64,000 bases of DNA from Pseudonocardia hierapolitana (GTDB lineage: Bacteria > Actinomycetota > Actinomycetes > Mycobacteriales > Pseudonocardiaceae): positions 2,666,001 through 2,730,000 of the forward strand of contig NZ_VIWU01000001.1 of NCBI RefSeq assembly GCF_007994075.1, written 5' to 3'. The notes beneath the pieces are model-generated. The model did not search any database. It was not told where the DNA came from and worked only from the letters and a program-made list of their open reading frames with translations. The translations under genes and the position numbers were made by a program. Shown piece after piece: positions 1-64,000 of the stretch. The first letter of the stretch is position 1; each line of letters opens with the position of its first letter.

Positions 1-684
1 CTTCCGGTACGTCGAGGCGAAGAACGTCATCAGCTCCGCGCACACCGGGCCGAGCTCGCCGCCGAGCGCCTCCAGCCGCGCCACGACGTCCGGCGTGACG
101 AGCGCCTGGTGCGTGACGTTGAGCCCGCACATCGTGACCGGCACGCCGCTGCCGAAGACGATCGCCGCGGCCTCCGGGTCGACGAAGACGTTGAACTCGG
201 CGTACGGACTGACATTGCCGCGCCCGGTCGAGCCGCCCATCAGCACGATCTCGCGGATCCGGGCCGCATCCTCCGGATACCGCGTGAGCAGCAGCGCGAT
301 GTTCGTGAGCGGCCCGGTCGGGACGAGGGTCACCGGCTCCGGATGCTCCGCCACGATGCGGTGCACCAGGTCGACGGCGTGCTCGTCGACCACCTGCACC
401 TTGGGCTCGCCGAACCGCGGCCCGTCCAGACCGGACTCGCCGTGCACGTCCTCGGCGACCTGCAACGGCCGGGTCAGTGGGCGGGCGCACCCGGCGGCCA
501 CGGGCACGTCGTGGATGCCGGCCAGGGTGCACACGCGCAGCGCGTTGAGCGTGGTCTTCTCGAGCGTCTGGTTCCCGGCGACCGTGGTGATCGCCAGCAG
601 GTCGACGGCCGGGTCACCCGCGGCGAGCATGATCGCGATCGCGTCGTCGTGGCCGGGATCGCAGTCGAGGATGATCGGCGTCAC
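1..684 (-). CDS. Nucleoside hydrolase (inosine-uridine preferring type), 3' end outside window
   Basis: Cleaves ribonucleosides to base and ribose in cytoplasmic nucleoside salvage. Only the first 228 residues are visible; the family is usually about 310-350, so the C terminus lies off the left edge. Residues 4-14 read IILDCDPGHDD, the N-terminal aspartate cluster that binds calcium and ribose. Later motifs VPTGPLTN and NVFVDPEA also fit the family. The GTG at 684 is chosen because it puts the Asp cluster at its usual place near the N terminus. I see no strong ribosome-binding site. It follows the membrane protein gene by 60 bp on the same strand and may be cotranscribed. Base preference cannot be read from this part. 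Confidence 0.85.
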   Translation of the reverse strand, partial: MTPIILDCDPGHDDAIAIMLAAGDPAVDLLAITTVAGNQTLEKTTLNALRVCTLAGIHDVPVAAGCARPLTRPLQVAEDVHGESGLDGPRFGEPKVQVVDEHAVDLVHRIVAEHPEPVTLVPTGPLTNIALLLTRYPEDAARIREIVLMGGSTGRGNVSPYAEFNVFVDPEAAAIVFGSGVPVTMCGLNVTHQALVTPDVVARLEALGGELGPVCAELMTFFASTYRK

Positions 685-744
685 GACTCGCGAGCCAACC
701 AGCGCACGACGGCCGCGGACAACGCCGTGGCGGGTGTGGCGTGC

Positions 745-2496
745 TCAGGTGATCGACCGGACATCCCACACCCACGCGTCCGCGGCCGGGCGGCCGGGGC
801 CGAGGAGTGCGGAGAGCGTGGCGCGCAGCTCCGGCTCGCGCGGCCCACCGGTGAGAACGACGGCGTCGGCACCCCAGAAGCGCAGGTCGTCCAGCGTGCG
901 GGCCCGCTCGGCATCGGAGATCGCCGGTACCTGCCCGGTGGCGGCCACCCCGTCGAGGAGCATCGAGCTCGGCCGCTTCGGCGCACCGTAAGCGCCCAAC
1001 TGCTCCACACCCGCCGGGCCGACGAAGTAGCCCTGCGGCAGGGCGAAGCCCATGCCGGCGTCCACCTGCCAGCGCAGGGCCTCGGCGTGGAGGGGCTCGG
1101 GGAGCGGGACCGGCACGATCGTGCCGCCCGGATCGACCCACTTCGCCCACTCGCCGCCGGCGTAGAAGTCCGGGGTGGGCGCCCGCGTCACGGTTTCGAA
1201 CGGCAAAGGCGCGATCGGGAGCAGCGCCGCGGCCAGCGCGCCGGCCCATGCCACCCGCAAGGGCACCGGACCGAACCGGCGATCCCGGGGCGCGTCGAGC
1301 ACCCGCTGGGTGGCGATGGCGAGCAGGCACCCCGCCGCGGGCACGCAGGCCAGCGCGATCCGCGACTCCAGCACCGACTCGAGGAGCGGCAGGTCCGCCA
1401 GCAGCGCCCACGGCCCCGGCCAGCCGGTCGGCCGCCCGTCGAGGGTGATCTGCGGCCCGAGGGACAGGACGGCGGCCACCCCGCCCACCGCCGCGGCGAT
1501 CCGGGCGGGCGGCTCGGCACGCAGCCGGATCGCCAGCACGACGACGAGCGCCACGAGACCCCACCCGAAGAACGCGTTCTCCTCCGTGCCGTTCAGCGCG
1601 AGACCGCCCGGCCCGCCGGTGAGCAGGGCACCGGTCGACTGGCTGGAGTAGGCGACGAACGCGGCGAGCGAGTTGCCGGTGGGGCCGTGCTCGATGCTGC
1701 GGTAGCTCTGCGGGCCGGCGAACTGCAGCCACAGCGGGTAGGCGACGAGCGCGCCGGAGACGAGCGCGGCCGTCACTCCGCCGACGACGACCTGCCGGGG
1801 CAGCCTCCTCCTGGTGACGGCGAACCAGATCGCGTACGGCGCGCAGGCCAGCACCGCGATCAGCAGGATCTCCTCCCCGATCAGGACCTGGAGCGCCCCG
1901 AGCACGCCCAGCCCCACCCCGTGCAGCGCAGGCCGGCGCGCTCCCGGCAGTCGGATCAGGCAGATCGCGATCACGGGGATGAGGAAGGTCGCGGCGAAGT
2001 TGGGGTGGGCCTTGGCGTGCGAGATCACCGGCGGCGCGAACCCGCAGAGGAGCCCGCCGACGGCCGCCGCGAGCCGCGAACGGACGACGTGGCGGGAGAA
2101 GAGCCAGTACCAGCCCGTTGCGGTACCGGCGAGACCGCCGGTCAGGACGAGTGTCCAGGTCGTCGTCGGCCCGAAGGCCAGCGTCACCGGCGTCAGCGGC
2201 ACGGCGAGCGCGGGCAGCGCCGTGTTGGCCATCAGGTTCACCCCGAGCGGGGCGTTCTGCAGATCGGAGAACAGCGGGTTCCGGCCGTTCGCCACGGCGT
2301 GCGCCTGCGCGGCGAACAGCCACTCGAAGAGGTTCTGGTCCTGCATGCTCGCGACGAGGTAGCCGCTGCCCAGGTGCCGCCATAGCCCGGCGTACAGGAT
2401 CACGGCCGCGAGCACGTAGCCCTCGACGACGAGGACATCCGCCATGCTGACCCGGCCCCACTTCGGCCGGGTCAGCGCGTGAGCAAGAGCCGTCAC
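745..2496 (-). CDS. Large polytopic membrane protein, GT-C glycosyltransferase-like
   Basis: A 583-residue protein with roughly 11-13 hydrophobic segments. After the first segment a loop carries QDQNLFEW, followed by a polar stretch with NPLFSDLQNAPLG. This acidic first loop followed by many helices resembles GT-C type lipid-linked-sugar glycosyltransferases and their actinobacterial relatives of unknown substrate; the assignment is by architecture only. The GTG at 2496 gives the longest form. The ATG at 2445 (residue 18, sequence MADVLVVEGY) begins just before the first helix and is an equally good start. It precedes the nucleoside hydrolase on the same strand, but nothing links the two functionally. 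Confidence 0.6.
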   Translation of the reverse strand: MTALAHALTRPKWGRVSMADVLVVEGYVLAAVILYAGLWRHLGSGYLVASMQDQNLFEWLFAAQAHAVANGRNPLFSDLQNAPLGVNLMANTALPALAVPLTPVTLAFGPTTTWTLVLTGGLAGTATGWYWLFSRHVVRSRLAAAVGGLLCGFAPPVISHAKAHPNFAATFLIPVIAICLIRLPGARRPALHGVGLGVLGALQVLIGEEILLIAVLACAPYAIWFAVTRRRLPRQVVVGGVTAALVSGALVAYPLWLQFAGPQSYRSIEHGPTGNSLAAFVAYSSQSTGALLTGGPGGLALNGTEENAFFGWGLVALVVVLAIRLRAEPPARIAAAVGGVAAVLSLGPQITLDGRPTGWPGPWALLADLPLLESVLESRIALACVPAAGCLLAIATQRVLDAPRDRRFGPVPLRVAWAGALAAALLPIAPLPFETVTRAPTPDFYAGGEWAKWVDPGGTIVPVPLPEPLHAEALRWQVDAGMGFALPQGYFVGPAGVEQLGAYGAPKRPSSMLLDGVAATGQVPAISDAERARTLDDLRFWGADAVVLTGGPREPELRATLSALLGPGRPAADAWVWDVRSIT

Positions 2497-2721
2497 GCGC
2501 GCACGTCCTTCACGAATCCCATGCCCTCACGACACCGCAGCCCGACCTCGAGGACGCGTGTCCGCCGTCGCGGCGGTCCGGCTCGACCAGCGGCGAGCGA
2601 GGTCCCGGACGTCCGCACGCCACCGGTCCGGCGCGTCGCGCGCCGCGATGGCATCCGCCGCAGCATGCACGATGGCGCGGCGGAACGCAGCAGCGGCGCG
2701 AGCGTTCGACGGGGAGCCGCG
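2497..2721. other. Intergenic stretch with a possible coding remnant
   Basis: No complete gene. On the minus strand one frame, stop to stop, reads about 65 residues with a helical Ala/Arg-rich character (for example AAAFRRAIVHAAADAI) and ends in TGA near 2535. There is no convincing start codon or ribosome-binding site. It could be the tail of a decayed gene, or chance, since high-GC DNA gives open frames easily. Confidence 0.25.
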
Positions 2722-3402
2722 TCAGAGGGCGTCGAAGCGACGGGTACGGGTGACGTCGACCTCGGGGAGGGTGTCGATGACGCTGCGGATGTGACGGCGC
2801 ATCGCGGCCTCGGCGCCGTCGGCGTCGCCCGCGCAGAGCGCCTCGATGATCTCCAGGTGCTGGGGCAGGGAGATCGCGGGACGGCCGGGGTGCATCGCGA
2901 GCCGGAACTGGTGGCGCACGCTCTGCCCGCGCAGCCGCTCGAGGATCGCGGCCGCGGTGGTCTGGCCGGCCAGCGAGAGGACGAGGCCGTGGAGGCGCCG
3001 GTTCAGCTCCGAGTAGCCCAGCAGGTCCCCGGAGGCGATGGCCGCGCGCATCGCGTCCCCGATCTCGCGGAGGCGTTCGCGGTCGGCGTCGGTGAGCCGC
3101 TCGGCCGCCTTCGCCGCGCAGAGCCCCTCCAGCGCCATCCGGACCTCGGTGATCTCGACGGCCTCGGCGAGCGACACGGCCCGGACGCGAGCACCCCGGT
3201 TCTGCACCCGCTCGACGAGGCCCTCGCCGGCCAGCTGCACCAGCGCGGTCCGCACGTTGGCGCGGCTCGCCCCGAACCGCTCGGACAGGTCCGCCTCGAC
3301 GAGGCGCTGGTTGGGGACGAACTCACCGTCGGCGATGGCCGCGCGGATCGCGTCGACGACAGGAACCGCCTCCACCGCGCGCGGGCTCTCGGTCCCCGTC
3401 AT
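2722..3402 (-). CDS. GntR-family regulator with FCD domain, probable regulator of the gal operon
   Basis: A 226-residue transcription factor: an N-terminal winged helix (about residues 15-75, with LSERFGASRANVRTALVQL as the recognition region) and an all-helical FCD ligand-binding domain (about 85-215). FCD regulators usually sense small carboxylates, which fits the oxalomesaconate genes upstream. The ATG at 3402 has GGAGG nine bases upstream. The gene is last in the leftward operon, 32 bp after the dioxygenase gene. A perfect palindrome at 6916-6927 in front of the operon has the form FCD proteins usually bind, so feedback control by an intermediate is likely (inference). Confidence 0.85.
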   Translation of the reverse strand: MTGTESPRAVEAVPVVDAIRAAIADGEFVPNQRLVEADLSERFGASRANVRTALVQLAGEGLVERVQNRGARVRAVSLAEAVEITEVRMALEGLCAAKAAERLTDADRERLREIGDAMRAAIASGDLLGYSELNRRLHGLVLSLAGQTTAAAILERLRGQSVRHQFRLAMHPGRPAISLPQHLEIIEALCAGDADGAEAAMRRHIRSVIDTLPEVDVTRTRRFDAL

Positions 3403-3434
3403 CGTCAACTACCTCCGCGTGCAGATCGGCGCGC

Positions 3435-4406
3435 TCATTGTGCGGGGGTGTCGACCGGCGGGGTGCCGTGGGTGTGGAAGGACGCGATGGTCTTCAACCC
3501 CCAGGCCTGGCCCTTGGCCCGCTCGGCCTCGGTCCAGGTCACCGGCTCCCAGTCCGGGGCGAAGATCAGCCGCGCCGTCGGGTTGCACAGCTCGATGCGG
3601 TTGCCGCCCGGCTCGTAGACGTAGAGGAAGAAGGTCTGCTGGATCGCGTGCTTGTGGGGCCCGGTCTCGATGAACACGCCGTTGTCGAGGGCGATGTCCG
3701 CGGCTCGGAGGATGTCCTCGCGCGTGTCGGTGGCGAACGCGATGTGGTGCAGGCGGCCGGTCGAGCCGGTCCAGTCGTTGGTGTAGACCAGGTCGTAGGA
3801 CTTCTGCGCGAAGTTGGTCCACTGGCCGGAGATCACCCCGGTGTCGAGCTGGATCTGCTCGGTCACGCGGCCGCCGAGGGCCTCGCAGACGAACCCGCCG
3901 TTGGTGGCGGCGTCCTTGGCGAGGTAGTTGACGTGGTCGAGCCTGCGGACGCTGACGCCGCGGCCCGGGTAGGCCTGAGCCTGGTTCTTGAGCGCCGGGC
4001 GCAGGTGCTCGGGCGGCTGGTAGCGCTCGGTCTCCCAGTAGATCTCCATCTCGTGGCCGTCGGGGTCGCGGAAGAGGTAGGTCGGGCCGATGCCGGGGTC
4101 CCCGTCGACCCAGCCGATCCCCATGCCGCGTTCCTCGACGGCCGCCACCCGCCGCTTGAGCGCCTCCTCGCTCGACGCCCTCAGTGCCGTGCGGCCCACA
4201 CCGGACGTCTTCGCGGCCGTCAGCTTGAGGCTGTGGTGTTCGTAGTCGTCCCAGGTGCGCAGGAAGACCGAGTCGCCATGGCTGCCGTTCTCGGTCAGGC
4301 CCAGCACGCGGACGAAGAAGTCGAGGCTGCGCTCCGGCTCTGACGTGAAGAGCTCCACGTGGCCGAGGTGGGCGATCTCGTGACGAGGGGACTTCTCGAG
4401 GGACAT
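3435..4406 (-). CDS. Type I (VOC-fold) extradiol ring-cleavage dioxygenase
   Basis: A 323-residue protein with two vicinal-oxygen-chelate modules (about 8-125 and 150-280), the layout and length of catechol 2,3-dioxygenase-type enzymes. The likely Fe(II) ligands are present at family spacing: His158 (RLDHVNY), His220 or His221 (LHHIAF) and Glu272 (NRIELCN). It should therefore be catalytically active, opening an aromatic diol next to the hydroxyls. In the neighbouring pathway the expected step is gallate to oxalomesaconate, done in Pseudomonas by GalA, which belongs to the unrelated LigAB family. Gallate or a related triol is the inferred substrate. The ATG at 4406 follows galD by 16 bp. Confidence 0.85.
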   Translation of the reverse strand: MSLEKSPRHEIAHLGHVELFTSEPERSLDFFVRVLGLTENGSHGDSVFLRTWDDYEHHSLKLTAAKTSGVGRTALRASSEEALKRRVAAVEERGMGIGWVDGDPGIGPTYLFRDPDGHEMEIYWETERYQPPEHLRPALKNQAQAYPGRGVSVRRLDHVNYLAKDAATNGGFVCEALGGRVTEQIQLDTGVISGQWTNFAQKSYDLVYTNDWTGSTGRLHHIAFATDTREDILRAADIALDNGVFIETGPHKHAIQQTFFLYVYEPGGNRIELCNPTARLIFAPDWEPVTWTEAERAKGQAWGLKTIASFHTHGTPPVDTPAQ

Positions 4407-4422
4407 CGTCGGCTCCAGACGG

Positions 4423-5445
4423 TCAGGGGCGGGGGAAGGTGGTGCCGTCGAACAGGGGTCGCGCCGTGCGGATGACCGCGGAGCGCCGCACGCTCGGGGG
4501 GTTGCCGGGCTCGACGTCGACGTCGACCTCCAGCGACCCGCTCGGGTGCTCCACCGAGAACGGGCGTCCGGCCGCGGGCCGGACCAGCAGCTCGTGGCCG
4601 ACCGCACCGTCGAGCAGCGCGGCGGTGACCACGCTGACCGCGCCGAGCACGCCGATCGACGGGTGCTGGCGGACGGGGTCGAAGGCGTTGAACGTGCGGG
4701 TGCGGATCGCCCCGCCGCCCTGCGGTGCGGAGACGAACGTGATCTTGGGGACGGCGGAGCCGGTGACGTCACCCAGCTCCATCGCCTTGCCGGCCTCGAT
4801 CCGCAGTGACCGGATGCGATCGGGCGGGAGATCCTCTTCGCGGGCGACGACGACCGGCATCCCGTTGTCGATGCAGGTCACTTGGAGGCCGTCGATCTCG
4901 TCGACGAGCCGGCCGGTCGGCAGCAGGCTGCCGCAGACCGAGCCCTCCGTGTTCGCGAAGGCCAGCGCCACCGGGGCCGCCGTACCGGGTACACCGGCCA
5001 CCGCGGTGTCCCCCGCGTAGTCGACGCGCCCGCCGGGCGTGGCGAAGGTCGACTTCGCCCGTCCACCGGTGTTGACCATGCGGATCCGCACGCTGGTGCG
5101 CTGCGCCCCGGCGGCCACGAGGCCCCGCTCCACGGCGAACTGGCCGACGGCGGCCAGCAGATTGCCGCAGGTCTGGCGGTCCGAGACGGTGGGCACGTCG
5201 ATCCCGACCTGCAGGAACAGGTAGTCGACGTCGCAGTCCGGCTCCGCGGAGCGCGACACGACGGCCACCTTGCTCGTCACCGGCTGCGCCCCACCCAGCC
5301 CGTCGATCTGTGCCGGGTCCGGGCTGCCCATGATCCGCAGCAGCAGGTCGTCGCGCTCGGCCGGATCGGTGGGGAGATCGGAGGCGAGGAAGAACGCCCC
5401 CTTCGAGGTGCCGCCTCGCATGAGCAGGCAACGCACGCCGGTCAC
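4423..5445 (-). CDS. galD: 4-oxalomesaconate tautomerase, PrpF family (GalD-like)
   Basis: A 340-residue PrpF-family isomerase. GalD converts the keto and enol forms of 4-oxalomesaconate, the ring-cleavage product of gallate, so that the hydratase can act. Family features visible: N-terminal RGGTSKGAFF, IDGLGGAQPVTSKVAVV, the cysteine motif QTCGNLLAAVGQFA, the second half-domain GKAMELGDV, and HPSIGVLGAVS. The length is normal. The GTG start overlaps the stop of galC by four bases (GTGA), indicating translational coupling. PrpF proteins also isomerise aconitate in propionate metabolism, but the galB and galC neighbours favour the gallate route. Confidence 0.82.
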   Translation of the reverse strand: MTGVRCLLMRGGTSKGAFFLASDLPTDPAERDDLLLRIMGSPDPAQIDGLGGAQPVTSKVAVVSRSAEPDCDVDYLFLQVGIDVPTVSDRQTCGNLLAAVGQFAVERGLVAAGAQRTSVRIRMVNTGGRAKSTFATPGGRVDYAGDTAVAGVPGTAAPVALAFANTEGSVCGSLLPTGRLVDEIDGLQVTCIDNGMPVVVAREEDLPPDRIRSLRIEAGKAMELGDVTGSAVPKITFVSAPQGGGAIRTRTFNAFDPVRQHPSIGVLGAVSVVTAALLDGAVGHELLVRPAAGRPFSVEHPSGSLEVDVDVEPGNPPSVRRSAVIRTARPLFDGTTFPRP

Positions 5446-6128
5446 TGCTGGGCCTTCACGTACTCCACCCCCAGCTCGGCGAGGGTGGCGCGCAGGCCGT
5501 ACCGGTCGAGGCCGAGCTCGCCCTCGCGGAACGCCTGGCGGGTCGCCTCCTCCTTGGCCAGCCGGGCCCGTCCCGCGGTGAGCGCCTCACCCACTCGCTC
5601 GCGCGGCACGCACACCACGCCGTCGTCGTCGGCGAGCACCGCGTCGCCGGGCCGCACGACCTGACCGCCGATCACGATCGGGACGTTCACGGCACCCGCC
5701 GTGGCCTTGACGGTGCCCTGCGCGCTCACCGCGGCCGACCACGCCGGGAAGCCCATCGCGCGCAGGTCGGCCACGTCCCTGACGCCGGTGGTGGTGACGA
5801 CCCCGCGGACCTGACGATGTGCGAGCGCGGTGGCGAAGAGCTCGCCGAAGAGGCCGTCCGAGCACGGCGACGTGGTGGTGACGACCATGAGGTCACCGGG
5901 CCTGCACTGCTCGACGGCCGCGTGGATCATGAGGTTGTCGCCCGGCCAGCACAGCACCGTGACTGCCGTGCCGCCGACGCGCGCACCGTTCTGGATCGGC
6001 CGCAGGTCGGGGCCCAGGTAGCAGGTGCGGCCCAGCGCCTCGTGCACGGTGGCCACCCCGAACCCGGCAAGGGTGTCGACGTCGGCGAGCTCCGCGCGCG
6101 GCGGGTCGGTGACGATCACCGGCTTCAC
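5442..6128 (-). CDS. galC: 4-carboxy-4-hydroxy-2-oxoadipate aldolase / oxaloacetate decarboxylase (GalC, RraA fold)
   Basis: A 228-residue class II pyruvate aldolase of the RraA/HMG fold. It splits 4-carboxy-4-hydroxy-2-oxoadipate into pyruvate and oxaloacetate, the last step of the gallate and protocatechuate-4,5 pathways. Characteristic stretches are VATVHEALGR near the N terminus, VRGVVTTTGVRDVADL (the Arg-Asp pair that binds substrate and metal) and LADDDGVVCVPRE. The GTG at 6128 overlaps the end of galB by four bases and its own stop overlaps galD. Upstream in-frame codons run through galB in another frame and are not used. RraA itself is an alternative family member but is shorter. Confidence 0.82.
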   Translation of the reverse strand: MKPVIVTDPPRAELADVDTLAGFGVATVHEALGRTCYLGPDLRPIQNGARVGGTAVTVLCWPGDNLMIHAAVEQCRPGDLMVVTTTSPCSDGLFGELFATALAHRQVRGVVTTTGVRDVADLRAMGFPAWSAAVSAQGTVKATAGAVNVPIVIGGQVVRPGDAVLADDDGVVCVPRERVGEALTAGRARLAKEEATRQAFREGELGLDRYGLRATLAELGVEYVKAQQ

Positions 6129-6865
6129 GCCAGCTCCCCCGTCACCTGCGGGTAGAGCCGCACGAACGCCTCGCCCATCGTGCTGTGGGGCAGCCCGAGG
6201 TTCGGGCCCGCGTTGCGCTTGAGCTGCACGCCGCGGCGCTTGGCGAGGTCGGTGTAGTAGTCCCACATGTGCTGCTGCGCCGGCAGGCACTCCATCGCCT
6301 TGCGCTTGCGGTCGAACACCGAGGTGATGTCCAGCAGCACGTCCGGGCGGAAATCGCACTGCTCGGGCTGGTGCGGCTCGAAGAAGAAGACCGGCGGTGC
6401 ACCGAGCGGCTCGCCGGGGGCGTCGTAGCCGATGGCCTGCGCCAGCACCCGCGCCTGCAGTGCCATCCGGGCGGCCGCCGGGTGGTCGCCGTTGTACGGG
6501 TCGGCGAGCGTGTGCGTGAGCACCACGGTGGGGGTGAGCTCGCGGTAGATGCGCACGAGCCGGTCGACCAGCTCGTGCGACTCCACGAGCGGGTAGTCCC
6601 CCGCGTCGAGGAACCGGACCTCGGCACCCAGCGCCGCGGCGGCGTTCTGGGCCTCCGCCCGGCGGATCTCCTTGATCTCGTCGAGCGTGCGGCCCTCCCG
6701 CCAGGCCTTGGCGGACTCACCGCGCTCGCCGAAGGAGAGGCACACGACCGTGGCCCTGTCCCCCCGCTCGGCGGCCAGCGCGATCGCCCCGCCTGCCCGC
6801 CACACGAAGTCGCCCGCGTGCGCGCTGACGACCAACAGGCTGCCGCGTCCCGATCCCGACCCCAT
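6125..6865 (-). CDS. galB: 4-oxalomesaconate hydratase, PIG-L (LmbE-like) family (GalB-like)
   Basis: A 246-residue zinc-dependent protein of the PIG-L fold. GalB of Pseudomonas putida uses this fold to hydrate 4-oxalomesaconate to 4-carboxy-4-hydroxy-2-oxoadipate. Here the usual deacetylase motif AHPDDE is replaced by SAHAGDFVWRAGG, as I recall from GalB, and NGDHPAAARMAL supplies the second metal site. The ATG at 6865 is preferred because GGGAG lies five bases upstream; an earlier ATG at 6898 has no such site. It is the first gene of the coupled operon galB-galC-galD-dioxygenase-gntR. A sugar deacetylase role is the alternative but does not fit the context. Confidence 0.78.
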   Translation of the reverse strand: MGSGSGRGSLLVVSAHAGDFVWRAGGAIALAAERGDRATVVCLSFGERGESAKAWREGRTLDEIKEIRRAEAQNAAAALGAEVRFLDAGDYPLVESHELVDRLVRIYRELTPTVVLTHTLADPYNGDHPAAARMALQARVLAQAIGYDAPGEPLGAPPVFFFEPHQPEQCDFRPDVLLDITSVFDRKRKAMECLPAQQHMWDYYTDLAKRRGVQLKRNAGPNLGLPHSTMGEAFVRLYPQVTGELA

Positions 6866-6915
6866 CGCCACTCCCGTCCCGCCGACTCGTTCCAGCATCG
6901 GCGCCGCGCGGGGAG

Positions 6916-6927
6916 ATTGTCAACAAT
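6916..6927. promoter_or_regulatory. Candidate GntR operator before galB
   Basis: A perfect palindrome, ATTGTCAACAAT, about 50 bp upstream of the galB start. FCD-type GntR proteins typically bind short TTGT-N2-ACAA palindromes. The only GntR gene nearby ends this operon, so autorepression from this site is likely. On the minus strand a weak -10 (GATAGT, about 6935-6940) lies just upstream, placing the operator near the transcription start. Confidence 0.55.
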
Positions 6928-6980
6928 TCTGGCGACTATCTTGTGGTGAGTCATATGTCGCACATGGCGACCGCGCGCCG

Positions 6981-7050
6981 GCACCGGTCGAGGACCGATG
7001 GTCGCGATCGAGATCGACCAGCGACCATCCGCCCGTGGTCAGCACATCGG
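6981..7050 (-). repeat. Dispersed hairpin repeat, copy A
   Basis: Read on the minus strand this roughly 70-bp stretch matches the plus strand at 36852-36922, with about 50 of the first 60 bases identical. Shared blocks include CCGATGTG, GGGCGGATGGTCGC and GTCGATCT. It folds through GATGGTCGC and GCGACCATC around a 15-base loop. It lies between galB and the TetR gene and is unrelated to either. Origin is unknown; mobile hairpin or regulatory RNA are both possible. Confidence 0.6.
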
Positions 7051-7080
7051 ATTGCGCAGGCCCTGCTCCGACCGCAGGAC

Positions 7081-7698
7081 CTACGTCGCGTCGCCGAAGG
7101 CTCGCAGGAACGTCTCCACGGCCGCGCGCGTCACGGCCCACAGCTCGTCGTCCGGCACCTGCCGGGTGCCGAGCCGCGAGCGCGCCTCGATCGGGCCGGT
7201 GAGCAGCGCGATGAACTGCTCGGCGGCCTGGGCCGGGTCGAGCAGCCGCAGCCGGCCCGCCAGCGCGAGCCGGGCGAGCCGGTCGGCGAGCGCCTCGGTG
7301 ACGCGATCCGCGGCCCGCCCCCGGACGATGTCGATCAGGTCGGGGAACCGGGTGAGCTCGGCGTTGAGGAGCCGACGCAGTGCCACCGACCGCTCCTCGC
7401 AGTGGCACACCAGCATGTGGTGGCCGACGTTCTCGAGCGTCGTCCGCAGGTCGTTGCCGTCCCTGAGCTCGTCGACCGCGGCGAGGTGCTTCGCCAGCGC
7501 GCCGTCGGCGTCGGCGGCGATCGCCTCGCGGAACAGCGTCTCCTTGTCGCCGAAGTGGTTGTAGACCGTCGGCTTGGCCACCCCGGCCTCGGCCGCGATG
7601 GCGTCGACACCCGCCAGCGCGTATCCCTCGCGGGCGAACACCCGGCCGGCGGCCGCGAGGATCGCCTGTCGCTTGTCGATCCGGCCCCGGGCGGTCAC
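7081..7698 (-). CDS. TetR-family repressor
   Basis: A 205-residue TetR protein. The N-terminal helix-turn-helix (about 10-60) includes GVDAIAAEAGVAKPTVYNHF, a near-consensus TetR recognition region. The rest is a helical ligand-binding domain. The GTG at 7698 has AGGA seven bases upstream; an ATG slightly upstream runs into a stop after two codons. It is divergent from the SDR/split-barrel fusion gene, 54 bp away, and a 22-bp perfect palindrome at 7743-7764 lies over that gene's promoter. Control of the neighbour is therefore the natural reading. The ligand cannot be predicted. Confidence 0.88.
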   Translation of the reverse strand: MTARGRIDKRQAILAAAGRVFAREGYALAGVDAIAAEAGVAKPTVYNHFGDKETLFREAIAADADGALAKHLAAVDELRDGNDLRTTLENVGHHMLVCHCEERSVALRRLLNAELTRFPDLIDIVRGRAADRVTEALADRLARLALAGRLRLLDPAQAAEQFIALLTGPIEARSRLGTRQVPDDELWAVTRAAVETFLRAFGDAT

Positions 7699-7717
7699 AG
7701 CTGCATCCTACGGTCAG

Positions 7718-7764
7718 TTGATTAATACGAGATCGAACATTACTTTGAACTCGTGAGTTCAAAG
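7718..7764 (+). promoter_or_regulatory. Promoter and TetR operator overlapping a leaderless start codon
   Basis: TTGATT (7718-7723), a 17-bp spacer and TACTTT (7741-7746) form a good -35/-10 pair. Transcription should begin at about 7753, which is the GTG start codon itself. A perfect inverted repeat (arm CTTTGAACTC at 7743-7752, two-base centre, second arm 7755-7764) covers most of the -10, the transcription start and the first codons. A repressor bound here would block the promoter directly. Confidence 0.65.
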
Positions 7765-9021
7765 CGAGTCGTGGTCATGGGCGGCACCGACGGCATGGGC
7801 AGGGCGGTCGCCCTCGACCGCCTCGAGCGGGGTCACGAGGTGGTGATCGTCGGCCGCAACGCCGCCAAGGGGGCCGCGTTCCTCGACCTGGCCGCACGGC
7901 GCGGCGCGTCCGGGCGGGCCCACTTCGTGCGGGCCGACCTGAGCCTGGTCACCGGCACGAGGGCGGCGATCGCGGAGATCCGCGCCCTCTTCCCGGCGGT
8001 CGACGCGCTCGTGCTGTGCGCGCGGCACTACCGCTCGACAAGGGCGGTCACCGAGGAGGGAGTCGAGGACAACTTCGCGCTCTTCTACCTGAGCCGCTAC
8101 GTCGCGAGCCACGAGATGGCGGACCTGCTCGACGCCGCGGAGGAGCCGGTCATCGTGAACGTCGCAGGCCCGGGAGCTCCCGCGGGTGAGATCCGCTGGC
8201 ACGACCTCGAGTTCGAGCAGGGCTACGACGCCATGACCGCGCTGATGCACGGGGGCCCGCTCAACGACCTGCTCGGTGTCGGGTACGCCGACGACCCGCC
8301 GTCGCGGAAGGTCCGCTACGTCCTGCTCAACCCGGGCACCGTCAGCACCAGCTTCTCGGGCGAGTACGACCCCGCGACCGCGGCCCGGATCGAGGCCGTC
8401 AAGGCGACGGCCAGGCCCGTGGAGGAGGGCATCGGGCCCATCGTGGCGCTGCTGGAGCGGCCCCCCGCCGAGCCGATCAGCGCATGGGCACGGCACGACC
8501 CGATCCCGTTGACCGGCTCGACCTTCGAGGTCGCCGCCGCCCGCCGGCTGCGCACCGAGACGGAGCGCCTGCTCACCACGCTGCCCCGGCCGGGCCGGCG
8601 GCGGTACGTGATGTCGGGCGTGTCGGCAGAGCGGCTGCGCGAGGTGCTCGATTCGCCGATCTTCGCCACGGTCGCCACCATCCAGCCCGACGGGACGCCC
8701 CAGCAGTCCGTGGTCTGGGTGGATCGGGACGGCGACGACGTGCTCTTCATGGTGGGGGTCGGCAGCCGCAAGGAACGCAATCTCCGCCGCGACCCGCGGG
8801 TGAGCGTGCTGGTCTGCCCACCGGAGGCGCCGTACGGCTACGCCGCCATCCGGGGCACCGCGGTGTTCGAGCCGTCGCTCTCCGGTCGGCTCCGGGACGA
8901 CCTGACGATGAAGTACACCGGCGTGCCCTACGCCGAGCACGTCGCGCGGACCCCGGAGGCCGAGGCAGGCGATGTGGTCGCCGTGCGACTGGTCCCGGAA
9001 CGGACGGCCGGAAGGCTCTGA
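7753..9021 (+). CDS. Fusion of an SDR-like NAD(P)-binding domain and a split-barrel F420/FMN oxidoreductase domain
   Basis: A 422-residue protein in one uninterrupted frame. Residues 1 to about 275 form a Rossmann-fold short-chain dehydrogenase-like domain (nucleotide loop GGTDGMG; NVAGPG; LLNPGTVSTSF), but I cannot find the canonical YxxxK pair. From about residue 287 (MSGVSAERLREVL) to the end it is a PPOX/PNPOx-type split barrel of the F420-dependent sort (FATVATIQPDGTPQQSVVW, RKERNLRRDPRVSVLV). Such domains bind F420, FMN or haem. The fusion suggests hydride passage between NAD(P) and F420 or FMN, or successive steps on one substrate (inference). Start and control are described under the promoter. 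Confidence 0.72.
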   Translation: MSSKRVVVMGGTDGMGRAVALDRLERGHEVVIVGRNAAKGAAFLDLAARRGASGRAHFVRADLSLVTGTRAAIAEIRALFPAVDALVLCARHYRSTRAVTEEGVEDNFALFYLSRYVASHEMADLLDAAEEPVIVNVAGPGAPAGEIRWHDLEFEQGYDAMTALMHGGPLNDLLGVGYADDPPSRKVRYVLLNPGTVSTSFSGEYDPATAARIEAVKATARPVEEGIGPIVALLERPPAEPISAWARHDPIPLTGSTFEVAAARRLRTETERLLTTLPRPGRRRYVMSGVSAERLREVLDSPIFATVATIQPDGTPQQSVVWVDRDGDDVLFMVGVGSRKERNLRRDPRVSVLVCPPEAPYGYAAIRGTAVFEPSLSGRLRDDLTMKYTGVPYAEHVARTPEAEAGDVVAVRLVPERTAGRL

Positions 9022-9105
9022 CCGTGCGCCGGATGTGCTCTTCGCATGGCTCATGGGCTCTGTAGGACTGCGGTCGGCGCGGGTTCGCGCCGTAAGCTGC
9101 CAGAC

Positions 9106-9933
9106 GTGGCCGATCTCGCGGGGGCGTTGCGTCGCGTCTCCTACGAGGTCCTCCCGTTGAAGGGCACCGAGGAAACCGTCGTCGACCACGTGCCCCGGGA
9201 CGTACCGCTCACCGTCAGCACGAGCCACGCCAAGGGCCCGGAGCCCACCATCGACCTCGCCGTCCGGCTCACCGGCCACGGCTACTCCGTGGCCCCGCAC
9301 CTGGCGGCTCGGCAGATCCGGGACACCGCGCACCTGTCCGACCTCGTGGCGCGGCTGCGGGACGCCGGTATCGACAGCGCCTTCATCATCGGCGGCGACG
9401 CCCCCGAACCGGCCGGCCCGTTCGATGACGCCTTCGCGTTGCTCGTGGCACTCGACGACCTCGGTCACCCGTTCCAGCGGATCGGGGTCGCGGGCTACCC
9501 GGAGGGGCACGCCAGGATCGAGACCGACCTCCTCGACGAGGCGCTCGAGAAGAAGGCCCCCTACGCCACGCACGTCATCACGCAGATTTGCTTCGACGCC
9601 GCCGCGACGGTCGGCTGGGCGCGCCAGGTGAAGGAGCGGGGCGTCGTCCTGCCGGTCCGGGTCGGGCTGCCCGGGGTCGTGAGCAGGCAGAAGCTCGTCC
9701 GCATCTCCGCCGGGCTCGGTCTCGGCCAGTCGGCCCGGTTCCTGCTCAAGCAGCAGAGCCTGTTCTGGCGGTTCTTCCTGCCCGGCGGCTACCACCCCGG
9801 CCGCCTGGCGAACCGGCTCGCCCCGCACCTGCACCGGCCCGCCACGGAGCTGGACGGCTTCCACTTCTTCACGTTCAACGAGGTTGCGAGCACCGAGGCG
9901 TGGCGTCGCTCGATGCTCGACCGGGTCTCCTGA
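9106..9933 (+). CDS. Methylenetetrahydrofolate reductase-like protein
   Basis: A 275-residue TIM-barrel protein of the MTHFR family, which reduces 5,10-methylene-THF to 5-methyl-THF with a flavin. Family-like segments are SYEVLPLKG near the N terminus, the LTVSTSHAKG strand, and the C-terminal GFHFFTFNEV, matching the conserved HFYTLN region. It is a little shorter than typical MetF (about 290-300). Actinobacteria carry several such paralogues with roles in methyl transfer or demethylation, so MetF function is not certain. The GTG at 9106 sits seven bases after TAAGCT (9093-9098), suggesting a leaderless transcript. An ATG at 9046 in frame would add 20 unlikely residues. Confidence 0.7.
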   Translation: MADLAGALRRVSYEVLPLKGTEETVVDHVPRDVPLTVSTSHAKGPEPTIDLAVRLTGHGYSVAPHLAARQIRDTAHLSDLVARLRDAGIDSAFIIGGDAPEPAGPFDDAFALLVALDDLGHPFQRIGVAGYPEGHARIETDLLDEALEKKAPYATHVITQICFDAAATVGWARQVKERGVVLPVRVGLPGVVSRQKLVRISAGLGLGQSARFLLKQQSLFWRFFLPGGYHPGRLANRLAPHLHRPATELDGFHFFTFNEVASTEAWRRSMLDRVS

Positions 9934-10012
9934 GGAGCGCCACGGCGTCTCCGACCTGAAGGGCTCCCGACCCGCTTCCTCAGGCCGAGCGGGCCGGGCT
10001 ACCGTCCGGCGA

Positions 10013-11509
10013 GTGATGATCCGGGGGGCAGCAGGGGTCGTGCTCGTCGTGCTGACAGCGCTGGCCACGGCGTGCTCGGCACCGATAGCCGGCACACCGC
10101 ACGCGGCCACGGCGCCGACCGCCCCGGCCGGCGGCGGCCTCCCGCTGACCGCCGAGCAGCAGCGCCTGGCCGAGCTGTTCGCGCAGGTGCGCTCGTGGGA
10201 CATGTGCGCCATGCACGACATCGACGCCGCGAGCCGGGCCACCGGCTACACCCCCGACGAGCTGCTCCCCTACCGCGAACCCGGTATCTGCCGCCTCGTG
10301 ATGAAGGACCCGGGCGGGGTGTCGGAGTGGGAGCTGCAGCTCGACGTGTTCCAGGTGATCCCCGCCGAAGGCGCAGGGCAGCCGCTGGACGTCGGCGGGG
10401 TGCAGATGCCGCAGGTGCGCGACAACGACGAGTCGAGCTGCGCGTACAGCTACCCGATCGGCTCCCCGGGCCAGGGCGACGAGCGGTGGGGCATCGAGCT
10501 GTCGGTCCTCAACATCTCCCCCGACAAGCCCCCGTGCGACGTCGCGCGCGAGTACGTCACGGCGATCGCGCCGCGGATGGCGGACCCGCCCCTGCGCAGC
10601 GCGGGCGCCACGATGCCGGCCCTGGACATCACCTCGTCGGATCCGTGCGTGGTGGCCGCCGCGATGGTGCCCGTCATGTCCGGCGGGCAGGCTCTCGGCC
10701 CCGACGCGCTCGACGTGGGGGACATCGGGCCGTACACGTGCGGCGTCAACGCGACGGTCGACGACGGCGGGGGCAAGCGGAAGGTGCGCGCGTCCGTCGA
10801 GTTCGCCCTCAGCGCCACCGAGGACGTCGGAAGCGCCACCGTCGGGGGCTTCCCCGGGGCGAGCAACCCGCTCGGCATCAACTGCCAGGTTCTGTTCGCG
10901 CCGCAGGACGTGCAGCTGGTGGGCAACCCCGGGCAGTCGCCCAGCGTGCCGGTGGTCGAGGTCGACGCGGAGTGCGACCAGATCGACGCGCTCGCCACGG
11001 CAGCGGCCGGCGCGATCGCGCCCGCGGCCGGTCGCCCCGGCGCGAACGCGCTCGCGCTCGGCGACCTGGACCCGCCCCCGACGGCCGAGAGCGTCGGCGC
11101 CCCGTTCGACCCGTGCACCGTGGTCGGCGGCTGGCAGGCCTACCCGGCCGACGTGCAGCCGACGCCGCCGCGGCCCGCGGTGCCGATGACCGTGCGCCCC
11201 CAGGACCCGTTCAAGGTCGGCTGTACGTTCAACGCGGGTGGCATCTTCTCCTCCCTGGTCTGGGGCACGCCCACCGAGGACGGCTTCTCGGCCGACCCGG
11301 CCGCACGTGGCGCAGGCGCCGTGGCCGTGCAGTACGGCGGCCGCCCCGGCGTGGAGCAGACCAGCACGAACACGGGCAACGGCCAGCCGACCTGCTACAG
11401 CGCCGTCCAGATCTCCCAGGGGATCGCCGCCATGGTGACGACCCTGCCCGACGACCCGTGCCGGGTGAACCGGGCGGTGCTCGAGCAGGTGGCCCAGAAG
11501 GTGCCCTGA
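10013..11509 (+). CDS. Secreted lipoprotein with DUF3558-like modules
   Basis: A 498-residue protein with a lipoprotein signal: a hydrophobic stretch VVLVVLTALATAC ending in the lipobox Cys21. The mature part has repeated cysteine-containing modules with DPC motifs (SDPCVVAA, FDPCTVVG, DDPCRVN), each beginning like the DUF3558 family of actinobacterial surface lipoproteins. Function is unknown; anchoring at the outer face of the membrane is predicted. GTG 10013 is followed directly by ATG 10016. TACCGT at 10000-10005 lies seven bases before the GTG, so the message is probably leaderless. A second lipoprotein gene follows 32 bp later in the same direction. Confidence 0.75.
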   Translation: MMIRGAAGVVLVVLTALATACSAPIAGTPHAATAPTAPAGGGLPLTAEQQRLAELFAQVRSWDMCAMHDIDAASRATGYTPDELLPYREPGICRLVMKDPGGVSEWELQLDVFQVIPAEGAGQPLDVGGVQMPQVRDNDESSCAYSYPIGSPGQGDERWGIELSVLNISPDKPPCDVAREYVTAIAPRMADPPLRSAGATMPALDITSSDPCVVAAAMVPVMSGGQALGPDALDVGDIGPYTCGVNATVDDGGGKRKVRASVEFALSATEDVGSATVGGFPGASNPLGINCQVLFAPQDVQLVGNPGQSPSVPVVEVDAECDQIDALATAAAGAIAPAAGRPGANALALGDLDPPPTAESVGAPFDPCTVVGGWQAYPADVQPTPPRPAVPMTVRPQDPFKVGCTFNAGGIFSSLVWGTPTEDGFSADPAARGAGAVAVQYGGRPGVEQTSTNTGNGQPTCYSAVQISQGIAAMVTTLPDDPCRVNRAVLEQVAQKVP

Positions 11510-11541
11510 GGACGCCGTCCGCGATGTGGTGCACTGGGCCC

Positions 11542-12219
11542 GTGAAGATCCGTCTCGCCGCCGTCGCGGTCGCGCTGGCGGCGCTGGCCGGTTGCTCCAC
11601 CCCGCCGGGTCCGGCGCCCGCGTCGCCCGCCCCGGTGCTCCCCGAGGACGCGATCGCCTACGACGACCTGCTCTCGGCCGACCGGGAGTTCCCGTTCGAC
11701 AACACCTGCGACCAGCTGGACCCCGGCACCGTCGACGAGCTGGGCGCCCGGGACGTGCAGGTGTTGCAGGGCATCGCCGGGCCCGTGGGGTGCGCGGTCG
11801 AGTTCGGCACGGCCGAGCTCGACGAGCTGTGGATCGAGACCCGGTCCCCACCGAACCCGTCCGAGCCGCGGTACTTCCCGCTCGTGTGGAACGGCGAGGC
11901 CGGCAGCACCACCTACCACCGCAGGCTCCTGCTCGACGGGCGCTACTACGCCGTGGAGACCATCGACTTCTACGGCGGCCAGCCCGGCTGCTACGTCACC
12001 GTCGACACGGGCTCGCCCGACGCCGTGCAGTTCCGCGGGATCGTCCCCGAGGCGCTCGCGGCGAGCTACGGCGAGCTGAACTCGTCGTTCACGAACTACA
12101 CTGTCGACCACGCCGGCACCGAGAAGTTCATGAAGGACAACTGCCCGGCGGTCGAGAAGGCGGCGATCGCGCTGCTCGGCGACATCGACCCCGGCGGCGG
12201 GTCACTCGCGACGAGCTAG
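11542..12219 (+). CDS. Small secreted lipoprotein, DUF3558-like
   Basis: A 225-residue lipoprotein. The signal peptide runs from the GTG at 11542 to the lipobox LAGC (Cys18). The mature domain has several cysteines (DNTCDQLD, GPVGCAVEF, QPGCYVT, KDNCPAV) that probably form disulfides. It resembles the preceding lipoprotein in style and is probably cotranscribed with it. No enzymatic motif is visible. An ATG six codons upstream would spoil the charged start of the signal peptide. It ends six bases from the convergent ABC permease gene, with no obvious terminator between. Confidence 0.72.
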   Translation: MKIRLAAVAVALAALAGCSTPPGPAPASPAPVLPEDAIAYDDLLSADREFPFDNTCDQLDPGTVDELGARDVQVLQGIAGPVGCAVEFGTAELDELWIETRSPPNPSEPRYFPLVWNGEAGSTTYHRRLLLDGRYYAVETIDFYGGQPGCYVTVDTGSPDAVQFRGIVPEALAASYGELNSSFTNYTVDHAGTEKFMKDNCPAVEKAAIALLGDIDPGGGSLATS

Positions 12220-12225
12220 GAGGGT

Positions 12226-13455
12226 CTACGCCAGGTCGCGGCGGGCGACGCGGTAGCCCGCGAGCCCGAGCAGGCCGGCCCACAACAGCAGCGAGACGAT
12301 CACCGGTGCCGGGCCATCGACCGGTGCGAGCGTGGCCAGCGCCGCCGCGGCGCTCGACGGGTCCACCCATGCGAACACCTGCGGAGCCAGCCCGCTGATC
12401 GTGAGCATCACGGGCACCGTCGCGAAGTAGATCGCGAGCGCGCCCGCTGCGTTCGGCACCAGCATCGCGACGGTGAGCGCGACGAGGATCGTCAGCAGCG
12501 AACCGAGCACGCACACCCCGATGACCCAGCCGGGCCGGTGGCCCAACAGGTAGGTGGCACCGACGCCGCTGATCGCGCCGGGCGCCACGAGCAGCGTGGT
12601 GACCAACTGGAGGACGGCGGCGACCAGCCACAGCATCAGCACGACCGTGGCCTGCGCGAGGAAGTACCGGGCCCGCGACGGCTGGGCGAGCAGCGTGGGC
12701 TGGGCGCTGCGGTGCTGCCACTCACCCGCGATGAGCTTGATCAGCACGGCGTGCAGCAGCACGTGCCCCACCCGGACCGTGTAGAACGTCGGGGAGATCT
12801 GCTCCGCCGCCGACGCGTACGACGACGCGTAGTCCGCGCCGGTGTGGATCAGCACGGTGATGCCGACCAGGACGATCGGGGCGAGCGCCAGCAGGATCCG
12901 GTCCGACAGCGTGCCGGAGAGCTTCCGCAGCTCCACCAGGACCAGCTTCGGGAACGGAGTGCGCCGGGACGCGGCGGCGAACGGGCCGTCGCCGGGTGGA
13001 CCGGGCAGGGCCGGAACCGGCGGTGGCGCGGCGGCGGGCGGACCGGGCAGAGCCGGAACCGGCGGCGGCGCGGAGGGCTGCTGGAGCCGCGGTGCTGCCG
13101 CAGCCGGTGCGGGCGCCCATGCACCCGGAGCCTGCGGCCCGGCCCACTCCGGGGCCACGGTCCCCGCAGCCGCCGCGGGAAGCGGTGTCGCCGCGGCGGC
13201 AACGCCCGGAGCCCGTCCCGCCGGACCCGGCCAGGGCCCGGCCGGGACCGGCTGGGGCGCCACCCCCTGCTGGCCCCACCCCGGCTGCGCCGGGCCGTAC
13301 TGCGCGGGACCGTGCTGGACCTGCCCGTGCAGGACCTGCCCGTGCGGGACTGGGCCGTGCTGAGTCTGGCCGTGCGGGGCCGCTCCCGGCGGCATCGGCC
13401 CCTGCGGCGCCGCTCCTGGCGGCCCCGCCCAGGCCTGGCCCTGCCCTGTCGTCAT
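12226..13455 (-). CDS. ABC-2 type transporter permease with long Pro/Gln/His-rich N-terminal tail
   Basis: A 409-residue membrane protein. Residues 1 to about 170 are low-complexity, rich in Pro, Ala, Gly, Gln and His, with repeats such as HGQVLHGQVQHGP and a duplicated PVPALPGPPA block. The rest begins PKLVLVELRKLSGTLSDR and has about six membrane helices, typical of ABC-2 permeases that work with a neighbouring ATPase. It overlaps the ATPase gene by four bases. The tail is probably cytoplasmic, disordered and of unknown role. Substrate unknown; drug, peptide or lipid export are all possible. Confidence 0.8.
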   Translation of the reverse strand: MTTGQGQAWAGPPGAAPQGPMPPGAAPHGQTQHGPVPHGQVLHGQVQHGPAQYGPAQPGWGQQGVAPQPVPAGPWPGPAGRAPGVAAAATPLPAAAAGTVAPEWAGPQAPGAWAPAPAAAAPRLQQPSAPPPVPALPGPPAAAPPPVPALPGPPGDGPFAAASRRTPFPKLVLVELRKLSGTLSDRILLALAPIVLVGITVLIHTGADYASSYASAAEQISPTFYTVRVGHVLLHAVLIKLIAGEWQHRSAQPTLLAQPSRARYFLAQATVVLMLWLVAAVLQLVTTLLVAPGAISGVGATYLLGHRPGWVIGVCVLGSLLTILVALTVAMLVPNAAGALAIYFATVPVMLTISGLAPQVFAWVDPSSAAAALATLAPVDGPAPVIVSLLLWAGLLGLAGYRVARRDLA

Positions 13456-14327
13456 CGCCCGCCTCCGGACAGCCGGAAGAACAGCTCCTCGAGGTTCTGC
13501 TGGTGATCGCTGACGCCGTGCACCCGGACGCCCGCCGCGAACACGATGTCGGACACCCGGTCGCTCGGCGCGTCGGCGAGGATCTGGCCGTCGGGGCTCG
13601 GCTCGATACGCACCCCGGCCTGCATGAGCGCGTTCGCGATCGCCTGCATGTCCGGGCCGCGCACCAAGGACCGGTGGGACGCGAGCAGCTCGCGGATCGG
13701 CCCGTCGGCCACCACCCGTCCGTTGCCGATCATGACGATGCGGTCGGCGGTCTGGTCCACCTCGGACAGCACATGGCTCGACAGCAGCACCGTGCCGCCG
13801 CGCCCGGCGTGTCCGCGCAGCAGTTCGCGCACGGCCCGGATGCCGACCGGGTCCAGGCCGTTGATCGGCTCGTCGAGCATGAGCAGAGGGGGATCGGCGA
13901 GCAGGGCGTGCGCGAGCCCGAGTCGCTGGCGCATGCCGAGGCTGTACTTGCCGATCTTCTTGCGGATGGCGTCGCCGAGCCCGAGCTGGACCATCAGCTC
14001 GTCCGCCCGCCGCGCAGGCACCCCCATGAGGGAAGCCGCGTTGCGCATGTGGGCGCCCCCGGTGCGGCCCGGGTGCACGGCCGCGGCGTCGAGCAGGACA
14101 CCCGCGACGTGCGCGGGGTTGGGCCAGTCGCGGAACGGCTTGCCCGCGATCCAGCTGCCGCCCCGCGTGGGCGGGGTCAACCCGGTGATCATCCTGAGCG
14201 TGGTGGACTTGCCCGCACCGTTGGGCCCCAGGAACGCGGTGACCGTGCCGGGCTGCAGGTCGAAGGAGACGTCCTCGACGGCGGGCCGACCACCGTAGAT
14301 CTTGGTCAGCCCCCGGACGCTCAGCAC
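13452..14327 (-). CDS. ABC transporter ATP-binding protein (exporter type)
   Basis: A 291-residue ATPase of the DrrA/BcrA-like class. Walker A GPNGAGKST, signature region YSLGMRQRLGLA (divergent from LSGGQ but normal for this class), Walker B LLMLDEPINGLD and the H-loop SSHVLSE are all present, with a C-terminal extension of about 80 residues. It powers the adjacent permease, translationally coupled through ATGA. The GTG at 14327 lies six bases downstream of TACCAT on the minus strand, so the operon is probably leaderless. Earlier in-frame codons would add a charged, unconserved N terminus. Confidence 0.88.
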   Translation of the reverse strand: MLSVRGLTKIYGGRPAVEDVSFDLQPGTVTAFLGPNGAGKSTTLRMITGLTPPTRGGSWIAGKPFRDWPNPAHVAGVLLDAAAVHPGRTGGAHMRNAASLMGVPARRADELMVQLGLGDAIRKKIGKYSLGMRQRLGLAHALLADPPLLMLDEPINGLDPVGIRAVRELLRGHAGRGGTVLLSSHVLSEVDQTADRIVMIGNGRVVADGPIRELLASHRSLVRGPDMQAIANALMQAGVRIEPSPDGQILADAPSDRVSDIVFAAGVRVHGVSDHQQNLEELFFRLSGGGR

Positions 14328-14416
14328 GATCGGATGGTAGCGATCAGCCTCTCGGGCGCGGCGACCGCGGGACCTGCGGGAACTCCCGGTGCAGGTCAGC
14401 GGCGGCAGCGGCCCGG

Positions 14417-15154
14417 TCACCCGAGCGGGTCCGGCACCTCCACGTCTCCCGCGGCGGCCGCCAGCAGGCCGGTCCGCTCGTCGAGCAGGGGGTCGCCGTG
14501 CCCGAAGCACACAGTCGTGACGCCCGGCTCGGCCAGGCGCCGGAACGACGCTTTCGCCCGCTCCCGGTCGGTGTTGAATGGCCCGAGGAACACCGCGCCC
14601 GCGCGCTCGGCGGCGGTGTCACCGGTGAACAGGACCCCGCGCTCGCCGTGCCGGAGCGCGATGCTGCCCGGGGTGTGGCCCGGCGTCCAGATCACCTGCA
14701 GCCCGTCGAGGACGTCGCCGTCGTCGAGGTCGATGTCGACCCGCGCCTGCGGGACGTCGGGCGGATCGGGCAGCCCGGCGCCGACCACGGCGTGCAGCTC
14801 GCGTTCCGCGGGCGTGAAAGCCGGCCACTCGCCCTTCGCCTCACCCCGGACGACCTGCGCGTCGGCGTGGTGGGCCGCCACCTGCACGCCGGGCCATTCG
14901 CTCACCTCGCGGGCCGAGCCCGCGTGATCGGCGTGGTAGTGCGTGAGGACCACGCGCCGCACCCGGCCCCAGCCGTCCAGGGCGGCCGCGATCCGGTCCG
15001 CGGAGCCCGGCGGGCCGGTGTCGACGAGCGTGACGTCCCGCCCGTCCCGCAACGCGTACGCCTGGCCGACGGGGAAGCGCAGCATGCGCAGGTCAGGAGT
15101 GAGATCCACGATGTCCACCCCGCCATCGTCGGGGGCGTCGACCGGGCCTGGCAC
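14417..15154 (-). CDS. Metallo-beta-lactamase-fold hydrolase
   Basis: A 245-residue MBL-fold enzyme. The metal motif THYHADHAG (residues 71-79) is canonical; TPGHTPGS and FTGDTA supply the remaining ligands, and a late FGHGDP the final histidine. This pattern fits glyoxalase II, thioesterase or lactonase-like hydrolases; substrate unknown. The GTG at 15154 gives the longest product. A GTG at residue 16 (15109), with GGTGG a few bases before it, is an equally plausible start. It sits alone between an ABC operon and an XRE gene, both on the same strand. Confidence 0.78.
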   Translation of the reverse strand: MPGPVDAPDDGGVDIVDLTPDLRMLRFPVGQAYALRDGRDVTLVDTGPPGSADRIAAALDGWGRVRRVVLTHYHADHAGSAREVSEWPGVQVAAHHADAQVVRGEAKGEWPAFTPAERELHAVVGAGLPDPPDVPQARVDIDLDDGDVLDGLQVIWTPGHTPGSIALRHGERGVLFTGDTAAERAGAVFLGPFNTDRERAKASFRRLAEPGVTTVCFGHGDPLLDERTGLLAAAAGDVEVPDPLG

Positions 15155-15177
15155 CCTTGTTCACCACGGGCGGAGCG

Positions 15178-15735
15178 TCAACGCCGGGTGAGCGCCACCA
15201 GGTATCGACACGTCCGGTCGGTCGGGTTGACGTACGCGCGCGTCAACGGCGGGCCGAGCTGGAGGCAGTCACCGGGGTCGAGCTCGTGGACCGCGTCGCC
15301 CTCGTGCAGGCGCAGGTGGCCGTCGAGCACCCAGATCTGCTGGTGGACGTCCGGATAGGCGTCGGCGGCGAACGCGACCCTCGCCCCGGCGGGCAGCTCG
15401 ATCTCCACGAGCTCGAGCGGTCGCCCGCTGGCCGGCGACACGGTCCGGCGCCGGTAGCCGCTGGCCGGGTCGGTCCAGGTGGGTTGGTCGGCGGCACGCA
15501 CGAGCCGTCCGCCGCCGTCCTCCGCACGCGACACGAGCTCCGAGAGCGTCATCCCGAGCGCATTCGCGAGCCGGGCGAGCAGCACGGCCGTGGGTTGGGC
15601 GTCGCCGCGCTCCACCTTCGTGATCATCGCCCGGGACACGCCCGCCCCCTCCGCGAGTGCGCTGATCGAGAGGCCGCGTGACTTGCGGGCCGCCTGCAGC
15701 GCGGCGGCGAGGGACGCGGTCAGTGTGTCGGACAC
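15178..15735 (-). CDS. XRE-family regulator with C-terminal cupin domain
   Basis: A 185-residue regulator: an XRE helix-turn-helix at about residues 10-65 (LSISALAEGAGVSRAMITKVE) and a small cupin barrel at about 105-180 (QIWVLDGHLRLHEGD, ELDPGDCLQLGP). The cupin probably senses a small ligand. The GTG at 15735 is six bases after TATAGT, within a perfect palindrome at 15737-15754, so the gene appears leaderless and autoregulated. It is divergent from a GNAT acetyltransferase 39 bp away, a common pairing, and probably controls both. Confidence 0.85.
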   Translation of the reverse strand: MSDTLTASLAAALQAARKSRGLSISALAEGAGVSRAMITKVERGDAQPTAVLLARLANALGMTLSELVSRAEDGGGRLVRAADQPTWTDPASGYRRRTVSPASGRPLELVEIELPAGARVAFAADAYPDVHQQIWVLDGHLRLHEGDAVHELDPGDCLQLGPPLTRAYVNPTDRTCRYLVALTRR

Positions 15736-15736
15736 G

Positions 15737-15754
15737 CTGTCACTATAGTGACAG
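15737..15754. promoter_or_regulatory. Perfect 18-bp palindrome carrying a -10 box on each strand
   Basis: CTGTCACTATAGTGACAG is its own reverse complement and contains TATAGT on both strands. On the minus strand this -10 is followed after six bases by the GTG of the XRE gene. On the plus strand the palindrome covers the -35 region of a second -10, TATCAT (15762-15767), seven bases before the GNAT start. It is the obvious operator for the XRE protein. Confidence 0.7.
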
Positions 15755-15774
15755 TTCTGCTTATCATCGTCGCC

Positions 15775-16302
15775 ATGAAGGTTCGTGCAGCCAGCGAAGA
15801 GGACGCCGCGGCCTGCGCGGCCATCTACGCGCCCTACGTCACCGACACAGCGATCACCTTCGAGATCGACCCGCCGACGCCGGAGGAGATGGCCGAGCGC
15901 ATCACGGCGGCGGAGCGTACGCACGCCTGGCTCGTCCTCGAGGACCTGGAGGACGGCGGCCGGGTCGTCGGCTACGCGTACGCCGGCCCGTTCAAGACGC
16001 GGCCCGCCTACCGCTGGGCCTGCGAGACCAGCGTCTACCTCGAGACCGGACGGCGGCGCACCGGCGGCGGGCGCACCCTGTACGAGGCGCTCTTCCCGCG
16101 CCTCGCGGAGCGGGGCTATCGCACGGCCATCGCAGGCATGACCCTGCCCAACGAGGCGAGCGCCGGCCTGCACCGGGCACTCGACTTCGAGCCGGTCGGC
16201 ACCTACCGGCGCATCGGATGGAAGCACGGCCGGTGGCACGACGTCGCCTGGATGCAGCGCATGCTCTCGGAGGCGGCGGACCCGCCTGCCGAACCGGCCT
16301 AG
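15775..16302 (+). CDS. GNAT N-acetyltransferase, phosphinothricin-acetyltransferase-like
   Basis: A 175-residue GNAT enzyme of the Pat/Bar/MddA group, which acetylate phosphinothricin, methionine sulfone or similar amino-acid analogues. Group-specific features are IYAPYVTDTAITFE near the N terminus, the acetyl-CoA loop region LETGRRRTGGGRTLYEAL, and LPNEASAGLHRALDFEPVG followed by IGWKHGRW. The ATG at 15775 is seven bases after TATCAT, suggesting a leaderless message with no ribosome-binding site. Divergent from the XRE-cupin gene and probably repressed by it. It overlaps the convergent flavoprotein gene by four bases. Confidence 0.85.
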   Translation: MKVRAASEEDAAACAAIYAPYVTDTAITFEIDPPTPEEMAERITAAERTHAWLVLEDLEDGGRVVGYAYAGPFKTRPAYRWACETSVYLETGRRRTGGGRTLYEALFPRLAERGYRTAIAGMTLPNEASAGLHRALDFEPVGTYRRIGWKHGRWHDVAWMQRMLSEAADPPAEPA

Positions 16303-16697
16303 TGCCCGAGCTGGGATGTGGTCCGCTCGACGATCACGCTGGTGGCGTAGCGCGTCGTGCCCGGCGGCTCCACGTCCTCCCAGCCACCGGTGTACTTCTC
16401 GGCGATCGCGCGCTCCAGCTCCAGGCCCGGGTCGGGCACGAGCTCGCTCACGACGCCGCGCAGTTCCAGGTAGAAGGTGGGGCTGGCCGGGTCGGCGATC
16501 GCGACGGCGATCCGCGGGTCGCGGCGCAGGTTGCGCAGCTTCTGACGGCCCTCGACGAGGCTGATCCGCACGCGGTCGCCGTCCCACAGGAACCACAGCG
16601 GGGTGACCTGCGGGGCGCCGCTCCTGCCGAGCGTCGAGACGAATGCCACCGCGCGCGAGCGCAGCAGGTCGTGGAAGACCTCGGGGATCTCGGCCAC
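16299..16697 (-). CDS. PPOX-class F420/FMN-binding split-barrel protein
   Basis: A 132-residue split-barrel protein of the actinobacterial F420-dependent class, similar in core motifs to the C-terminal half of the fusion at 7753 (FVSTLGRSGAPQVTPLWF, GRQKLRNLRRDPRIAVAI, YLELRGVV). Such proteins bind F420, FMN or haem and reduce small molecules; the substrate is unknown. The GTG at 16697 comes one base after the stop of the lipoprotein gene, so translation is likely coupled. Convergent with the GNAT gene, overlapping by four bases. Confidence 0.82.
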   Translation of the reverse strand: MAEIPEVFHDLLRSRAVAFVSTLGRSGAPQVTPLWFLWDGDRVRISLVEGRQKLRNLRRDPRIAVAIADPASPTFYLELRGVVSELVPDPGLELERAIAEKYTGGWEDVEPPGTTRYATSVIVERTTSQLGH

Positions 16698-16698
16698 C

Positions 16699-17016
16699 TC
16701 AGGCGCGTACCCGCACGACGACCTCGGCGTCGGTGACCCGCTCGACCCCGACCATGAAGCCGCCCGCCTCGGTCTCGCCCCCCACCGGCACGGTGATCTG
16801 CTGGCCCGCCACCTCCAGCTGCGCCGTGCTGTCCTGGACCCCGACGAGGCGGGCCTCGACGCCGAGCACCGAGACGGCGACGTCCCCGCTGCGCGGGAAC
16901 GTGATCGTGCAGCCGTCCAACCCGCAGTCGACCTGGGAGCCTCCACCGCCACAACCGGCGACGAGCACCAGCGCGGCGAGAACGGACATCGCGGACAGAA
17001 CGGCACGACGGATCAC
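16699..17016 (-). CDS. Small lipoprotein
   Basis: A 105-residue predicted lipoprotein: signal VLAALVLVAGC with lipobox Cys22, then a Gly-rich linker and a small beta-rich domain with two cysteines (VDCGLDGCTITF). The repeated VSVLGVEARLVGVQ and QITVPVGGETEAGGF segments suggest a small beta-sandwich. Function unknown. The GTG at 17016 is seven bases after TAGGCT on the minus strand, another leaderless candidate. It immediately precedes the F420/FMN split-barrel gene and is probably cotranscribed. Confidence 0.65.
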   Translation of the reverse strand: MIRRAVLSAMSVLAALVLVAGCGGGGSQVDCGLDGCTITFPRSGDVAVSVLGVEARLVGVQDSTAQLEVAGQQITVPVGGETEAGGFMVGVERVTDAEVVVRVRA

Positions 17017-17297
17017 GAATCGAAGCCTACTGTCCCGCGTAGTGCCGGTGGGGATCCAGGTCGCACCCCCGACGCCACGCGACCGGGCTCCAGGCTGCTG
17101 ATCTCGGCGTTCGACACCCCGCCACGGCACCCGGCAACCTCCGTGAGCCGAGCGGCGCGTAAGAGACGAATGCAAGTGCAGAAGAAGGTTGCAGAGTCCT
17201 CTTGCGGATGCAAGCAGAGAGCGACAAACTGGATGCGGTGGGTGGCACTGCCCGTGGGCAGCCGCCCGAGGGGTGGACCTGTGGCGGAGTGGGGACC

Positions 17298-17567
17298 GTG
17301 AGCAGACCGCGTGGGCAGTCGGAGGCGTCCGAGCTCGGCGAGGGCGCCACCATCTCCGTCACGTGCGTTCTGGACGGCCGCTGCCATTCGGTCCCCGACG
17401 AGGAGCTCGCGATCGGCATCGCCTACCGCGGCGGCCAGTACTCCGCGGTCTGCGGCCACGTCGTGACGCCCGCTCCGATGGTCGCCCCCGATGGCGAGCT
17501 CTGCCCCGCGTGCGCTGAGCGCGACGCGAGCCACCGTCGCAGGCGCGGCTTCCGTTTCCGCCGCTGA
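17298..17567 (+). CDS. Small cysteine-containing protein, putative zinc ribbon
   Basis: An 89-residue protein with four spaced cysteines in its conserved core (VTCVLDGRCHSV, VCGHVV, LCPACAERD) and a basic tail HRRRRGFRFRR. The CPxC pair and earlier cysteine or histidine could form a small zinc site. Similar short proteins occur in other actinomycetes as I recall, without known function. GGAG lies eight bases before the GTG at 17298. An in-frame ATG at 17202 would add 32 residues of different character. It sits alone before the channel gene. Confidence 0.55.
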   Translation: MSRPRGQSEASELGEGATISVTCVLDGRCHSVPDEELAIGIAYRGGQYSAVCGHVVTPAPMVAPDGELCPACAERDASHRRRRGFRFRR

Positions 17568-17687
17568 GCGGGGGCTTTCGTCCACTTTGGTGTGTCCACC
17601 GGTGGTGCGGATTTCGTGTGAACCGGGTGTGGAGCGGGTTGGGATGGGCATCCAACGGGTGCGACATCCACCGACCTGGGAGTTCCG

Positions 17688-18509
17688 ATGTTCGACAACC
17701 TCGGCGCAGCGCTGGGCGATGCCATGCGCATGGTCGCGGTCTTCGTGCCGCAGCTGCTGCTCTTCCTCGTCATCCTGCTGATCGGATGGCTGATCGCGAA
17801 GGGGCTGCGCAAGCTGACCGATACGGTCCTGGAGCGCCTGCACTTCGATCGCGCAGTCGAGCGCGGCGGAATCGGACAGGCGCTCGCACGGTCGAAGTAC
17901 GACGCGAGCGACCTGATCGCACTGGTCGTCTACTACGCGGTGCTGCTGCTCACGCTGCAGCTCGCGTTCGGCGTGTTCGGTCCGAACCCGATCAGTGCCC
18001 TGTTGACGGGCATCGTCGCGTTCCTGCCGCGGATCGCCGTGGCGATCATCATCGTCGTGATCGCGTCCGCCATCGCGGCCGCCGTCAAGGACCTCGTCAT
18101 GAGCGTCACGGGCGGGCTGTCCTACGGCCGGGTGCTCGCGAACATCGCGTCGATCTTCATCATCGCCCTCGGTGTGATCGCCGCGCTGAGCCAGATCGGT
18201 GTCGCGATCGCCGTCACGATGCCGGTGCTGATCGCCGTCCTGGCGACGGTGGGCGGCATCATGGTCGTCGGTGTCGGCGGCGGTCTCATCCGGCCGATGC
18301 AGCAGCGCTGGGAGCGCTGGCTGGACCGCGCCGAGCAGGAGGCCCCGATGGCCCGGGCCCACTCCCAGGCCTACGAGCGCGGCCGCGAGGACGCCGCGCG
18401 TCCCACCACCACGGGCGCGCACGCCATGCCGGCCGAGTCCACTGATCCCATGGGCACGCGGATGGACACTCCTATCACAGACCCGGCCGCGGATGTGCGC
18501 AAGTCGTAA
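17688..18509 (+). CDS. Membrane protein with conserved TM-helix repeats (mechanosensitive-channel related)
   Basis: A 273-residue protein with four or five membrane helices (about 15-40, 85-105, 110-140, 155-180 and 185-215) and a hydrophilic tail of about 60 residues. The repeated pattern LIGWLIAKGLRKLTDTVLERL and IAAAVKDLVMSVTGG matches the conserved TM-helix domain found at the N terminus of MscS-like proteins, but the MscS beta-domain itself is absent. It may form small channels or have a regulatory role. GGGAG is five bases before the ATG. Confidence 0.75.
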   Translation: MFDNLGAALGDAMRMVAVFVPQLLLFLVILLIGWLIAKGLRKLTDTVLERLHFDRAVERGGIGQALARSKYDASDLIALVVYYAVLLLTLQLAFGVFGPNPISALLTGIVAFLPRIAVAIIIVVIASAIAAAVKDLVMSVTGGLSYGRVLANIASIFIIALGVIAALSQIGVAIAVTMPVLIAVLATVGGIMVVGVGGGLIRPMQQRWERWLDRAEQEAPMARAHSQAYERGREDAARPTTTGAHAMPAESTDPMGTRMDTPITDPAADVRKS

Positions 18510-18580
18510 GGTCGCTCCCCTCTCGGAGCACCCGGCGGGGTCGGGCACGAACGGGCCGGCCCCGCCGCGGCCCTCGTCGC

Positions 18581-18661
18581 AGCAGAGCCACTTCCACGCA
18601 AGCACGTGGAAGTGGCTCTGCTGTGAGATCGGGCCCTGCTGTGATCGGCTCTGCTGTGATC
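18581..18661. terminator. Long perfect hairpin plus short tandem repeats between convergent genes
   Basis: An 18-bp perfect inverted repeat (18581-18598 and 18605-18622; core GAGCCACTTCC / GGAAGTGGCTC) with a six-base loop lies between the channel gene and the convergent aldehyde oxidoreductase operon. There is no T-run, but a stem this stable can end transcription from both sides. The core resembles hairpins at 30593 and 60345. Overlapping its right side are three copies of CTGCTGTGA (18618, 18636, 18651), spaced 18 and 15 bp. Confidence 0.6.
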
Positions 18662-20960
18662 AGAGGAGGCGGTCCGGGGTGATCGGCAGGTCCCGCACGC
18701 GCACGCCCGTTGCGTGGTGCACGGCGTTGGCGATCGCCCCGGCGACGCCGGTGATGCCGACCTCCCCCACCCCGAGCAGCCCGAGCGGGGTGGTCGGGTC
18801 CGGCTCGTCGAGGTAGTAGACGTCGATCGCCGGGACATCCGCCTGCACCGGCACGTGGTAGTCGGCGAGGCTCGCGTTCATGATGCGGCCGTTGCCCGGA
18901 TCGACCACCGTCTCCTCCGACAGCGCCGCCCCGATCCCCATCACGATCCCGCCGCGCAGCTGACTGGTGGCGGTCTTCGGGTTGATCACGCGCCCGACGT
19001 CGAACACCGCGACCCAGCGGGTCACGCGCACCTCGCCGGTGTCCTCGTCGACCGCCACCTCGCAGAAGTGGGCCCCGGTAGCCGCACGCACCTGCCGGCG
19101 CTGATCCCTGACCACGCCGGCGAGGAGGCGGACCTGGCCCGCGACGCGGCCGAGCGATGTCCGGGCGCCGACCCGGCCTTCGAGCGAGGGACGTCCGGCG
19201 CGGGCGAGGATCTCGCCGTAGGTCTCGCCCGACCCGTCGGCCGCGAAGAGCCCGCCGTCACGCGCCACGAGCTCGTCGATCCGGCGCCCGCGCAGCGGTG
19301 AGCCCGGCGAGCGGCGGGCGAGCGCGAGCGCCGACCGCCTCAGTTCCTCGCAGGCCCGCAGCACGCTCGCCGCGGCGGTGGCCGTCTGCCCCGACCCACC
19401 GGCCATCGGCCCGACCGGCAGCGCCGAGTCACCGATCTCGACGGTGACCGCCTCGACCGGGACACCGAGCGCATCCGCCGCGACCTGCGCCTGGACGGTC
19501 GCCACGCCCACGCCGATCTCATGGAGGCCGCAGCGCACCCGGACGGTGCCGTCCATCCCCAGCCGGACGGTGACGTCGGCGGTCAGCTGGATCGGCATGT
19601 GGAACGCGGTGGCGACGCCCCAGCCGAGCAGTCGCCGCCCGTCGCGCATCGAACGTGGCTGCGGCGGCCGGTCGGCCCAGCCGAACCGCTGCGCGCCACG
19701 CGCGTAGGCCGCACGCAGGTTGCGGTGGGTGAACGGCTTGCCCCCGAGGGGGTCGCGCTCCGGTTCGTTGCGCATGCGCAGCTCGACGGGGTCGATACCG
19801 AGCTCGTACGCCAGCGCGTCCATCCCGGACTCCAGCGCGAACGTCCCGACGGCCTCGCCGGGCGCCCGCATGGCCGAGTTCGGCAGCATGTCGAGCGTCG
19901 CGGTGCTGTGCCGGACGAGGATGGTGCGGGCCGCGTAGAGGTGACGGGACTGCGAGCCCACCGGCTCCGGCATCCCGCCGACCCGCCCCACCTGCGAGAT
20001 CCCGGTGTGCACGAGCGCTGTCAGTGCACCGTCGCGTTCCGCACCGAGCGCGACCCGCTGCACGGTGGGCGTGCGCCCCCCGACCGTGCGGAACACCGCC
20101 TCGCGCGAGAGCGCCAGCCGGACGGGGCGCTTGGCCACGCGGGCCGCCATCGCACACAGAACGGTGCCGGCCCAGACGAACCCCTTCCCACCGAAGCCGC
20201 CACCCACGTTCGGGGCGATCACGCGGACCGCGTCCACCGGCACCCCGAACCGCAGCGCGAGGTGCCTGCGCGCGAAGTCCATCGCCTGGGTGCTGTCGTG
20301 GACGGTGAGCCGGTCGCCGTCCCACACGGCGGTGGTGGCGTGCGGCTCGATGGCGTTGTGGTTCTGCGGCGGGGTGGTGAAGCGCAGGTCCACCGAGACG
20401 GGAGCAGCGGCCAGCGCCTGCTCGGCGTCGCCCTTGCGGCCTGCACCGGAAAGCATCGGGAGCCCCCGTGCGGGTTCGGCCGAGCCCTCCGCGCCGCGGA
20501 AGTCGGTGACGGCCGGCTCGGCGGCGTAGCCCACCCGCACGAGCCGGGCGGCCTCCACCGCGGCCTCCAGGCTCTCCGCGACGACGACCGCGACCGGCTC
20601 CCCGTTCCAGTGCACCTCGTCGCTGCCCAGGTAGTTCACGCTGGTGCCCGACGCCATCGTGCTGAGGTCGAGCGGGTTGACCCGGGCGGCCGGGGGTTTG
20701 AGCGCGGGCGCGTTCCGATGGGTGATCACGGCGAGCACCCCGTCCACCGCCTCGGCGGCCGCGGTGTCGATCCCGGTGATGCGCCCGCGCGCGATCGTGG
20801 CGTGCACGAGCGTGGCGTGCGCGAGGTCCGGGTAGGGCCGGTCGGCCGTGTACTCGGAGGCGCCGGTGGTCTTGACGGCGCCGTCGACGCGGTCGATCGG
20901 ACGCCCGACCGCGGGGCCGGTGGCGGTCGTGGGGCGCGTTCGCTCCGGTGCCTGGGTCAC
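18660..20960 (-). CDS. Molybdopterin-binding large subunit of a xanthine-oxidase-family aldehyde oxidoreductase (PaoC/YagR-like)
   Basis: A 766-residue Mo-cofactor subunit. It has the N-terminal aldehyde oxidase hammerhead domain (about 20-130) and a cofactor domain with PNVGGGFGGKGF near residue 250, NSAMRAPGEAVGTFALE, and the catalytic-glutamate region LGVGEVGITGVAG near residue 730. The CO-dehydrogenase loop is absent. Order and motifs fit the PaoABC aldehyde oxidoreductase type, which oxidises aromatic and aliphatic aldehydes. The GTG at 20960 overlaps the FAD subunit stop by four bases. Exact substrate unknown. Confidence 0.85.
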   Translation of the reverse strand: MTQAPERTRPTTATGPAVGRPIDRVDGAVKTTGASEYTADRPYPDLAHATLVHATIARGRITGIDTAAAEAVDGVLAVITHRNAPALKPPAARVNPLDLSTMASGTSVNYLGSDEVHWNGEPVAVVVAESLEAAVEAARLVRVGYAAEPAVTDFRGAEGSAEPARGLPMLSGAGRKGDAEQALAAAPVSVDLRFTTPPQNHNAIEPHATTAVWDGDRLTVHDSTQAMDFARRHLALRFGVPVDAVRVIAPNVGGGFGGKGFVWAGTVLCAMAARVAKRPVRLALSREAVFRTVGGRTPTVQRVALGAERDGALTALVHTGISQVGRVGGMPEPVGSQSRHLYAARTILVRHSTATLDMLPNSAMRAPGEAVGTFALESGMDALAYELGIDPVELRMRNEPERDPLGGKPFTHRNLRAAYARGAQRFGWADRPPQPRSMRDGRRLLGWGVATAFHMPIQLTADVTVRLGMDGTVRVRCGLHEIGVGVATVQAQVAADALGVPVEAVTVEIGDSALPVGPMAGGSGQTATAAASVLRACEELRRSALALARRSPGSPLRGRRIDELVARDGGLFAADGSGETYGEILARAGRPSLEGRVGARTSLGRVAGQVRLLAGVVRDQRRQVRAATGAHFCEVAVDEDTGEVRVTRWVAVFDVGRVINPKTATSQLRGGIVMGIGAALSEETVVDPGNGRIMNASLADYHVPVQADVPAIDVYYLDEPDPTTPLGLLGVGEVGITGVAGAIANAVHHATGVRVRDLPITPDRLL

Positions 20961-21967
20961 GCCGGGCCTCCCTCGGCATCGTCTGCTCGCTCCGCGGCGA
21001 GCCGGCGCAGCGTCGCGACGATCGTGCGCTGCGCCAGCTCGACCTTGAAGGCGTTCTGGGGTCTGGAGATCGCGGACGCCAGCTCGGCCGCGGCCGCCCG
21101 GCGGAAGGTCTCCTCGGTGGCCGGGGCGCCCAGCAGCACGCGCTCGGCCTCCCGCGCCCGCCACGGCGTGGTGGCGACCCCGCCCAGCGCCAGGCGCACG
21201 TCGACGACATCGCCGTCGCGGACCTCGAGCGCCGCGGCGACCGACACCAGCGCGAACGCGAACGAGGCGCGGTCGCGCACCTTGCGGTACCGCGAGGTCC
21301 GGGCGACCGGCAACGCGGGCAGCTCGACCGCGGTGATCAGCTCGTCGGGCGCGAGGTCGGTCTCGACGTGCGGGGTGTCGCCGGGCGGGCGGTGCAGCTC
21401 CGCGAGCGGGATGCGCCGCGTGGCCCGCAGGCTCTGCACCTCGACCACCGCGTCGAGCGCGACCAGCGCGACGGCCATGTCGGACGGGTGGGCCGCGATG
21501 CAGTGCTCGCTGGTGCCGAGGACGGCGCTACCGCGGTGGATGCCGTCGATCGCCGCGCAGCCGGAACCGGGCTCGCGCTTGTTGCAGGCCGCGGCGTGGT
21601 CGCGGAGGTAGGGGCAGCGGGTGCGCTGCAGGAGGTTGCCGCCGACCGTCGCCATGTTGCGCAGCTGGCCCGACGCGCCTGCGAGCAGTGACTCGGCGAG
21701 CACCGGGTACCGCGAACGCACCCGCCGATCGGCGGCGAGCCGGCTGTTGCGCACCATCGCGCCGATCCGCAGGCCACCACTTTCCTGCAGCTCGTCCACC
21801 CCGGCCAGGGGCAGCGCGGTGACGTCGACGAGCGTCTCGGGCCGCTCGACGTCGTCGCGCATGAGGTCCACGAGGTTGGTGCCGCCGCCCAGCGGCCGCG
21901 CCCCCGCCGCGACGGCGCCCAGCGCGGTGGGCAGGTCGGGCGCACTGACGTACCCGAACGCTCTCAC
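20957..21967 (-). CDS. FAD-binding middle subunit of the aldehyde oxidoreductase, with extra Fe-S cysteines (PaoB/YagS-like)
   Basis: A 336-residue subunit of the CO-dehydrogenase flavoprotein family. ARPLGGGTNLVDLM binds the FAD pyrophosphate and ATVGGNLLQRTRCPY is the second FAD motif. A segment with Cys118, Cys128, Cys137 and Cys156 (including ACNKREPGSGC) corresponds to the insertion that carries an additional 4Fe-4S cluster in PaoB-type subunits. It passes electrons between Mo/2Fe-2S and FAD and on to the external acceptor. Start GTG 21967 overlaps the 2Fe-2S gene by four bases. Confidence 0.85.
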   Translation of the reverse strand: MRAFGYVSAPDLPTALGAVAAGARPLGGGTNLVDLMRDDVERPETLVDVTALPLAGVDELQESGGLRIGAMVRNSRLAADRRVRSRYPVLAESLLAGASGQLRNMATVGGNLLQRTRCPYLRDHAAACNKREPGSGCAAIDGIHRGSAVLGTSEHCIAAHPSDMAVALVALDAVVEVQSLRATRRIPLAELHRPPGDTPHVETDLAPDELITAVELPALPVARTSRYRKVRDRASFAFALVSVAAALEVRDGDVVDVRLALGGVATTPWRAREAERVLLGAPATEETFRRAAAAELASAISRPQNAFKVELAQRTIVATLRRLAAERADDAEGGPA

Positions 21968-22479
21968 TGCGACATCTCCTCCGCGACCGACTGGACCGCT
22001 CCGACGATGCCCTCGTACGCGCCGCAGCGGCACAGGTTGCCGCTCATCCGCTCCTTGATCTCCGCCTCGGTCAGCGCGATCTCGTCGTCGGTGAGGTGCG
22101 GCGTGACCACGCTGGGCATGCCGGCGCGGTGCTCGGCGAGCATCCCCAGCGCCGAGCAGATCTGGCCCGACGTGCAGAAGCCGCACTGGAAGCCGTCCTC
22201 CCGCACGAACGCCTCCTGCAGCGGATGCAGGTGATCGGGCTGCCCGACTCCCTCGATCGTGGTGATCTCGCGCTCGGCGTACTGCACGGCGAGCGCGAGG
22301 CAGGCGACGATCCGCTCGCCGTCGACGAGCACGGTGCAGGCACCGCACGCACCCTGGTTGCAGCCCTTCTTCGTGCCGGTCAGGCCCAGGTGTTCGCGCA
22401 GGGCGTCGAGCAGGCTGACCCGGGGATCGAGCTCCAGGAGCTCCGTGGATCCGTTCACGCGCAGCTTCACGGGGGTCAC
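21964..22479 (-). CDS. 2Fe-2S small subunit of the aldehyde oxidoreductase (PaoA/YagT-like)
   Basis: A 171-residue subunit with two 2Fe-2S clusters. The plant-ferredoxin type cluster uses Cys40, Cys45, Cys48 and Cys60 (GCNQGACGACTVL). The second uses Cys99, Cys102, Cys150 and Cys152 (QCGFCTSGQ, LCRCGAYEGI). Unlike E. coli PaoA it has no twin-arginine signal, so the complex should be cytoplasmic. It is the first gene of the coupled S-M-L operon. Two tandem palindromes just upstream and the divergent TetR gene suggest induction by a substrate or related ligand. No XdhC/PaoD-type maturation gene is nearby. Confidence 0.88.
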   Translation of the reverse strand: MTPVKLRVNGSTELLELDPRVSLLDALREHLGLTGTKKGCNQGACGACTVLVDGERIVACLALAVQYAEREITTIEGVGQPDHLHPLQEAFVREDGFQCGFCTSGQICSALGMLAEHRAGMPSVVTPHLTDDEIALTEAEIKERMSGNLCRCGAYEGIVGAVQSVAEEMSQ

Positions 22480-22492
22480 GCCGCCACCCTAA

Positions 22493-22529
22493 GGCAACAG
22501 CGTTGCCCTAACAAGTCAACACTGTTGCC
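22493..22529. promoter_or_regulatory. Two tandem TetR operator candidates
   Basis: GGCAACAGCGTTGCC (22493-22507) and GTCAACACTGTTGCC (22515-22529) are near-identical palindromic sites with centres 22 bp apart, two helical turns. They lie between the 2Fe-2S gene and the divergent TetR gene and overlap the TetR -35 region. This arrangement suits cooperative binding of two TetR dimers on one face of the helix. Confidence 0.65.
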
Positions 22530-22554
22530 CTATCTCCGGGTTAGGGTCGTCGCG

Positions 22555-23208
22555 ATGAGTACGAAAGCCGGCTTCCTGCGCGCCCGGCGGCCCGAGCAGA
22601 AGCAGCAGCGCTACGCCGCGATCCTCGACGCCGCGCGCGAGCTCGCACTGCACGACGGCGTCGGCGCGGTCAGCCTCGCCGACATCGCGGCGGAGGTCGG
22701 CATGCACAAGTCGGCACTGCTCAAGTACTTCGAGACGCGCGAGGAGATCTTCCTGCGGCTCGCCGAGACGGAGTTCGGGGAATGGGCCGCCGGTGCGCTC
22801 GCCGCGCTGGCGACAGCGGGCCCCGACCCCCGGGAGGTGGCCGACGCGCTGGCGGGCTCGGTGGCCGACCGGCCGCTGTTCTGCCAGCTCCTGCTCTACA
22901 CGCCGCTCACGCTGGAGCGCAACGTCTCCCTGGACGTCGTCCGCGTGTTCAAGCTGGCGATCAAGGGATCGATGGAGGACGTGATGCCCGCGCTGCAGCG
23001 GGCGCTCCCGGCGCTCGACGCGGACGCCTGCTTCGAGCTGTTCATGATGACGGGAATGGTGGCGGCCGGGCTGTGGCAGGCGGCGCATCCTTCACCGCAG
23101 GTGGTGGCGCTGCATGCCGAGGACCCCGGCGCGGCCCCCTACCCCGACTTCAGGGCCTCGCTCGTCCGGTTCGTCTGGACCTACCTCGCCGGCCTGCTGG
23201 CGCGCTGA
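22555..23208 (+). CDS. TetR-family regulator of the aldehyde oxidoreductase operon
   Basis: A 217-residue TetR protein: the helix-turn-helix at about 20-65 contains VSLADIAAEVGMHKSALLKYF, and the rest is a helical sensor domain with an aromatic-rich C terminus (MVAAGLWQAAHPSP). The ATG at 22555 is seven bases after TAGGGT (22542-22547), so the transcript is probably leaderless. Divergent from the paoABC-like operon, with tandem operators in the shared promoter region; repression of both directions is likely. Confidence 0.88.
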   Translation: MSTKAGFLRARRPEQKQQRYAAILDAARELALHDGVGAVSLADIAAEVGMHKSALLKYFETREEIFLRLAETEFGEWAAGALAALATAGPDPREVADALAGSVADRPLFCQLLLYTPLTLERNVSLDVVRVFKLAIKGSMEDVMPALQRALPALDADACFELFMMTGMVAAGLWQAAHPSPQVVALHAEDPGAAPYPDFRASLVRFVWTYLAGLLAR

Positions 23209-23212
23209 CGCC

Positions 23213-23596
23213 TCAGGCCTCGAACATCGGGGCGGGCGAGCGGTGCCATCGGTCGTCGCGGCTCAGGGCACAGACGGCGAGCACCCGGACGGTGAGCCAG
23301 TCGGCGCGGTGCCAGCACTCCCCCACCGCGGCCCGCAGCCGGGCGGCGTCCGTGCCGGCCTGGTCGAGCAGACCCTTCGCGTAACCGGCGAGGAGCACGG
23401 CACCCGCGGCCGCGGCCGCGCCTTCCACACCGAGCAGCAGGATGTCGCGCACACCCGCCGCGTGCTGGTCGACGGCGGCCAGCAACGCGGGCACGGCCGC
23501 GGCGGCGGCGAGCCCCGCTTCACCCAACTGTTCCATCAGGCCTGCCAGCCAACGCTGTGCGTGATGGTCGGCGACGTGGTCGAACAAACCTGCCAC
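23213..23596 (-). CDS. Small helical protein of unknown function, DUF6401-like
   Basis: A 127-residue Ala-rich helical protein. Features such as LGEAGLAAAAAVPALLAAVDQHAAGVRDILLLG, WHRADWLTVRVLAVCALSRDD and a central LLAGYAKGLLDQA recall a small actinobacterial family I know as DUF6401, with no known role. The match is from memory and is tentative. The GTG at 23596 lies eight bases after TACCCT. It ends four bases from the convergent TetR stop. Confidence 0.5.
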   Translation of the reverse strand: MAGLFDHVADHHAQRWLAGLMEQLGEAGLAAAAAVPALLAAVDQHAAGVRDILLLGVEGAAAAAGAVLLAGYAKGLLDQAGTDAARLRAAVGECWHRADWLTVRVLAVCALSRDDRWHRSPAPMFEA

Positions 23597-23677
23597 GACA
23601 GAGGAGGGTATCTCCCCTGATCGGGCGCAGGAACGCGCCCGTGACCAACCACGCAGTGACCGTCGCTCCGAGAGCGG

Positions 23678-23968
23678 TCAGAGCCAGATACCCGGCCCGC
23701 CGAACGGTCCCCGTGCCTCGCGGTTGGCATCGTGTTCGCTGGGCTCCACGGCGTCGGCCGTGCGCAGCAGCCACCAGACCGAGCCGAACGCCGCGACCAC
23801 GACCACGGCGAACACCGACCCGGTGAGTGCCACGAGCCCCAGCACGATCGAGATCATCGCCCACTCCGGCACCGTCGTCTCACCGGGGCGGGCAGACGGA
23901 TCTTCACCGGCGTCGTGCCGGCGCACGGCTTCGGCGAGCTGCTGGTCGTCGTCAGCGGTCCACTCCAT
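23678..23968 (-). CDS. Small single-pass membrane protein with DUF1707-like N terminus
   Basis: A 96-residue protein. The N-terminal part (MEWTADDDQQLAEAVRRHD) is acidic and helical; one or two hydrophobic stretches follow (about 36-68, VPEWAMISIVLGLVALTG), then a polar tail. Function unknown; it may be part of the cell envelope. The ATG at 23968 has GGAGG eight bases upstream. An in-frame ATG farther upstream (24151) would add unlikely sequence. No partner gene is evident. Confidence 0.5.
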   Translation of the reverse strand: MEWTADDDQQLAEAVRRHDAGEDPSARPGETTVPEWAMISIVLGLVALTGSVFAVVVVAAFGSVWWLLRTADAVEPSEHDANREARGPFGGPGIWL

Positions 23969-24177
23969 GCCGCTCACCTCCCTGGTCGGGGGTACCCGCA
24001 ACGACCTACCAGCCATGCGGCCGCTGCGCATCCGGCAACCGGGCGAGTAACCCGGAAGTGTGAACGAAAATCCGCTGCTGGTGCCACTTTCGGGTTCGTG
24101 ATCATGGTGTGCGGCCCGCTCGGCGCCGGCTGCGGGAAGCCGCTCAAGCACGGACGCAACGACCTACAACTGGATCA

Positions 24178-24957
24178 CTAGGCGAGCGCGCCACGCGCGT
24201 CGAGATGTCCGGCGAGCGAGGCGGCGGCCGTCTGCAGCATCGGCACGATCCGCTCGACGGCCGCCCACGTCACTCGGGTGTCGGGTCCGGAGACCGAGAG
24301 CGCGGTGGACGCCGGGCCACCCGGCACCGCGACGGCCACGCAGCGCACGCCCAGCTCCTGCTCGGCATCGTCGACGGCGTAGCCCTGGGCGCGGATGCGC
24401 TCCAGCTCGCGCTCCAGCCGGTCCGGGTCGGTGATGGTGTGCGGGGTCTGGGCCGCCATGCCGGTGCGGGCGACCATCGCGCGGACCTCCGCGGGAGGCA
24501 ACTGGGCCAGCAGCACCTTGCCCACCCCGGTGCAGTGCACCGGCACCCGCCTGCCGACCTCGGTGAACATGCGCATCGAGTGCCGCGACGGAACCTGCGC
24601 CACGTAGACCACCGCGTCACCGTCGAGCATCGCGAGGTTGGCCGTCTCACCCACCTGGTCGACGAGCTCGGCGAGCTGCGGGCGCGCCCACTCCCCGAGC
24701 ATCCGCGACGCGGCGTCGCCCAGCCCGATCAGGCGCGGGCCCAGGGCGTACCGGCGGGACGGGAGCTGGCGGACGTACCCGGACGCCACCAGCGTGCGGA
24801 CGATGCGGTGGATGGTCGGCAGCGGCAGCCCGGACCGGGCGGCCAGCTCCGACAGCGCCACCGCGCCTCCGGCGTCGGCCATGTGCTCGAGCAGGGCGAA
24901 CGCGCGGTCGAGGGACTGCACGCCGCCGCTGCGGTCCGGCTGGGTGGCTGCGCCCAC
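24178..24957 (-). CDS. IclR-family regulator
   Basis: A 259-residue IclR protein: winged helix at about 15-75 (VALSELAARSGLPLPTIHRIVRTL) and a GAF-like effector domain (about 90-250; CTGVGKVLLAQLP, ELGVRCVAVAVPGG). IclR proteins often respond to glyoxylate, pyruvate or related acids. The gene follows a crotonase and a dicarboxylate-type permease on the same strand, opposite an aminotransferase/dehydrogenase pair. A TTCCGC-N3-GCGGAA palindrome at 27169-27183 in the divergent promoter is a plausible target. GGAGGA lies five bases before the GTG start. Confidence 0.87.
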   Translation of the reverse strand: MGAATQPDRSGGVQSLDRAFALLEHMADAGGAVALSELAARSGLPLPTIHRIVRTLVASGYVRQLPSRRYALGPRLIGLGDAASRMLGEWARPQLAELVDQVGETANLAMLDGDAVVYVAQVPSRHSMRMFTEVGRRVPVHCTGVGKVLLAQLPPAEVRAMVARTGMAAQTPHTITDPDRLERELERIRAQGYAVDDAEQELGVRCVAVAVPGGPASTALSVSGPDTRVTWAAVERIVPMLQTAAASLAGHLDARGALA

Positions 24958-25004
24958 CGTGCTCCTCCTGCGAGATCCTGGCCCTCCAGGTTAAGCGGTG
25001 ACCA

Positions 25005-25775
25005 TCACTCCCCGGTCCAGGCGGCACGCTCCTTGCGGGCGAATGCCGCGACGGCCGACGCGAAGTCCGCGCTCCCGTACACGCGCGCGACGATGTCGTC
25101 GCCGTCCGGGAGGCCGGCCCGCCGCAACCGCGCGAGCGTCTGCTTGGTGGCCCACATCGACAGCGGCGCGTGCGAGGCGAGCGTCGCGACCGTCTCCGCG
25201 AGCGTCGCATCGAGCTCGGCCGTGTCCTCCACGAGCTGGGTGACGAACCCGGCGGCGTGCGCCTCCGCCGCGTCGAGCAGGCGGGCGCGCAGCAGCACGT
25301 CCATGGCCCGGGCCCGGCCCAGGTTCGCCACCAACAGCGCGGTCGTGTCCATCGACAGGCAGTTGCCCAGCGTCCGCGCGATCGGCACCCCGAACCGGGA
25401 CACACCGGTGGCGATCCGCAGGTCGCAGGCCGCCGCGAGGGCCAGCCCGCCGCCGATGCAGTAGCCGTCCACCGCCGCGACGGTGGGCACCGCGGTGTCC
25501 TCCAGCCGCCGCAGCACCCGGGTCATCCGCTCCTCGTACTCGACGCCCGCCGCACCGTCGAAGCCCGTGAACTGGGCGATGTCGGTGCCGGAGACGAACG
25601 CCTTCCCACCGGCGCCACGCAGCACCAGCACCCGGATGTCCGGGTCGGCATCGGCCTTCTCGCAGGCGTCGTGCACGCCCTCGTACATCGCGAACGTCAG
25701 TGCGTTGTGGGCCTCGGGGCGGTTGAACGTCACCTGCAGGACAGGGCCGTCCTGCTCGACGAGGAGATCGGTCAT
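25005..25775 (-). CDS. Enoyl-CoA hydratase/isomerase (crotonase) family protein
   Basis: A 256-residue crotonase-fold protein. The oxyanion-hole segments are present (NRPEAHNALTFAMYEG, AFVSGTDIAQF and GYCIGGGLALAAACD). The region that normally carries the second catalytic glutamate reads GVPIARTLGNCLSM without an obvious Glu, so hydration may not be its reaction; isomerase, hydrolase or decarboxylase activity is possible. It starts three bases after the permease stop and is surely cotranscribed with it. The context suggests processing of a small acyl-CoA linked to glyoxylate or dicarboxylate metabolism. Confidence 0.8.
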   Translation of the reverse strand: MTDLLVEQDGPVLQVTFNRPEAHNALTFAMYEGVHDACEKADADPDIRVLVLRGAGGKAFVSGTDIAQFTGFDGAAGVEYEERMTRVLRRLEDTAVPTVAAVDGYCIGGGLALAAACDLRIATGVSRFGVPIARTLGNCLSMDTTALLVANLGRARAMDVLLRARLLDAAEAHAAGFVTQLVEDTAELDATLAETVATLASHAPLSMWATKQTLARLRRAGLPDGDDIVARVYGSADFASAVAAFARKERAAWTGE

Positions 25776-25778
25776 GCC

Positions 25779-27134
25779 CTACAGCCAACCGGGCAACACC
25801 AGCACGAGCCATGTGACGAGCGGCGCAACGACCACCATCGACATGCCCCACTGGAGCAACCGCTTGTAGACGTAGTCGCGGTGGTCCTCCGGCGAGTTCG
25901 CAACGGTGAGGGCGCCCGAGGTCGAGTACGGGCTCGAGTCGACCACCGACGAGGAGATCGCGAACGCCGTGATGACACCGACCACGCCGAGCTGCCCGCC
26001 GAGCAGCAACGGCACCGCGAGCGGGATCAGCGCGGTGAGGATGCCGGTGGTGGACGCGAACGCCGAGACGACGGCACCGATGTAGCAGAGCAACAGTGCG
26101 GAGAGCAGCGGGATGCCGAGCGCCGCCACGCCATCACCGAGCCACTCGATGGTGCCGTTCTCCTCCATCAGGCTGACGTAGGTGGCGACACCGCAGACCA
26201 GCAGCACGGTCGGCCAGGCGACCTGGGCGACGGCTCCCTTGTAGGCCGTGGGCGAGAGGAGCGAGAGCAGCACGGCCGCGGTGACGGCGAGCAGGCCGAC
26301 GTCGAGCTGGAACGCCAGTGCTCCCACCGCCAGGGCGAGGAGCACCACCAGCGTGAGCGACCGGTTGAGGTCGAGCGTGGTGACCGGCCGGCGCTCGCCC
26401 TCGGTGAACCCGGCTCCGGTGGCGCCCGTGGTCGCGCCGTTGGCCTTGGCCGCGCCGGGCCCGCCTCCCGGTGCGACCTCGGGCCCGCCGACCGGCGCGG
26501 GCTCCTCGGCGACGCGGCCGATGAGTTCCCGCCCGCCGAACAGGAAGAACATGACGACGTTGAGCAACGTGTTGAACACGAGGCTGCCGAGGAAGAGGAT
26601 CAGCGGGCTCCCGGGCAAACCGGCACCCGCCACCACGTCGTTGGTGATCCCACCGAAGATGCTGATCGGCGAGAAGCCGCCCGCCGTCGCCCCGTTGATG
26701 ATCGACAGACCCATGAGCACCGGGTTGATCCGGTGCTGCACCGCGAGGCTGAGCCCGACGGGCGCGATGATCGCGACCGCGGCCGGAACCACCGATCCGA
26801 ACGCGGTGAGCAGGGCGGTGACCGCGAACATGATCCACGGGATGAGCACGATCCGGCCGCGCACCCCGCGCACCGCCCGGTCGACCAGCCAGTCGATCGT
26901 GCCGTTGGCACGGGCGATCGCGAACAGGAACGTGACGCCGACCAGCGTCACGAACAAACCGCCGGGGAACCCGGCGACGACCCCGTCGGCGACGTCGTCC
27001 GGCGGGCCCTCCAACACGATCGTTCCGACGATGAACGCCGCGACCAGGGCGATCGCTCCGAGGTTGATCGGCAGCGTCGTGGCGATCACGAACGCGACCA
27101 CCAGCAGGAGAATCGAAATCAGGTGGATGGACAT
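25779..27134 (-). CDS. SLC13/MatC-like dicarboxylate permease
   Basis: A 451-residue transporter with about 12 membrane helices and a hydrophilic central linker rich in Gly, Pro and Ala (about 215-260). Symmetric halves carry INGATAGGFSPISIFGG and FASTTGILTALIPLAVP, typical of the ion-transporter superfamily; the N-terminal half resembles MatC-type malonate/dicarboxylate carriers. Uptake of a C2-C4 organic acid is inferred. The ATG at 27134 has an AGGA seven bases before it; a longer frame from 27176 adds a charged tail. Divergent from the aminotransferase gene. Confidence 0.75.
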   Translation of the reverse strand: MSIHLISILLLVVAFVIATTLPINLGAIALVAAFIVGTIVLEGPPDDVADGVVAGFPGGLFVTLVGVTFLFAIARANGTIDWLVDRAVRGVRGRIVLIPWIMFAVTALLTAFGSVVPAAVAIIAPVGLSLAVQHRINPVLMGLSIINGATAGGFSPISIFGGITNDVVAGAGLPGSPLILFLGSLVFNTLLNVVMFFLFGGRELIGRVAEEPAPVGGPEVAPGGGPGAAKANGATTGATGAGFTEGERRPVTTLDLNRSLTLVVLLALAVGALAFQLDVGLLAVTAAVLLSLLSPTAYKGAVAQVAWPTVLLVCGVATYVSLMEENGTIEWLGDGVAALGIPLLSALLLCYIGAVVSAFASTTGILTALIPLAVPLLLGGQLGVVGVITAFAISSSVVDSSPYSTSGALTVANSPEDHRDYVYKRLLQWGMSMVVVAPLVTWLVLVLPGWL

Positions 27135-27168
27135 GCGCACTTCCTCACGGCAGCGTTGTCGGAGGGCG

Positions 27169-27183
27169 TTCCGCATCGCGGAA
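27169..27183. promoter_or_regulatory. Candidate IclR operator in a divergent promoter
   Basis: TTCCGC-ATC-GCGGAA is a perfect 6-3-6 palindrome between the permease and aminotransferase genes. It has the shape I associate with IclR-family operators, and the only IclR gene nearby sits in the leftward operon. A -10-like TATGGT (27202-27207) follows on the plus strand. Binding has to be tested. Confidence 0.5.
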
Positions 27184-27275
27184 GTCTGATTCCGGGTGGA
27201 GTATGGTTCGGGTCACTCGGAGCGTCAACCCTCCCGACTGCGACGACGTTCGGGCAAGACGACATGGAGGTCCGC

Positions 27276-28448
27276 GTGCACATCACCGGAGGGCGTCACT
27301 TCCTGCAGATCCCCGGACCGACCAACGTGCCGGACCGGGTGCTGCGGGCGATGGCCGCACCGACGATCGACCACCGCGGACCGGAGTTCGCCGAGCTCAC
27401 CAAGGCCGTGTTGGCCGCGCTCGGCCCCGTCTTCGGCGCACGCGGGCCCGTCGTGATCTACCCGTCGTCCGGCACGGGGGCGTGGGAGGCGGCGCTGGTC
27501 AACACGCTCAGCCCCGGTGACCGGGTGCTGATGAGCGAGACCGGGCACTTCTCCACGCTCTGGTCCGAGCTCGCCGGCCGCCTCGGGCTGCAGGTCGAGG
27601 TGATCCCCGGCGACTGGCGCCACGGCGCCGACCCGGCCGAGATCGCCCGCCGCCTCACCGCCGACGAGCGGCACGAGATCAAGGCCGTCTGCGTGGTGCA
27701 CAACGAGACCTCAACGGGCGTGACGAGCCGCGTGCCCGACGTGCGGGCGGCGCTGGACTCGGTCGGCCACCCTGCGCTGCTGCTCGTCGACACGATCTCG
27801 TCGCTCGCGTCCATCGACTACCGGCACGACGAGTGGGGCGTGGACGTCACGGTCGCCGGCTCCCAGAAGGGGCTGATGCTGCCGCCGGGCCTCGCGTTCA
27901 ACGCGATCAGCGAGAAGGCCCTCGCGGCGAACCGGTCGGCCGGCCTGCCGCGCTCGTACTGGGACTGGGGTCCCATAATCGCGGCGAACGAGCGCGGGTT
28001 CTTCCCCTACACGCCGGGCACCAACCTGCTCTACGGCCTGCGTGAGGCGTGCGCGATGCTCGCCGAGGAGGGTCTGCCGAACGTCTTCGCGCGCCACCAG
28101 CGCCACGCCGCGGCCACCCGCGCCGCCGTCCGGGCGTGGGGCCTCGAGGTGCTGTGCGCCGACGAGCGGGAGCACTCCGGCTCCCTCACCGCCGTGCTCC
28201 TGCCCGACGGGCACGACGCCGACGAAGTGCGCCGGGTGATCCTCGAGAAGTTCGACATGTCACTCGGCGCGGGCCTCGGCAAGCTCACGGGCAAGATCTT
28301 CCGCATCGGCCACCTCGGCCATTTCAACGACCTGACGCTCGTCGGCACCCTCGGCGGGGTACAGATGGGTCTGCAGCTCGCCGGCGTCCCGATCAAGCCG
28401 GGGGGTGTGGAAGCGGCACTCGAGCACCTGCGGGAGGAAGCGCAATGA
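27276..28448 (+). CDS. Serine-glyoxylate/alanine-glyoxylate type aminotransferase
   Basis: A 390-residue class V PLP aminotransferase. GRHFLQIPGPTNVPDRVLRAM at the start is the hallmark of serine-glyoxylate aminotransferases; VAGSQKGLMLPPG holds the PLP lysine (Lys198). It would convert glyoxylate plus serine or alanine to glycine and the keto acid. The GTG at 27276 has GGAGG five bases upstream; the ATG at 27264 overlaps that site and is less likely. The stop overlaps the next gene by four bases. With the following dehydrogenase it can draw glycolate or similar 2-hydroxyacids through glyoxylate into glycine (inference). Confidence 0.85.
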   Translation: MHITGGRHFLQIPGPTNVPDRVLRAMAAPTIDHRGPEFAELTKAVLAALGPVFGARGPVVIYPSSGTGAWEAALVNTLSPGDRVLMSETGHFSTLWSELAGRLGLQVEVIPGDWRHGADPAEIARRLTADERHEIKAVCVVHNETSTGVTSRVPDVRAALDSVGHPALLLVDTISSLASIDYRHDEWGVDVTVAGSQKGLMLPPGLAFNAISEKALAANRSAGLPRSYWDWGPIIAANERGFFPYTPGTNLLYGLREACAMLAEEGLPNVFARHQRHAAATRAAVRAWGLEVLCADEREHSGSLTAVLLPDGHDADEVRRVILEKFDMSLGAGLGKLTGKIFRIGHLGHFNDLTLVGTLGGVQMGLQLAGVPIKPGGVEAALEHLREEAQ

Positions 28449-31378
28449 CGCTCGCAACGACCGAGCTCCAGCGGGCGCTCGACCGGGAGCTCGACGGCGA
28501 GGTCCTCTTCGACGACTACACGCGTCACCTCTTCTCCCGCGACGCCAGCATGTACGCGATCACGCCCGTCGGCGTGGTCGCGCCGCGGCACGCGGGCGAC
28601 GTCGTGACCGCGGTGCGCATCGCGGGCGAGCACGGCGTGCCCGTGCTTCCCCGGGGCGGCGGCACGAGCCTCGCCGGGCAGACCGTCGGCGAGGCACTCG
28701 TCCTCGACTTCTCGCGGCACATGAGCTCGATCGTCGAGCTCGACCCGGAGGCACGCACCGCGCGCGTGCAGCCCGGCGTCGTGCAGGACCAGCTCAACCG
28801 CGCCGCCGCGGCGCACGGGCTGATGTTCGGGCCCGACACCTCGACGTCCAACCGGGCGACGCTCGGCGGGATGATCGGCAACAACTCCGCGGGCAGCGGC
28901 TCCGTCCGGTACGGGATGACGATCGACCACGTCCGGGAGCTGGACGTCGTGCTGTCCGACGCCTCGACGGCGCGGTTCGGGCCGGTGGACGAGGCGGAAC
29001 GCGCACGCCGGGCGGCGGGCGACTCGCTCGAGGCGCGGCTGTACCGCGAGCTGCCTGCGCTCGTCGACGCGCACCGCGACGCCATCGCCACCGGGTTCCC
29101 CAAGTTCTGGCGCCGTGCCGGGGGCTACCGGCTCGATCGGCTCACCGACTCCTTCGACCTGGCCCGGTTCGTGGTCGGCTCGGAGGGCACGCTGGTCGTC
29201 GCCACCGAGGCGGTCGTCGGGCTCGTGCCCAAGCCCGCCAAGACCGTGATCGCGGTGGGGCACTTCCGCTCCACCCAGGCCGCGATCAACGCCACCGAGG
29301 ACGCGCTGTCCTGCGAGCCCGCGGCCGTGGAGCTGATGGACCGCACGATCCTGGACCTGTCGCGGTCGAAGCTCGAGTACGCCGCGCTCGGCTCGATCCT
29401 CCACGACGACCCGGACGCGCTGCTGTTCGTCTCGTTCACCGGCGACGACGCCGACGAGCTCTCGGGGCAGCTGAAGCGGCTCGACGCGGTGTGGAAGCAG
29501 CACGGCCACAGCTACCACACGCTCCTCGCCGAGACGCCCGCGCAGCAGTCGGCGCTGCTCAAGGTCCGGAAGGCGGGCCTCGGGCTGCTCATGGCCGCGA
29601 GCAGCGGTGCCAACCGGCCCGTGGCGTTCGTCGAGGACACCGCCGTCGGCCCGGACCGGCTCGCCGAGTACAGCGAGCGGTTCGCGAAGGTGCTCGACCG
29701 GCACGGCATGCGCGCGGGCTTCTACGGCCACGCCTCGGTCGGCTGCCTGCACGTGCGCCCGTTCGTCGACCTCTCCCGGCCGGAGGAGGTCGCGAAGATG
29801 CGGGCGGTGGCCGAGGAGGTCCGGGACCTGGTCGCCGAGTTCGGCGGCGCCAACTCCTCCGAGCACGGCGACGGCCTCGCCCGCAGCGAGTTCAACCGGT
29901 CGCTCTTCGGCGACGAGCTCTACGAGGCGATGCGCCGGGTCAAGGGGATCTTCGACCCGGACGGCCGGATGAACCCCGGCAAGATCGTCGATGCCCCGTC
30001 GATGACCGAGAACCTGCGGGAACCGGCCCTGCCCCCCGCTGGCCCGCTCACCACCGCGCTCGACTTCACCGTGGTGGCGGGCGGCGAGCACGGGATGCGC
30101 GGTGCCGCTGACCGGTGCCAGAACATCGGGCTCTGCCGCAAGGACGCCGCAGGCGTGATGTGCCCGTCCTACATGGCGACCCACCGGGAGGAGGACGCCA
30201 CCCGCGGCCGGGCGAACGCGCTGGTCAAGGCCCTCTCCGACCCCGACCCGCGCACCGCGCTGGGCGACGAGCGGCTGCACGAGGTGCTCGACCTGTGCCT
30301 CATGTGCAAGGCGTGCAAGAGCGAGTGCCCGCTCTCGGTGGACATGGCCACCCTCAAGGCGGAGGCCCTGCACCACAAGCACGAGACGAAGGGCATCCCG
30401 CTCCGCTCACGGGTCTTCGCGGGCATCCGAGGCCTCAACCGGCTCGGCGCGGCCAGCGCCCCGCTGGCGAACCTGCCCAACCGCGTCCCGGGGATCCGGA
30501 AGCTGATGGCACGGGCGATCGGCATCGCCCCGGAACGCCCCCTCCCGACCTTCGCGGCAGAGACGCTCCTGACGTGGTTCCACTCCCGGCGAGTTCAGGA
30601 AAGCCACATTCAGGGCTTTGCCGGCCCGGAAAGTGGCTTTCCTGAACGCCGGAGCCGGGGGCCGCTCACCTTCCTCGGCGACTCCTTCACCTCCTTCACC
30701 GAGCCCGCCATCGGGATCGCGGCCATCGAGTTGCTCGAGCTCGCCGGGTGGGACGTGCGGCTGGAGTCGAACGGGTGCTGCGGGCGGGCCGCGTTCTCCA
30801 AGGGCATGCTCGACCAGGCCAAGCGCCAGGCGTCCGGGCTCGTGGACGCGCTCGCCGGCACCGAGGGCCCGATCGCCGGCGTGGAGCCGTCCTGCGTGCT
30901 GACACTGGGCGACGAGCACCGCGCCCTGCTCGGCGCCGACGACCCCCGCGTCGCCGACGTGGCCGGCCGTGCCCGGCTCGTCGACGAACTGCTGGTCGAG
31001 GCCATCGACGACGGCGCCCTGCGGCTGCGCGAGGACGCGTGGCCCGCCGGACAGCGGATCCTCTACCACGGCCACTGCCACCAGAAGGCCGAGGTCGGCA
31101 CGGCCGCCACGGTGGCGCTGCTCTCCCGGATCCCGGGTGCCGAGGTCGTCGAGGTCGACGCCGGGTGTTGCGGCATGGCCGGCTCGTTCGGGTTCGAGGC
31201 CGAGCACTACGAGGTGTCGATGAAGGTGGGCGAGGACCGGCTGTTCCCGGCCGTCCGCGCCGAGCCGGAGGGCACGGTCATCGCCGCGACCGGCGTGTCC
31301 TGCCGCCAGCAGATCGCCCACGGAACCACCCGGGAGGCCCACCACCCCGTGGAGCTGATCCGCGCCGCCCTGGCCTGA
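28445..31378 (+). CDS. FAD- and Fe-S-containing 2-hydroxyacid dehydrogenase (YdiJ/GlcDF-like fusion)
   Basis: A 977-residue protein. An FAD-binding PCMH domain (about 40-260; PRGGGTSLAGQT, GGMIGNNSAGSGSV) is followed by the FAD-oxidase C-terminal domain (about 265-525), a 4Fe-4S ferredoxin region (RCQNIGLCRKD near 557, CLMCKACKSECP near 617) and a C-terminal CCG domain (NGCCGR near 776, AGCCGM near 906). This is the layout of E. coli YdiJ, a D-2-hydroxyglutarate dehydrogenase, and of glycolate or lactate oxidases with fused subunits. Electrons should pass to the membrane pool. Residues about 716-735 are encoded by an inserted hairpin repeat. Coupled to the aminotransferase gene. Confidence 0.85.
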   Translation: MTLATTELQRALDRELDGEVLFDDYTRHLFSRDASMYAITPVGVVAPRHAGDVVTAVRIAGEHGVPVLPRGGGTSLAGQTVGEALVLDFSRHMSSIVELDPEARTARVQPGVVQDQLNRAAAAHGLMFGPDTSTSNRATLGGMIGNNSAGSGSVRYGMTIDHVRELDVVLSDASTARFGPVDEAERARRAAGDSLEARLYRELPALVDAHRDAIATGFPKFWRRAGGYRLDRLTDSFDLARFVVGSEGTLVVATEAVVGLVPKPAKTVIAVGHFRSTQAAINATEDALSCEPAAVELMDRTILDLSRSKLEYAALGSILHDDPDALLFVSFTGDDADELSGQLKRLDAVWKQHGHSYHTLLAETPAQQSALLKVRKAGLGLLMAASSGANRPVAFVEDTAVGPDRLAEYSERFAKVLDRHGMRAGFYGHASVGCLHVRPFVDLSRPEEVAKMRAVAEEVRDLVAEFGGANSSEHGDGLARSEFNRSLFGDELYEAMRRVKGIFDPDGRMNPGKIVDAPSMTENLREPALPPAGPLTTALDFTVVAGGEHGMRGAADRCQNIGLCRKDAAGVMCPSYMATHREEDATRGRANALVKALSDPDPRTALGDERLHEVLDLCLMCKACKSECPLSVDMATLKAEALHHKHETKGIPLRSRVFAGIRGLNRLGAASAPLANLPNRVPGIRKLMARAIGIAPERPLPTFAAETLLTWFHSRRVQESHIQGFAGPESGFPERRSRGPLTFLGDSFTSFTEPAIGIAAIELLELAGWDVRLESNGCCGRAAFSKGMLDQAKRQASGLVDALAGTEGPIAGVEPSCVLTLGDEHRALLGADDPRVADVAGRARLVDELLVEAIDDGALRLREDAWPAGQRILYHGHCHQKAEVGTAATVALLSRIPGAEVVEVDAGCCGMAGSFGFEAEHYEVSMKVGEDRLFPAVRAEPEGTVIAATGVSCRQQIAHGTTREAHHPVELIRAALA
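30593..30647. repeat. Hairpin repeat inserted in frame in a coding sequence
   Basis: A 15-bp perfect inverted repeat, GTTCAGGAAAGCCAC at 30593-30607 and its complement at 30633-30647, with a 25-bp interior. It resembles the intergenic hairpin at 60345 (shared AAAGCCAC and GAAAGTGG cores). Here it codes for about 18 residues (starting VQESHIQGF) in a linker between the Fe-S and CCG domains, without breaking the frame. Confidence 0.7.
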
Positions 31379-31404
31379 CGTGCGGACGGTCCGTTCGTAC
31401 CGCT

Positions 31405-32835
31405 CTATCGGACGAGCGGGCCGTTCGTGCGGCCCGGATCGGCCCGACGCTCGAAGAGCACCTCCGGGTACTGCGCAGACGGGGCGTCGAGGAGCGGGGC
31501 GGGCAGCCCCTTCAGGTGCCTGTCGAAGAAGGCGAGCGCGTAGGCGTCGGGGATGACGCGCGCCCGGTGCGGGTCGAGGGCGCCGCTGAGGCCGAGCGGC
31601 TTCGCGAGCCACGGCGAGAAGAGCGGGAAGTCGGAGAAGTCGGCGTGGTACATCCCGGGCACCAGCACGATGTAGCCGGCACCGGGCAGCCGGTCGAAGA
31701 CCGCCCGCATGGTGCGGTGCGTCTCCTCCACGTCCGACTCGCTCCAGCCTTCGCGCCGCATGGTCCCGGCGTCGCGGCTGATCCACATCACCGGCTGGCG
31801 CAGGCCCTGCTCCACCACGTCGGCGGGCAGGAACACGTCGATGGGCAGGCAGGCCCGCACGCGGGGCTCGACCTTGCAGGTTTCGCCGGTGACGGCGCCG
31901 CCGAGCGACACCCCGAACATGCCCACGCGGTCCAGGTCAAGCCGTCCGGCCAGGACGTCGTCAGAGCGGTCGAGGTCGGTGAGCCGGTCCAGCGTGAACA
32001 CCGCGTCCTGTGCGAGGAACGGAATGACGCTGTCGATGAAGGCGCGGTCGAGCATTCGGGGATCCATGTCGACCTGCCGCCCGTCCGGGAAGGCCACGCC
32101 GGCCGCGGCGTGCGGGTGGTCGATGGCCGCGACCACGTAGCCGTGGGACACGAGCTCCTCGACCTGCGCCGTGTTGTGCTGGCGGTAGCCGCCACGGCCG
32201 TGCGAGAAGAGCAGCACGGGGTAGCGGACGTCCCCGCGGGCGACCGGCGCACCGGCGACGGCGTTGGTCCTCACCTGATCGAGGTACTCAAAGGTGGAGC
32301 CCGGCAACCGCATCAGGCGGGCCAACGGCGCGAGCGCGTGACCGTCGGCCACATACGGCGCTCGCGGTGCCGACGGGTCGTCCTCAGCCGGGTACCAGAC
32401 CTGCACGACGAGCTCGCGCCGGTCGTCCGGATCGGTGGTGAAGACGTCCGGTCGGGCGGCGTCCACCCAGTGGTAGGTCTGCGTGCCGACCGCGAACGGG
32501 CCGGTCGGGTGCGGGAACCGGAACACCGGCACCGCCAGCGGTAGGGCGATGGCCACGACCAGTGCCAGGACGCCCAGACCCACGGCCACGCCGGTGCCGG
32601 CCCGACCGCCCCGCACCCGGGTCTGCGCGGGCAAGGCCAGTGCGAGCAGCCCGCTCAGCACGTACGCCGGGATCATCTGCCAGCGCGCTCCTTCGACCAG
32701 CACCTGCGCGGCGAGCACCGGGAGCGGCAGGAGCGCGAGGGCACGGACGTGGCGCGCCCGGCCCGGCAGCCGCGCAACCAGGACGAGGAACGCGGGTACG
32801 ACGGCGGCGAGCAGACAGGCTTCGAGCGGGCGCAT
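31405..32835 (-). CDS. Membrane-anchored alpha/beta hydrolase, PAF-acetylhydrolase-like
   Basis: A 476-residue protein with four N-terminal hydrophobic segments (about 5-105) followed by an extracytoplasmic or cytoplasmic alpha/beta hydrolase domain. The nucleophile elbow is MFGVSLGG, the oxyanion strand LLFSHGRGGYRQ, and the histidine segment VPGMYHADFSDFP resembles that of PAF-acetylhydrolases (phospholipase A2 group VII). Likely an esterase or lipase. AAGGAG lies nine bases before the ATG at 32835. It is divergent from a TetR gene, with a candidate operator between, so inducible expression is expected. Substrate unknown. Confidence 0.72.
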   Translation of the reverse strand: MRPLEACLLAAVVPAFLVLVARLPGRARHVRALALLPLPVLAAQVLVEGARWQMIPAYVLSGLLALALPAQTRVRGGRAGTGVAVGLGVLALVVAIALPLAVPVFRFPHPTGPFAVGTQTYHWVDAARPDVFTTDPDDRRELVVQVWYPAEDDPSAPRAPYVADGHALAPLARLMRLPGSTFEYLDQVRTNAVAGAPVARGDVRYPVLLFSHGRGGYRQHNTAQVEELVSHGYVVAAIDHPHAAAGVAFPDGRQVDMDPRMLDRAFIDSVIPFLAQDAVFTLDRLTDLDRSDDVLAGRLDLDRVGMFGVSLGGAVTGETCKVEPRVRACLPIDVFLPADVVEQGLRQPVMWISRDAGTMRREGWSESDVEETHRTMRAVFDRLPGAGYIVLVPGMYHADFSDFPLFSPWLAKPLGLSGALDPHRARVIPDAYALAFFDRHLKGLPAPLLDAPSAQYPEVLFERRADPGRTNGPLVR

Positions 32836-32876
32836 CGGGCAGGGCTCCTTCTGGTTGACTACCGACAGCGCGTGAG

Positions 32877-32899
32877 ACTTGAGACATCGTATCCCAAGT
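32877..32899. promoter_or_regulatory. Imperfect palindrome between hydrolase and TetR genes
   Basis: An inverted repeat with ends ACTTG and CAAGT and about 16 of 20 arm positions paired, lying between the divergent hydrolase and TetR genes. It is the best operator candidate in this 76-bp region. Weaker than the other sites listed here. Confidence 0.35.
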
Positions 32900-32911
32900 T
32901 TGGAGACTGCA

Positions 32912-33766
32912 GTGCCGACCGCTCCCGAACCCACGGGCCTCTCCCGCCGGCGGCGCCGGTTGTCCGACCGCGAGACCGAACGGCGCATGCTCGACACCGC
33001 GGTGGGCATGGTGAATGCGGCCGGTCTGACCGTGAGCCTCGAGCACATCAGCCTCGAGGAGGTGATCCGGGACGCCGGGGTCGCGCGCAGCGCCGTGTAC
33101 CGCCGCTGGCCCTACAAGGACCTGTTCTTCAGCGACCTGCTCCGTGAGCTCGCCCGAGCCGTGGCGCCCGCGTCCGTCGCCGGCCGGGAGACCGGGCATG
33201 CCGTCCTCGCCAGGGTCGCGGCCGAGCGGCTCGACCGGCTCGAGACGCCGGAGGGACGTCGCTCGATGCTGCTCGAGCTGATCCGGCGCGAACAGGACTT
33301 CGCCGTCGTCCACCGGTCCGCGGAATGGCGGACCTACCTCGCCCTCCACGCCACGTTCCTCAGCCTGCCGGACGGGGACCTCCGCGCGGACGTGCAGGCG
33401 GCGTTGACCGCGTCCGAGCGGGGCTTCACCACCCGGATCGCCGCGGCGTGGCAGGAGTGGGCCGAGCTGTTCGGCTTCCGGCTGCGCCCCGCGCTCGGCA
33501 CCGGCTTCGAGGCCCTCGCGAGCCTGGTCAGCGCGCATTTCCGGGGAATGGTGCTGATGTCACCCACGAGCCCCGACATCGTCGAGGCGCACATCGAGGC
33601 CGACCCCTTCGGCACCGGGGAGACGGCGCGCTGGCCGGTGCGTGCCGTCGCACTGGCCGGCATCGCGCTCACCTTCCTCGAGCCCGACCCCGACATCACC
33701 TGGACCGAGGCGCGGGTGGCCGCCGCCCGGGACCGGGTGGGCGCGATGGCACGCTCCCACGACTGA
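32912..33766 (+). CDS. TetR-family regulator
   Basis: A 284-residue TetR protein, longer than usual because of its extended sensor domain. The helix-turn-helix is at about 30-80 (ISLEEVIRDAGVARSAVYRRW). The C-terminal region has an extra helix pair (WTEARVAAARDRVGAMA). The GTG at 32912 has GGAG seven bases upstream. It is divergent from the PAF-acetylhydrolase-like gene and probably controls it. Convergent with the asparaginase gene downstream. Ligand unknown. Confidence 0.82.
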   Translation: MPTAPEPTGLSRRRRRLSDRETERRMLDTAVGMVNAAGLTVSLEHISLEEVIRDAGVARSAVYRRWPYKDLFFSDLLRELARAVAPASVAGRETGHAVLARVAAERLDRLETPEGRRSMLLELIRREQDFAVVHRSAEWRTYLALHATFLSLPDGDLRADVQAALTASERGFTTRIAAAWQEWAELFGFRLRPALGTGFEALASLVSAHFRGMVLMSPTSPDIVEAHIEADPFGTGETARWPVRAVALAGIALTFLEPDPDITWTEARVAAARDRVGAMARSHD

Positions 33767-33844
33767 TCGCCCCGCTTGCACCCACGAACCGGTGTGCTCC
33801 GACGCCCACCTAGCCGAAGCGAGACGAGGAGCACGGACGGCGGA

Positions 33845-34789
33845 TCAGAGAACCGCTTCGACCTCGCCCACCGGCTCGCCGTGGCCCAGCACCGCGACCT
33901 TGCCGACGTCGCCCAGGCCGACGACGCCGAGCGACTCGAGGGCCGCCGTGACCACCGGGGGCAGCGGGCGCGGTGAGCCGTCCGCGATCTTCACGGCGAG
34001 CGCGCCGCCGTCGGGGAGGGCCGCCGCGAACACGCCTTCCGCGCCGTCCTTCGCGATCAGCTCGGGCGCGCTCTCGATCAGGCGCGTCGGGAACCGCCCG
34101 GTGCCGCCCAACCACCACGGATGGGCGCGCACCGCGGTGGCGACCCGGTGCTCGGGCGTTCCGGCAGGGGCGGTGGCGATGCGCGCGAAGGCGCGGGCGA
34201 GGCCGGTGGGCGTGCAGGAGAAGAGCGGGGCGCCGCAACCGTCGACGGTGACGTGCGCCGGGCCGTCGCCGGTCAGCTCGGCCACCGTCTCCCGTATCAC
34301 TCGCTGCAGGGGGTGGGTCGGTTCGAGGTACGTCTCCCGGTCCCAGCCGGCCGCCACGCAGGTGGCGAGCATCGCGGCGTGCTTGCCGGAGCAGTTCTGG
34401 GTGAGCCGCGCGGGCTTGTTCCCGGCGACCACCCACGCGGTCGCGGCCTCGGCGTCGAGCGGGAGGGCCGGGGTGTTCTTCAGGTCCGCCTCGTCGAGGC
34501 CGGCCCCGGCGAGGATGCGGCGCACGCCGGCCAGGTGGTCCGGTTCGCCGGAGTGGCTGGCGCAGGCGAGGGCGAGCAGCTCGCCGTCGAGACCGAGCCC
34601 GCTTCGCAGCATCGCGACCGCCTGCACGAGCTTGAGCGAGGACCGAGGGAAGAAGGTGCGGCCGGGTTCACCGCGCCGCAGCAGCACCGATCCGTCCGGC
34701 GCCAGCACGACCAGGTGCCCCCGGTGCACGGACTCCACCACCCCGCCGCGCACGACGTGCGCGACGACCTCCGCCCCGTCCTCGACCAC
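33845..34789 (-). CDS. L-asparaginase II-type protein
   Basis: A 314-residue member of the asparaginase II family named for the thermolabile Rhizobium etli enzyme, unrelated to the E. coli enzymes. Features: N-terminal VVESVHRGHLVVLAPDG, then FFPRSSLKLVQAVAML, CASHSGEPDH, NCSGKHAAML and VDGCGAPLFS. These cysteine, serine and lysine motifs form the active site. It hydrolyses asparagine to aspartate and ammonia, probably in the cytoplasm. The GTG at 34789 is six bases after TACCGT on the minus strand, so the gene is likely leaderless. Divergent from a two-component system. Confidence 0.85.
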   Translation of the reverse strand: MVEDGAEVVAHVVRGGVVESVHRGHLVVLAPDGSVLLRRGEPGRTFFPRSSLKLVQAVAMLRSGLGLDGELLALACASHSGEPDHLAGVRRILAGAGLDEADLKNTPALPLDAEAATAWVVAGNKPARLTQNCSGKHAAMLATCVAAGWDRETYLEPTHPLQRVIRETVAELTGDGPAHVTVDGCGAPLFSCTPTGLARAFARIATAPAGTPEHRVATAVRAHPWWLGGTGRFPTRLIESAPELIAKDGAEGVFAAALPDGGALAVKIADGSPRPLPPVVTAALESLGVVGLGDVGKVAVLGHGEPVGEVEAVL

Positions 34790-34987
34790 ACGAGCACGGT
34801 ATGCGCCACCCCGTCCAGCGGCCGCGCGGCCCGATGGTCGTTCCGAGCAGCGCCCCAGAGCTCAGGCTCCAGCACTCGTGCGTTGTTCCGTTCGTCTCGG
34901 CGTGCTGGTCCGTACGCCGCCCGCAGTACGGCAGGGCACTCCCGCCGACGGACGTGGCGCGGCCGCCGGCTGGCTACCGTCACGAGC

Positions 34988-36139
34988 ATGCGAACCGAGC
35001 GGCGTCCGAACTGGTGGGCCGGGGTGCTGCCCACCGTCGTGCTCCCGATCGCCGTCGCCGTGTTCACCGTCGTCGGCACCGGGTTCGCGCAGCGGTTCGG
35101 CACCGGGCCCCGCCTGCTCGACCCGCTGGGCGGGATCCTGCTGCTCGCCGGGCCTGCGGCGCTCGTCGCACGCCGGTGGAACCCGCCCGTGGTGTTCGCC
35201 GGAATCGCCGCTGCGCTGCTGATCTACCTCGCCGCCGGCTACCCGTTCGGGCCGGTGCCCCTCGCGGCGTTCGTGGCGCTCGGGACCACGGTAGGGCAAG
35301 GGCACCGGCGCGCCGGCTACGCGCTCGCCGCCGTGACGTTCGCCGGCGTCCTGGTGGTACACGTGCTGCGCAACCCGGGCACCGGGTTCCCGCTCGCCGG
35401 AGCGTCGGCGTGGCTCGCGTGGATCGCCGCGATCATCGCGGGCGCGGAGCTGTGGCGGGCCCGGCGCGAGCGGCGCGAGCAGGCGAAGGCCGCGGCGGCC
35501 GAGGCCGAGCGCCGCCGCGGGAGCGAGGAGCGGCTGCGCATCGCGCGTGACCTGCACGACGTGCTCGGCCACCACATCTCGCTCATCAACGTGCAGGCCG
35601 GGGTGGCGCTCTACCTGATGGACGACGACCCGGAGCAGGCTCGGTCGGCGCTCACCGCGATCAAGCAGTCGAGCCGGGAACTCCTGCGCGAGATGCGCTC
35701 GACCCTCGGTGTGCTGCGCGGCGTGGACGAGGAGCCGCCGCACCAGCCGGTGGCCGGGCTCGCCCGGCTGGACGAGCTCGTGCAGGCCACCCGCGCGGCC
35801 GGGCTGCCGGTCACCGTCGAGATCGGCGGCGAGCCCCGGGAGCTGCCGCCGAGCGTCGACACGGCGGCGTACCGGATCATCCAGGAGGCACTGACCAACA
35901 CCCGCAAGCACGCGGGGCCCGCGCGGGCGTCGGTGCTGCTCACCTACACCGAGGACGGGATCACCGTGCGGATCGACGACGACGGCACCGGCCCGGCGGG
36001 GAGCTCCGACGGCGGCGACGGCCTCCCCGGAATGCGTGAGCGCGCCGCCGCCCTCGGTGGCACGCTCACGGCGGGCCCGCGCCCGGGCGGCGGGTTCCGG
36101 GTGGACGCGCACCTGCTCACGACGGGAGGCAACCGGTGA
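34988..36139 (+). CDS. NarL-type sensor histidine kinase
   Basis: A 383-residue membrane kinase: about five helices (15-150), a short coiled region, a HisKA_3 dimerisation domain with His190 in ARDLHDVLGHHISLI, and a HATPase domain (about 280-380) with EALTNTRKHAG and GDGLPGMRERAAALGG. The sensor part is membrane-embedded with no extracellular domain, so it may sense membrane or lipid stress. TACCGT lies seven bases before the ATG (leaderless). Its stop overlaps the response regulator gene by four bases. Confidence 0.88.
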   Translation: MRTERRPNWWAGVLPTVVLPIAVAVFTVVGTGFAQRFGTGPRLLDPLGGILLLAGPAALVARRWNPPVVFAGIAAALLIYLAAGYPFGPVPLAAFVALGTTVGQGHRRAGYALAAVTFAGVLVVHVLRNPGTGFPLAGASAWLAWIAAIIAGAELWRARRERREQAKAAAAEAERRRGSEERLRIARDLHDVLGHHISLINVQAGVALYLMDDDPEQARSALTAIKQSSRELLREMRSTLGVLRGVDEEPPHQPVAGLARLDELVQATRAAGLPVTVEIGGEPRELPPSVDTAAYRIIQEALTNTRKHAGPARASVLLTYTEDGITVRIDDDGTGPAGSSDGGDGLPGMRERAAALGGTLTAGPRPGGGFRVDAHLLTTGGNR

Positions 36140-36813
36140 TCGGTGTGCTGCTGGTGGACGATCAGGCGCTGGTGCGGGCCGGGTTCCGCGCACTGCTGCA
36201 GGCCCAGCGGGACATCGAGGTGGTCGGCGAGGCCGAGGACGGCGCGGCCGCCGTCACGATGGCCCGCGACACCAAGCCCGACGTCGTGCTGATGGACATC
36301 CGCATGCCGGGCCGCAACGGCCTCGACGCCACCAAGGACATCGTGGCCGACCCGCGCCTGTCGGGCGTGAAGGTCATCGTGCTCACGACGTTCGCCGAGG
36401 ACGCCTACGTCTTCGACGCCATCCGCAACGGCGCGAGCGGCTTCCTCGTGAAGGACATCGAGCCGGTCGAGCTCGTGCACGCGATCCGCGTGGTGCACGG
36501 CGGCGACGCCCTGCTCTCCCCCGTGGTCACCCGGCGGCTGATCGAGGAGTTCGCGGCCCGGGCCAAACCTCCTCAGCCGGCCAAGCAGATCGCCGCGCTG
36601 CTCGACCAGCTCACCGAGCGCGAGCGCGAGGTGGTGGCGCTGGTGGCGGCCGGCCTGTCGAACGACGAGATCGCCGAGCGGCTCGTGGTGAGCCCCGCGA
36701 CGGCGAAGACGCACGTCAGCCGAGCCATGATCAAGCTGGCCGCGCGCGACCGCGCGCAGGTGGTGGTGCTCGCGTACGAGAGCGGTCTCGTGCGCCCCGG
36801 CTGGACCGGCTAG
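36136..36813 (+). CDS. NarL/LuxR-family response regulator
   Basis: A 225-residue regulator: receiver domain 1-120 with phospho-acceptor Asp54 (LMDIRMPGRNG) and Lys106, then a LuxR helix-turn-helix at about 155-215 (LTEREREVVALVAAGLSNDEIAERL). It pairs with the kinase gene upstream, GTG overlapping TGA. Targets are unknown; an exporter operon is common for such pairs but none is adjacent. It is followed by a 336-bp non-coding stretch with a strong hairpin. Confidence 0.9.
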   Translation: MIGVLLVDDQALVRAGFRALLQAQRDIEVVGEAEDGAAAVTMARDTKPDVVLMDIRMPGRNGLDATKDIVADPRLSGVKVIVLTTFAEDAYVFDAIRNGASGFLVKDIEPVELVHAIRVVHGGDALLSPVVTRRLIEEFAARAKPPQPAKQIAALLDQLTEREREVVALVAAGLSNDEIAERLVVSPATAKTHVSRAMIKLAARDRAQVVVLAYESGLVRPGWTG

Positions 36814-37149
36814 CGCTACAGCGGGGACCCCGTGATGTTCCCCATGGCTGCCCGATGTGTTGACCGAGGGCGGATGGTCGCTTGTCGATCTTCGATCGCG
36901 ACCATCCGCCCTTGATCGCCGCTGGTGCCCGCCCGTCTCGCTGCTGGCCGGCCCGGGGGCGGTCGCGCCCGTTCCCCTGCCGGCAAGTGCTGCGGCTGTC
37001 GATCGTGAAGTCCGTGCTTCCCGCGTGGGCCGTCGGCGTCGTGATCGCCGGCCTGCGATTGGCAGGTCGGGGCGAGAACGGGCGGATTCGACCCGGTTTG
37101 CGCCGAACCGCTGATCACGGGCGCGGCGACCGGCCGCGCCGCACCATGA
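36814..37149. other. Non-coding stretch of 336 bp with hairpins
   Basis: No credible gene. It begins with the dispersed hairpin repeat (copy B, annotated separately) and ends, before the convergent methyltransferase, with a GC-rich stem (GGCGCGGC ... GCCGCGCC at about 37120-37141) flanked by TGATCA on both sides, a possible bidirectional terminator. The middle shows no repeat or open frame I trust. Confidence 0.5.
36852..36922 (+). repeat. Dispersed hairpin repeat, copy B
   Basis: Matches the reverse complement of 6981-7050. Here the stem is longer and perfect: GGGCGGATGGTCGC (36868-36881) pairs with GCGACCATCCGCCC around a 16-base loop. It follows the response regulator gene by about 40 bp and could act as its terminator. 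The match to copy A continues past the stem, which points to a true dispersed element and not chance. Confidence 0.6.
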
Positions 37150-37821
37150 TCACGAGGGTCGTGCCGGGCTTCCGGCTCCCCAGTAGAACGGCCCGGTCGT
37201 CGTAGGCCGTACCCGAACCCGCCACCCGAGTCGGGCCAGCCGTTCCTCGAGCTCGTCCGCCCGGTGGGGCACCTTGACGGCCCGGTGCGCGGACCCGTCG
37301 TTCAGGCGACGGAGGATCGTCGAGGACGCCTCGCCCTCGACGAGCTCGTCGGGGGTGCGGTACGCGTCGTCGACGAAGAACACCCGGCCACCCGGTTTCA
37401 GGCAGTCCGCGACGAGCGACCAGAACGACTCGAACCGCTCCAGCGGCACGTGCGAGAGCCAGAACCCGAAGAAGACCACGTCGTACCGGCGATCCGGTTC
37501 CCAGTCGAAGATGTTCGCCTCGACGAACCGCACTCGTTCGCTCCCGATCCGGGCCGAGGCGATCCCGAGCATCTCGGGTGACGCGTCCACGGCGGTGACG
37601 TCCCTGGCGTGCCGGAGGAGCTGACCGGTCCAGATGCCCGGGCCGCAGGCGAGTTCGAGAACGCTGCCGCTCGGCCGGAACGCGTCGAGCGCCGCGGCCA
37701 GCTCCTCGCCGCCGTCGAACGGCAGGGCGTGCTGCTCGTACTCCGGGGCGACAGCGCGGTAGTAGCCGACCTGTTCGGCCAGGAGTTGGTCGAGGTCACC
37801 GGAGGAGCCACTGGCGCCCAT
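37150..37821 (-). CDS. Class I SAM-dependent methyltransferase
   Basis: A 223-residue methyltransferase. Motif I VLELACGPGIWTGQL binds SAM, followed by VTAVDASPEMLGIA, YDVVFFGFWLSHVP and the post-motif LKPGGRVFFVDD. The shape fits small-molecule or ubiquinone/menaquinone-type methyltransferases (Methyltransf_11/25). Substrate unknown. The ATG at 37821 or one four codons upstream (37833) could start it; neither has a clear ribosome-binding site. Divergent from the MFS transporter gene. Confidence 0.82.
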   Translation of the reverse strand: MGASGSSGDLDQLLAEQVGYYRAVAPEYEQHALPFDGGEELAAALDAFRPSGSVLELACGPGIWTGQLLRHARDVTAVDASPEMLGIASARIGSERVRFVEANIFDWEPDRRYDVVFFGFWLSHVPLERFESFWSLVADCLKPGGRVFFVDDAYRTPDELVEGEASSTILRRLNDGSAHRAVKVPHRADELEERLARLGWRVRVRPTTTGPFYWGAGSPARPS

Positions 37822-37945
37822 GGTCGCGATCATCGCGGCGGCACCCGCGGGCCCGCAACCATCGGCCGTCGCCGGGTGACCTGAACCGGTTGACGCCCGG
37901 GTCCCCGCGCTAGATCGTGTGCGCAGCACACGAGGAGGTGGCGCG

Positions 37946-39256
37946 GTGGAGCCGGATCCGACATCGCTGTCGAAAGTCGCTGCTGCGGAGACGGGGTCCC
38001 GCCCCGACCAGCTGCGACGGGTCGCGCTCGCGAGCGCGGTGGGCACGACGATCGAGTGGTACGACTACTTCATCTACTCCACCGCGGCCGCGCTGGTGTT
38101 CGGCTCGCAGTTCTTCTCCACGCTGGAACCGGCGTCCGCCACGCTCGCCGCGTTCGCGACGCTGGGCGTCGGCTTCCTCGCCCGACCGGTCGGCGGCATC
38201 ATCTGGGGTCACTTCGGCGACCGGGTCGGCCGCAAGGCGATGCTCATCGCGTCGCTGCTGCTCATGGGCTTCGCCACGGTCGGGGTGGGCCTGTTGCCCA
38301 CCTACGACCAGATCGGCCTGCTCGCGCCGGTGCTGCTGCTCGTGCTGCGGCTCCTGCAGGGCCTGTCCGCGGGCGGCGAGTGGGGCGGGGCCGCGCTCAT
38401 GGCCGTCGAGCACGCCCCTGAAGGCCAGCGGGGCAAGTACGGCTCGTACTCCCAGATCGGGGTGCCGGCCGGGCTGATCCTCGCGCAGCTGGTGTTCGTC
38501 GCCCTCGGGCCGCTCGACGACGAGCAGTTCGCGAGCTGGGGCTGGCGGCTGCCGTTCCTGTTCAGCATCGTGCTCGTCGGCGTCGGGCTGTTCATCCGGC
38601 TGCGCATCGAGGAGAGCCCGGTGTTCACGGCGCTGCGCGCGGAGAACGTCCGGGCCCGGGTGCCGATGATCGACGTGCTGCGCGAGCGGCCCCGCGAGCT
38701 GCTGGTGGCGTCGGCCAGCTTCATCGCCAACACCGCGATCGGCTACGTCTTCCTCGCCTACCTGCTCTCCTACGGCACGTCCGTGTTGAAGGTCGACCGC
38801 ACGACGATGCTCCTGGTCGTGATCATCGGCAGCGTCTCGTGGCTGGTCAGCATCGTGGTCTCGGCACAGTGGTCGGACCGGGTGGGGCGCAAGCCGGTGT
38901 ACCTCGTCGGCTCGGTGCTGCTCGTCGTGTGGCCGGTGCCGTTCTTCCTGCTGATCGACACCCGGTCGACGGCGCTGATGATCCTCGCCGTGATCGTCCT
39001 GACGATCGGGCTCGGCGCCTCGTACGGCCCGCAGTCGGCGCTCTTCGCCGAGATGTTCGATGCGCGCTACCGCTACAGCGGTGCCTCGTTCTCCTACGCG
39101 GTGGGCGCGGTGCTCGGCGGCGGGTTCGCGCCGCTGATCGCCACCGCGCTCCAGACCTCGACGGGGACGTCGCTGTCGGTGTCGGCCTACATGGTGGTCG
39201 TCGCGGTGATCAGCCTGGTCGCGGTCATCGGCATTCGGGAGACCCGACGGGTGTGA
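37946..39256 (+). CDS. MFS transporter, metabolite:H+ symporter (MHS) family
   Basis: A 436-residue transporter with 12 helices. TIEWYDYFIYSTAA, the loop motif GHFGDRVGRKAML and LLQGLSAGGEWGGAALM are diagnostic of the MHS family (proline/betaine, shikimate, dicarboxylate carriers). Uptake of a small acid or betaine is likely; the exact substrate cannot be read. The GTG at 37946 has GGAGG eight bases upstream. Upstream, TTGACG (37890) and TAGATC lie 15 bp apart, followed by a small palindrome GTGTGCGCAGCACAC (37917-37931), a possible operator. Its 3' end overlaps the convergent DMT gene by 32 bp. Confidence 0.85.
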   Translation: MEPDPTSLSKVAAAETGSRPDQLRRVALASAVGTTIEWYDYFIYSTAAALVFGSQFFSTLEPASATLAAFATLGVGFLARPVGGIIWGHFGDRVGRKAMLIASLLLMGFATVGVGLLPTYDQIGLLAPVLLLVLRLLQGLSAGGEWGGAALMAVEHAPEGQRGKYGSYSQIGVPAGLILAQLVFVALGPLDDEQFASWGWRLPFLFSIVLVGVGLFIRLRIEESPVFTALRAENVRARVPMIDVLRERPRELLVASASFIANTAIGYVFLAYLLSYGTSVLKVDRTTMLLVVIIGSVSWLVSIVVSAQWSDRVGRKPVYLVGSVLLVVWPVPFFLLIDTRSTALMILAVIVLTIGLGASYGPQSALFAEMFDARYRYSGASFSYAVGAVLGGGFAPLIATALQTSTGTSLSVSAYMVVVAVISLVAVIGIRETRRV

Positions 39257-40118
39257 CGGTCTTCCGCGCCCGCGGTGCGGTGGCCAGCACCGAACCCGCG
39301 AGGATGAGCGCGAACGCCACGAGGATCGAGGGCGTGAGCGGCTCGCCGAGCACGAGGACGCCCGCGGTGACCGCGACGGCCGGGTTCACGTACGTGAACA
39401 CGAGTGCCCGCGACGGCCCCACCTCGCGGATCAGCGCGAAGAACACGAGGAACGCCAGCGCGGTGCACAGGACGGCGAGACCGGCGAGCGCGGCGAGCAC
39501 GCGGCCGTCGGGCAGGGTCTGCGGCCAGGTCAGTGCAGCAGGCGGGGCGTAGACGAGCGCGGCGCCGCCGAGGCACACGGCCGTCATGGGGAGGCTGGGC
39601 ACGTCGGACAGCCGACGCGCGGCGATGATCGGCGCGGTCGCGTAGCAGAGCGCGACCAGCAGCACCTCGACGATCGCCCACGGGCTCCCCTCACCCAGCG
39701 CGGGCGCCGCGAGCACGGTCACGCCCACGACCCCCACGCCGAGCCCGACCCACCGCGCGGCCCCGAGCCGTTCCGCGTCGCCGGTGAGGCGGCCGATCAG
39801 CACCGCGAGGATCGGCGAGGCCGCAATGAGCAGCCCGGTCATCGAGCTGGTGATGTGCCGCTCGGCGTCCGACAGCAGGCCCCACGGAATCATGATCTCG
39901 ATCGTCGCGAACGCGAGCAGCGGCTTCCAGCGCTCGCGCAGCCACGTCGGCCTGCCGGCGCGCAACGCCAGCGGCAACAGGACGGCGGCCCCGACCGCGG
40001 TGCGCACGAACACGAGCACCGGTACGGACACGCCCTCCACGGCCACCTTGATCATCAGGTACGGGATCCCCCAGAGGATGCTCATCGCCGCGAACAGCAC
40101 CCACCCCCGACCGCTCAC
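39225..40118 (-). CDS. EamA/DMT-family transporter
   Basis: A 297-residue permease with ten helices in two EamA repeats (about 5-140 and 150-285). Motifs include WGIPYLMIKVAVEG at the N terminus, LIAASPILAVLIG in the first half, and SRALVFTYVNPAVAVTAGVLVLGEPLT in the second, the conserved end of each repeat. Such proteins export amino acids or metabolites. The GTG at 40118 has GGAGG eight bases upstream and is preferred to a GTG three codons earlier that overlaps that site. Its end overlaps the MFS gene on the other strand by 32 bp. Confidence 0.84.
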   Translation of the reverse strand: MSGRGWVLFAAMSILWGIPYLMIKVAVEGVSVPVLVFVRTAVGAAVLLPLALRAGRPTWLRERWKPLLAFATIEIMIPWGLLSDAERHITSSMTGLLIAASPILAVLIGRLTGDAERLGAARWVGLGVGVVGVTVLAAPALGEGSPWAIVEVLLVALCYATAPIIAARRLSDVPSLPMTAVCLGGAALVYAPPAALTWPQTLPDGRVLAALAGLAVLCTALAFLVFFALIREVGPSRALVFTYVNPAVAVTAGVLVLGEPLTPSILVAFALILAGSVLATAPRARKTVTPVGSPECR

Positions 40119-40394
40119 CGGCCGCACCTCCGATCGATCCCCAACGGCTACGCGAGCACGTTACGGCCACGAACACCCCGGGCGAAGGCTTCCGCGCCGG
40201 TTCGCGGAGCGCGTCGGGTCCGGGGGCCGCCCGGACCGGAGAACACCCGACCCGGTGACGGGCTCACACCACGTGCGACCGTCGCGCCGGCGGAGATCGA
40301 CGTCGACGAGGACGACCGCGACCAGCGCCGACGGTGACACGTCCCGCTGCCTCGCCCGCCCCGCGCGGGCGGGGTGGCGTCCTCCCGGGGCCGA

Positions 40395-41012
40395 TCACGC
40401 CCCGCGCGCGATGGTGTCCCGGCCGAGGAAGGCACCGTCGGGGAAGCCCGGGACCGCGATCTCGTAGAACCCCAGCCTGTCGTAGAAGGCCCGCGCGCGG
40501 GTGTTGCCCGGGTCCATCTGCAGGTGCACCCGCGGCACCCCCATTCCGCCCAGCGCCTGCAGGAACGCCGTCATCATCGCCCGGCCGTGCCCTGCGCCCT
40601 GGTATCCGGGCAGCAGGTCGATGTGCAGGTGGGCGGGGTGGTCGGCCACCTCCGCCACGAGCATCCGCTCCGGGTTGTGCAGCAGGCCGGCCAGCCACTC
40701 CAGCTGGGTGGCGGGCGGGTCCGGCGGGGGCGGGTAACGCCGCGCCAACGGCGGCAGCCACTGCTCCCGGAACCACTTCACGAAGGCCGGGGTGTCTGCC
40801 GTGCCGAGCACGTACCCGACGGCCCGTCCGCCGTCGTCCAGCACGAACGCGAGCTCCGGTTCGTGGTCGACGTAGGGCAGGGCGAAGATGCTCGGCAGGA
40901 GGTCCGGGTCCGGCCACCTCTCGCGCGAGTCGCCTCCCGCATCACCGGTGAGCACGCAGATCTCGGCGACCGCGGCGCGATCCTCAGGCCGGTAGGGACG
41001 GATCATGGGCAC
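40395..41012 (-). CDS. GNAT-family N-acetyltransferase, OGA-like type
   Basis: A 205-residue GNAT protein. MIRPYRPEDRAAVAEIC opens the fold; LLPGYQGAGHGRAMM is the acetyl-CoA pyrophosphate loop and NTRARAFYDRLGF the following helix. A long insertion (WFREQWLPPLARRYPPPP) resembles GNATs related to the acetyltransferase-like domain of O-GlcNAcase. Substrate unknown. The GTG at 41012 lies six bases after TACCGT (minus strand), so the message is probably leaderless; the ATG two codons later has no ribosome-binding site. The 276 bp between it and the DMT gene hold no gene I can support. Confidence 0.8.
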   Translation of the reverse strand: MPMIRPYRPEDRAAVAEICVLTGDAGGDSRERWPDPDLLPSIFALPYVDHEPELAFVLDDGGRAVGYVLGTADTPAFVKWFREQWLPPLARRYPPPPDPPATQLEWLAGLLHNPERMLVAEVADHPAHLHIDLLPGYQGAGHGRAMMTAFLQALGGMGVPRVHLQMDPGNTRARAFYDRLGFYEIAVPGFPDGAFLGRDTIARGA

Positions 41013-41217
41013 GGCGCAACGGTAGCCCGCCCACAACCGCGAGTCGGGTCTGAGTGCACGCAGATCGCGGTGCCGTCACGTCACAGCGTGCACCCGGTCC
41101 CGCCTGCGGTCCGACGTGCCCTGGCCCGGCAAGGACCAGTGGGTCCCCCTGGTGCGGAGCGCGCTCCGCAGCCAGGACAGTCGGGCCGAACCGGATGACC
41201 GGCCGGAGGTGGACGAC

Positions 41218-41847
41218 ATGCAGTACCTCGTCACGATGACGACCCACGTACCCCGAGGGGTGCCGGAGGAGGAGGTCGACGACGTCCGGGGCCGGGAAGC
41301 GGCCCGGTCCCGCGAGCTCGCTGCAGGCGGACACCTGATCCGGCTGTGGCGTCCACCGCTCGAGCCCGGCGAGTGGCGCTCCCTCGGGCTCTTCGCCGCG
41401 GACGACGGGGACCGGCTGGAGGAGGTGCTCGCCTCGATGCCGCTCCGGATCTGGCGCGATGACGAGGTCACCCCGCTCTCGCCACACCCGAACGACCCGC
41501 CGACGCCACCCGCTCGACGTGGTGCAGCGATGGAGTTCCTCACCACCTTCGCCCTCGACGTCCCCGACACCGTCGAGCCTCAGAGCATCGACGAGGCGCA
41601 AGCAGCCGAGGCACGCAGCGCCCGAGAGCTGGCCGCCCAGGGGTATCTCGTCCGGCTGTGGGGACTGCCCGGCCACGGGCGCGCGCTCGGCCTCTGGCAA
41701 GCCGACAGCGCCGGCGAGCTTCAGGCGATCCTCGGGACGCTCCCCCTCAGCCCATGGCTCGACATCGAGACCGTTCCGCTCACCCCACACCCCAACGACC
41801 CTGCGGTCATCGAGCTGAGCGCCGGTCGGTCGAGCCGTGCCCTCTGA
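41218..41847 (+). CDS. Tandem-duplicated muconolactone-isomerase-like protein
   Basis: A 209-residue protein made of two similar halves (about 1-95 and 103-195), each like muconolactone delta-isomerase (about 90-95 residues). Matching blocks are MQYLVTMTTHVP / MEFLTTFALDVP, SRELAAGGHLIRLWRPP / ARELAAQGYLVRLWGLP, and TPLSPHPNDPP / VPLTPHPNDPA. The single-domain enzyme isomerises muconolactone in the beta-ketoadipate pathway as a decamer; no other gene of that pathway is here, so the function may differ. GGAGG lies eight bases before the ATG at 41218. Confidence 0.75.
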   Translation: MQYLVTMTTHVPRGVPEEEVDDVRGREAARSRELAAGGHLIRLWRPPLEPGEWRSLGLFAADDGDRLEEVLASMPLRIWRDDEVTPLSPHPNDPPTPPARRGAAMEFLTTFALDVPDTVEPQSIDEAQAAEARSARELAAQGYLVRLWGLPGHGRALGLWQADSAGELQAILGTLPLSPWLDIETVPLTPHPNDPAVIELSAGRSSRAL

Positions 41848-41923
41848 CCGTCGTCATGCAGGAACCGAAGGCTGTTCCCAGCGGACTGTGCGACGCTGGA
41901 CCGGCTCGTCGCCCATCAGGTTC

Positions 41924-42724
41924 TCATCGGCTCGAGCCGGTCAGCGGAATCCAGCTGCCGTGGTCGACGAGCCGTAGAGCGGACGAGTAGCCCGCCTGCT
42001 CGAAGGCCTCCGCGATGTCCGTCTCGGTCTCGGAGAAGTGGGCCCAACCGTCATAGTGCGCGGGCACGACGATCGGTGTGTTCAGGATCGCTGCGGCCGC
42101 GGCTGCGCGTACGGCATCCAGGGTGAGCGGACGCCCACCGAACTTCTCCGCCACGCGGGCCGCGCCGGCGAAGAGCACGGCTGCATCGATGCGCGGGAAT
42201 CTGCGCGCCACCTCGGCGACGACCCGGATCGAAGCGTTGTCGCCGCTGACGTAGACCGTGGGAAGCTCGGGGCCGGAGACGAGGAATCCGGTCACCTCGC
42301 AGTTGACGTTGCCGTTCTCGTCGCGGGGCGCGTCTTCCGGGCCGTGGACCGCGGGTACGGCCGTGATCGTGACGTCCCCGCCGTCGCCCGCGCGCACCGT
42401 GTGCGACGTCCACGGGCGCAATCCGATGGCCCGCGGACCCAGCTCCGCCGCGGCGGACGGGCACGTGAGCACCAACGGTGCGGCGACGGCGAACGCCCGG
42501 CCGCGGTCGTCGAGGTTGTCGGGGTGGGCGGCGTGGCTGACCAGTACCACGTCGACCGGTCCGAGCGCCTCTTCCTGGACGGCGGGCCCGGCGGTCTTGG
42601 TGAGATAACCGTGCGGACCCGGGGCGTCGAAGGTCGGGTCGACGACCATGCGAAGGCCGCCGAGGTCGAGCACCGTTGTCGGCCCGCCCAGCACCGTCGC
42701 CGCACATTCCTGTCGTGTCAGCAC
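41924..42724 (-). CDS. MBL-fold hydrolase, UlaG-like, with unusual metal motif
   Basis: A 266-residue MBL-fold protein of the UlaG/RNase Z-like side. The first metal motif reads SHAAHPDNLD (His64, His67, Asp69) where the canonical form is HxHxDH. A related subgroup uses SHDQHxDNLD, so the change may be partly a family trait, but the Asp after the first His is here Ala65. Later PAVHGPED, VYVSGDNAS and VPAHYDGWAH supply further ligands. Hydrolase or lactonase activity is possible, but uncertain. The gene follows the creatininase operon on the same strand, 34 bp after it. Confidence 0.7.
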   Translation of the reverse strand: MLTRQECAATVLGGPTTVLDLGGLRMVVDPTFDAPGPHGYLTKTAGPAVQEEALGPVDVVLVSHAAHPDNLDDRGRAFAVAAPLVLTCPSAAAELGPRAIGLRPWTSHTVRAGDGGDVTITAVPAVHGPEDAPRDENGNVNCEVTGFLVSGPELPTVYVSGDNASIRVVAEVARRFPRIDAAVLFAGAARVAEKFGGRPLTLDAVRAAAAAAILNTPIVVPAHYDGWAHFSETETDIAEAFEQAGYSSALRLVDHGSWIPLTGSSR

Positions 42725-42758
42725 CGCGTCATCGTCCCCTCTCCGGGCCGAGCCGACG

Positions 42759-43535
42759 TCAGGCCGGGGTGGTGAAGCGGTGGGCCTCGACGATCACCTC
42801 GGCGAGCCTGCCGACCGCCGCCTCGAAGATCGCCTTCCCGTGCTCGGCGGTGGCGCCGGTGGGGTCGCCGACGTGACCGTCGGGCCCGAAATCGGCGCTG
42901 GTCCAGCCGAACGACACCGGCTTGCCGAACCCGATGTGCTCGTAGTCCAGCAGCCCCTCCGGCACGTTGCGCCGCGCGTGCTCCATGTGCACGAGCTCGG
43001 GGCGCAGGTGCAGCATCAGCGACGTCTCGCCGTGGCCGCCGTGCACGCCCATCCCGTGTTCGTTCGCCGCCGACGTGCGCCCACCCTGGTCGGCGGGCAC
43101 CGACAGGTGCGCGAAGAACGTGCGCAGCCCGAACTTGATCCGGATCTCCCGGCACGCCACCTGGCCGAGCGCGGAGTTGCCCCCGTGCCCGTTGACGAAC
43201 AGCAGCCGGGTGATACCCGACGTCGAGAGCGACCGGCCGATGTCCACGAGGGTGCGCATCAGCGTGTCCCAGGACAGCCAGATCGTGCCCGCAGCCCAGT
43301 GGTGTTCGTCGGACTTCGTGTACGCGAGCCCGGGCAGCAGCACGACGGGCGCGCTGCCGGCCTCCGCGACGACGCGCACCGCCGCCTCGGCCGCCTCCGT
43401 GGCCGCGACGTAGTCGGTGGAGACCGGCAGGTGCGGGCCGTGCTGCTCGATCGCCCCGAGCGGGAGCACCGCAACGGTGTCCGGCGCGAGCGCCGCGATC
43501 TGCGGCGCCGTGAGGTCGACGAACCGCGGCACCAT
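42759..43535 (-). CDS. Creatininase-family amidohydrolase
   Basis: A 258-residue creatininase-fold enzyme. Metal ligands can be matched as Glu30, His32 and Asp41 (GAIEQHGPHLPVSTDY) and the GHGETSLML pair, with NGHGGN near the middle. The family opens cyclic amides such as creatinine, hydrolyses formamides in flavin synthesis, and includes MftE of mycofactocin maturation. Here it is the last gene of a coupled six-gene operon with an ABC importer, so ring opening of an imported N-heterocycle is the favoured inference. ATG overlaps the FAD oxidase stop by one base (TGATG). Confidence 0.82.
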   Translation of the reverse strand: MVPRFVDLTAPQIAALAPDTVAVLPLGAIEQHGPHLPVSTDYVAATEAAEAAVRVVAEAGSAPVVLLPGLAYTKSDEHHWAAGTIWLSWDTLMRTLVDIGRSLSTSGITRLLFVNGHGGNSALGQVACREIRIKFGLRTFFAHLSVPADQGGRTSAANEHGMGVHGGHGETSLMLHLRPELVHMEHARRNVPEGLLDYEHIGFGKPVSFGWTSADFGPDGHVGDPTGATAEHGKAIFEAAVGRLAEVIVEAHRFTTPA

Positions 43536-44872
43536 CAGCGCACCCCGATGTTCACACGCGAGTCGACGGGCGGAGCGGCCGTGAGCTTGCCCGGATTGAG
43601 CAGGCCCTTCGGGTCGGTCACCCGCGCGGTCTCGATGGCCCTCTCGACGTTGCGGTCCACGTACCACTGGTGCGGGGAGTGGACGCCCACGCCGAGCGCC
43701 TCCAGCTTCGGGATGCCGGCGAGCACGGCCTCCTCCCCCCGGTACTCGGCGACGATCATGGCGCCCGGCCCGTGGCCGAACAGCTCCAGGTGGAAGTGGA
43801 CGGGCCCCTCGTACACCTCGCGGACGGCGTCGGGGTCGTCCCAGAGCGGCGTGCCGCCCGACTCCATGTGGAAGTACGTGCGGCGCCGGTTGCCGCGTTG
43901 GAAGAACCAGACCGGGTGGTTGTAGGACATGCCCGAGAGGCGGTCGGTCTCGGCGTAGTCGGTGAGCGTGGCGACGTGTTCGCCGCCCGCCGCCATCCGG
44001 GCGGCCACCTCGTCCGCCGTGGACGCCTCGGCGATCACGCGCAGGCTGTACCGGGTGGGGTCGAGCTCCATCGGCGCCGTCAGCGTCGGCACCAGCGCGG
44101 GCTCGTCGGCCGAGGCCAGCCGCGGCAGCTGCGGCAGGTCCAGCAGTGTTCGGTGCACGGCCACCAGGTCGGCGTACGAGCCGAAGCTCCCGTAGACGGC
44201 CACCCAGTCGCGCGCCGGGTCGGTGCGGATCTCGACGTCGACCAGGATTCCGGTGACGCCGTAGGTGTGGATGTAGGGCGTGAGCTCCTCGCCGGTGACC
44301 CGGCGCATCGTGCCGCTGCCGTCCATGGGCGCGACCAGCGCGGAGACGACGAATCCGTCGCTCGTGGTCCGGTGCTCGATCGTGCCGGTGCCCGCGCTGC
44401 CGCCACCGATGAAACCGCCGATCGTGGAGGTCTTCGTGGACGGGTACATCCAGATGTCGAGCCCGGCCGCGCGGCCGACCGTGTCGATCGCGGTGAGCCG
44501 GGCGCCCGCGCCCGCGGTGATCGTGCCGCCGGGGTTCACGGTGATCGTGTCCAGCCCGCGCAGGTCGAGCAGGATGCCGCCGTCGAAGGGCGTGGCCTGC
44601 CCGTAGTTGCCGGTGCCCGCACCGCGCGGCGTGACCGGCACCTCGTGCTCGAAGGCCACCTGCAGCAGCTGCGGCACGTGCTCCGGCCGCGTCGGCCGCA
44701 CGACGGCGTCGGCGAGGTAGCGCCCGGGCGGCACCTTCTCCTGCAGCACGGGCGACATGCGCGACCAGTCCGAGGAGACCTTCAGGATCAGCGCCGGATC
44801 GGCGGAGACGGTGCCGGCGCCGAGACGCTCGATCTCGGCGACGGCCGCCGCGGTGCGCTCCGCGACGTTCAC
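43535..44872 (-). CDS. FAD-linked oxidase of the PCMH/VAO family
   Basis: A 445-residue flavoprotein. The PCMH FAD domain spans about 50-230 (VTPRGAGTGNYGQATP, STIGGFIGGGSAGTGTIEH); the C-terminal half is a divergent substrate domain ending in DPKGLLNPGKL, the usual last motif of this family. No Fe-S cysteines follow, so it should work as a single-subunit oxidase or dehydrogenase. Substrate unknown; it is embedded between a transporter and a creatininase, so oxidation of the imported compound before hydrolysis is likely. GTG 44872 overlaps the binding-protein stop by four bases. Confidence 0.82.
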   Translation of the reverse strand: MNVAERTAAAVAEIERLGAGTVSADPALILKVSSDWSRMSPVLQEKVPPGRYLADAVVRPTRPEHVPQLLQVAFEHEVPVTPRGAGTGNYGQATPFDGGILLDLRGLDTITVNPGGTITAGAGARLTAIDTVGRAAGLDIWMYPSTKTSTIGGFIGGGSAGTGTIEHRTTSDGFVVSALVAPMDGSGTMRRVTGEELTPYIHTYGVTGILVDVEIRTDPARDWVAVYGSFGSYADLVAVHRTLLDLPQLPRLASADEPALVPTLTAPMELDPTRYSLRVIAEASTADEVAARMAAGGEHVATLTDYAETDRLSGMSYNHPVWFFQRGNRRRTYFHMESGGTPLWDDPDAVREVYEGPVHFHLELFGHGPGAMIVAEYRGEEAVLAGIPKLEALGVGVHSPHQWYVDRNVERAIETARVTDPKGLLNPGKLTAAPPVDSRVNIGVR

Positions 44873-46044
44873 GGGCCCTCCATCTTGATGCTCGGGTCGA
44901 TGAACTCGTTGGTGTAGAGGCTCGCCGCGTCCGGAACCGAGGTGATCGTGCCCTGGGCCTGCAGGATGGGCCCGAACGTCGAGACGATCTCCTGCATGCG
45001 GGCCGGGTCGAACTGCCCGAACACCCCCGACGCCGGGTCGTTCTTCACGAAGCCCTGCTCCAGCTGCGCCTTCGCGGAGAACTCCGCGACGCCCGCCGTG
45101 TAGCTCCACCCGGTTTGGTACGCCTCGACGAGCTCCACGATGAGGCGGTTGGTCGGGCCGGGGTTCGCGAGGTAGTCGATCTGGGACCGCTGCATGATCG
45201 GCACCAGTTTCTGCAGGCACGGCCGCAGCTCCTCGAGCCTGTCGGCGCGCACCGCGACCGGCTCGGGATAGATCGAGTAGCCGTAGTTCGCGAGCGGCTC
45301 GTAGCCGACCGGACGGCCCCACTCCGCGATCTCGTTCTGGTAGACGTACGGCTCGGCCGTCGCGAAACCCTGCTGCAGGATCGTCGGGTCGGACACGAAC
45401 CGCGCGGGCGTGCCCTCGTAGCTCGTGTCGATCTGCCCCGGCTGGATGATGCCCTTGCCCGCCAGCAGCGCCGGGACGATGTCCCCGGAGGTGACCACCG
45501 CCGCGCCGGTGGCCGCGACCTCGCGGATCGTGGTCATCCCCGCGTGGCTCTCCGGGTCCCACATGAGGATCTGCGGGCTCACGGTCATCTGCGAGGCGAC
45601 GGCGACGGTCGGCTGGTCGGCCGCCGCCGCGATCGCCGTGTCGCTGTTGACCGCGCCGAGCGTGATCGACTCGTCCAGGTACATCAGCGCCGGCACCGGC
45701 TGGAACCCGACGTTCGGCCCGCCCGGCCGCACCTCGACGTCCACGCCGGTGTCCACGCCCTGCGCGACGAGCGAGCCGGTGACCGACTTGGCGCTCGTGT
45801 CGATCGTGTAGTCGGGGCCGACGAGCGAGTACATCGAGCCGTGCTCCGCCTCGGGCTGCCAGTCCTGCTGCAGCACCACCGTGGCCGGGCAGGCCCCGCT
45901 GAGGTCGAGCGGGCCACCCGCCTCCGCGGCGGGGGCGGCCGGCGTCGCGGGGCCGCCCACCTCCTCCCCACCGCCGCCGCACGCGGAGAGGACGAGCGCG
46001 GCGGCGAGGGCCGTCGCGGCGAGTGGGCCGGATCTGCGGATCAT
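44869..46044 (-). CDS. ABC transporter substrate-binding lipoprotein, NitT/TauT type
   Basis: A 391-residue lipoprotein: signal peptide to lipobox LSAC (Cys22), a Gly/Pro/Ala linker, then an NMT1/SsuA-like solute-binding domain (LQQDWQPEAEHG near the start of the mature lobe; GDIVPALLAGKGIIQPGQ; EPVAVRADRLEEL). Proteins of this class bind taurine, sulfonates, pyrimidines or aromatic acids. It delivers the solute to the permease encoded directly downstream in gene order on the minus strand (46069-46917 precedes it). The gap of 24 bp to the permease contains a GGAG before the ATG. Confidence 0.85.
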   Translation of the reverse strand: MIRRSGPLAATALAAALVLSACGGGGEEVGGPATPAAPAAEAGGPLDLSGACPATVVLQQDWQPEAEHGSMYSLVGPDYTIDTSAKSVTGSLVAQGVDTGVDVEVRPGGPNVGFQPVPALMYLDESITLGAVNSDTAIAAAADQPTVAVASQMTVSPQILMWDPESHAGMTTIREVAATGAAVVTSGDIVPALLAGKGIIQPGQIDTSYEGTPARFVSDPTILQQGFATAEPYVYQNEIAEWGRPVGYEPLANYGYSIYPEPVAVRADRLEELRPCLQKLVPIMQRSQIDYLANPGPTNRLIVELVEAYQTGWSYTAGVAEFSAKAQLEQGFVKNDPASGVFGQFDPARMQEIVSTFGPILQAQGTITSVPDAASLYTNEFIDPSIKMEGP

Positions 46045-46068
46045 GGGGAGCTCCAGTGGTGGGCGGGG

Positions 46069-46917
46069 TCAGCGGGCGACTCGGCCGTACCAGCGGCCGA
46101 CGACGGCCCGGTCGAGCACGGCGAAGATGGTGAAGATCACGACGCCGAAGAGCGCGGTGAGCGTGACGGAGGTGAGCAGCGCCTCCATCTGCAGGCGCTG
46201 GGTGTAGACGCGCAGCAGGCCCCCGATGCCGGGCGCGCCCTGCTGGAAGAAGTAGTCGCCGACGATCGCCCCGATCACCGAGAGGCCCGCCGCGTTGCGG
46301 AGCCCGGTGAAGATCGACGGCACCGCCGCGGGGAACTGCAGCTTCATGAGCCGCTGCCACCGGGTGGCCTTGTTCAGGGTGAACAGGTCGTGCGCGGCGG
46401 CACTGGCCGACTGCAACCCGAACAGCGTGTTGGCGACCATCGGGAACAGCGCGATGATCACACAGACCGCCACCCTCGCGAGGAAGGAGTACCCGAGCCA
46501 GATCCCGATCAGCGGCACCAGCGCGAGGATGGGGATCGTCTGGAGGATCACCGCGTACGGGTAGAGCACCTTCTCCGCCCACGCCCACTGCGACATCACC
46601 ACGGCGTAGGAGATGCCGAGCACCACCGCGATCGCGAGGCCGACGAGCGCCACCGCGAAGCTGCGGGCCAGCGCCTCCATCATCGGGCCCATCAGCTGCG
46701 GGTTGGAGAACGCCCCGCCGTACACCTCGTGCGGGGGCGGCAACAGCAACCGTTGCTTCGCCGGCAGCAGCAGGTAGGTGACCGCGTACCAGAGCGCCAC
46801 GAACCCGGCGAGCGCACCGATGATCGGGACGGAGCTGCGCAGGGCCGAACGCGCGACCGAACGCGGTGGTGCCGCCTGCGGGGCGGGCGCGTCGACCCGG
46901 GTCTCCACCGTGGTCAT
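46069..46917 (-). CDS. ABC transporter permease, NitT/TauT type
   Basis: A 282-residue inner-membrane permease with six helices. The EAA loop at about 185-205 (SAAAHDLFTLNKATRWQRL followed by LQFPAAVPSIFTGLR) contacts the ATPase. It completes a SsuBC-like importer with the ATPase gene it overlaps by four bases. Substrate is set by the binding protein; from the operon an N-heterocyclic or amide compound is inferred. The hydrophilic first 30 residues (APAPQAAPPRSVARSAL) are a cytoplasmic tail. Confidence 0.87.
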   Translation of the reverse strand: MTTVETRVDAPAPQAAPPRSVARSALRSSVPIIGALAGFVALWYAVTYLLLPAKQRLLLPPPHEVYGGAFSNPQLMGPMMEALARSFAVALVGLAIAVVLGISYAVVMSQWAWAEKVLYPYAVILQTIPILALVPLIGIWLGYSFLARVAVCVIIALFPMVANTLFGLQSASAAAHDLFTLNKATRWQRLMKLQFPAAVPSIFTGLRNAAGLSVIGAIVGDYFFQQGAPGIGGLLRVYTQRLQMEALLTSVTLTALFGVVIFTIFAVLDRAVVGRWYGRVAR

Positions 46918-47675
46918 GAGTGCTCCCCCAGCGCCGTGGAGACGCGGCCGGTGATCTCGCCGAACTCGGCCGAGTACCGCAGCTCGGGCGGACGCGGGTA
47001 GTCCCACGGGATCGGTATCTCCGCCACGATCCGGCCCGGTCGCCCGCTCATCACCAGCACGCGCGTGGACAGGTAGACCGCCTCCGAGACCGAGTGCGTG
47101 ATGAACAGGCCCGCGAACCGTTCGTGCCGGAAGATCCGCTGCAGCTCGGTCTGCATCTGGAGGCGGGTGATCTCGTCGAGCGCGCCGAACGGCTCGTCGA
47201 AGAGGGCGAGGTCCGGCTCCGCGACCAGCGCGCGTGCCAGCGACACGCGCATCCGCATTCCGCCCGAGAGCTGCCGCGGGTGCTGGCCCTCGAACCCGGA
47301 GAGACCGACGAGGTCGAGCGCGGCCCGGGCGCGCTCCCGCCGCTCCTCGCGCGGCACGCTGCGCAGCTCCCCGACCAGCTCCACATTGCGCAGGGCGCTG
47401 CGCCACTCCAGGAGCGTCGCGTCCTGGAAGACGTAGCTGGTGGCGCGCGCGGACACCTCGATCGTGCCGCTCGTGGTGGTCTCCAGCCCCGACGCGAGCC
47501 GCAGCAGGGTGGACTTGCCGCAGCCGGACGGTCCAACGACGGTGACGAACTCGCCCGCGTCGATCGACAGGCTCACGTCGGTGAGCGCGACGGTGCCCGT
47601 CGGGAACCGTTTCGTCACCCGTTCGAGCGCCAGCGTGCGCGTGCGCTCGGCGATATCGGTGGTCACGCTCGTCAC
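46914..47675 (-). CDS. ABC transporter ATP-binding protein, NitT/TauT type
   Basis: A 253-residue ATPase. Walker A GPSGCGKST, Q-loop VFQDATLLEW, signature LSGGMRMR, Walker B LALFDEPFGALD and switch ITHSVSEA are all canonical for SsuB/TauB-type importers. It overlaps both neighbours by four bases, placing it between the amidohydrolase and permease in one coupled operon. Its 3' end ELRYSAEFGEITGRV is typical of the subfamily. Confidence 0.88.
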   Translation of the reverse strand: MTSVTTDIAERTRTLALERVTKRFPTGTVALTDVSLSIDAGEFVTVVGPSGCGKSTLLRLASGLETTTSGTIEVSARATSYVFQDATLLEWRSALRNVELVGELRSVPREERRERARAALDLVGLSGFEGQHPRQLSGGMRMRVSLARALVAEPDLALFDEPFGALDEITRLQMQTELQRIFRHERFAGLFITHSVSEAVYLSTRVLVMSGRPGRIVAEIPIPWDYPRPPELRYSAEFGEITGRVSTALGEHS

Positions 47676-48934
47676 CTCACCTCGGTGAGCGGTCGGGGGG
47701 CAAGATCCGGGGCCGCCGCGGTGGGCAGGTCGAGCGCGCGGGCCACGCGGGTGTCGGCGAGCACGCGCCCGGCCGCCACCACCACCCGCGCGCCGACCGC
47801 GCCGGCCAGCACGTCACCCAGATCGACGTCCGGGACGAGCACGAGGTCGGCGGCGGCACCGGGTGCGCCGCCGGCCGGTGGCAGGCCCAGCACGGTGCGG
47901 GCGCCGGTCGTGACGGCGGCGAGCGCCTCCACCGGGCGCAGGTGCGCTGCGGTCATCAGCAGCGACGTGGTCTCGAACGGGTCGGCGCGGCCGGCCGGGT
48001 TGAACGGGTCGCGCAGGTTGTCGGCGCCCGCGGCGAGCGGGATGCCTGCGTCGAGGATCTGCCGCACGGCGGCGATGCCGCGCGGCGCCGCATGCGTGGC
48101 GTCCCGGCCCTGCAGGTACAGGTTCGTGATCGGCAGCGTGACGATGCCGAGGCCGGCCCGGGCGGCGAGCTCGAGCACCCGCGCAAGGCGCTCCGGCGGC
48201 AGCATGCCCAGGCGCACGCAGTGGCTCGCGGTGACCCGCTGCTGCAGCCCGCGGGCGATCACCTGCTCGGCGAGGTCGACGATGTCGAGGCCCGCGTCCG
48301 CCGGGGGGAGGCTCGTCTGCTCGTCGGCGTGCAGGTCCACCGGCAGGTCGAGCCGCTCGGCGAGGTCGAGCATGCGGGCGGTCTCGGCCCGCGGGTCGGG
48401 GGCGATGTGCGGGCAGCCGCCGATGACGTCGACCCCGCGGGCGGCGACATCCGCCAGCACAGCGGTCGGGGTCTGGTGCCCGGCGAGCATGCAGACCTGC
48501 AGCGTGACCCGGCCGCGCAGCCGCTCGCGGAGGGCGACCAGGGCGTCGACCCCGCGCATCGGGTCGCCGGAGCTCGGGACGTCGACGTGCGTACGGATCG
48601 TGGTGATCCCGTTCGCGACGTACCTCCGCACGGCCTGCAGGGCCCGCTCGGCGATGTCGGCGCCGTCGATCCCGGCCACGAGCGCCCGCCACTGCGCGAT
48701 CGCGGCGGGGAGGTCGTTGCCGGCGTCGGGGTCGATGCGGTGTGCCGTGAGTGCCTTGTCGAGGTGGGCGTGCGGCTCCACCGCGGAGGGCAGGACGCGC
48801 CAGCCGGTGGCGTCGAGGTCCACACCCGGGTCGCTCACCTGCACCGGGTCCGGCGTGATCCGACCGTCCACCACGTGCAGGTCGGTGACCGTGCCGTCGA
48901 GCAGCCGGACACCGCGCACGGAGCGCAGCTGCAC
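47672..48934 (-). CDS. Cytosine-deaminase-like amidohydrolase
   Basis: A 420-residue metal-dependent hydrolase of the CodA/COG0402 type. The barrel's metal motif is EPHAHLDKAL (His55, His57), followed by the DLHADEQ histidine and glutamate, TASHCV and GADNLRDPF with the catalytic Asp. All expected ligands are present. The family deaminates cytosine, isoguanine, creatinine or other cyclic amidines. As first gene of the ABC importer operon it probably acts on the imported compound or a product. GTG 48934 is the first start codon in frame; a leader of about 80 bases from the promoter at 49014-49043 precedes it. Confidence 0.82.
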   Translation of the reverse strand: MQLRSVRGVRLLDGTVTDLHVVDGRITPDPVQVSDPGVDLDATGWRVLPSAVEPHAHLDKALTAHRIDPDAGNDLPAAIAQWRALVAGIDGADIAERALQAVRRYVANGITTIRTHVDVPSSGDPMRGVDALVALRERLRGRVTLQVCMLAGHQTPTAVLADVAARGVDVIGGCPHIAPDPRAETARMLDLAERLDLPVDLHADEQTSLPPADAGLDIVDLAEQVIARGLQQRVTASHCVRLGMLPPERLARVLELAARAGLGIVTLPITNLYLQGRDATHAAPRGIAAVRQILDAGIPLAAGADNLRDPFNPAGRADPFETTSLLMTAAHLRPVEALAAVTTGARTVLGLPPAGGAPGAAADLVLVPDVDLGDVLAGAVGARVVVAAGRVLADTRVARALDLPTAAAPDLAPRPLTEVR

Positions 48935-49013
48935 GCCGGAAAGCTGCGCCGGATCATCCGGCGCCCCGATCGGGCGGGCCCGTTCCTCGTCGATAGCTTC
49001 CTCCTTGACCGGC

Positions 49014-49043
49014 TGTCTACCTGCAGTTTATTGATGTAGTCAA
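49014..49043 (-). promoter_or_regulatory. Promoter for the leftward importer/amidohydrolase operon
   Basis: On the minus strand TTGACT (49043-49038), an 18-bp spacer and TAGACA (49019-49014). The AT-rich stretch here (TTTATTGATG, AGTCAACATTGA) is the only such region within several kilobases, and contains a loose palindrome ATGT-AGTCA-ACAT (49035-49047) that could be the target of the divergent XRE protein. Confidence 0.5.
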
Positions 49044-49066
49044 CATTGACCGACGCTAGGGAGCCC

Positions 49067-49105
49067 ATGTTTCAGCGACGTTGCCGCGTTCGCGCGGCCG
49101 CGTGA
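49067..49105 (+). CDS. Possible 12-codon upstream open reading frame
   Basis: ATG 49067 opens a frame of 12 codons (MFQRRCRVRAAA) ending in TGA at 49103-49105. That stop overlaps the GTG start of the XRE gene in the pattern GTGA used by real coupled genes in this window. AGGGAG is three bases before the ATG, closer than usual. It may couple translation of the regulator, or be coincidence. Confidence 0.25.
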   Translation: MFQRRCRVRAAA

Positions 49106-49692
49106 AATCCGTGCCGACCGCGAGCGGGGCCGAGCGCGCGGCGGACGTCCGCCTCGGCCGGGCGATCCGGACCGCGCGCCACGACCGCGGGATGACCCTC
49201 GCACAGGTCGCGGCGGAGGCCGGGCTGTCCCAGCCGTTCCTGTCGCAGCTGGAGCTCGGGCGCACCCGTCCGTCCATGCGCTCACTGTTCCGGATCGCCA
49301 CCGCACTCGGCACCACCCAGCAGGCGCTTCTCGGCCGGGCCGCGGGCCCGCCGCCCGGCGAGGCCGTGCGCGGGGACGACGCCGCACTCGTCGAGATCGG
49401 GGCGGGCGGCGCCCGGCTGCTGCTCCACGACCCGGGTGGCGCGGACGTCACCGAGTTCGTCGGCTCCCCGCAGGAGTTCGGCGAGTTCTTCCGGCACGGG
49501 CGCCGCGAGCTGCTCTACGTCGCCCGCGGCACGGTGGAGGTCGAGCTCCGCGAGGACGGCACCAGCCGGTTCAGCACGCTGCAGGCCCGGGACTCGATCA
49601 CCTACCCTGGACACGTGGATCACCGGTTCCGCCAGGTCGGGCCGGAGACGTGCGTCATCGTACTGGTGCACTCGGGAGCACCCGATGCCTGA
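49102..49692 (+). CDS. XRE-family regulator with cupin domain
   Basis: A 196-residue regulator: XRE helix-turn-helix at about 18-75 (MTLAQVAAEAGLSQPFLSQLELG), then a cupin barrel (about 110-190; EFFRHGRRELLYVARGTVEVEL, SITYPGHVDHRF). Divergent from the six-gene uptake and catabolism operon and almost certainly its regulator, with the cupin sensing the substrate. GTG 49102 is the likely start; GTG 49111 and TTG 49081 are alternatives. Its end overlaps the flavoprotein gene by eight bases. Confidence 0.82.
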   Translation: MKSVPTASGAERAADVRLGRAIRTARHDRGMTLAQVAAEAGLSQPFLSQLELGRTRPSMRSLFRIATALGTTQQALLGRAAGPPPGEAVRGDDAALVEIGAGGARLLLHDPGGADVTEFVGSPQEFGEFFRHGRRELLYVARGTVEVELREDGTSRFSTLQARDSITYPGHVDHRFRQVGPETCVIVLVHSGAPDA

Positions 49693-50275
49693 GCAGCTCT
49701 CCGGCGACCCCCTCGTCGTGCTGGCCCGGTGGATGGCCGCGGCCGACCACCGGACGATGACCTTCGCGACGGCCGATGCCGACGGCGTCCCGCACGCCCG
49801 CAGCGTGCTCGTCACCGAGATCGATTCGGCGGGAGTGCGCTTCCACTCCTCCACGCCGACGACGAAGACCCGCGACCTCGCCGCCAACCCGCGCGCCTCC
49901 GCGGTCTTCTACTGGCCCGCGCACGAGCGGCAGGTGGTGCTGGAGGGGCGCGCCGCCGAGCTCGACGCCGAGACCTCGCGTGCCGGCTTCCGCACCCAGG
50001 CCCGGCAGCTGCAGCTCATCGCCTGGGCTTACCAAGCCCTCCTCCCGCAGCTCGAACCACCCCACTACGCCGTGCCGCCCGGCGCCGTCGAGAAGGCGTT
50101 CGACGCGGCGGCCGCCGACCCGGCCTCCCACGAGGCACCGCCGACCTGGACGACGATCCGGCTCGAACCCCACCGCGTCGACTTCTGGCAGGCGGGCACC
50201 GAGACCTCCCCGTCGACCAAGACCCGCTTCGTCCGGGACGGCGGGGGGTGGCGGCACTTCCCGGTCCTGCCCTGA
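49685..50275 (+). CDS. Pyridoxamine 5'-phosphate oxidase-like flavoprotein
   Basis: A 196-residue split-barrel FMN protein with the PNPOx layout: TFATADADGVPHARSVLV (FMN phosphate site), FHSSTPTTKTRDLAANPRASAVFYW, RQVVLEGRAAELDAE and a C-terminal TIRLEPHRVDFWQ, close to the PNPOx dimerisation motif. The substrate-binding RxHxR of true PdxH is only partly present, so a different amine or alcohol may be oxidised. It shares the operon of the XRE regulator and probably belongs to the same pathway as the divergent operon. Confidence 0.75.
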   Translation: MPEQLSGDPLVVLARWMAAADHRTMTFATADADGVPHARSVLVTEIDSAGVRFHSSTPTTKTRDLAANPRASAVFYWPAHERQVVLEGRAAELDAETSRAGFRTQARQLQLIAWAYQALLPQLEPPHYAVPPGAVEKAFDAAAADPASHEAPPTWTTIRLEPHRVDFWQAGTETSPSTKTRFVRDGGGWRHFPVLP

Positions 50276-50413
50276 GCCGTGATTGCCGGCTTCATCCAGG
50301 TGATCTCGGCAACTCGTGGGCGGTCGGAACGGTGGCGCCGCGTGCCCTTGTCGCTGGGCGTTCGCTGGCGCCCCTCGGCCAGGTCCTTCGGTGGCGCCTT
50401 CCGCAAGGCCTTC

Positions 50414-50577
50414 GGTGGCGCCGCGCATTCTGCGGGGCCGCCCCTCAGAGCTCAAGGGCGCCTACGGCGTCGCTCCGCGATCGCTGCGCGACCCTTGACC
50501 TCCGAGCCTCTGCGACCCCTCCGGGCAGCACTACGCGGGCAGGCCAGGGGCCTGCCCGGAGGGCGCGCGGCGCCACC
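50414..50577 (+). repeat. Left long inverted repeat of the 732-bp element
   Basis: About 164 bp, roughly 88% identical to the reverse complement of 50983-51145. Long shared blocks include GGCGCCGCGCATT, GCGGGGCCGCCCCTC, AGCTCAAGGGCGCC, GCGACCCTTGACCT and GAGCCTCTGCG. A small internal hairpin (GGGCAGGCC-AGG-GGCCTGCCC, 50537-50557) is conserved in both copies with a changed loop. Confidence 0.75.
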
Positions 50578-50680
50578 GAAGGCGGTCCCACGGCCAAGAT
50601 CGAGGCTCCGGCGCGAAAACGGCCGAAAACGACACGAGAACCCACCGAACAGCCGATCATGCCGCGCGCAGCGCCGCCAA

Positions 50681-50761
50681 CAGCCGACTTCACACACCCA
50701 GTACGGACTTCACACAAGGCCGGCCTTGTGTGAAGTGGCCAATGGGTGTGTGAAGTGGCTG
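50681..50761. repeat. Nested palindrome at the centre of the element
   Basis: A 30-bp perfect palindrome (50707-50736; arm ACTTCACACAAGGCC) lies inside a second, longer inverted repeat (50681-50700 and 50743-50761, CAGCCGACTTCACACACCCA against its complement with one base missing). Both arms share ACTTCACACA. It could form a long cruciform or a double-stem RNA. Confidence 0.7.
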
Positions 50762-50982
50762 TCGGCGGGGGCGAGGGCCCTGGTGATCGGCCCGAGGAGT
50801 ACATCAGGTCTCCGCCGAGCCCGCGATGTGCTGATCGGAACGATCTGCGCCGCTCACGCACCCGTTCTCCGCCCACGCACCCCGTCGACCGGGCGCGTGG
50901 CCCGACACGGGGCGCGCGAGCGCACACCAGGTGCGCGACCAACGCGGAGACCCCCATCACGTACCTGTGGGACCGGCCTGCT

Positions 50983-51145
50983 GGCGGCGCCGCGCGCCCC
51001 ATCGGGCAGGCCCCCGGCCTGCCCGCACCGCATGCCCGAGGGGCCGCAGAGGCTCGCAGGTCAAGGGTCGCGAAGCGATCGCGCAGCGACGCCGAAGGCG
51101 CCCTTGAGCTGGGAGGGGCGGCCCCGCACAATGCGCGGCGCCGCC
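50983..51145 (-). repeat. Right long inverted repeat of the 732-bp element
   Basis: The partner of 50414-50577 on the opposite strand. Differences cluster in one spot (about 51028-51042) where the left copy has CCGGGCAGCACTACG and the right copy a different sequence of nearly the same length; elsewhere changes are single bases. The internal hairpin is GGGCAGGCC-CCC-GGCCTGCCC (51004-51024). Confidence 0.75.
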
Positions 51146-51288
51146 AGCAGGCCCCGCCGACAGCCGCGGAGCCCGGATGACCGCGATCGTCGAGCGCACC
51201 GGGTCCTACCCACGGCGTGTCCGGGAACTTCTCGGCCCATCCGGGATATGAGCTGCCCGGGATGCGACTCACGTCCGATTGCGTCGGT

Positions 51289-52581
51289 TCAAGCGCCGGG
51301 AGCTGGGCGGTGGGCGAGGAGGACGCGGAGGGCGTCCGCCACCTCCCGCTCCGACCGGCCCACGAGCTCCCCGTCCCGCACGACCACCCGGCCGCCCACG
51401 ACGACGTGCCTGGGCCGCCTGCCCGGGGCGGCCCACAGCAGCCCGGCGAGCGGGTCGGCGACGCCCGCGTCGGCGACGCCGGTGACGTCCCAGCAGGCGA
51501 GGTCGGCCGCGCAGCCCGGGTCGAGGCGGCCCAGCTCCGGGCGGCCCAGCCCGGTGGCCGAGCCTGCGGTCGCCCAGGTCAGGACCTCGCGAGCGGTCAC
51601 GGGGCGGCCGGCGAGCGGGGCCACCTGCATCGCCAGGCGGGCGTCGGCGAGGAGGTGGCCCGCGTCGTTGCTGCCGCCGCCGCTGGTGCCGAGCCCGACC
51701 GGGACGCCGGCATCGGCCAGCGCGGCCATCGGGGCCACGCCCCACCCCATCGGCACGTCACAACCGGGAGCGTGGGTGGCGGTCACTCCCGCCGCCGCGA
51801 CCTTGGCGATCTCCTCCCCGGTGACGTCGCACAGGTGCGCGATCGTGACGTCCGGGGCGAGCCAGCCCCACTCGTCCAGCAGGTCGAGGGGGCGGCGGCC
51901 GTAGCGCTGCGCCGCGACCTCGACGTCGACCTGCTCGTTCGCCTGCGTCCGGCGGCGCAGGCCGTGCCGGCGTGCGACCTCGCCGAGCAGCGCGAACGTC
52001 TCCTCCCCGTCGCTGTGCACGCCGGCCGGTCCGACCGCGACCTGCACCATCCCGGACGGGTCACCGCCGAGCGCCGCCGCGATCGCGTCCGCGGAGGCCG
52101 CGGCCTCCTGCGGGTCGTCGCGCGCGCTGCCGCGGACGAACACCAGCCGCGCGCCCAGCTCGCAGGCGGCCGCGGCGACCGCGCGGGCGATACCCACCCC
52201 GTCGCCGGTGCCGGCGGGCCAGGTGAGGTGGTGGTCGGCCACCGTCGTCACGCCGCACAGCAGCGCCTCCGCCAGCCCGGCCGCCGCGGCGGCGTGCGCC
52301 AGCTCGTCGTCGACGCCCACGGCCGCGTAGGCGGCGGCCATCCGGGGCAGCCAGTCACGCATCGGCACGCCGCGGGTCCCGGGCAGCGTCCGGAACGCGG
52401 TCTGCAGCAGGTGGTGGTGGGCGTTCACGAGGCCGGGTGTCACCACGCACCCCGACGCGTCGAGCACCTCACCGTCGACGGGGCCGGCGGCGACCTTCCC
52501 GTCGGGTCCGCAAGCGATCTCACCGCCCGGCAGCTCGGCGCTCCCCGTCCACACCAGCTCGGCACCCCGCACGATCAGCAC
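51289..52581 (-). CDS. Amidohydrolase of the 8-oxoguanine deaminase/AtzB type with altered metal ligands
   Basis: A 430-residue amidohydrolase closest in layout to 8-oxoguanine deaminase and hydroxyatrazine hydrolases. The first metal motif is intact (NAHHHLLQTAFRTLPG, His55 and His57), as is His249 (IAHLCDV). But the usual HLAE motif reads TQANE, with Gln213 replacing the metal His, and the metal Asp of VDGSASND is Ser300 in GTSGGGSND. The length and fold are otherwise normal and the frame is intact, so this looks like a changed active site and not a decayed gene. It starts ten bases after the MocR gene and is cotranscribed with it. Confidence 0.78.
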   Translation of the reverse strand: MLIVRGAELVWTGSAELPGGEIACGPDGKVAAGPVDGEVLDASGCVVTPGLVNAHHHLLQTAFRTLPGTRGVPMRDWLPRMAAAYAAVGVDDELAHAAAAAGLAEALLCGVTTVADHHLTWPAGTGDGVGIARAVAAAACELGARLVFVRGSARDDPQEAAASADAIAAALGGDPSGMVQVAVGPAGVHSDGEETFALLGEVARRHGLRRRTQANEQVDVEVAAQRYGRRPLDLLDEWGWLAPDVTIAHLCDVTGEEIAKVAAAGVTATHAPGCDVPMGWGVAPMAALADAGVPVGLGTSGGGSNDAGHLLADARLAMQVAPLAGRPVTAREVLTWATAGSATGLGRPELGRLDPGCAADLACWDVTGVADAGVADPLAGLLWAAPGRRPRHVVVGGRVVVRDGELVGRSEREVADALRVLLAHRPAPGA

Positions 52582-52591
52582 GGGCGCAGTT

Positions 52592-53956
52592 CTACTCCGT
52601 GCCGTCGTCGCCGGGAGCGCCCCGACCCAGCCCGGCGAGGACGTCGAGGGCGGTGGCGAGCGTGTCGAGCGCGGGCGTGGCCAGCGCCAGGCGCACCGCG
52701 CTCGGCGCGTGGCCTGCCCCCGCCGCGTACGACGCGGCGGGCGTCACCGCGATCCCCCGGCGCGCGGCCGCCGCGACGAACGTCTCCGCCCGCCACGGCG
52801 GCGGCAGCTCCCACCAGCAGTGGTAGGACGCCGGGTCGGCGCGCACCGCGAACCCGGCCAGCCGCTCGGCCACCATCGCCTGGCGCTCGGCCGCGTCCAC
52901 ACGCTTCGCCAGCTGGATCTCCGCCACCACGCCCTCGGTGATCCACCGGGTGGCGGCCTCGACGGCGAAGCTCGGGGCCAGCCACCCGCCTGCGCGGATC
53001 GCCGCGCGCACCCGCTGGTGGCGGGCCATCGGGGGCACGAGGAACCCGAGCGTGCAACCGGACGCGACCCGCTTGGACAGGCTGTCCACGACGACCGTGT
53101 GCTCCGGCGCGAACGCCGCGAGGGGTGGCGGGTCGTCGCGGAGGAAGGAGTAGACGCGGTCCTCGACCGCCGGGACGTCGTGCTCGACGAGCACATCGGC
53201 CAGCTCCCGCCTGCGCGCCACGGGCATGGTCACGCCGAGGGGGTTGTGCATCGTCGGCTGCACGAACACGGCGTCGAGCCGGCCGGCCGCACGCACCGCG
53301 TCGGGCTGCAGCCCCTCGGCGTCCACCGCGAGTGGCACCACCTCGACTCCGAGCCGCGCGGCGATCGTGCGCGTCACCGGGTAGGTGAGCGCCTCGACGC
53401 CGAGCCGCCCGCCGACGGGGACCAGCGCGCCGATCGCCGCCGCGATGGCCTGCCGCCCGTTGCCGGCGAACAGCAGCTGGTCCGGGCGTGGTGTCCAGCC
53501 CTCGCAGGCGAGGAGGTCGGCGGCCGCCCTTCGGGCCGCCTCCGTCCCGGCGGCGCTGCCCGGGGACAGCCCGGCTCGCAGCCCGTCGGGCCGCAACAGC
53601 CCGGACAGCGCGGGCGCCATCAGCGCGGCCTGCCCGTCGAGGATCGGGAAGCTCATCTCGAGGTCGACGATGCCCGAGCGGTGCTCCGCGAGCGCGGGGC
53701 CGGTTTGCAGCGGCGCGGCCCTCACGAACGTGCCGCGGCCCACCTCGCCGGTGACGAGCCCGCGGCGCGACAGCTCCCCGTAGACGCGAGACGCCGTGGA
53801 GACCGCGATGCCGCGGTCACGCGCGAACCGCCGCTGTGTGGGGAGCCGGTCGCCTGCGCGGAGCCGTCCTGCGGCGATGTCCGCGCCCACGGCATCGGCC
53901 AGTGCCCGGTAATCGTCCACGATTGCTCCGAGTTCATTGTCGCGCCTGAGATGCAT
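52592..53956 (-). CDS. MocR-type regulator (GntR helix-turn-helix fused to aminotransferase fold)
   Basis: A 454-residue protein: winged helix at about 10-80 (LPTQRRFARDRGIAVSTASRVYGEL) and a class I aminotransferase domain (about 95-445) with the PLP-lysine region VDSLSKRVASGCTLGF. MocR proteins use PLP or PLP adducts to sense an amine or vitamin and control nearby genes. The ATG at 53956 has a canonical promoter upstream. It is cotranscribed with the amidohydrolase downstream and divergent from an alpha/beta hydrolase gene, either of which could be its target. Confidence 0.85.
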   Translation of the reverse strand: MHLRRDNELGAIVDDYRALADAVGADIAAGRLRAGDRLPTQRRFARDRGIAVSTASRVYGELSRRGLVTGEVGRGTFVRAAPLQTGPALAEHRSGIVDLEMSFPILDGQAALMAPALSGLLRPDGLRAGLSPGSAAGTEAARRAAADLLACEGWTPRPDQLLFAGNGRQAIAAAIGALVPVGGRLGVEALTYPVTRTIAARLGVEVVPLAVDAEGLQPDAVRAAGRLDAVFVQPTMHNPLGVTMPVARRRELADVLVEHDVPAVEDRVYSFLRDDPPPLAAFAPEHTVVVDSLSKRVASGCTLGFLVPPMARHQRVRAAIRAGGWLAPSFAVEAATRWITEGVVAEIQLAKRVDAAERQAMVAERLAGFAVRADPASYHCWWELPPPWRAETFVAAAARRGIAVTPAASYAAGAGHAPSAVRLALATPALDTLATALDVLAGLGRGAPGDDGTE

Positions 53957-53968
53957 TGCCTTACGCGC

Positions 53969-53997
53969 TTTGTACCGACCAGACTCGGAGCGGTCAA
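53969..53997 (-). promoter_or_regulatory. Promoter of the MocR/amidohydrolase operon
   Basis: On the minus strand TTGACC (53997-53992), an exact 17-bp spacer and TACAAA (53974-53969), followed by a leader of about five bases to the MocR start at 53956. It is one of the cleanest -35/-10 pairs in the window. It shares the 58-bp gap with the divergent hydrolase gene. Confidence 0.6.
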
Positions 53998-54014
53998 ACC
54001 GAGAGGAGCAGGGG

Positions 54015-54806
54015 ATGCGCACCATCGCACTGGAACGGACCGTTCTCGCGTACGAGGACGTCGGACCGGACGGCGACATCCCGTTGCTCCTGGTGCACGG
54101 CCACCCGTTCGACCGGTCGATGTGGGAGCCGCAGTTGCGCCACTTCGGCGCGGACCGCCGGGTGATCGTGCCCGACCTGCGCGGCTACGGCGCCAGCGGC
54201 GGAGCGGTGCCCGAGTGGCCCGCGTTCGTCGACGACCTCGCCGCGCTCCTGGACGGCCTGCGGGTGCCCCGCGCCGTGGTCGCGGGCCTGTCCATGGGCG
54301 GGCAGATCGCACTCGAGCTCTGGGCGCGGCACCCCGGCCGGGTGGCCGGCCTGCTGATCGCGGACACGACGGCGGCCGGCGAGAGCGTCGAATCGCGGGC
54401 GGCACGGATCGCGCAGGCACAGCGTCTGCTGCGCGAGGGCATGGACCCGTACGCCGTCGAGAACCTCTACCTGATGGTCTCGCCGGACGCGCCGCCGGAG
54501 GTGGCCCGGCACGTGCTCGCGATGATGCGGTCGACGGACCCCGCCGGCGCCGCGGCCGCTCAGCGTGCCCGCGCCGACCGCCCGGACCGGCGCGCCGGCC
54601 TGGAAACGGTCACGGTGCCGACGGTCGTGGTCGTCGGCAGCGAGGACGCCTTCACCCCGGTCACTGACGCGCGCGTCATCGCCGACGGCGTTCCGGGCGC
54701 GGAGCTGGTGGTCGTGGACGGCGCGGCGCACATGCCGAACCTGGAACGTCCGGACGCGTTCAACGCCGCGCTGCAGCGACTCCTGGACCGCGTCCCCACA
54801 CATTGA
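54015..54806 (+). CDS. Alpha/beta hydrolase
   Basis: A 263-residue hydrolase. LLLVHGHPFDRSMWEPQL supplies the oxyanion hole, GLSMGGQIALEL the nucleophile serine, VVVVGSEDAFTP the acid and GAAHMPNLERP the histidine. The triad is complete. This group includes carboxylesterases, lactonases such as 3-oxoadipate enol-lactonase, and haloperoxidase-like enzymes; substrate unknown. AGGAG is seven bases before the ATG. Divergent from the MocR gene, which may control it. Confidence 0.84.
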   Translation: MRTIALERTVLAYEDVGPDGDIPLLLVHGHPFDRSMWEPQLRHFGADRRVIVPDLRGYGASGGAVPEWPAFVDDLAALLDGLRVPRAVVAGLSMGGQIALELWARHPGRVAGLLIADTTAAGESVESRAARIAQAQRLLREGMDPYAVENLYLMVSPDAPPEVARHVLAMMRSTDPAGAAAAQRARADRPDRRAGLETVTVPTVVVVGSEDAFTPVTDARVIADGVPGAELVVVDGAAHMPNLERPDAFNAALQRLLDRVPTH

Positions 54807-54885
54807 TCCGAGATTGCTCCGAGCAGTATCCCGATAGTGGCGATCCGGCCCACGGGGGTCGGGCGCGCTGGCACCATCCCCTCCC

Positions 54886-55851
54886 GTGACCGTCGCTATC
54901 GGCTCCCGCGTCACGTCGATGCACGTGTTCTGCGCGGTGCTGCTGGTCGCGATCCTGGCGCGGCCACTGCTCGTCGACGCGCTCTCGGTGCCCGTGCTGC
55001 AGACCGCGGCCACGGTGTTCGTCGCGGTCTGCGTGCAGGCCCTGCCGTTCCTCGTGCTCGGGGTCCTGCTCTCCGGGGCGATCGCGGCGTTCGTCTCGCC
55101 CGCGGCGCTGCGCAGGCTGCTGCCTTCGCGGCCGGCCGCGGCCGTCCCGGTGGCCGGCGCCGCCGGGCTCGTGCTTCCCGGCTGCGAGTGCGCGTCGGTG
55201 CCGGTGGCGCGGCGGCTGATGGGCCAAGGCGTGCCGGACGCCGCGGCGCTGACCTTCCTGCTCGCCGCCCCGGCGATCAACCCCGTCGTGCTGGTGGCCA
55301 CCGCCGTCGCGTTCCCCGGCGAGCCGCGCATGGTGCTGGCACGGGCCGTCGGCTCGCTCGCCACCGCCTGCGTGACCGGTTGGCTGTGGCAGCGCTTCGG
55401 GAAGGCCGAGTGGATCGTGCGCCGGGCCGTGCCACCCGCGTCGGACGGCGGGCGCTGGGCCGTGCTCGCCGAGACCGCGCGCCACGACCTCGTCTCCGCG
55501 GGCGGGTTCCTCGTGGTCGGCGCGGCCGCCGCGGCGGCGCTGTCGGTGCTCGTGCCACCCGCGTGGACGGAGTCGCTCGCCGGGCAACTGGTGCTCGCGG
55601 TGCTGGTCATGGCCCTGCTCGCCGTCGTGCTCGCCCTGTGCAGCGAGGCCGACGCGTTCGTGGCCGCCTCTTTCACGATGCTCCCGCTGCTGCCCCGGCT
55701 CGTGTTCCTCGTCGTGGGCCCCGCCGTCGACGTCAAGCTGATCGCGCTGCAGTCGGGCACGTTCGGCCGTGCGTTCGCCGCGCGCTTCGCGCCGCTGACG
55801 TTCGCGGTCGCCGTGCTGTGCGCCGTCGGTTCCGGGCTGGTGCTGCTGTGA
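54886..55851 (+). CDS. Permease of the DUF318/ArsP-like family
   Basis: A 321-residue membrane protein with eight or nine helices. Conserved motifs are PGCECASVPVARR, the pair AAPAINPVVL, and LCSEADAFVAASF. The cysteines in these loops suggest metal or metalloid handling. In many bacteria this permease is encoded with a TIGR03943 protein, as here, and is under zinc control; I see no Zur-type site before it. The gene overlaps its partner through GTGA. The GTG start at 54886 has no strong ribosome-binding site. Confidence 0.8.
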   Translation: MTVAIGSRVTSMHVFCAVLLVAILARPLLVDALSVPVLQTAATVFVAVCVQALPFLVLGVLLSGAIAAFVSPAALRRLLPSRPAAAVPVAGAAGLVLPGCECASVPVARRLMGQGVPDAAALTFLLAAPAINPVVLVATAVAFPGEPRMVLARAVGSLATACVTGWLWQRFGKAEWIVRRAVPPASDGGRWAVLAETARHDLVSAGGFLVVGAAAAAALSVLVPPAWTESLAGQLVLAVLVMALLAVVLALCSEADAFVAASFTMLPLLPRLVFLVVGPAVDVKLIALQSGTFGRAFAARFAPLTFAVAVLCAVGSGLVLL

Positions 55852-56531
55852 GGCGCGACACCCAGCACGTCCTGCTCGTGCTCCTCGGCGGCGCGCTGCT
55901 GCGGATCGCTGCCGACGACACCTACCTGCGCTACGTCCGCCCGTCCCACCGGTGGCTGCTGCTCGCCGCGGGCGCCGTCATCGTGGTGCTCGCGGTCACG
56001 GGGTTGCTGCGCGACCGCGCCGGTCCCCCGCCCCACGAGCACGGCGGCCACACGCCATGGCTGCTGCTCGCACCCGTCCTCGTGATCGCGCTGGTGGCCC
56101 CGCCCGCGCTGGGCGCCGACGCCGTGGGCCGCGCCGGCGCGGGCAACGCCACGGTGCAGGCGTCGGACGTGTTCGGGCCTTTGCCGCCCGACGATCCGGC
56201 CGAGCTCCCGGTCGCCGAGTTCGTGCAGCGCGCGGTGTGGGACAGCACCGGATCCCTCGCCGGGCGGGAGGTCGTGCTCACGGGGTTCGTGGTGCGTCGC
56301 GGCGCGGCCGTCGAGCTCGCCCGGCTGACGATCGCCTGCTGTGCCGCCGACGCGCGCCCCAACCGCGTCCGGCTGGTCGGGAACCTGGACGACCACGCCA
56401 CCGACACCTGGTTGCAGGTGCAGGGCGTGCTGCAGGAGGGCAGCGCCACCGCGCCGACCGGCCTGGTCCCGACGCTGACGGTGACGGCGGCGACGGTCGT
56501 CCCGGCCCCGCCGGACCCGTACGAGTACTGA
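55848..56531 (+). CDS. TIGR03943-family membrane protein, partner of the permease
   Basis: A 227-residue protein with two N-terminal helices pairs (about 5-60 and 70-95) and an outer domain. The HEHGGHTPW loop between helices is histidine-rich, and the domain has TIACCAADARPNRVRLVG and DTWLQVQGVLQEG, typical of the TIGR03943 family. Gene order and overlap with the permease support a two-component metal transporter. Starts at GTG 55848 inside the permease stop. Confidence 0.8.
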   Translation: MRRDTQHVLLVLLGGALLRIAADDTYLRYVRPSHRWLLLAAGAVIVVLAVTGLLRDRAGPPPHEHGGHTPWLLLAPVLVIALVAPPALGADAVGRAGAGNATVQASDVFGPLPPDDPAELPVAEFVQRAVWDSTGSLAGREVVLTGFVVRRGAAVELARLTIACCAADARPNRVRLVGNLDDHATDTWLQVQGVLQEGSATAPTGLVPTLTVTAATVVPAPPDPYEY

Positions 56532-56541
56532 CGCCCCGTCC

Positions 56542-57195
56542 TCAGGCCGTACGGATCTCCCGCGCCCAGGAGACGACGGCCGCCGCCACGGCCAGCCCGG
56601 CGCCGAGCGCCGCCTCCGCGACCGGGAGCCGACCCGACAGGAGCGCGTCGACGGCGGAGCCGACGGGCGGCAGCCACGGCTGCACCGCCGTCGCCATGAC
56701 GACCGCGATGCCGACGCAGAACGACCAGCCGATCCGGGTGACCACGGGCCGGGCGACGAGCAGACCGACGGCCGTGCCCGTCGCCGCGCACGCGACGTGG
56801 GCGAGCGTGCCCGCCACCAGCACCGGAGGCGGGTACGGGTAGCGGCTCACCACCGCGGGCAGCACCACCGAGAGGGCCGCGAGGACGAGCCCGCCCGCGA
56901 GCGCCACGAGCAGGGTGGCGGCCGCGACCCGGGAGGGACCGCCCGCCGATGCGATCGTGACGGCGCGCTGTTCGGGCGCCTCGGTGTTGGCCACGACCAC
57001 GGCGAGCCACGCGGCTGCCGGGTACACCGCGAGCGCCGACACGGCCCACGGCCCCGGCGGCGGCCCCGGATCGCCGCCGAACAGCACGGCCAGTACGGCG
57101 CCGTGCGCCACGAACGGGAGCAGGAAGCGCTGCGAGCGCGCGACGTCCGCGACGAGGAACCGCGCCACCGCCAGCGTCCGGGCCACCACGGTCAC
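56542..57195 (-). CDS. Integral membrane protein of an ABC exporter
   Basis: A 217-residue protein with six hydrophobic segments and no other domain. Overlapping by four bases with an ABC ATPase gene, it is the presumed membrane partner. The first segment is preceded by an ordinary charged N terminus (ARFLVADVARSQRFLLPF). Sequence is poorly conserved in this class, so the call rests on context. Convergent with the TIGR03943 gene. Confidence 0.65.
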   Translation of the reverse strand: MTVVARTLAVARFLVADVARSQRFLLPFVAHGAVLAVLFGGDPGPPPGPWAVSALAVYPAAAWLAVVVANTEAPEQRAVTIASAGGPSRVAAATLLVALAGGLVLAALSVVLPAVVSRYPYPPPVLVAGTLAHVACAATGTAVGLLVARPVVTRIGWSFCVGIAVVMATAVQPWLPPVGSAVDALLSGRLPVAEAALGAGLAVAAAVVSWAREIRTA

Positions 57196-58007
57196 CGCCG
57201 GGCCTCCTCGCGCCGGACGCTCAGCACCGAACAGCCGCGCGCCAGCGCCGCGGCCAGCAGCCCGTCACCGCGGTCGACCGGCACCCGCACGGTCAGCGAG
57301 CCCACGCCCAGCCACGACTCGCGCACGTCGGGCAGGCCGCGCAGCGCCTCGGCGGGATCGCCCGGGCACGACAGCTCCACCACGGTGTGCGCGGCCCCCG
57401 GTGGGGCGACGGCTTCCGGCGCCAGCACCCCGCGCGAGAGGCGGAACACCGCGGCGCCGGCCTGCTGCGCGGCGCGGCCCGTGTGGTCGGCGACCAGGAC
57501 GGCCGTCGTCGCGGCCGCCACCGCCAGCAACCGGTCCAGCGCCGCGGCGGCTCCTGCGTCCAGGCCCGACCACGGCTCGTCCAGCACCAGCAGGCCGGCC
57601 CCGCAGCCGAGCGCCTGAACGAGCAGGACCTTCTGCACGTTGCCGGTGGACAGCCGCGCGACCGGCGCGTCGAGATCGCCGCTGAAGCCGAGATCGCCGA
57701 GGAGCGCACCGGCGTCCTGACGCACGCCGTGGACGGCCGCCATGTGGCGCAGGTACGCCCGCGCCGGCATCCGGGTGGACGCGGGCACCCGGCCGGGGAG
57801 GAACCCGACCACCCGCGGCCGGCCGGTGACACTCCCGGCTGTCGGGGCACTGGCTCCGGCGGCGATCCGCAGCAGCGTGGACTTGCCGGTCCCGTTCCCG
57901 CCCACCACGAGGACCGGACGACCCGGGGTGAGCTCGAGGTCGATCCCCGCGAGGACCTCGCCGCGGCGCCGGTAGGACTTCCGCACGCCGGCGAGCCGCA
58001 CCCCCAC
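57192..58007 (-). CDS. ABC transporter ATP-binding protein, exporter type
   Basis: A 271-residue ATPase. Walker A GGNGTGKST, Walker B LLVLDEPWSGLD and VADHTGR (H-loop position) are present; the signature reads LSTGNVQK, unusual but seen in exporter ATPases of lipid or antibiotic type. A C-terminal extension (about 205-271) follows. Coupled by four bases to the membrane protein gene. GTG 58007 has GAGG just upstream. Substrate unknown. Confidence 0.82.
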   Translation of the reverse strand: MGVRLAGVRKSYRRRGEVLAGIDLELTPGRPVLVVGGNGTGKSTLLRIAAGASAPTAGSVTGRPRVVGFLPGRVPASTRMPARAYLRHMAAVHGVRQDAGALLGDLGFSGDLDAPVARLSTGNVQKVLLVQALGCGAGLLVLDEPWSGLDAGAAAALDRLLAVAAATTAVLVADHTGRAAQQAGAAVFRLSRGVLAPEAVAPPGAAHTVVELSCPGDPAEALRGLPDVRESWLGVGSLTVRVPVDRGDGLLAAALARGCSVLSVRREEARR

Positions 58008-58055
58008 GCCCTCATCCTGCCGGACGGGTCTCGCCCCGCTCCTGAGCCCGCGGGC

Positions 58056-58535
58056 TCAGGACCCGGACCGCCAGATCCGGCTGCGCAGGTCGGTGCCGCG
58101 GATCACCTGGATGCGCCACGGGGTCAGGCGCAGGACGTGGAGTTGCGGGTCGGACGGCGAGCGCCAGAAGGCGCCGAGGTCGTAGCCTGCGCCGCGCGGG
58201 CTGGTCCGCCGGTACAGATCCCAGACGTGGTGCTTGACCTGCAGGTCCTCGGTCCACTCCGCGACCGTGTCGACCGCGACCGAGTTGTTGCCGGGCGACC
58301 AGTAGGAGAAGTTCGTGTGCGGGTTGCCTGCGATGTGCGCCGCCTTGACCGGGGTCCGGTACGTGGCGAGCCAGCCGAGCGGCGTGCCGTCCACGACCTC
58401 CCAGACCGGGATCAGCACCCTCGTCCGCGGGCGGTTGCGCGCGTCCACCGTGACCATCGTGGCGTACCCGATCGAGCCGACGTAGGCGTCGAACTCGTCC
58501 TTGATCGCGCCGAACGACGTGACCTTCGCTGTCAT
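58056..58535 (-). CDS. PNPOx-like split-barrel flavoprotein
   Basis: A 159-residue split-barrel protein. MVTVDARNRPRTRVLIPVWEV and GWLATYRTPVKAAHIAGNPHTNFSYW are typical FMN-binding strands of the pyridoxamine-phosphate-oxidase superfamily. The WDLYRRTSPRGAGYDLGAFWRSP segment is shared with general-stress and unknown actinobacterial paralogues. Cofactor (FMN, F420 or haem) cannot be told from sequence. Separate from its neighbours on both sides; role unknown. Confidence 0.8.
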   Translation of the reverse strand: MTAKVTSFGAIKDEFDAYVGSIGYATMVTVDARNRPRTRVLIPVWEVVDGTPLGWLATYRTPVKAAHIAGNPHTNFSYWSPGNNSVAVDTVAEWTEDLQVKHHVWDLYRRTSPRGAGYDLGAFWRSPSDPQLHVLRLTPWRIQVIRGTDLRSRIWRSGS

Positions 58536-58595
58536 GCCCCGGAGCCTGATCGATCCGGTCGGTGGCGGGAAGACGGCACTTCGCAGGTGGGTCGG

Positions 58596-59213
58596 TCACC
58601 GCCGGGGAACCGACTCCGACCTCGAACGGAGCCGCCGCACGATCAGCACGACCAGCCCGACCCCGAGCAGCCCGAGCACCACGTAGCTCACCGGCCCGAG
58701 GACCCCCTCCACCTGCGCCCAGTTCTCCCCCAGCACCCAGCCGAGCGCGATGAAGGCCGCGTTCCAGATCCCGCTCCCGACGGCGGTGAGCACCACGAAG
58801 CGCGGCAGCGGCATCCCGGCGATCCCGGCCGGGATCGAGACCGCGCTGCGCAGGAACGGGACGCACCGGGCCAGCAGCACGACCTTGCCCCCGTGCCGCT
58901 CGAAGACCCGCTCACCCCGGTCCAGGTCCTTCTGGCTCACGAAGACGAACCACCGGTGGCCGGCGAGCCGGTGCAACCGGTCGTAGCCCAGCCGCGCCCC
59001 GAAGCCGTAGAGCAGCAGCGCACCGAGCACGGACCCGGCCGTGGCCGCGGGCCACACCGCGACGACGTTCACGCCGCCGGTACGTGCCCGGAAGCCCGCG
59101 AGCGGGAGGATCACCTCGGACGGGATCGGCGGAATGATGTTCTCGAGCAGGATCAGCAGCCCCACACCCGCTGCCCCCAGTCCGTCGATGATCGAGAACA
59201 CCCAGCCGGCCAC
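58596..59213 (-). CDS. DedA-family membrane protein
   Basis: A 205-residue DedA protein with five hydrophobic regions. Family motifs: ENIIPPIPSEVILPLAG in the first re-entrant loop, and FERHGGKVVLLARCVPFLRSAVSIPAGIAGM with the conserved arginine and proline. DedA proteins are thought to flip undecaprenyl phosphate or other lipids, and affect resistance to cationic peptides. Start GTG 59213; the -10-like CACTCT lies six bases upstream. Divergent from the YbdK-like gene. Confidence 0.87.
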   Translation of the reverse strand: MAGWVFSIIDGLGAAGVGLLILLENIIPPIPSEVILPLAGFRARTGGVNVVAVWPAATAGSVLGALLLYGFGARLGYDRLHRLAGHRWFVFVSQKDLDRGERVFERHGGKVVLLARCVPFLRSAVSIPAGIAGMPLPRFVVLTAVGSGIWNAAFIALGWVLGENWAQVEGVLGPVSYVVLGLLGVGLVVLIVRRLRSRSESVPRR

Positions 59214-59274
59214 GGCTCAAGAGTGCCCAAGATGTCCGGTATCGAACAGTGGGACAGCCGGGTACCTCCTCCCC

Positions 59275-60366
59275 GTGACGATGCGGACGCTCGGCGTCGA
59301 AGAAGAGTTCCTGCTGGTCGACCCCGTGACGGGGCAGCCGAAGGCAGTGGGGCAGGCCGTGCTCGCGATGTCCGCGGAGGCCGAGCTCACCGGGGAGCTG
59401 CAGCAGGAACAGCTGGAGACCGCGACGAGGCCGTGCCGCACGCTCGGCGAACTATCGGCGCAGATCCGGTCGACCCGCTCCACGGCAGCGGCGGCCGCCG
59501 ACGACGTGGGAGCGGCACTCGTGCCGATCGCGACCTCACCGCTCACGGTGTCCCCGACGATCACGCCGTCACTGCGGTACGCGGAGATGGCGAGCCGGTT
59601 CGGGCTCACCGTCGCGGAGGGGCTCACGTGCGGCTGCCACGTCCACGTCGAGGTCGACTCGCCGGACGAGGGCGTCGCCGTGCTCGACCGGATCCGGCCG
59701 TGGCTCGCGCCGCTGCTCGCGCTGTCGGCCAACTCCCCGTTCTGGAACGGAAACGACTCCGGATACCGCAGCTACCGCACGCAGGCCTGGCAGCGCTGGC
59801 CGTGTGCGGGCCCGTACTCGCCGTTCGGCTCCGCGGAGGAGTACCGGGCGTTCGTCGCCACGGCACTGGCCACCGACACGCTGCTCGACGAGGGGATGGT
59901 CTACATCGAAGCGCGGTTGTCGCGGCACTTCCCGACCGTCGAGGTGCGGGTGGCGGACGTCTGCCGCGAGCCCGACGACGCCGTGCTCGTGGCCGGGCTC
60001 GTCAGGGCGCTCGTGCAGACCGCGGCCGACGACGCCGCGCGCGGCTCGGCCCCGGACCCGGTCCGCACGGAGGTGCTGCAGCTCGCGGAATGGCGGGCCA
60101 GCCGATGGGGCATGGAGGCCGAGCTGCTGGACCCGCTGACGTGGCGCCCCGCCCCGGCCGCCGCGGTGATCGACGCGCTGATCACCCACGCCACCCCCGC
60201 GCTGGAGGAGGCGGGCGACCTCCACCTGGTGCGCGAGCTGCTCGACGCCGTGCTGCGCAGGGGCACCGGCGCGCAACGCCAGCGCGAGGTCCTCGCCCGA
60301 ACGGGCGATCTGTCGGAGGTGGTGCGCGACGCGGTGCACCGGACGTCAGCAAAGCCACTTTCCTGA
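59275..60366 (+). CDS. Carboxylate-amine ligase, YbdK/GCS2 family
   Basis: A 363-residue member of the glutamate-cysteine ligase type 2 family. MRTLGVEEEFLLVD at the N terminus, the metal and substrate strand CGCHVHVEVDS near the middle, and EARLSRHFPTVEVRVADVC are the diagnostic segments. YbdK-like enzymes have weak glutamate-cysteine ligase activity in E. coli; the actinobacterial role may be different. GTG 59275 is two codons before an ATG and follows TACCTC after six bases. Its last eight codons lie in the hairpin at 60345. Confidence 0.82.
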   Translation: MTMRTLGVEEEFLLVDPVTGQPKAVGQAVLAMSAEAELTGELQQEQLETATRPCRTLGELSAQIRSTRSTAAAAADDVGAALVPIATSPLTVSPTITPSLRYAEMASRFGLTVAEGLTCGCHVHVEVDSPDEGVAVLDRIRPWLAPLLALSANSPFWNGNDSGYRSYRTQAWQRWPCAGPYSPFGSAEEYRAFVATALATDTLLDEGMVYIEARLSRHFPTVEVRVADVCREPDDAVLVAGLVRALVQTAADDAARGSAPDPVRTEVLQLAEWRASRWGMEAELLDPLTWRPAPAAAVIDALITHATPALEEAGDLHLVRELLDAVLRRGTGAQRQREVLARTGDLSEVVRDAVHRTSAKPLS

Positions 60367-60397
60367 CGCCTGACGTCGTGAAAGTGGATTTGCTGAC
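60345..60397. terminator. Bidirectional hairpin terminator
   Basis: GTCAGCAAAGCCACTTTC (60345-60362) pairs with 60380-60397 (17 of 18 bases) around a 17-base loop. It spans the stop of the YbdK-like gene and the short gap to the convergent fadB stop. It shares its core (AAAGCCACTTTC) with the hairpin inside the gene at 30593 and the one at 18581. Confidence 0.65.
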
Positions 60398-60408
60398 AAC
60401 TACCGGGG

Positions 60409-62562
60409 CTACGCCGCCGTCGCTCGGGTTCTGAGGCTTGCCGGGACCTCGAAGCGGGAGCCGTAGCGCTTCGCCAGCTCGTCGGCCCGCGCCACGAAGC
60501 CGGCCACGCCGCCGGGGTAGCCCTCGACGTACTGCACCACGCCGCCGGTCCACGGCGGGAACCCGATGCCGAAGATCGAGCCGATGTTGGCGTCGGAGTC
60601 CGTGGTGAGCACGCCCTCGTCGAAGCACTTCTGCGTCTCGATGGCCTCGACGAACAGCATGCGCTCGGAGAGCTCGTGCAGGTCGACGTCGTGGTTCGTG
60701 GCGCCGAGCTCGGTGCGCAGGCCCGGCCAGAGGCGGGTGCGCCTGCCGTCGGCGTACTCGTAGAAGCCGGCGCCGGTGCTCTTGCCCTTGCGGTCGAACT
60801 CCGCGACCAGCCGGTCGATGATCGCCTCGGCGGGGTGCGGCTCCCAGGTGCCGCCTGCCGCCTCGACGGCCGCCTTGGACTCGTTGCGGATCTTCTGCGG
60901 CAGCGTGAGCGTGAGCTCGTCCATCAGCTGCAGGACCGGCGCCGGGTAGCCGGCCTGCGAGGAGGCCTGCTCGATCGTCTGCGGGTCGATGCCCTCGGCC
61001 AGCATCGCGACGCCCTCGTTGAGGAAGGTGCCGATCACGCGGCTGGTGAAGAACCCGCGGCTGTCGTTGACGACGATCGGGGTCTTCTTGATCGCGAGCG
61101 TGACGTCGAACGCCTTCGCGACCGACGCGTCCGAGGTCCGCTCGCCACGGATGATCTCCACGAGCGGCATCTTGTCGACCGGTGAGAAGAAGTGCAGCCC
61201 GATGAAGTCGCCCTGACGGTCCAGGCCTGCGGCGAGCTCGCTGATCGGCAGGGTCGACGTGTTGGAGCAGAGCAAGGCATCCGGCTCGACGACCTTCATC
61301 GCCTCGCGGAAGACCTCCTGCTTGAGCTGCATCGACTCGAACACGGCTTCGATGATCATGTCGCAGCCTGCGAGCTCGTTGTAGTCGGCGGTGGGCGTGA
61401 TCCGCTGCAGGAGCGCCTCGCCCTTCTCGAGGGTGGTCTTCCCGCGCTTGACGCCCTTCGCGACGAGCCCCTCGGAGTAGGCCTTGCCCTTCTCGGCCGC
61501 CTCGAGCGAGACGTCCTTGAGCACGACCTCCCAGCCGGCGAGCGCGCAGACGTAGGCGATCCCCGCGCCCATCATCCCGGCGCCGAGCACCGCGACCTTG
61601 GTGGGCTGCCACGCCTCGTGACCGTCCGGCCGGGACTTGCCGCCGTTGATCGCCTGCAGGTCGTAGTAGAACGCCTTGATCATGTTCTTCGACGTCTGCC
61701 CCGTGACCAGCTCCGCGAAGTAGCGGGCCTCGATGCGGAACGCGGTGTCGACGTCGACCTGCGTGCTCTCGACGGCCGCGGCGAGGATGTTGCGCGGTGC
61801 GGGCATCGGCGCGCCCTTGAGCTGCTTGCGCAGGTTGGCCGGGAACGCAGGCAGGATCGAGGCGAGCTTCGGCGACGACGGGGTGCCGCCCGGGATCCGG
61901 TAGCCCGGCTCCTCCCACGGCTGCCTCGACTCGGGGTGCGCGGCGATCCAGGCGCGCGCCTTCTCCAGCATCTCCTCGTCGCTCGACGCCAGCTCGTCGA
62001 TGATGCCGATCTCGAGGGCCTTGGCCGGCTTGTGCCGCTGGCCCTGCACCAGCACGTTCATCACGGCGTTCGCGATGCCCAGCATGCGCACGGTCCGCAC
62101 GATCCCGCCGGCGCCCGGCAACAGGCCCAGCGTCACCTCGGGCTGCCCGTAGACCACGCCCTTGGCGTCGAGCCCGATCCGGTGGTGGCAGGCCAGCCCG
62201 ATCTCGAGCCCACCCCCGAGCGCGGTGCCGTTCATGGCGGCCACGACCGGCTTGCCCAGCGTCTCCAGCTTCCGCAGCTGCTTCTTGATGGTCATGGACT
62301 TCTCCATGACCGCCCCCGCGTCGGCGGGCGTCGCCTTGATCAGGCTGTCGAGGTCACCGCCGGCGAAGAACGTCTTCTTCGCCGAGGTGACGATCACCCC
62401 GGTGATGGTGTCCTTGTCGGCCACCAGCGCGTCGACGCACTCGCCCATCGCCTCGAGGTAGCCGTCGTTCATGGTGTTGGCGCTGCGGCCCGGGTCGTCG
62501 AGGGTGACGACGACGATCCCGTCCCCGCCCTTCTCCCAGCGGACGGCCTTCTGCTCAGTCAC
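60409..62562 (-). CDS. fadB: 3-hydroxyacyl-CoA dehydrogenase/enoyl-CoA hydratase (FadB)
   Basis: A 717-residue bifunctional beta-oxidation enzyme. The crotonase half (1-190) has TSAKKTFFAGGDLD and AMNGTALGGGLEIGLA, with the catalytic glutamates expected near PEVTLGLLPGAGG. The dehydrogenase half (about 325-700) has VAVLGAGMMGAGIAYV for NAD, GLHFFSPVDKMPLVEII and the C-terminal GIGFPPWTGG. It hydrates and oxidises acyl-CoAs and works with the thiolase encoded upstream, as in the mycobacterial trifunctional complex. AAGGGA precedes GTG 62562. Confidence 0.9.
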   Translation of the reverse strand: MTEQKAVRWEKGGDGIVVVTLDDPGRSANTMNDGYLEAMGECVDALVADKDTITGVIVTSAKKTFFAGGDLDSLIKATPADAGAVMEKSMTIKKQLRKLETLGKPVVAAMNGTALGGGLEIGLACHHRIGLDAKGVVYGQPEVTLGLLPGAGGIVRTVRMLGIANAVMNVLVQGQRHKPAKALEIGIIDELASSDEEMLEKARAWIAAHPESRQPWEEPGYRIPGGTPSSPKLASILPAFPANLRKQLKGAPMPAPRNILAAAVESTQVDVDTAFRIEARYFAELVTGQTSKNMIKAFYYDLQAINGGKSRPDGHEAWQPTKVAVLGAGMMGAGIAYVCALAGWEVVLKDVSLEAAEKGKAYSEGLVAKGVKRGKTTLEKGEALLQRITPTADYNELAGCDMIIEAVFESMQLKQEVFREAMKVVEPDALLCSNTSTLPISELAAGLDRQGDFIGLHFFSPVDKMPLVEIIRGERTSDASVAKAFDVTLAIKKTPIVVNDSRGFFTSRVIGTFLNEGVAMLAEGIDPQTIEQASSQAGYPAPVLQLMDELTLTLPQKIRNESKAAVEAAGGTWEPHPAEAIIDRLVAEFDRKGKSTGAGFYEYADGRRTRLWPGLRTELGATNHDVDLHELSERMLFVEAIETQKCFDEGVLTTDSDANIGSIFGIGFPPWTGGVVQYVEGYPGGVAGFVARADELAKRYGSRFEVPASLRTRATAA

Positions 62563-62636
62563 GGTTCGAGGTCCCTTCGTGTTCTGTTGGCGGCGAAGCC
62601 GCCTGTGAGAGCACGCAGCCGGCACCGCCGCGGGTT

Positions 62637-62721
62637 CTCAGGCGCCTTCTCGCGAGGACAGCGCCGACGTGGTGAATTGGCATTCATGAGGAGGCGATCC
62701 CGGAGCGAGAAGGCGTCTGAG
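62637..62721. repeat. Spaced inverted repeat between fadA and fadB
   Basis: CTCAGGCGCCTTCTCGC (62637-62653) is repeated in inverted form at 62705-62721 with one mismatch, 51 bases apart. It lies in the 204-bp gap of the fadA-fadB operon. It could be an attenuator, an RNA-processing site setting the fadA:fadB ratio, or another dispersed repeat. The interior has no open frame of note. Confidence 0.5.
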
Positions 62722-62766
62722 GTTCCGCTACCCGCACCGCTTCGCAAGGCACGTATGGAATATCGG

Positions 62767-63990
62767 TCAGGAGAGGCGCTCGACGACGGTGGCGATGCCC
62801 ATGCCTCCGCCGACGCAGAGCGTGGCGACGCCGAAGCGCTGGTCGCGGCGTTCGAGCTCGTCGATCAGGGTGCCGAGGATCATGGCGCCGGTGGCGCCGA
62901 GCGGGTGGCCCATGGCGATCGCGCCGCCGTTGACGTTGACCTTCTCGTGCGGCACGCCCATGTCCTTCATGAACCGCAGCACGACGGCGGCGAAGGCCTC
63001 GTTCATCTCGAACAGGTCGATCTGGTCGGCGGTCATCCCCGCCCGGGCGAGTGCCTTGCGCGTGGCAGGCGCCGGGCCGGTGAGCATGATCGTCGGGTCC
63101 GCCCCGGACAGGGCGGTGGACACGATCCGGGCCCGCGGGGTGAGCCCGGCAGCCTTGCCGGCGGCCTCGGTGCCGATGAGCACGAGCGCGGCTCCGTCGA
63201 CGATGCCGGACGAGTTGCCTGCGGTGTGGACGTGGTCGATCTTCTCGACCCAGTGGTAGCGCTGCAGCGCGACGGCGTCGAAGCCACCCTGGTCGCCGAC
63301 CATGGCGAACGAGGGCTGGAGCCCGCCGAGCGCGTCGAGTGTGGTGCCGGCGCGCACGTGCTCGTCGCGGTCGAGCACCACGAGGCCGTTGCGGTCCTCG
63401 ACCGGCACCACCGAGCGCGCGAAGTACCCGTTGGCCCATGCCTTCGCGGCGCGGGTCTGCGACTCCAGCGCGTAGGCGTCGACGTCGTCGCGGCCCCAGC
63501 CCTCGAGGGTGGCGATGAGGTCGGCGCCGATGCCCTGCGGTACGAAGCCGGTTTCGTAGGAGGTCTCCGGGTCCATCGCCCACGCGCCCCCGTCGGAGCC
63601 CATCGGCACCCGGGACATGCTCTCGACGCCGCCTGCGAGCACGAAGTCGGCCATGCCGGCGCGCACCTGGTGGGCAGCACTGTTGACTGCGTCGAGCCCG
63701 GAGGCGCAGAACCGGTTGTGCTGCACGCCCGCGGTGGTCTCCGGGAGGCCGGCGAGGATCGCGGCGGTCTTGGCGATGTCGCCACCCTGGTCGCCGATCG
63801 GCGAGACGACGCCGAGCACGACGTCGTCGATCGCGGCCGGGTCGAGCTCCGGGTAGCGGGCGCGCAGCTCGTGGATGAGCCCGACCACGAGCGACACCGG
63901 CTTCGTCTCGTAGAGCGAGCCGGAGGCCTTGCCCCGGCCGCGAGGGGTGCGGATGGCGTCGTAGACGTACGCCTCGGGCATCTCTGCCAT
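62767..63990 (-). CDS. fadA: Acetyl-CoA C-acyltransferase (thiolase, FadA)
   Basis: A 407-residue thiolase. Nucleophile Cys95 ([11 protein letters not shown]), His362 ([15 protein letters not shown]) and Cys392 (LCVGGGMG) form the complete active site. It cleaves 3-ketoacyl-CoA in the last step of beta-oxidation. It is upstream of fadB on the same strand, the order of the mycobacterial trifunctional complex, whose subunits these resemble in length. AGAGG lies five bases before the ATG at 63990, near the right edge of the window. Confidence 0.92.
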
Positions 63991-64000
63991 GGGAACCTCT

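What the first reader, a model, noticed from the sequence alone, without database searches (positions are those of the whole stretch)
42759..50275. Uncharacterised uptake and degradation cluster: importer, two amidohydrolase-type enzymes and two flavoproteins under an XRE-cupin
Seen: six leftward genes (47672 to 42759) whose ends overlap by 1-4 bases at five of the junctions or sit within 24 bp, encoding a CodA-like amidohydrolase, a complete NitT/TauT ABC importer, a PCMH FAD oxidase and a creatininase. They diverge from an XRE-cupin regulator and a PNPOx-like flavoprotein. Family knowledge: creatininases and CodA-type enzymes attack cyclic amides and amidines. Inference: this is one pathway that imports a nitrogen heterocycle or cyclic amide, oxidises it and opens it. 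I know of no described pathway with this set.
Basis: partly seen in the sequence, partly recalled or inferred. Interest (0 to 1): 0.75.

Follow-up and report, generated by a model that had tools for sequence, protein, structure and literature searches.

The report
Conserved heterocycle-degrading gene cluster, probably pterins
A soil bacterium related to Pseudonocardia carries a widely shared set of genes that seems to import and break open a nitrogen-ring compound, perhaps a pterin of the kind found in folate vitamins, whose breakdown by bacteria is only partly understood.

Summary
Six leftward genes (CodA-like amidohydrolase, three-part ABC importer, PCMH FAD enzyme, creatininase-family hydrolase) diverge from an XRE-cupin regulator and a PNPOx-like flavoprotein. 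They are one module: all six lie together in 16 of 30 named loci fetched with the binding protein, in eight named actinobacterial genera. A palindrome at 49028-49046 recurs in many kin loci.

Importer + CodA-like + FAD enzyme + creatininase also occur together on rhizobial and other proteobacterial plasmids. There the FAD enzyme is a close relative (E 1.7e-207) of PDB 6v42, titled 'flavin oxygenase ... involved in folate catabolism'. The binding protein folds like thiamine-pyrimidine-binding proteins. The CodA-like enzyme keeps the catalytic residues of cytosine deaminase but not its cytosine-contact ones.

Best reading: import, deamination, flavin oxygenation and amide cleavage of a pterin-type heterocycle (0.42). 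The linkage is well supported; the substrate is inferred. Purine-like rings and thiamine pyrimidine remain possible; some neighbourhoods point to purines. No paper on this set was found in the held library. New variant of a known kind.

The parts
47672..48934 (-). CodA-like amidohydrolase (420 aa); probable deaminase of an amino heteroaromatic
   Evidence: Amidohydro_3; best NCBIfam PRK07583 190 bits, below its cut-off of 403; catalytic residues kept, cytosine-contact residues changed in 12 of 12 cluster proteins aligned
46914..47675 (-). ABC importer ATPase
   Evidence: ABC_tran 7e-29; closest to taurine and sulfonate ATPase models, below cut-off
46069..46917 (-). ABC importer permease
   Evidence: BPD_transp_1
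44869..46044 (-). solute-binding protein of the importer (lipoprotein by reading)
43535..44872 (-). PCMH-type FAD enzyme, proposed flavin oxygenase
42759..43535 (-). creatininase-family metal amidase
   Evidence: PF02633 232 bits; below the cut-offs of the creatininase, MftE, IolN and ArfB equivalogs
49028..49046 (.). probable operator: palindrome ATGTTGA-n5-TCAACAT (2 mismatches) between the divergent genes
   Evidence: only match at <=3 mismatches in the window, 0.19 expected, but 17 of 100 shuffles had one or more; the weight lies in its recurrence at <=2 mismatches in 16 of 36 kin loci scanned, two of them repeat places
49081..49692 (+). XRE-cupin regulator
   Evidence: HTH_3 + Cupin_2; a match in 16 of 16 named loci with the six-gene core
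49685..50275 (+). PNPOx-like split-barrel flavoprotein
   Evidence: PNPOx_N 66 bits; a match in 13 of 16 core loci
51289..52581 (-).
   Evidence: PDB 3ls9 (TrzN) E 2.7e-62; in 11 of 16 core loci; in 5 of 5 genomes holding it (own included) of a class-wide sample of 394, the FAD gene lies under 11 kb away

Best explanation
The locus is a regulated uptake-and-degradation module for an amino-substituted nitrogen heteroaromatic, most likely a pterin (a folate-type pteridine or its breakdown product). Proposed order: (1) the ABC importer brings the ring in; (2) the CodA-like amidohydrolase removes the exocyclic amino group (pterin to lumazine type); (3) the PCMH FAD enzyme, perhaps fed electrons by a split-barrel flavin protein, oxygenates the ring; (4) the creatininase-family enzyme, and in some kin an amidase, hydrolyse the exposed cyclic or acyclic amide, with NH3 released; (5) the XRE-cupin protein controls the genes from the ATGTTGA-n5-TCAACAT site. 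Shown here: gene set, linkage, families, folds, conserved residues, recurrence of the palindrome. Inferred: substrate, step order, every reaction, the regulator-site pairing.
For: Linkage: 16 of 30 named loci hold all six core genes; 9 of 9 genomes with the FAD gene among 60 have it beside the binding-protein gene. Same set in Proteobacteria: importer + 'cytosine deaminase' or amidohydrolase + FAD oxidoreductase + creatininase in Nitratireductor, Rhizobium (2), Agrobacterium, a Comamonadaceae bacterium and Pseudooceanicola; Ruegeria has the three enzymes beside a longer, differently placed binding protein. The Agrobacterium FAD protein matches 6v42 at E 1.7e-207 over nearly its whole length; 6v42 is titled 'flavin oxygenase with cofactor bound involved in folate catabolism'. 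N318, H319, H361, E363 and H401 of the window protein are invariant in 14 of 14 aligned across both phyla. FMN-reductase-type proteins stand directly after the FAD gene in four proteobacterial loci (fold family of two of them tested). The binding protein folds like FAMP- and thiamin-binding proteins. CodA-like: catalytic His/Glu/Asp kept; the Gln, second Asp and Trp of E. coli CodA absent in 12 of 12. Folate-type folds recur in kin clusters: MTHFR-like in 13 of 47 kin loci and FTCD_C in 3, all Microbacterium. A pterin deaminase gene of V. paradoxus genomes has an 'endoribonuclease' gene downstream (PMC9513972), which I read as Rid-type; Rid genes are annotated in 7 of the 8 FAD-gene neighbourhoods opened in Proteobacteria.
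Against: The folate label rests on a PDB title; no paper was found. Window and proteobacterial FAD enzymes share only 27-29% identity. The binding-protein profile matches no PDB sequence convincingly. The MTHFR-like protein has no match in this genome (that call had no positive control). I saw no carboxypeptidase G or p-aminobenzoate gene among the recurrent neighbours, but did not search for them. Formamidase-family and FTCD_C neighbours would fit better a ring with an N-CH-N unit, which free pterin lacks. Some neighbourhoods look purine-like: the Aminobacter CodA-like relative (38% over 70%) stands near urate hydroxylase PuuD, the Nitratireductor cluster near ureidoglycolate lyase and a hydantoinase B/oxoprolinase gene, and one Rhizobium cluster next to xanthine-dehydrogenase-family genes. 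The TrzN-like enzyme is not among the annotated genes of the proteobacterial clusters. No Rfam family reached threshold in 5 sources.
Confidence: 0.42

Rival explanations
1. The substrate is another N-heterocycle with an N-CH-N unit (a purine, imidazole or related ring); the carbon between the nitrogens leaves as formamide or a formimino group, which in some kin FTCD_C and MTHFR-like proteins pass to tetrahydrofolate.
For: FTCD_C and MTHFR-like neighbours in kin; formamidase-family gene in kin; TrzN-like enzyme matches the 8-oxoguanine deaminase model at 263 bits, cut-off 532; purine-type genes near related genes: urate hydroxylase PuuD in Aminobacter, ureidoglycolate lyase in Nitratireductor, xanthine-dehydrogenase-family genes in one Rhizobium; luciferase-type oxygenase genes in related loci (by reading, by Pfam).
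Against: The C1 genes are absent from the window's cluster and from most kin; the scores of the window's enzymes lie below the equivalog cut-offs shown for purine and histidine enzymes; the nearest solved FAD enzyme is labelled for folate.
Confidence: 0.28
2. The substrate is the pyrimidine half of thiamine (HMP, aminomethyl or formylaminomethyl pyrimidine). The CodA-like enzyme removes the 4-amino group, the FAD enzyme oxygenates the ring, the creatininase-like enzyme opens it, and the formamidase/acetamidase-family enzyme of some kin clusters clears the amide from the 2-methyl amidine unit.
For: Best folds of the binding protein are FAMP-binding 3ix1 and thiamin-binding 4nmy. FmdA_AmdA-family genes stand next to the same palindrome in L035, L048 and L050. 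CodA-type enzymes act on 4-aminopyrimidines (established knowledge).
Against: The nearest solved FAD enzyme is labelled for folate, not thiamine. Cytosine-contact residues of CodA are lost. The shared fold (18% and 15% identity) does not fix the ligand. No TPP riboswitch reached threshold in 5 sources.
Confidence: 0.2
3. Creatinine/N-methylhydantoin utilisation: a creatinine deaminase-like CodA enzyme and a creatininase.
For: Family names of two enzymes.
Against: Creatininase equivalog score 96.6 against cut-off 235; the FAD enzyme, conserved with its partners, has no step in that route as I know it.
Confidence: 0.05
4. Sulfonate or nitrate-type uptake locus with unrelated enzymes next to it.
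For: ATPase and permease score best against taurine/sulfonate/SaoP-type models, all below cut-off.
Confidence: 0.04

Closest known systems
Proteobacterial clusters holding the 6v42-type FAD enzyme (Rhizobium, Agrobacterium, Nitratireductor, Comamonadaceae, Pseudooceanicola, Ruegeria); 6v42 titled as folate catabolism
   Same: Importer, CodA-like enzyme scoring best against PRK07583, PCMH FAD enzyme and creatininase-family enzyme in one cluster; invariant N-H, H, E, H residues
   Different: LysR, other or no annotated regulator where looked at, instead of XRE-cupin; flavodoxin-fold reductase and Rid genes instead of PNPOx; no TrzN-like gene annotated; FAD enzyme 27-29%, CodA-like 27-33% identical; creatininase 41% in the one pair compared
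Pterin deaminase / carboxypeptidase G route of folate breakdown (Variovorax sp. F1, PMC9513972; abstract, passages and sections 8 and 11 seen)
   Same: Deamination of the pteridine ring by a hydrolytic deaminase as an early step; an endoribonuclease gene downstream of the deaminase gene in V. paradoxus
   Different: The sections read stop at deaminopteroate; 'transporter', 'oxygenase', 'creatininase' and 'gene cluster' do not occur in its main text; I had no sequence of that enzyme to compare
Rut pyrimidine pathway (RutA-G, recalled)
   Same: Logic: flavin oxygenase plus flavin reductase, then amide hydrolysis and, in kin, Rid proteins; a flavin reductase matching the RutF model at 73 bits (cut-off 255) in one kin cluster
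   Different: PCMH FAD enzyme instead of an LLM oxygenase; deaminase and creatininase present; ABC importer instead of a permease
TrzN triazine hydrolase
   Same: Closest solved relative of the 51289-52581 product, E 2.7e-62; catalytic Glu kept
   Different: Gln at the position of one metal His and Ser at that of Thr in all readable orthologues
ThiY / NMT1-THI5 solute-binding proteins
   Same: Fold
   Different: No Pfam NMT1 match by sequence; ligand unknown

Membership tests
6v42-type flavin oxygenase of folate catabolism | full-length homology and same fold | tested here: met
6v42-type flavin oxygenase of folate catabolism | conserved N-H, H, E, H set shared with proteobacterial members | tested here: met
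   invariant in 14 of 14; functional role of these residues not known
6v42-type flavin oxygenase of folate catabolism | acts on a folate or pterin with O2 | not testable with these tools
   needs assay; 6v42 activity known here from its title only
Cytosine deaminase (CodA) | catalytic HxH, H-x2-E, H, D | tested here: met
   12 of 12 aligned cluster proteins
Cytosine deaminase (CodA) | cytosine-contact Gln156, Asp314 and Trp319 (crystal numbering and role recalled) | tested here: not met
   absent in 12 of 12; Asp to Asn and Trp to Phe throughout
Cytosine deaminase PRK07583 equivalog | score over 403 bits | tested here: not met
   window 190; Agrobacterium 652, Pseudooceanicola 569, Nitratireductor 411 pass; Comamonadaceae 298 and Ruegeria 269 do not
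Creatininase (creatinine amidohydrolase, TIGR04448) | score over 235 bits | tested here: not met
   96.6 bits; the Pfam superfamily PF02633 is met at 232 bits
MftE, IolN, ArfB (other creatininase-fold equivalogs) | score over each cut-off | tested here: not met
   131.8/172, 43.9/245, 28.4/180
NMT1/THI5-type solute-binding protein | fold | tested here: met
NMT1/THI5-type solute-binding protein | Pfam NMT1 sequence match | tested here: not met
   no family at E 0.001
TrzN triazine hydrolase | metal ligand His238 (numbering recalled) | tested here: not met
   Gln in 23 of 23 sequences readable there, window included (22 distinct places)
TrzN triazine hydrolase | catalytic Glu241 (numbering recalled) | tested here: met
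   Glu in the same 23 of 23
Rut pathway | RutA-type LLM oxygenase in the cluster | tested here: not met
   no LLM family among the ten proteins scanned; luciferase-type genes occur in some related loci
Glycolate oxidase GlcD | score over 567.9 bits | tested here: not met
   40.8 bits

The most novel reading that the evidence does not exclude
This is the actinobacterial gene set for degradation of the pteridine ring: a pterin importer, a CodA-like pterin deaminase, a flavin oxygenase and a creatininase-fold ring opener, joined in some kin by folate-fold proteins (an MTHFR-like protein that seems to lack the usual catalytic Glu, and FTCD_C) and in most by a TrzN-like enzyme with a rewired metal site that works on the same pathway. 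Natural relatives of the atrazine hydrolase TrzN would then be enzymes of vitamin-ring breakdown.
Probability: 0.25. Interest if true: 0.75.

Novelty: new variant of a known kind. Interest (0 to 1): 0.52.

Why it matters
In the one bacterial folate-breakdown paper that I could open, the route is followed as far as deaminated pteroate, and its authors ask whether and how other bacteria decompose such degradants (PMC9513972). If the reading is right, this cluster, spread over Actinobacteria and plasmid-borne in rhizobia, supplies candidate genes for uptake and opening of the pterin ring, each testable with purified protein. It would also give natural context to three poorly understood enzyme groups: PRK07583-type 'cytosine deaminases' that lack the cytosine contacts, creatininase-family hydrolases of unknown substrate, and TrzN-like amidohydrolases with a changed metal site.

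Tried and rejected
Creatinine, sulfonate and cytosine routes were considered and ranked low. The MBL-fold gene 41924-42724 and the MIase-domain gene 41116-41847 next to the operon were tested as possible members and appear in none of 47 kin loci; the GntR-type gene 52592-54079 appears only in L095 (at the score limits of that script). Rfam search of the window and four kin loci: no family at gathering score. Orthologues of the window's FAD and binding proteins were sought on plasmids: none at E 1e-25 for the FAD enzyme, one distant binding protein in Nitratireductor, which opened the proteobacterial comparison. Of three Aminobacter records with a CodA-like match one was opened; it holds no annotated importer or creatininase beside the gene but a urate hydroxylase, a Rid and an amidase gene. 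The binding-protein profile against PDB sequences gave only two weak N-terminal matches. I first guessed the palindrome GTCAAnnTTGAC as operator; at up to 2 mismatches it is hardly above chance in the window (16 against 9.5, 4 of 100 shuffles as many), and the longer ATGTTGA-n5-TCAACAT, read off the kin promoters, replaced it. The pattern was loosened at two letters to fit the window's site, so its zero mismatches there are by construction; five other genomic places match at 2 mismatches. Literature: 6v42, gene set, folate or pterin catabolism, Arad3529 (59), TrzN origin (40); judged from listings, only PMC9513972 was opened. In the fold lists, families not listed are not excluded. The Klebsiella record (L105) shows importer, FAD gene and Rid gene but no annotated deaminase or creatininase beside them (that gene table is incomplete).

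Rows dropped or partial: of the 30 named loci, 14 lack the full six-gene core. L034, L038 and L046 are cut by contig ends inside the cluster. L047 lacks the FAD and creatininase genes although 5.7 kb follow the binding-protein gene. The other ten are more distant binding-protein relatives (35-44% identity). L086 and L087 repeat the places of L050 and L048, and L097 that of L033 (inferred from equal contig lengths and identities). In the TrzN-like motif count L032 is truncated and was left out. In some searches only 4 candidates per genome were scored, so 10 and 5 of 394 are lower bounds. Of 135 plasmid records with an FAD match eight were opened.

Full report
1. What is there. The window lies in an 8.86 Mb single-contig genome; the closest named relatives of its binding protein are from Pseudonocardia (86-87% identity). 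Each Pfam assignment was confirmed except for the binding protein, which matches no family at E 0.001.

2. One module, larger than described. Using the binding protein as probe, 30 named loci were fetched. All six core genes occur together in 16 of 30, within 6.0-10.2 kb, in eight named genera: Pseudonocardia, Ruania, Microbacterium, Paraoerskovia, Promicromonospora, Actinomycetospora, Phytoactinopolyspora and Rhodococcus. All 16 have an XRE-cupin match in the locus, 13 a PNPOx-like one and 11 the TrzN-like gene at 250 bits or more; L032 has only a broken TrzN-like gene, L040 ends 1.3 kb beyond PNPOx, and L035, L048 and L050 show none. Of the 14 loci without the full core, three are cut by contig ends, one (L047) lacks the FAD and creatininase genes although 5.7 kb follow, and ten are more distant relatives of the binding protein; four of those ten (L053, L054, L059, L061) keep a creatininase gene and three of these a CodA-like gene. 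Because this sample was drawn with the binding protein, a second test started from other genes. Among 60 relatives, own genome included, the FAD gene (E <= 1e-60) occurs in 9, each time within about 1.1 kb of a binding-protein gene. In a class-wide draw of 394 genomes, own included and with only 4 candidates scored per genome, the FAD gene occurs in 10 and the TrzN-like gene (E <= 1e-90) in 5; in all 5 (4 without the own genome) the two lie on one contig less than 11 kb apart. Nine of the 10 FAD loci also show a binding-protein gene in the stretch fetched; L093, cut by its contig end, does not. Exceptions: G008 keeps the TrzN-like gene, pieces of PNPOx and creatininase, a third amidohydrolase and the MTHFR-like gene but no matching CodA-like, FAD or binding-protein gene, which looks like an internal deletion (L100); G026 has pieces of the TrzN-like and binding-protein genes; G012 has a CodA-like and a binding-protein gene side by side but no FAD gene at that threshold; G047 holds a second FAD gene beside a different NMT1-type importer (L101).

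3. Optional partners. In 47 kin loci scanned (three are repeats), 13 have an MTHFR-like protein with an N-terminal MTHFR_C-type domain and 10 an FNR/ferredoxin reductase; others have a third amidohydrolase, Flavin_Reduct proteins or an acetamidase/formamidase-family enzyme, and Ruania an AtzH-amidase fusion. FTCD_C genes occur in three, all Microbacterium. The MTHFR-like proteins share CPKxM-x-GPCGG and RDRN-type motifs, but the segment where MTHFR carries its catalytic Glu reads GMPA, GFPA or similar (position of the Glu recalled). PNPOx is missing from five examined core loci (L039, L041, L051, L088, L098); three of these (L039, L041, L088) have a Flavin_Reduct match instead, L098 only a weak one, L051 none. 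I take this as weak evidence that PNPOx supplies reduced flavin; it is an inference.

4. Regulation. The intergenic region between the XRE-cupin and CodA-like genes holds the palindrome ATGTTGA-n5-TCAACAT (49028-49046, 2 mismatches). In the window it is the only match at up to 3 mismatches, but 17 of 100 shuffles have one too, so the window alone proves little. In the whole genome, the pattern loosened to fit this site matches five other places at 2 mismatches, against one forward and one reverse match of the reversed control. The weight lies in recurrence: at up to 2 mismatches it occurs in 16 of 36 kin loci scanned, two of these being repeat places; the pattern was read off some of these loci. 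Twenty loci show none, among them close relatives (L033, L049). In L035 a perfect copy lies between the flavin-reductase/formamidase pair and the third-amidohydrolase/MTHFR pair, and in L048 and L050 copies lie at the start of the cupin/formamidase pair, which ties these partners to the same control.

5. The same set in Proteobacteria. On plasmids, creatininase, CodA-like deaminase, FAD oxidoreductase and a three-part importer lie together in Nitratireductor, two Rhizobium records, Agrobacterium, a Comamonadaceae bacterium and Pseudooceanicola; Ruegeria has the three enzymes with a longer binding protein and no importer ATPase or permease annotated beside them; Klebsiella has importer, FAD and Rid genes only. 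These eight were opened, of 135 plasmid records with an FAD match. The CodA-like proteins tested (Nitratireductor, Agrobacterium, Comamonadaceae, Pseudooceanicola, Ruegeria) score best against PRK07583, as the window's does.

7. Mechanism. The set reads as import, deamination, flavin-dependent oxygenation, amide hydrolysis. This is the logic of the Rut pyrimidine pathway (recalled) with a different oxygenase. The identity of the ring is the weak point. For pterin: the 6v42 title, the loss of cytosine contacts in the deaminase, the folate-type folds among partners, the pyrimidine-binding fold of the binding protein, and an endoribonuclease (Rid-type, my reading) gene downstream of pterin deaminase genes in V. 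paradoxus (PMC9513972; abstract, passages, sections 8 and 11 seen). For a purine-like or other N-CH-N ring: formamidase family, FTCD_C, and purine-type genes near related genes in Aminobacter, Nitratireductor and one Rhizobium. For thiamine pyrimidine: the same binding fold and the acetamidase family. I give 0.42, 0.28 and 0.20.

8. Novelty. The kind (heterocycle catabolic operon with NMT1-type importer) is known, and one protein of the proteobacterial version has a solved structure. I found no description of the pathway in the held library, which omits most subscription journals, so a published account may exist. The actinobacterial version with PNPOx, XRE-cupin control and a TrzN-like enzyme is a new variant.

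Noticed in passing
window 50414-51145: Between the PNPOx-like and TrzN-like genes lies a dispersed repeat element of about 0.73 kb with 111-nt inverted arms (91% complementary); at least 40 arm copies in the genome (40 of 102 candidates were scored, all matched), several as inverted pairs about 570-620 bp apart; interior conserved in 5 of 6 pairs aligned. It looks like a non-autonomous mobile or REP-type element; target duplications were not examined.
   Followed up: partly
window 48992-48994: The CodA-like frame may start at an ATC codon 5 bases after AAGGAGG, 20 codons upstream of the listed GTG; the same Shine-Dalgarno and ATC occur in L040 and L095.
   Followed up: no
G000, five loci other than the window (L002-L006): The genome holds five further places matching the creatininase family (one of them covering only 57 profile positions), so this family may have several roles here.
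   Followed up: no
L053 and L054: Acidimicrobiales relatives of the importer sit with CodA-like and creatininase genes and with genes that read as UbiD-like and UbiX-like decarboxylases and luciferase-type oxygenases (these names are by reading, only the related L093 luciferase-type gene was run against Pfam).
   Followed up: partly
L101 10129-12094: A second FAD-enzyme copy (70% identity) in genome G047 sits beside an NMT1-type binding protein and ATPase with two palindromes at 2 mismatches, suggesting importer exchange.
   Followed up: partly
window 41116-41847: A protein with two muconolactone-isomerase stretches (PF02426) next to the operon, not conserved with it.
   Followed up: no
window 52592-54079: A GntR-type regulator gene (MocR-like by reading) lies 10 bases upstream of the TrzN-like gene on the same strand; among the kin loci found only in L095.
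   Followed up: no
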